Of a stretch of 12,991 nucleotides of DNA, positions 1-12,991 are shown piece after piece. Within the stretch, counting starts at the first letter, position 1; the number at the start of each line of letters is the position of its first letter. The DNA is from Gaeumannomyces sp. JS-464 (taxonomy: Eukaryota > Ascomycota > Sordariomycetes > Magnaporthales > Magnaporthaceae). The notes under the pieces are model-generated. The model saw only the letters and a program-made list of their open reading frames with translations. It made no database searches and had not been told where the DNA came from. The stretch covers positions 1 to 12,991 of the forward strand of contig NGZR01000031.1 of NCBI GenBank assembly GCA_002197995.1, read 5' to 3'. The translations under genes were made by a program, and so were the position numbers.

Positions 1-155
1 CCACGTACGCTCCGCTACGACTACACTACACACACTTACCACGTGTTCACACCACTTGGCACGCTCGACACTGGACTTTACTGGGTTCTACTACCCTACT
101 TGGTGGTCACTTGACGACCCCACACCTCACACTGGTTGGTGTTACACACGCACCT
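1..155 (-). CDS. cox3: Cytochrome c oxidase subunit III, exon 3, partial (left-arm copy)
   Basis: Read on the minus strand with AC taken as A, this is the start of exon 3. Conserved Cox3 words are visible: ALTPTIELG, QWPP with TGA read as Trp, NPFELPMLNTV and ILLSSGAT at the window edge. Cox3 is an integral inner-membrane subunit of complex IV. The exon starts at 155; upstream of it lies intron 2, which ends in G as group I introns do. The longer plus-strand copy is at 8228-8614. A one-base run error near 68 breaks the frame here, while the sense is clear from the family. Confidence 0.9.
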
Positions 156-198
156 CACCTTTACTTTGTACACTTACCTTTACACTACTACACGTACG

Positions 199-1790
199 CT
201 ACCACACACTACTACGACTTTACACTTTACTACTACTCTACACACTTTTACTACCTACTTTCTCTTTTTACTTCACTTCTACCCTTTTACTTACACTTTC
301 ACACCTCACTCTACACCCTTTTCTACGTTACACACTGGTCTTTGTTTCCTACTTACACTACACACGCCGCCACACTTACACACTCCTCACACACGTCTAC
401 GGGACTTTACACCTCCACTGTACGCTTACACACTTTTTACACACTACTACGGTACTACACTTTTACCCCTGACACTACTCTGACACACTTTTTCACACCT
501 ACCACACCTCCCCACCACACTCTGGTTTACGACACACTACTACCCTACCCACCACTTTTACACACGTTTGTACTTACACACCTACCCTAACACACGACGC
601 TTTACTCTCTACACTACTGTTGACGTTACACACACTACACACCCTTACACACACCACGTTTCCCCTACACTTTTGACACTTACGGTGACTTTTTTACACT
701 GCTACTACACACACACACACCCCTTCACGCGTCACGTACACACCCACCTTACACCCACGTGACACACGTCTTGCACTACTTTCTACTTTGCACACACTTC
801 TGGGCTTACACACCGGGCTCTACACGTCACGGGACACACGCTACACACCTTACACACTTGTCACGACTACTTTTACCCTCTACTTTACACTACCGGCTTT
901 ACACTACGACCACCTACTTCTACTTTACTACCTTCTACACACGACACACGACTGTTTACCCTTCTTTCACTTACACACGCTACTACACCTTCTTTACACA
1001 CACGTACACTACGTTACTACACTGTTTACTACGGTTACACTACGCGGGTACACTTACTTACACACACTGACTCACACTACACTACACGACTACTACACAC
1101 TCCTCTACACACCACGACGACCTCTACTACTTGACACACGACTTCTGCCCCACACTTTACGTTTACTTACCCTACCTCCACACACGACACCACACTTTAC
1201 ACTTTGTTCTACACCACGACGCGACGACTCTTTTTCACTGACACGACCCTACTTTGACACACTGTACGCTTTTACCCCTACACACGCCTGTTTTACCACC
1301 CTACGGGTCTGACACCTACACTTCCTACCTACTACACACCACCCCTTCTCCACTCACGTACACACTCTGTACACTACTACACTTACGGACTTTACACTCT
1401 TGACACGTACGACACACACACACACGACTTTTTGACTTACACTACTTCGTACTACTACGACACTACTTTTTTTGCACACACGCACACACGCCACCCACCC
1501 CCTACACTACCTACTTACCGGGGACGTACGACTACTACACCACGTACTTACACACACTTTTTACTTGGACTACTACTACACACACCCACACGTTTCCCTG
1601 GCTCTCACGACGCACCACCCTTACCACACTACTTTACGACACACACTGACACGACACCCGTCTGCTCGTTGCTCTTTTACCACGACTACTACGGACCTAC
1701 TCTGACTTTACGACTCCGCGACTTACCCACTTCCACTCCTTCACTACGGACTGACACTCTCTACACTGACTGTTACCTACTACCCCTCTA
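199..1790 (-). CDS. HEG2: double-motif LAGLIDADG homing endonuclease in intron 2 (left-arm copy)
   Basis: With AC read as A and TGA as Trp, the minus strand encodes a typical fungal double LAGLIDADG protein. In order: an N-terminal stretch running through the intron core (RGSKSD, VKEQRADG), then SRLNPNYITGF and DGEGCF as motif 1, FQIGLHEKDLALLEQI, IIDHFNNYPLLTYK, LSLAFPDLEPV, then the second motif with TDAEG, and the usual end (KIIPIF, HGVKSLDFED). The stop is at 199-202. Several frameshifts interrupt this copy, for example GATTT for GGATTT near 1376 and a lost T before TDAEG near 735. The right-arm copy has full-length runs at these sites, so I read them as sequencing errors. Role: cleavage of intronless cox3 and possibly splicing help. 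Confidence 0.85.
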
Positions 1791-1913
1791 CTCACTTACA
1801 CTGACGGCCACCTACTACACACTACTTTCTACACTACTACGTTTACGTTACTTACGACGCTTTACGGGCTTACCCCGGACGTTTGGTTCTTGTTCACCAC
1901 GTGCTACACACCT
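1560..1913 (-). ncRNA. Group I ribozyme core of intron 2 (left-arm copy)
   Basis: On the minus strand, once the extra C is ignored, this region holds AAACTCCGGG, AAGCCCTAAAGC, GTAATCGCGGATC and GAGCAACGAGCAGACGG. I recognise this set from fungal group I introns whose endonuclease frame runs through the core. I did not fold it. The matching copy is at 6421-6720. Confidence 0.65.
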
Positions 1914-2069
1914 ACTGACACACACACACGCTCACGACACTACTACGCCACTACACACACACTACACGCTTCACGACACACCTACTACACCACACGACTA
2001 CCCACCCTACACACTTTACACTCCCTTTTGTACCACGCCACGACGTGTGGTCACCCTACACACACACGT
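1914..2069 (-). CDS. cox3: Cytochrome c oxidase subunit III, exon 2 (left-arm copy)
   Basis: On the minus strand this reads FLGDHTLAVQKG, then LFIVSEAL and MAIFWAFFH, a conserved central part of Cox3, with TGA for the Trp of AIFWAFF. Several runs are short by one base compared with the right copy at 6282-6420: five T instead of six before AGGTGACC, and losses around GTTATAG. The frame is therefore broken here but open on the right. Intron 1 is upstream (higher coordinates) and intron 2 downstream. Confidence 0.92.
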
Positions 2070-2345
2070 CACTACACTTTTCACACTACTACTTACCTAC
2101 TACTTGACTTGGACCTTTACTACTTACACTCACACTACGGTTTACTGACACACCGTACTTGACTCTTCACACCGTACACACGTCTCTGACGGGTCCTACC
2201 TACACGACTACTTTACTTCGTCTGTTGGTTCCCTGCTGACTACGCCCTACTACACACGACTACGGGTTTCCACGCACTACCACGTTACACACTTTACACC
2301 GACGGGCACCTTTTACTGTACTACACCACCGTACGCACACCACTA
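2070..2345 (-). ncRNA. Group I ribozyme core of intron 1 (left-arm copy)
   Basis: Read on the minus strand with AC as A, it contains AACTGTATGCTGG, ATCAGCAGGGAACC, TAGTAGGACCCTCAGAGAC and a CCTATCTTTATAGG stem. These are familiar elements of fungal group I introns (P4-P6 and P7 side). The same string is on the plus strand at 6001-6281. Confidence 0.7.
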
Positions 2346-2358
2346 CGCGACACTTACC

Positions 2359-3622
2359 TTACACTCTACGTTTTCCTACTTACACTTCTCTACACTTTTT
2401 ACACTCTACCCTTCACTCACGTACACGGTGTTGTTTACGACACACTTACTCACTACTTACTACACACCTGACACACCTCACTTTTACCACTACACCTACT
2501 CACTACTTTCTCACCCTACACTACACTGGACTACTTTACTCACACACTACACTTACACTTACACACACTGACTACTCTTACTCTACTACGACACGACTAC
2601 TGTACTACACACACGACTACACTACCTTCTGACTCTGGTTTTACTTACCTACTTACTACACCACTTTTACACACTTACGTACTCTACACACTACTACACA
2701 CGACTACACTCTCTCCACTACACACACGGTTTCACTACCTACCACACGACTGTACGGTTTACTCTACACCACACCGTTGACTCTACACTCTACACACCCT
2801 TACACACCTACTACTTTTCACCTTACCACGACTCTTTTACCGACGTACTCTGACTTTACCCTTTGCTTTCTACTACTTTACACTACCCACACACACTGTC
2901 CGTCACGCTTCGGTACACACCCACGTTACACTCACACCTACTTACTTACTTGACACACTCCGTCGCTTGCGCACTCCACACTACACACCTTTCACGACTA
3001 CTACGACTACACTACACACTACTTTACTCACTTACACACACACTTCACACTTACACTTTACTTACACACGGTTACTACTTTTACGGTGTTCTTACACTTT
3101 TCCACTGTACTCACACACTTTACTACACACACACGACACGTACTACTTTTTACTCTCCACACTTACTACTACACCGTACGACGTACTTTTACCCTGACTA
3201 CACTTGACACACGTCCTACTACCCACCCTACACTTCTGACTTGACACTACACACTGCACACACACACGACCTACACACTTACTCACACTACTGACGACAC
3301 GTACACACACCTACTTCTACGGACTTACACGTACTTCTACTTTACACGGTTGTACTTTCCTACACTGACACGGACACTACTACTACTGACCCACTCACCC
3401 TTCTACACACACGACCCACCTTACACACTACACTACTCCACACACTACACACTTACGGACTTACTTTTTACTACACACTACTTTTTACGTACGACACCAC
3501 ACGTACGACACTTACTACTACACACTCTACGTCTTACACTTTACACTTTCTTCTTTGGGTACTACGCTTTACGCTGTTTTCACACTACTCACACACGACT
3601 TCGACACTACTACTACGGCTGT
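2359..3622 (-). CDS. HEG1: LAGLIDADG endonuclease fused to cox3 exon 1 (left-arm copy)
   Basis: The minus-strand frame runs in from exon 1 without a stop (IIAEGT followed by AYIFESLILKT). It carries LAGLIDADG motif 1, SGLLEGDGHIYIP (about 3361-3415), and motif 2, a FTEADGHF word near 2895-2935. The end has FDKYPLLGEKYDS, ISKQHLTDEGRLKIREL and stop TAA at 2359-2362. In the left copy motif 2 has lost one T of TTTT; the right copy has all four. Codon TGA is used for Trp (KWVSVYN). An intron frame that continues its upstream exon is a common arrangement in fungal mitochondria. Confidence 0.87.
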
Positions 3623-3927
3623 ACCCCTCTGCTACTTACTACTCACCGGACACTCACACACACACGACCACTACGACTGACACACTTACGCACGTACTTA
3701 CACGCTACACTACTACACTGACACTACACTACTCCACTTACTTACACACTTGTGCACTACGACTACACGGCCCCACCTACGACACGTTACACACGCTACA
3801 CTACACGACTACTACCTACGACACTACTACACGGTCACACGGACGACACGGACGACACACCTACACTGACACACACGGACTGACTCTTGGACACACTTAC
3901 CTTCTTACCTGACACACTACGTCACAC
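3623..3927 (-). CDS. cox3: Cytochrome c oxidase subunit III, exon 1 (left-arm copy)
   Basis: On the minus strand it encodes the Cox3 N-terminus: SVRSNFQDHPFH, SPSPWPLY, SGALSMHNFNNG and FWFRDIIAEG. TGA is Trp twice. No ATG precedes RSNFQDHPFH in frame. TTG at 3923-3927 is the nearest plausible start, after a run of eight A and five T whose true length is uncertain. Upstream is the flank that leads to the palindrome tip. One-base losses in runs interrupt this copy, for example within PFHLV and SPWPLY. Confidence 0.92.
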
Positions 3928-4113
3928 ACACACTTTTTTTTACTTTACTACTTACTTACGTTACTGTACTTTTCCCTACACCACTTGGTTTTTACTACGC
4001 TGCTACTGCTCCTGACTTTACCTACCGTACGTACCTACCGTACGCGACTACCCACGGTACGCACACTTGACACACACACACTACTTACTTTTCACTTACT
4101 CACACTACGCTTC
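3928..4113 (-). other. Upstream flank of cox3 (left-arm copy)
   Basis: AT-rich leader between the fold tip and cox3 exon 1. I see no gene in it. Its one notable element is an 18-base perfect palindrome at 4022-4044. I cannot identify a promoter. Confidence 0.6.
4022..4044. repeat. 18-base perfect palindrome in the cox3 leader (left copy)
   Basis: Reading AC as A gives CTACGTAGTACTACGTAG, which equals its own reverse complement. The mirror copy at 4332-4353 has lost one T. It could form a hairpin in the cox3 leader or be a mobile palindromic element. Confidence 0.75.
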
Positions 4114-4170
4114 CTACCGACACGTACCGACACGTACCGACACGTACCGACACGTACCGACACGTACCGT
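4114..4170. repeat. Tandem repeat at the palindrome tip, left side
   Basis: One CTACGAA unit is followed by four GTACGAA units and a partial GTACG (in the text as given a 10-base period, gtaccgacac). It is the exact mirror of the TTCGTAC units at 4225-4270, with the same unit count. Confidence 0.93.
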
Positions 4171-4224
4171 ACTACACACGCACACGACACGCTACGCACA
4201 CGACGACACACACTGACACACGAC
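4171..4224. other. Asymmetric loop at the centre of the inverted repeat
   Basis: About 35 bases once expansion is ignored, rich in A and G (AAGCAAGAAGC, AAGAGAAAATGAAAG). The two sides do not pair with each other apart from a central GCTAGC, so this is the unpaired turn between the arms. It may be true hairpin-loop sequence, or poorly called signal at the strand switch. Confidence 0.75.
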
Positions 4225-4270
4225 TACCTTCGTACCTTCGTACCTTCGTACCTTCGTACCTTCGTACGGA
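4225..4270. repeat. Tandem repeat at the palindrome tip, right side
   Basis: Units of TTCGTAC, reverse complement of the left-side GTACGAA, ending in TTCGTAGG just as the left side begins with CCTACGAA. It marks the inner edge of the right arm. Confidence 0.93.
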
Positions 4271-4458
4271 CACGCTACTTGACTACTGACACACACTACT
4301 ACTTTTTTCACACTTGCTACCCTGGTACTCGCACCGTACGTACCTACCGTACGTACACACTCACGGACGCACTACGCACGCTACTACACACCACGTTACG
4401 GGACACACTACCTACACCTACACTACACTACTACACTACACACACACACACACACTTT
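4271..4458 (+). other. Upstream flank of cox3 (right-arm copy)
   Basis: AT-rich leader before exon 1, containing the mirror of the CTACGTAG palindrome (4332-4353), TAAATCAGGAGC and a long A run before TTTTTG. No gene, tRNA or clear promoter was found. Confidence 0.6.
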
Positions 4459-4728
4459 TTGACCTACTTTCACGTACACGACACGTACTTTCCACAGACT
4501 CACTCCTTTTCACTTTACGTTTCTCCTTCTCCTTGACCCTTTACTACTTCTACGTACTACTCTTTACTTACGCTTTACACCTCTACGTGGGGCCTTACTC
4601 TACTGCACCACACTTTACACTACACTGGACTACTTACTTCACTTACTACTTTACGCTTTACACTACCTGCTACACTTCACTCTACTGTCTTTTTGACTTC
4701 CGTGACTACTACACTACGCACGACGGGT
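4459..4728 (+). CDS. cox3: Cytochrome c oxidase subunit III, exon 1
   Basis: With AC taken as A, this reads SVRS, then FQDHPFHLVSPSPWPLY, LSMHNF, NNGYYSLYLALILLISS and MSFWFRDIIAEG: the N-terminus and first membrane helices of Cox3, subunit III of complex IV. TGA is read as Trp (SPWPLY, FWFRD), showing mitochondrial code 4. The start is unsure: no in-frame ATG precedes the conserved part; TTG at 4459-4461 is the nearest candidate. An in-frame TAA seems to lie upstream, but within an A run of unreliable length. The exon ends in GGGT at 4728 and HEG1 continues in frame. A one-base loss near 4490 and a short T run near 4618 disturb the frame; the left copy resolves the first. Confidence 0.94.
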
Positions 4729-5989
4729 ACCACGCCTACTACTACTTCGACACTCTTTGACTACTTGACACACACCACGCTACACACTACTACCCCACAC
4801 ACACACGACACACTTACACACTTACACGACCTACGACTTTACTACTACACTTCTACCTTGTTCTACCTACACACACACTACTTTACTACACACACACACA
4901 CTACACTTTACTTTGGACTACTTACTTTACACGTGGTCTTTTACGACACGGTGACTGGTCACTACTACTACACTTCCTTCACTTACGGACACACTACCAC
5001 ACCCTTACACACTACGACACTACCTTACACTCCTACGACACTACGTTTTTACCTTCTCACTACTTGACTACACTTTACGGTCTTTTTGCACTTTACTTCA
5101 CACTCACGACACTTACGGTGGTACTACGGACCGTTTTCACTTACTCACGGTACACACACACTACCTCTACCGTTACTACTACACTTGGACGACTACACAC
5201 GACACGGTACTACCTTCTTTTACTACACACTTTGACTACCACTGGACACACACTTACACGACACCACCTACACACTACACACCTTTACACACACACTTAC
5301 ACTTGACACTTTTTTACACTGACTACACACTACTTTACTTACTCTACTACTCTGACACACGTTTACTTGGACTGCGCACACGCGACCGGACTTTCACTAC
5401 ACTACACTACGTTGACTTACACCTGGTTTTACCCGACACGCTGACCGGACCACTTTTGGTACTTACACTACTACTACGACACACGCACACACGGTACACA
5501 CTCACGACTACCTCGTACACACACGACTCTGTACACGTGACAACACTACTTACGTTTACACGGTTTACGACTTACGACTCACACCGTTTGTTACGACTAC
5601 ACACCTACCACTCTTGTACGTACTGACACACCTTTTACTGGACGACGACTTACTCTTTACTACTTTACGACTACTTACACACACTGTTACTACACTACGT
5701 ACACACACACCCACGACTCACGACACGTACTTACTCTTTACCACTACTCTTCTACTACGACTACACGACTACTCACTTTACACTTACACTTACTTTTGAC
5801 TACACTACTCCACTTACTTACGGTGACGACACACTACTGACTACGTTACTGTACACACACTGACGTTTCACGTTTACTACACTACTGACTACACTTTCTA
5901 CACACACACCACCTTACCTGACTGACACGGTACGACTTACACACACACTTACGACGACTTACACTACGGACACACACCTACGACTACAC
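4729..5989 (+). CDS. HEG1: LAGLIDADG homing endonuclease, read in from cox3 exon 1
   Basis: The frame continues from exon 1 (AYIFESLILKT). Two LAGLIDADG motifs are visible: SGLLEGDGHIY (about 4930-4965), whose Asp is the expected metal ligand, and LTGFTEADGHFG (about 5417-5460). Between them are NRILNPRIVFTSHIDNLG and RYIIGDKEGI; after them KSDTRKRSVSE, LRFRLDQR, KPTSCSMKPFMERLSLYL, NYFDKYPLLGEKYDS and HLTDEGRLKIREL. The end is LD with TAA at about 5985-5989. Length is roughly 400 residues, normal for a double-motif enzyme. Likely cleaves intronless cox3 at the insertion site and may also act as a maturase. Run errors (for example AAAAACACC for AAACAACACC near 5900) break the frame locally; the left copy is intact there. 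Confidence 0.9.
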
Positions 5990-5999
5990 GTACACTTCG

Positions 6000-6281
6000 C
6001 TACTGTTGCTACCGTGGTTACTACCACTACACACACGTGCCCTCGTTACACACTTTACACCTGTACTGCTGGACACACCCTACTCTTTACTACGGGCTAC
6101 TCACGCACGGGACACCCACACCACGACCGACACTACACACTCTTACGTACGGACCCTCACGACGACCTTTACCGTTGACACGACTCACACTACCGTTTCA
6201 CTACACACCCTACTTGACTTACACTACTACACACGTCCACACTCACACTACTACGTACACTACTACTTGACACACTTACTG
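6000..6281 (+). ncRNA. Group I ribozyme core of intron 1
   Basis: After HEG1 come AAAAGTGCCCTCG, AACTGTATGCTGG, ATCAGCAGGGAACC and CAGAGAC with flanking paired segments, matching the usual P4-P7 words of fungal mitochondrial group I introns. The intron then ends at the exon 2 boundary. I recognised motifs only and did not compute a fold. Confidence 0.72.
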
Positions 6282-6420
6282 ACCTTTTTTACGGTGACCC
6301 ACCACCTCTGGCTGTACCACACACACGGGACTTACACACTTTACGGTGTTACTCTTGTTTACTACGTTTCTGACACGCTTTACTTTTTTACTGGCTACTA
6401 CTTCTGACGCTTTTTTCACT
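6282..6420 (+). CDS. cox3: Cytochrome c oxidase subunit III, exon 2
   Basis: The frame is clean when AC is taken as A: TFLGDHTLAVQKG, LNLGVILFIVSEALFF and MAIFWAFFH. These are strongly conserved central Cox3 residues, including the SEALFF and AIFWAFFH helix. Trp is TGA in AIFWAFF. The exon ends at CAT (6420); the Ser of the conserved FFHSAL follows after intron 2. This copy has the full-length runs that the left copy at 1914-2069 lacks. Confidence 0.95.
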
Positions 6421-6720
6421 ACGTTTACGCACCTGTGACACCACACGACACCCACACCTCCGGGTACACGCCCTACACACGCTCTACACTACACCTACAC
6501 ACCTACTACTTTACGACACACTACTTTACTACGTGGCCTCACTTACACTGACTACGACGGGTACTACGTACACCACTCACTTACGACGACTTCACTCCTA
6601 CTGACACGGACTGGACACTGGGTACACTCGCGGACTCTACACTCACGACTACGTCCTACTACTCTGTACACACGACGCACACCGACGCACGACCGGTTCT
6701 TCACACTACTTTCTACACAC
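6421..6720 (+). ncRNA. Group I ribozyme core of intron 2
   Basis: Contains CAACTCCGGG (a run of A shorter than in the left copy), AAGCCCTAAAGC, GGGTAATCGCGGATC and GAGCAACGAGCAGACGG. This is the typical core of fungal introns whose endonuclease N-terminus is translated through the core. Confidence 0.68.
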
Positions 6721-8175
6721 TACTTGTACACGGTGTGCTCTGACGACGCCACGGGACACACCTTGGTTTTTACTACTACTCCACACTACACACACACACT
6801 TTACACTACCTGTTACTACTACCTCCCCGTACACTACGTACTTACGGGTGGTGGCTTTGCTTTTGCTACACACACACACACTACTTCTACTACTACCGAC
6901 ACTACTTACACTCACACACACTCTTTTTTTCTACCTTCACACGACTTACACACTCCTACACTTACTACTTACACGGACTTACCTGACTGGACGACACGGG
7001 TGTTTTACTACGTACGGACACTTACGTTCACGACCCCTACGGTGTACACACCACGGCTTTACGGGTACACACACGCTACCACTTTCACACACTACGGTCT
7101 TCACTGACACACACACGACTCTCGCTCTGTTACGACACCACACACTTACACACTTGTTCTTTGGACGTACGGTACTACTACACCTACACACTTGGGGGCA
7201 CGACACTCTTTTCACACTACTACGACGTCTCTGGTTTACGACGGACTTTACTACTCTTACTTACTTGACTCACTTTTACACTACACTTACCCCGCTACTT
7301 ACACCCTACTACACACCACTTACTACCTACTTTACCTTTTTACACGACACGTTACTACGCTTTACACTGACACGACACGGTACACACACTCTTTCTTTAC
7401 GACACGGTACTACACACTACGACACTACGTGTCTACTTACACACGCCGTACTTACACACTACGACGGTACACACACTACTCTGACCACACTTTACACGTT
7501 TACGCTTTCCCTGACCTTACGACGCCCGTTTTACACGCCCACGACACTTTGCACACACTACGACACACTACTGCACACGACCTTTCACCTGGTTACACGT
7601 GGTTTTACCTGACCGCTGACACGGGTGTTTTTTTACTACGCACTTACACACACACACTCACCCTACACTTCACACACACTTACGGGGACACACCTGTTTG
7701 ACTTACACGGTTACTTTTACACCTCACACACTACTTACGACGACTACACACGCTCTTTTACGGTACGTTTACACTACCACACACCTTACACACACTGTGG
7801 TACGGTACTACTTTCTACACACCACGACTTGTGGGGACGTTTGTACGTTGACACACACACTTTTCACGACTACTTCACGGGTACACACACTTACTACCCT
7901 ACTACTTTGACACACACTTTACACGCTACCACTGGACGTTACACACTCCCTACGACCTTTGACGGACTTTACACGTTGGCGGCTTTACTTACACTACGGA
8001 CACACACACACGACCCACTTTACACCTACGACACACGGGTTACGACTGACGTTGACACACTTACACTACACACACGGTACGACACTGACACTACACACAC
8101 GACGACACACACTACGTACTACACACACTTTACGACTACTACTACACACACTTACACACTCTACTACTTTGTACG
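6556..8175 (+). CDS. HEG2: double-motif LAGLIDADG homing endonuclease of intron 2
   Basis: Order of recognisable parts: RDSSYEGWN, EQRADGSSIFLNIVRCALRA and TWF (core-spanning N-terminus, also seen in many fungal intron proteins); FFSTSRLNPNYITGF with DGEGCFIVGIS (motif 1, about 6962-7020); VKATFQIGLHEKDLALLEQI, LFFGVG, DLYLIIDHFNNYPLLTYK; INRIVSIKAVLNRG, LSLAFPDLEPV; FHWLSGFTDAEG (motif 2, about 7577-7624); IRDKALLGSLIQTLKCGRYIS, KIIPIF, LHGVKSLDFED, KKDHLTRKGLDEL and stop TAG at 8172-8175. Start codon not resolved. This copy has intact runs where the left copy is broken (GGATT at 6970, TTTT before TDAEG) and broken runs elsewhere. The gene itself is probably intact. Confidence 0.88.
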
Positions 8176-8227
8176 CTACTACCTTACTACTTACACACGT
8201 ACACGTTTACCACACACTACACACGTG

Positions 8228-8614
8228 ACGTGCTTTACACCACCACACCCACTTGACGTTGGGGTCTCACACTGACCCACCCACACTACGGTACTACGAC
8301 ACCCACTACACACTCCTTCGACGCTGCCACTGTTGACACCACCTGTACACTTTTACTTACTCTACGCGGACGCTACCTGTGACCACTACTGCACCACCAC
8401 TACGCACTACACTTCACACGGTACACACACGACGACACGGACGCCTTACTACTGGTTCACGTTGCTACCACACTTACTTACGCTACTACACTCTTTACCA
8501 CGGCTTTCACACGGACACTACGACGTACTACGTGTACTCTTCTTTTACCTACTACACGTGACCGGTGCCTTTGGGACCTTGTTTTTACCTTCGGACACCG
8601 GGGTTCCACTGGCT
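8228..8614 (+). CDS. cox3: Cytochrome c oxidase subunit III, exon 3
   Basis: Encodes SALTP and TIELG, QWPPIGIEP, NTVILLSSGATVTYA, SIIQGKREGALYG, FTGFQGIEYSVSSFTISDG and CFYFGTGFHG. These are diagnostic Cox3 segments: the VTYAHH and GFQGxEY regions and the FYFGTGFHG helix. Small run errors occur (ACACAACC for ACACCAACC near 8240). The exon appears to end in GGCT at 8614, where the normal LHV is interrupted by intron sequence; the remaining residues resume at 12893. An alternative boundary is given under the mini-exon candidate. Confidence 0.94.
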
Positions 8615-9943
8615 TTGTTTCTACACCCCTTTTTTTACACACTACTACTTACGCGGTTCACGTACGGTTCTACCCTACCCGTTACTTTACACACTACACC
8701 TACTACTTACACGTTTACACCACTTACTACCACTACACGACTTCTACCTACTACGTACCTACTACCACACTCGACACGCTTTCCCCTTACTTGGGTTACC
8801 ACGGGTTTGCTGACCGCACGACACGGACACGTTTTACGTTTACACACTTACGCTACACACACACACGTACCCTCGACTACTCTGGCTGACACGTGTACAC
8901 TACCCACGCACTTTACGTACTTGACGTTGCACTACGCACACACGACCCACCACACTTACACTTACGACGACACACTACCACCTCCTTTTTGGTGTACGGT
9001 ACTTGTTACGTGACACCGTACACACGACCACGACACTTACTACGTACTACTACGTGTTCACGTCTTACCCGACGACTACTACACTTACACTGTCACTTAC
9101 TACCCTCACTTTTGACCACACACTTTCCTTTACACTTTCTCACACACACACACACACGCGGACTTACCCTTTACTTTACACGCGTGGTGTACGACGCTTT
9201 ACGCTTTACACACACGCTACACACTCTACTTGACGGGTACTTACGGGACGACTTACTACACGTCTTACACACGCTTCACACTGACACTACCCGGTTTACT
9301 CCGACACCACTTACACACACACCTCACACTTTCCACACCTGTACTTACCCTGTACCCACCGTCCACTTACGTCTGTTTTCACACGGGACTACCCTGACTC
9401 CTACACTTGACACTGGCACGGTTTTGTACGACTGGACGACGGGTTGTTTTTACTGTTACACGGTACACGACACACACACACTACACTGCTTACTTTACTG
9501 TGGGTACTCACGGTTACTTACTACTCACTTCTCTACTACTCTCACACCACCGCGACGACGACTGACGGCTTTACTGCTACACACTTACACTTGACCTACT
9601 CTACGGGTGTGGTACACGACTCGACGACACACGTGTCACACCACACGACCCTTCTACGTGCTACCCTTTGTTGTACTACACACACTTTACACTGACCGTG
9701 TACTGACTACACACTACACTCCCTTTTTCCACACACACACTTTCCTTTACCACTGGACGTACACACGTCTACTGGACTTGTACACACGACCTTTACGTAC
9801 CGACTACGCTGACGCTTACTTACACGACACTACACACTCCCACTACTACACCTCTTGACACGGTTACACACGACACGACTACACGACTCTTTACACACAC
9901 TCTGGTACTGACTACCTGGTACGACACCACTACTACACTTACG
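8615..9943 (+). CDS. HEG3: double-motif LAGLIDADG homing endonuclease of intron 3
   Basis: The frame runs on from exon 3 (FVSNPFF, ISGSVGS), then IQSKLSPYWVTGFADAEGSF (motif 1, about 8761-8835), SGWSVIPAFSIELHSKD, REIHSFFGVGTL, IIPHFDKFPL, SQKKADYLLFK, SLKASMNTGLSEHLK, RPLVCFQGIPDPNWMAGF with DGEGCFYVKV (motif 2, about 9408-9460), FSISQHARDEAL, LIDYLGCGKIEKVSTRPSS, KIIPFFQKFPLHGVKSMDF, IAELIKNKSHITLEGLKKI, SGM and TGRTYN with stop TAG at 9940-9943. About 400 residues, the size and order of the common double-domain fungal family. TGA codes Trp in DPNWMAGF. A few one-base run losses disturb the frame; there is no second copy in the window to check them. Confidence 0.9.
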
Positions 9944-9960
9944 TTACTTTACTCTCACTG

Positions 9961-10050
9961 CCCCTGACGCCACACACGGGTACCGCCTACCTTCGTACAC
10001 CGCACCCCTTTACCACGGTGTTCCTCTGCTTCGCACGACGCGACACGCAC
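9961..10050 (+). repeat. GC-rich double-hairpin cluster in intron 3
   Basis: A GC-rich island in AT-rich surroundings. At 9961-10020, AAAGGGT pairs with ACCCCTTT around a CCTACTTCGTAACG middle, and CCTG pairs with CAGG outside. At 10024-10048 two perfect overlapping hairpins exist: CTCTGC-TTC-GCAGAG and GCTTCGC-AGA-GCGAAGC. Such double hairpins are known as mobile elements in fungal mitochondria; the mobility is inferred, the pairing is seen. Confidence 0.75.
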
Positions 10051-10336
10051 CCCTCTGGTTACGGACGCACACGGCTACACTTACACACACACACACACTA
10101 CACACACACTTACGTGTACGGTCCTGTTTACACACTTTACTACACACTACACACGCTACTTTTACTTACACTTACACACCACGACACACACTACACACGT
10201 TACACTTGCACTGACACGACTCTTGACTTTTACCTACACTACTACACGTACACTCACACACACACTACTGCACGCCACACTACTTTTACCTACACACTTA
10301 CTGCGACACACACACTACTTTACGTGTTACACACAC
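10051..10336 (+). other. AT-rich intron 3 segment without a gene
   Basis: Between the hairpin cluster and the core motifs. It is A/T-rich with long A runs (about 10085-10105). I found no frame of note and no tRNA; it is probably a peripheral intron loop. Confidence 0.5.
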
Positions 10337-10437
10337 GGTTCACACCGACACTACACACGACACTTACTCTTTTGTGCTTTACCTTGACCTGTACTGTTAC
10401 TACTACGTTACACGACACGACTACTACGTCTGACACC
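10337..10437 (+). ncRNA. Group I core motifs (P7 strands) of intron 3
   Basis: GGTTCAACGA at 10337-10349 matches the conserved R element, and AAGATATAGTCTGAAC at 10415-10437 matches the S element; together they form P7 and its flank in group I introns. Their order after HEG3 is as in intron 1. Confidence 0.8.
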
Positions 10438-10520
10438 ACGTACTTGTGACACACTACCTGACACTACACACTACACTACTACTTACACCTTACTACCTAC
10501 TGTTACTCACTACTTACGTG

Positions 10521-10533
10521 TCACTGGACTTAC
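10521..10533 (+). CDS. cox3: Possible cox3 mini-exon or exon echo between introns 3 and 4
   Basis: TCATGGATTA after TTAGTG would encode His-Gly-Leu, the Cox3 residues between FYFGTGF and HVIIG. It resembles TCCATGGCT at the end of exon 3. It could be a tiny real exon, making the similar end of exon 3 part of intron 3, or a duplicated exon end inside a twintron. The exon borders at 8614 and 12893 already join without it. Chance cannot be excluded. Confidence 0.3.
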
Positions 10534-10860
10534 ACTTTGTACGTCCTACTACACACTTTACTTACTACTACACTACTTACCTACTGTTTCGTGCTTCGCT
10601 TACACACACGCACACTTGCCTTTTACTTGTTACACTACCGTCACGTCCCGCACACACGTCGGACGACCACTACTTACCTACACGACTACGCCGCTTCGCG
10701 GACGGGACGACCTTTACACTACGGTCGCCACACACGCACGCACGCACGCTACCACCTGCCCTACACACACGACACGGGGGCCGACGTCCCACACTCCTGG
10801 GTACGCTTACGCTGCGGGACACACGGCTGACGACACACTTACACACTACTTTCTACTCCC
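10534..10860 (+). ncRNA. Structured GC-rich 5' region of intron 4
   Basis: No protein frame of note. GC-rich hairpin CCGC-TTC-GCGG lies at 10691-10701, with a related GCTTCGC word near 10584-10590. CAGCAGCTACACTGCCC near 10737-10762 and GGGTAGCTTAGCTGCGGG near 10799-10818 could pair in part. CTGCGGGAAAGGC resembles the P4 side of a group I core. No tRNA cloverleaf was found. Confidence 0.5.
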
Positions 10861-12506
10861 ACACCACACCTTCTACCCACACGACACGCTACACTTCTTA
10901 CTTCTTTACGACTACGACACGACTTTACTACGACGTGACTTTGTACGGGTTTACCTGACTGGACGACACGGTACACTTTCCACCACTTACGACCTTACCA
11001 CGACTTTTACACACGACTACCCACACTTACTACACACTACTGCTCACACTTTACCACTTTCACACACTTACACTTTACCACTACACGGACTGACACACTC
11101 GACGGTTTTACGACGTACTACTTACACGACACTACTTTACACACTGTGGTCACTACTTTCTACACGTCTACACACACTACACACGTACACGTTACTTTTG
11201 TACACACTGACCACTACACACTTCACTTGTTACTACTGTTACTACACTACCCTACTACTTTACACTTACTGTGACACTCTTACACTACGTTCACACACAC
11301 TACCCACTCACTTTTACACACTTACTTTGACACACACGGCACGTCTTACCTACCTGACACACACTACACACTACTCACTTTACTCACGCTGACACGGTAC
11401 ACACTTGGCTACTTACTACGGTTACTACACACACACGACACACTGACCACGGTACTGACACACACTACACACTGACACTACCCTGGTTCTACTTACGTGA
11501 CTACGACACACTACTACACCTACACACTACTTGACTTACGCCGGACTTTACTTGACTGCTGACACGCTACCCTTTTCACACCTACACTACACACTACTGT
11601 ACCCTACGGTTTACACGTTGGACACACTCACTACTTACACGACACTTACGACGTTGTACTACACACACTACACACACGACACTTTACTTACACACCACGG
11701 TACACTGTTTTACTTACACCTACCACCCTACGACGACACCACTACACTGTCGACTACGTACACCTACCACACTACGTACTTACGACACACTTACACTACA
11801 CACACTACCACTGACACCTTACTACACACTACTTTACACTACCCCCTTACTTTACTGACGGACTTCTACACTTACTACACACGACACGGACGTACTTACT
11901 TACACACTTTTACACACACGCTACACACGACTTTTTCACTTACTGGTTACACACTTTGGTACGACTACTGTACTTACCACACACGGTTACTCACACCTAC
12001 CACCTCGACACGGTACACACTACCACTACTTTGACTGCACACTACACACACTTACCACCACTTACACTACACTACTACGACTTACACCACACCACACTGA
12101 CATACACTTACTTGGGTACACTACACACACACCGTACTTCACACTTGTTGACACACTACGACCACACTCTACTTACTCCGCACCTTTACTTTACTCTGAC
12201 TACGCCCTTACTGACGACTACACGACTCACCACGGGGGTACCGGTACTACTTACGACACACTACCGGACTACACACTTACGTACACGTGACACTCTGCTA
12301 CGTACTTGTTGTTACTACTACACTACACTACACCACACTACGGACACCACTTTACTACGTACGTACTGACGTGACACTGTGCGACACACGCTACTTACAC
12401 TACTCTCTACGACACACACACCTACTTACACACACACACTGTTTACACGTTCACGGTACACTTCTTACTACACACGGGTACTACCTTTTGTTTTACACAC
12501 TTACAC
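10861..12506 (+). CDS. HEG4: LAGLIDADG endonuclease with C-terminal NUMOD1-like domain
   Basis: In order: NNFYQEANSYSLD, FIEWFVGFTDGEGNF (motif 1, about 10920-10980), AQFTFQINLHKDEIEVLEYIK, KYHHFKLFEKA, YHLSAEGKLAIIGYKKEM, KYWLAGFIDAEATFS (motif 2, about 11521-11577), KYVPRFKLENHIKELELYK, GNVLLTTPRE, TTIVLEINKIHELK, LWLNLVDMYYKGY, LEGKYIFDAIKLH, LYLSDSPYEIRSQGVRYIRN, SECAKAINISRK with TIKKCLSSGNSYKGYTFVLN and stop TAA at 12502-12506. The last part matches the NUMOD1 pattern, a small helix-turn-helix-like DNA-binding module often added to homing endonucleases. In motif 2, EA replaces the common GEG, while the Asp ligand remains. Start not resolved. Single-base run losses break the frame at places. 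Confidence 0.87.
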
Positions 12507-12892
12507 TACTACGTACACTACTTACTACTACACTACACACACACTTTTTTTTACACACACGTTACACTACGCACACACAACGTCACTTTTCTGACTGTAC
12601 ACGTACACTGACACTACTCTTGTGCTGACGACACGTACTACTGTTTACTGACCACTACTACTACACACGGTCCACACCGACCTACGTCACACACACACTG
12701 ATACGTACGCTTTTGACCGACGCTCGCTGCTTACGCACTACACACGTACACACACTTGACCGTACACACGCTTTCACACTTACACTTGTTACACACTTAC
12801 TTTTACTTTTTTTTTACACCACGCACCTACACTACTACGACCACACTCTACACTCACACTGACACTACGACACTACTTGTACTACTCACTTG
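12507..12892 (+). ncRNA. Group I 3' core and tail of intron 4
   Basis: AT-rich, with GGTCCAACGACTAGTCA at 12669-12690, a clear match to the conserved P7 R element. The segment ends in CATTG at the exon border. No other gene was seen in these 390 positions. Confidence 0.72.
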
Positions 12893-12991
12893 TACCACCG
12901 TTACTACACTTGCACCACACTTTTTTGTCACGTGGCTTGTGACCGTACTACTACTGGACTACTCACGCTACACCTGACCACCCACTCACTT
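12893..12991 (+). CDS. cox3: Cytochrome c oxidase subunit III, last visible exon, partial
   Basis: After the intron, Cox3 resumes: HVII, then FLSVALWRIYGYQLTD and the start of the His-rich loop at the window end. This is the expected continuation of GFHG in exon 3 (family pattern GFHGLHVIIGT). TGA is Trp in LWRIY. Runs are short by one base in GGC and CTTTG. The rest of the exon and the stop lie beyond the window. Confidence 0.9.

Follow-up and report, generated by a model that had tools for sequence, protein, structure and literature searches.

Contigs of a Gaeumannomyces assembly in which C follows almost every A: ordinary DNA, very probably corrupted by a base-specific fault during sequencing

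What kind of DNA carries a C behind nearly every A? The stretch analysed here (the window) is 12,991 nt long and constitutes the entire contig C25 (1–12991) of a Gaeumannomyces sp. JS-464 assembly, with a genome of 53.0 Mb in 34 contigs. Counted along the + strand over 1–12991, AC occurs at 3400 of the 3406 As, with AA three times, AT twice and AG once; these six exceptions lie at positions 589, 4496, 5542, 12102, 12579 and 12701. Normal-text samples of the same assembly, by comparison, have 9–26% of their As in front of a C. The counts bear out the starting observation of a sequence-only reading of the window, that C follows A nearly without exception. Replacing every AC by A leaves a collapsed text of 9591 nt with a G+C content of ~29%.

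The protein content of the window was assessed in both texts. Ten code-4 fragments of the collapsed text were compared with Pfam, two of at least 110 aa and eight more drawn from the 13 listed among 64 of at least 45 aa. COX3 was matched by two of the ten (one slightly below cut-off) and LAGLIDADG_1 by six (one below cut-off), which places two of the eight matches below the curated cut-off; the remaining two fragments matched no family. The COX3 matches lie at 8413–8751 on the + strand (E 4.4e-14) and, weakly, at 3341–3815 on the − strand (22.8 bits against a cut-off of 23.8). The LAGLIDADG_1 fragments come in pairs on the + strand, at 7152–7680 (where one is below cut-off), 8967–9577 (E 2.4e-9 and 9.4e-10) and 10806–11416 (E 5.9e-10 and 2.1e-5). 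None of the three long raw + frames (4330, 4330 and 4133 aa) had a Pfam match, so the prediction that COX3 and LAGLIDADG similarity would appear upon replacement of AC by A under code 4 held. The conserved frames proposed earlier stand as regained similarity, though their LAGLIDADG content had been counted partly twice, because 2–8379 is a single stretch read forwards and backwards. As to the long open frames also proposed for the raw text, code 4 bears them out, leaving two + frames uninterrupted across the entire window, whereas table 11 yields no closed ORF of at least 400 aa. The collapsed frames are themselves short, the longest being just 131 aa, because further indels still break them. 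An Rfam search of the raw text returned no match, and tRNA searches found none in the raw text and, by the standard search, none in the collapsed text. Two low-scoring tRNA candidates from a laxer mitochondrial search of the collapsed text, one of which spans the fold centre described below, were not believed. Contig C25 is ordinary cox3-bearing DNA, and is likely mitochondrial.

A second property emerges upon collapse. Once reverse-complemented, collapsed 2–6190 matches itself over 6323 columns at 94.9% identity (55 mismatches, 198 gap openings), whereas a minus-strand self-BLAST of the raw text gave no inverted match at E ≤ 1. In window coordinates, the first arm (2–4164, − strand) is the first strand as read, and the second (4222–8380, + strand) is the strand complementary to it. 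Between them, where the arms end, lies a spacer (4165–4221; 37 nt collapsed) that could be a degraded hairpin adapter. Beyond the start of the first arm the text continues as a singly read stretch (8380–12991, + strand) without an inverted partner, in which 1211 of 1214 As precede C.

The two arms allow a direct test of whether the Cs belong to the molecule. If the strands agreed on the inserted base, one arm would need a G before ~100% of its Ts. Instead, C follows A at 1080 of 1081 positions in the first arm and at 1089 of 1091 in the second, and T is preceded by G at 126 of 1113 and 149 of 1096 positions, respectively; the complementary pattern is in neither arm. Therefore the Cs are not in the DNA and were added to whichever strand was being read. 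One molecule was read on both of its strands, and the extra C almost certainly entered during that reading; the differences between the arms are independent errors, as two readings would give. Among the 12 affected contigs compared with themselves, three hold fold-backs of more than 3 kb per arm, namely C25 (94.9%), C20 (93.0%) and C15 (95.7%), and C20 folds back across almost its whole length. C25 and C20 carry the same stretch with unlike fold centres, and where these two overlap, C9 and C20 continue straight. A natural palindrome or the terminus of a linear mitochondrial genome was rejected because C25 and C20 do not fold at the same point of the stretch that they share.

The rule extends well beyond the window. 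It was found in 21 of the 34 contigs where these were sampled (the first 10 kb of C15–C34, the first 1.5 kb of C1–C14, and extra pieces of some): 20 follow it in every sample, C9 switches, and 13 read as normal, two of them as far as their sequence was accessible; these 13 were sampled mainly at one end, so that an internal switch is possible in them. Eleven of the affected contigs show A→AC and ten its reverse complement. Such a division is expected of a fault in the reads, since the assembler picks the orientation of each contig, and it places the origin of the pattern before contig orientation. The affected contigs sum to ~656 kb (n = 21, including the normal part of C9), and the largest reach 88 kb, following the rule where sampled. 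Their collapsed G+C content is mostly 23–35%, with C16, C19 and C28 at 54–58%. C16 carries rDNA: a collapsed 28S piece matches normal-text C10 at 97%, and two places in C16 show, in shortened form, the first of two expanded 16S rRNA motifs. The two expanded 16S motifs matched no contigs of other genomes, in what is a weak test of occurrence elsewhere, the second motif being without a positive control and one motif being little to detect a short-lived fault with. In the accessible sequence, and within the limits of search sensitivity, C9 alone gave a normal-text copy of the cox3 stretch tested; two other queries found none. Among the normal samples, C1 starts with CCCTAA-type telomere repeats, which, taken with the genome size and a cox3 rich in LAGLIDADG, point to a filamentous fungus.

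A comparison with chromosomal sequence was provided by C28, of which a collapsed piece of 373 nt matches the normal chromosomal contig C12 at 98%. Aligned with 1501 normal C12 bases, collapsed C28 gave 1455 matches, with 45 bases deleted (~3%), four inserted and one substituted. In the raw text, a single C follows 349 of the 443 matched As, while insertions occur after none of 416 Gs and none of 295 Ts; the other matched As comprise 87 without a direct insertion and seven with longer or other insertions. A further 59 extra Cs are placed after C and probably represent the same event shifted by one base, at sites with a genuine C in next position. Fifteen of the 37 deletion events are of a C directly after A, where the added and the true C would merge. 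C after A is thus the only systematic insertion in C28 relative to C12, and exceptions to the rule number 24 of 1844. The earlier description of the window as an expanded text of ordinary DNA is therefore supported by this match, by the regained COX3 and LAGLIDADG similarity, and by a palindrome that appears on collapse alone.

In one contig, C9, the beginning of the rule can be seen. C9 is normal until ~10,600 and becomes rule text across ~2 kb. Between 10140 and 42999 the fraction of As followed by C rises in successive bins through 0.138 (10140–10600), 0.378, 0.694, 0.870, 0.942 (12001–13000) and 0.999 (13001–42999), with few insertions at other bases in the transition (0–5 per class). Autocorrelation around a fitted curve (624 As, 473 with C) showed adjacent As to be independent at lags 1, 2 and 10, with a slightly positive value at lag 3 (a level reached in 110 of 2000 simulations) and a negative one at lag 5 (1980 of 2000 simulations higher). 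The pattern fits a per-base chance that rises along a read. One might alternatively read the gradient as consensus blending, in which affected reads were polished with normal ones; an N at 10139, where C9 diverges from C25 and C20, and the onset being seen in a single contig would suit this, and C9 may be a joined contig. The independence of neighbouring As at lags 1, 2 and 10 nevertheless makes blending less probable, while the values at lags 3 and 5 count against a simple drift.

These observations bear on where the fault arose. The sequence-only reading had pointed to the source record, as possibly carrying a substitution or format fault. A software error that turned A into AC, either in that file or, once bases had been called, in the reads, would explain both the near-perfect rule and its presence in both arms, since a text replacement acting on a fold-back read gives the same result in each. 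A text substitution should, however, be uniform over the affected record, and C9 is not: there the rule begins gradually, A by A, over ~2 kb, and a plain text substitution is therefore ruled out. Exceptions also exist, six in the window and 24 of 1844 in C28, while the samples show normal text in 13 of 34 contigs and both orientations among the affected ones. The suggested record fault is thus unsupported, and we consider a software cause in general very improbable; from the gradual onset, together with the hold of the rule on 21 of 34 contigs, some in one orientation and some in the other, it follows that the fault arose in the reads before assembly. Least credible of all, to the point of being practically dismissible, is that the extra Cs are truly in the DNA, inserted by some biological process or belonging to an unusual genome; the comparison of the two arms refutes this, short of each strand having been modified on its own. 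The regularity of the rule and its reach across 21 of 34 contigs would fit such a genome, yet the complementary strands of one molecule differ at every inserted base, the C28 locus is present as normal text on a chromosome, and cox3 and LAGLIDADG similarity is lost for as long as the Cs stay.

That the extra C arose during reading is, accordingly, near certain, and what is left is the platform. Current drift in a nanopore device could make the base caller output AC in place of A, the fold-backs then being template and complement strands read in succession. The length of the affected contigs (up to 88 kb, following the rule where sampled), residual errors that are chiefly deletions and an agreement between readings of ~94–97% after collapse all suit this account, and the ONT top adapter scored narrowly above 15 shuffles in two of 11 affected contigs. 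On the other hand, C28 has one substitution per 1505 aligned columns, where single nanopore reads would be expected to have more, and the spacer of C20 resembles the SMRTbell adapter. The argument from low substitution is not clean, as the mitochondrial readings have more substitutions (12–27 of 1564). We regard a nanopore origin as unlikely, though it is the most serious of the alternatives.

The explanation that we strongly favour is that ordinary DNA was corrupted in sequencing, probably through a drift of the A signal that made each A yield both an A and a C call, with a PacBio-type platform as the likely source. In PacBio-type sequencing the A and C dyes are adjacent. With a drifted dye signal, or a drifted signal model of the well, an A incorporation would give an A call followed by a call of the neighbouring C, the tail of the A pulse being taken for a C pulse. 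The hairpin adapter would be corrupted likewise and missed by the adapter finder, leaving both strands joined in one fold-back read. Affected reads would then align with each other and not with normal reads, and would be assembled into contigs of their own. Some observations sit awkwardly with this account: the residual errors of C28 are mostly deletions (45 of 1501, with four insertions and one substitution), whereas insertions are the error typical of raw PacBio reads, and a rate of ~100% is surprising for a stochastic pulse effect.

Searches for the adapter gave mixed results. Missed SMRTbell adapters are stated as a cause of palindromic reads (PMC6218980). Compared with the SMRTbell adapter, the fold-centre spacer of C20 scored 37.0, a value that 3 of 2000 shuffles reached, as did 4 of 747 windows. 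This was the one significant result of the three centres, shuffles scoring as high in 1545 of 2000 cases for C25 and 296 of 2000 for C15. The expected orientation of the adapter beat its reverse complement at all three fold centres. In a whole-contig scan of 11 affected contigs, the adapter exceeded the best of 15 shuffles in none, and its core, plain or expanded, gave no match in the assembly at up to three mismatches.

The practical consequence is that 21 contigs of one assembly are corrupted where sampled. Ordinary similarity screens miss them, because the raw frames and the raw text match no known families, while a dinucleotide count exposes them immediately; for instrument makers, the gradual onset is a clear signature. 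We think the chances evenly balanced that this is a single-molecule failure mode without prior description, in which the A signal drifts within a read from no effect to nearly every A in ~2 kb, the adapter becomes unrecognisable, and reads in a private dialect are assembled into contigs of up to 88 kb in a public genome. No description of such a fault was found among the titles that searches of the open-licence PMC literature brought up, where absence is a weak indication.

Several known systems resemble parts of this picture. The mitochondria of Physarum undergo C-insertion RNA editing, which is sparse and acts on RNA. The likeness lies in an extra C in mitochondrial sequence; here, by contrast, the C follows every A on both strands, and does so in rDNA and at a chromosomal locus as well. 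The extra-C pattern is not biology. The insertion errors of single-molecule sequencing likewise add bases missing from the template. Those known insertions are random and a minority, whereas here one base type is affected, by one inserted letter, at ~100% after onset. A structural parallel concerns the palindromic reads attributed to missed or missing SMRTbell adapters (PMC6218980), which consist like C25, C20 and C15 of a sequence, a short spacer and the reverse complement. Those reads are written in normal letters, whereas the palindrome of C25 becomes visible solely once AC is read as A.

At the fold centre of C25, the midpoint of its palindrome, a tandem 7-base repeat lies on both sides with about five copies per side, at approximately 3040-3175 in the collapsed text (AC read as A) and at about 4100-4300 in the raw letters. 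The match of C9, which passes gradually from normal to rule text, to C25 and to C20, a rule contig covering the same stretch with another fold centre, ends at a single N (G000:C9:10139). To the left of this N the text of C9 is normal and AT-rich, and it gave no match of at least 250 bp to the other rule contigs tested.

Exceptions to the rule, in which A is written without C, are scattered throughout C28 (the contig that matches a chromosomal locus on C12) and C20, and their frequencies (24/1844 and 20/3901, respectively) exceed those of the other rule contigs. The rDNA-bearing C16 carries an rRNA motif in expanded form twice, at 5088 and 16381; given this spacing of ~11.3 kb, the contig may contain a pair of rDNA units, both written by the rule.

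The starts of C33, C32 and C24 are AT-rich, with CA and TG scarce and CG and GC abundant, the composition of the C24 start being almost identical to that of C32. Such AT-rich, dinucleotide-biased starts may be a signature of repeat-induced point mutation.
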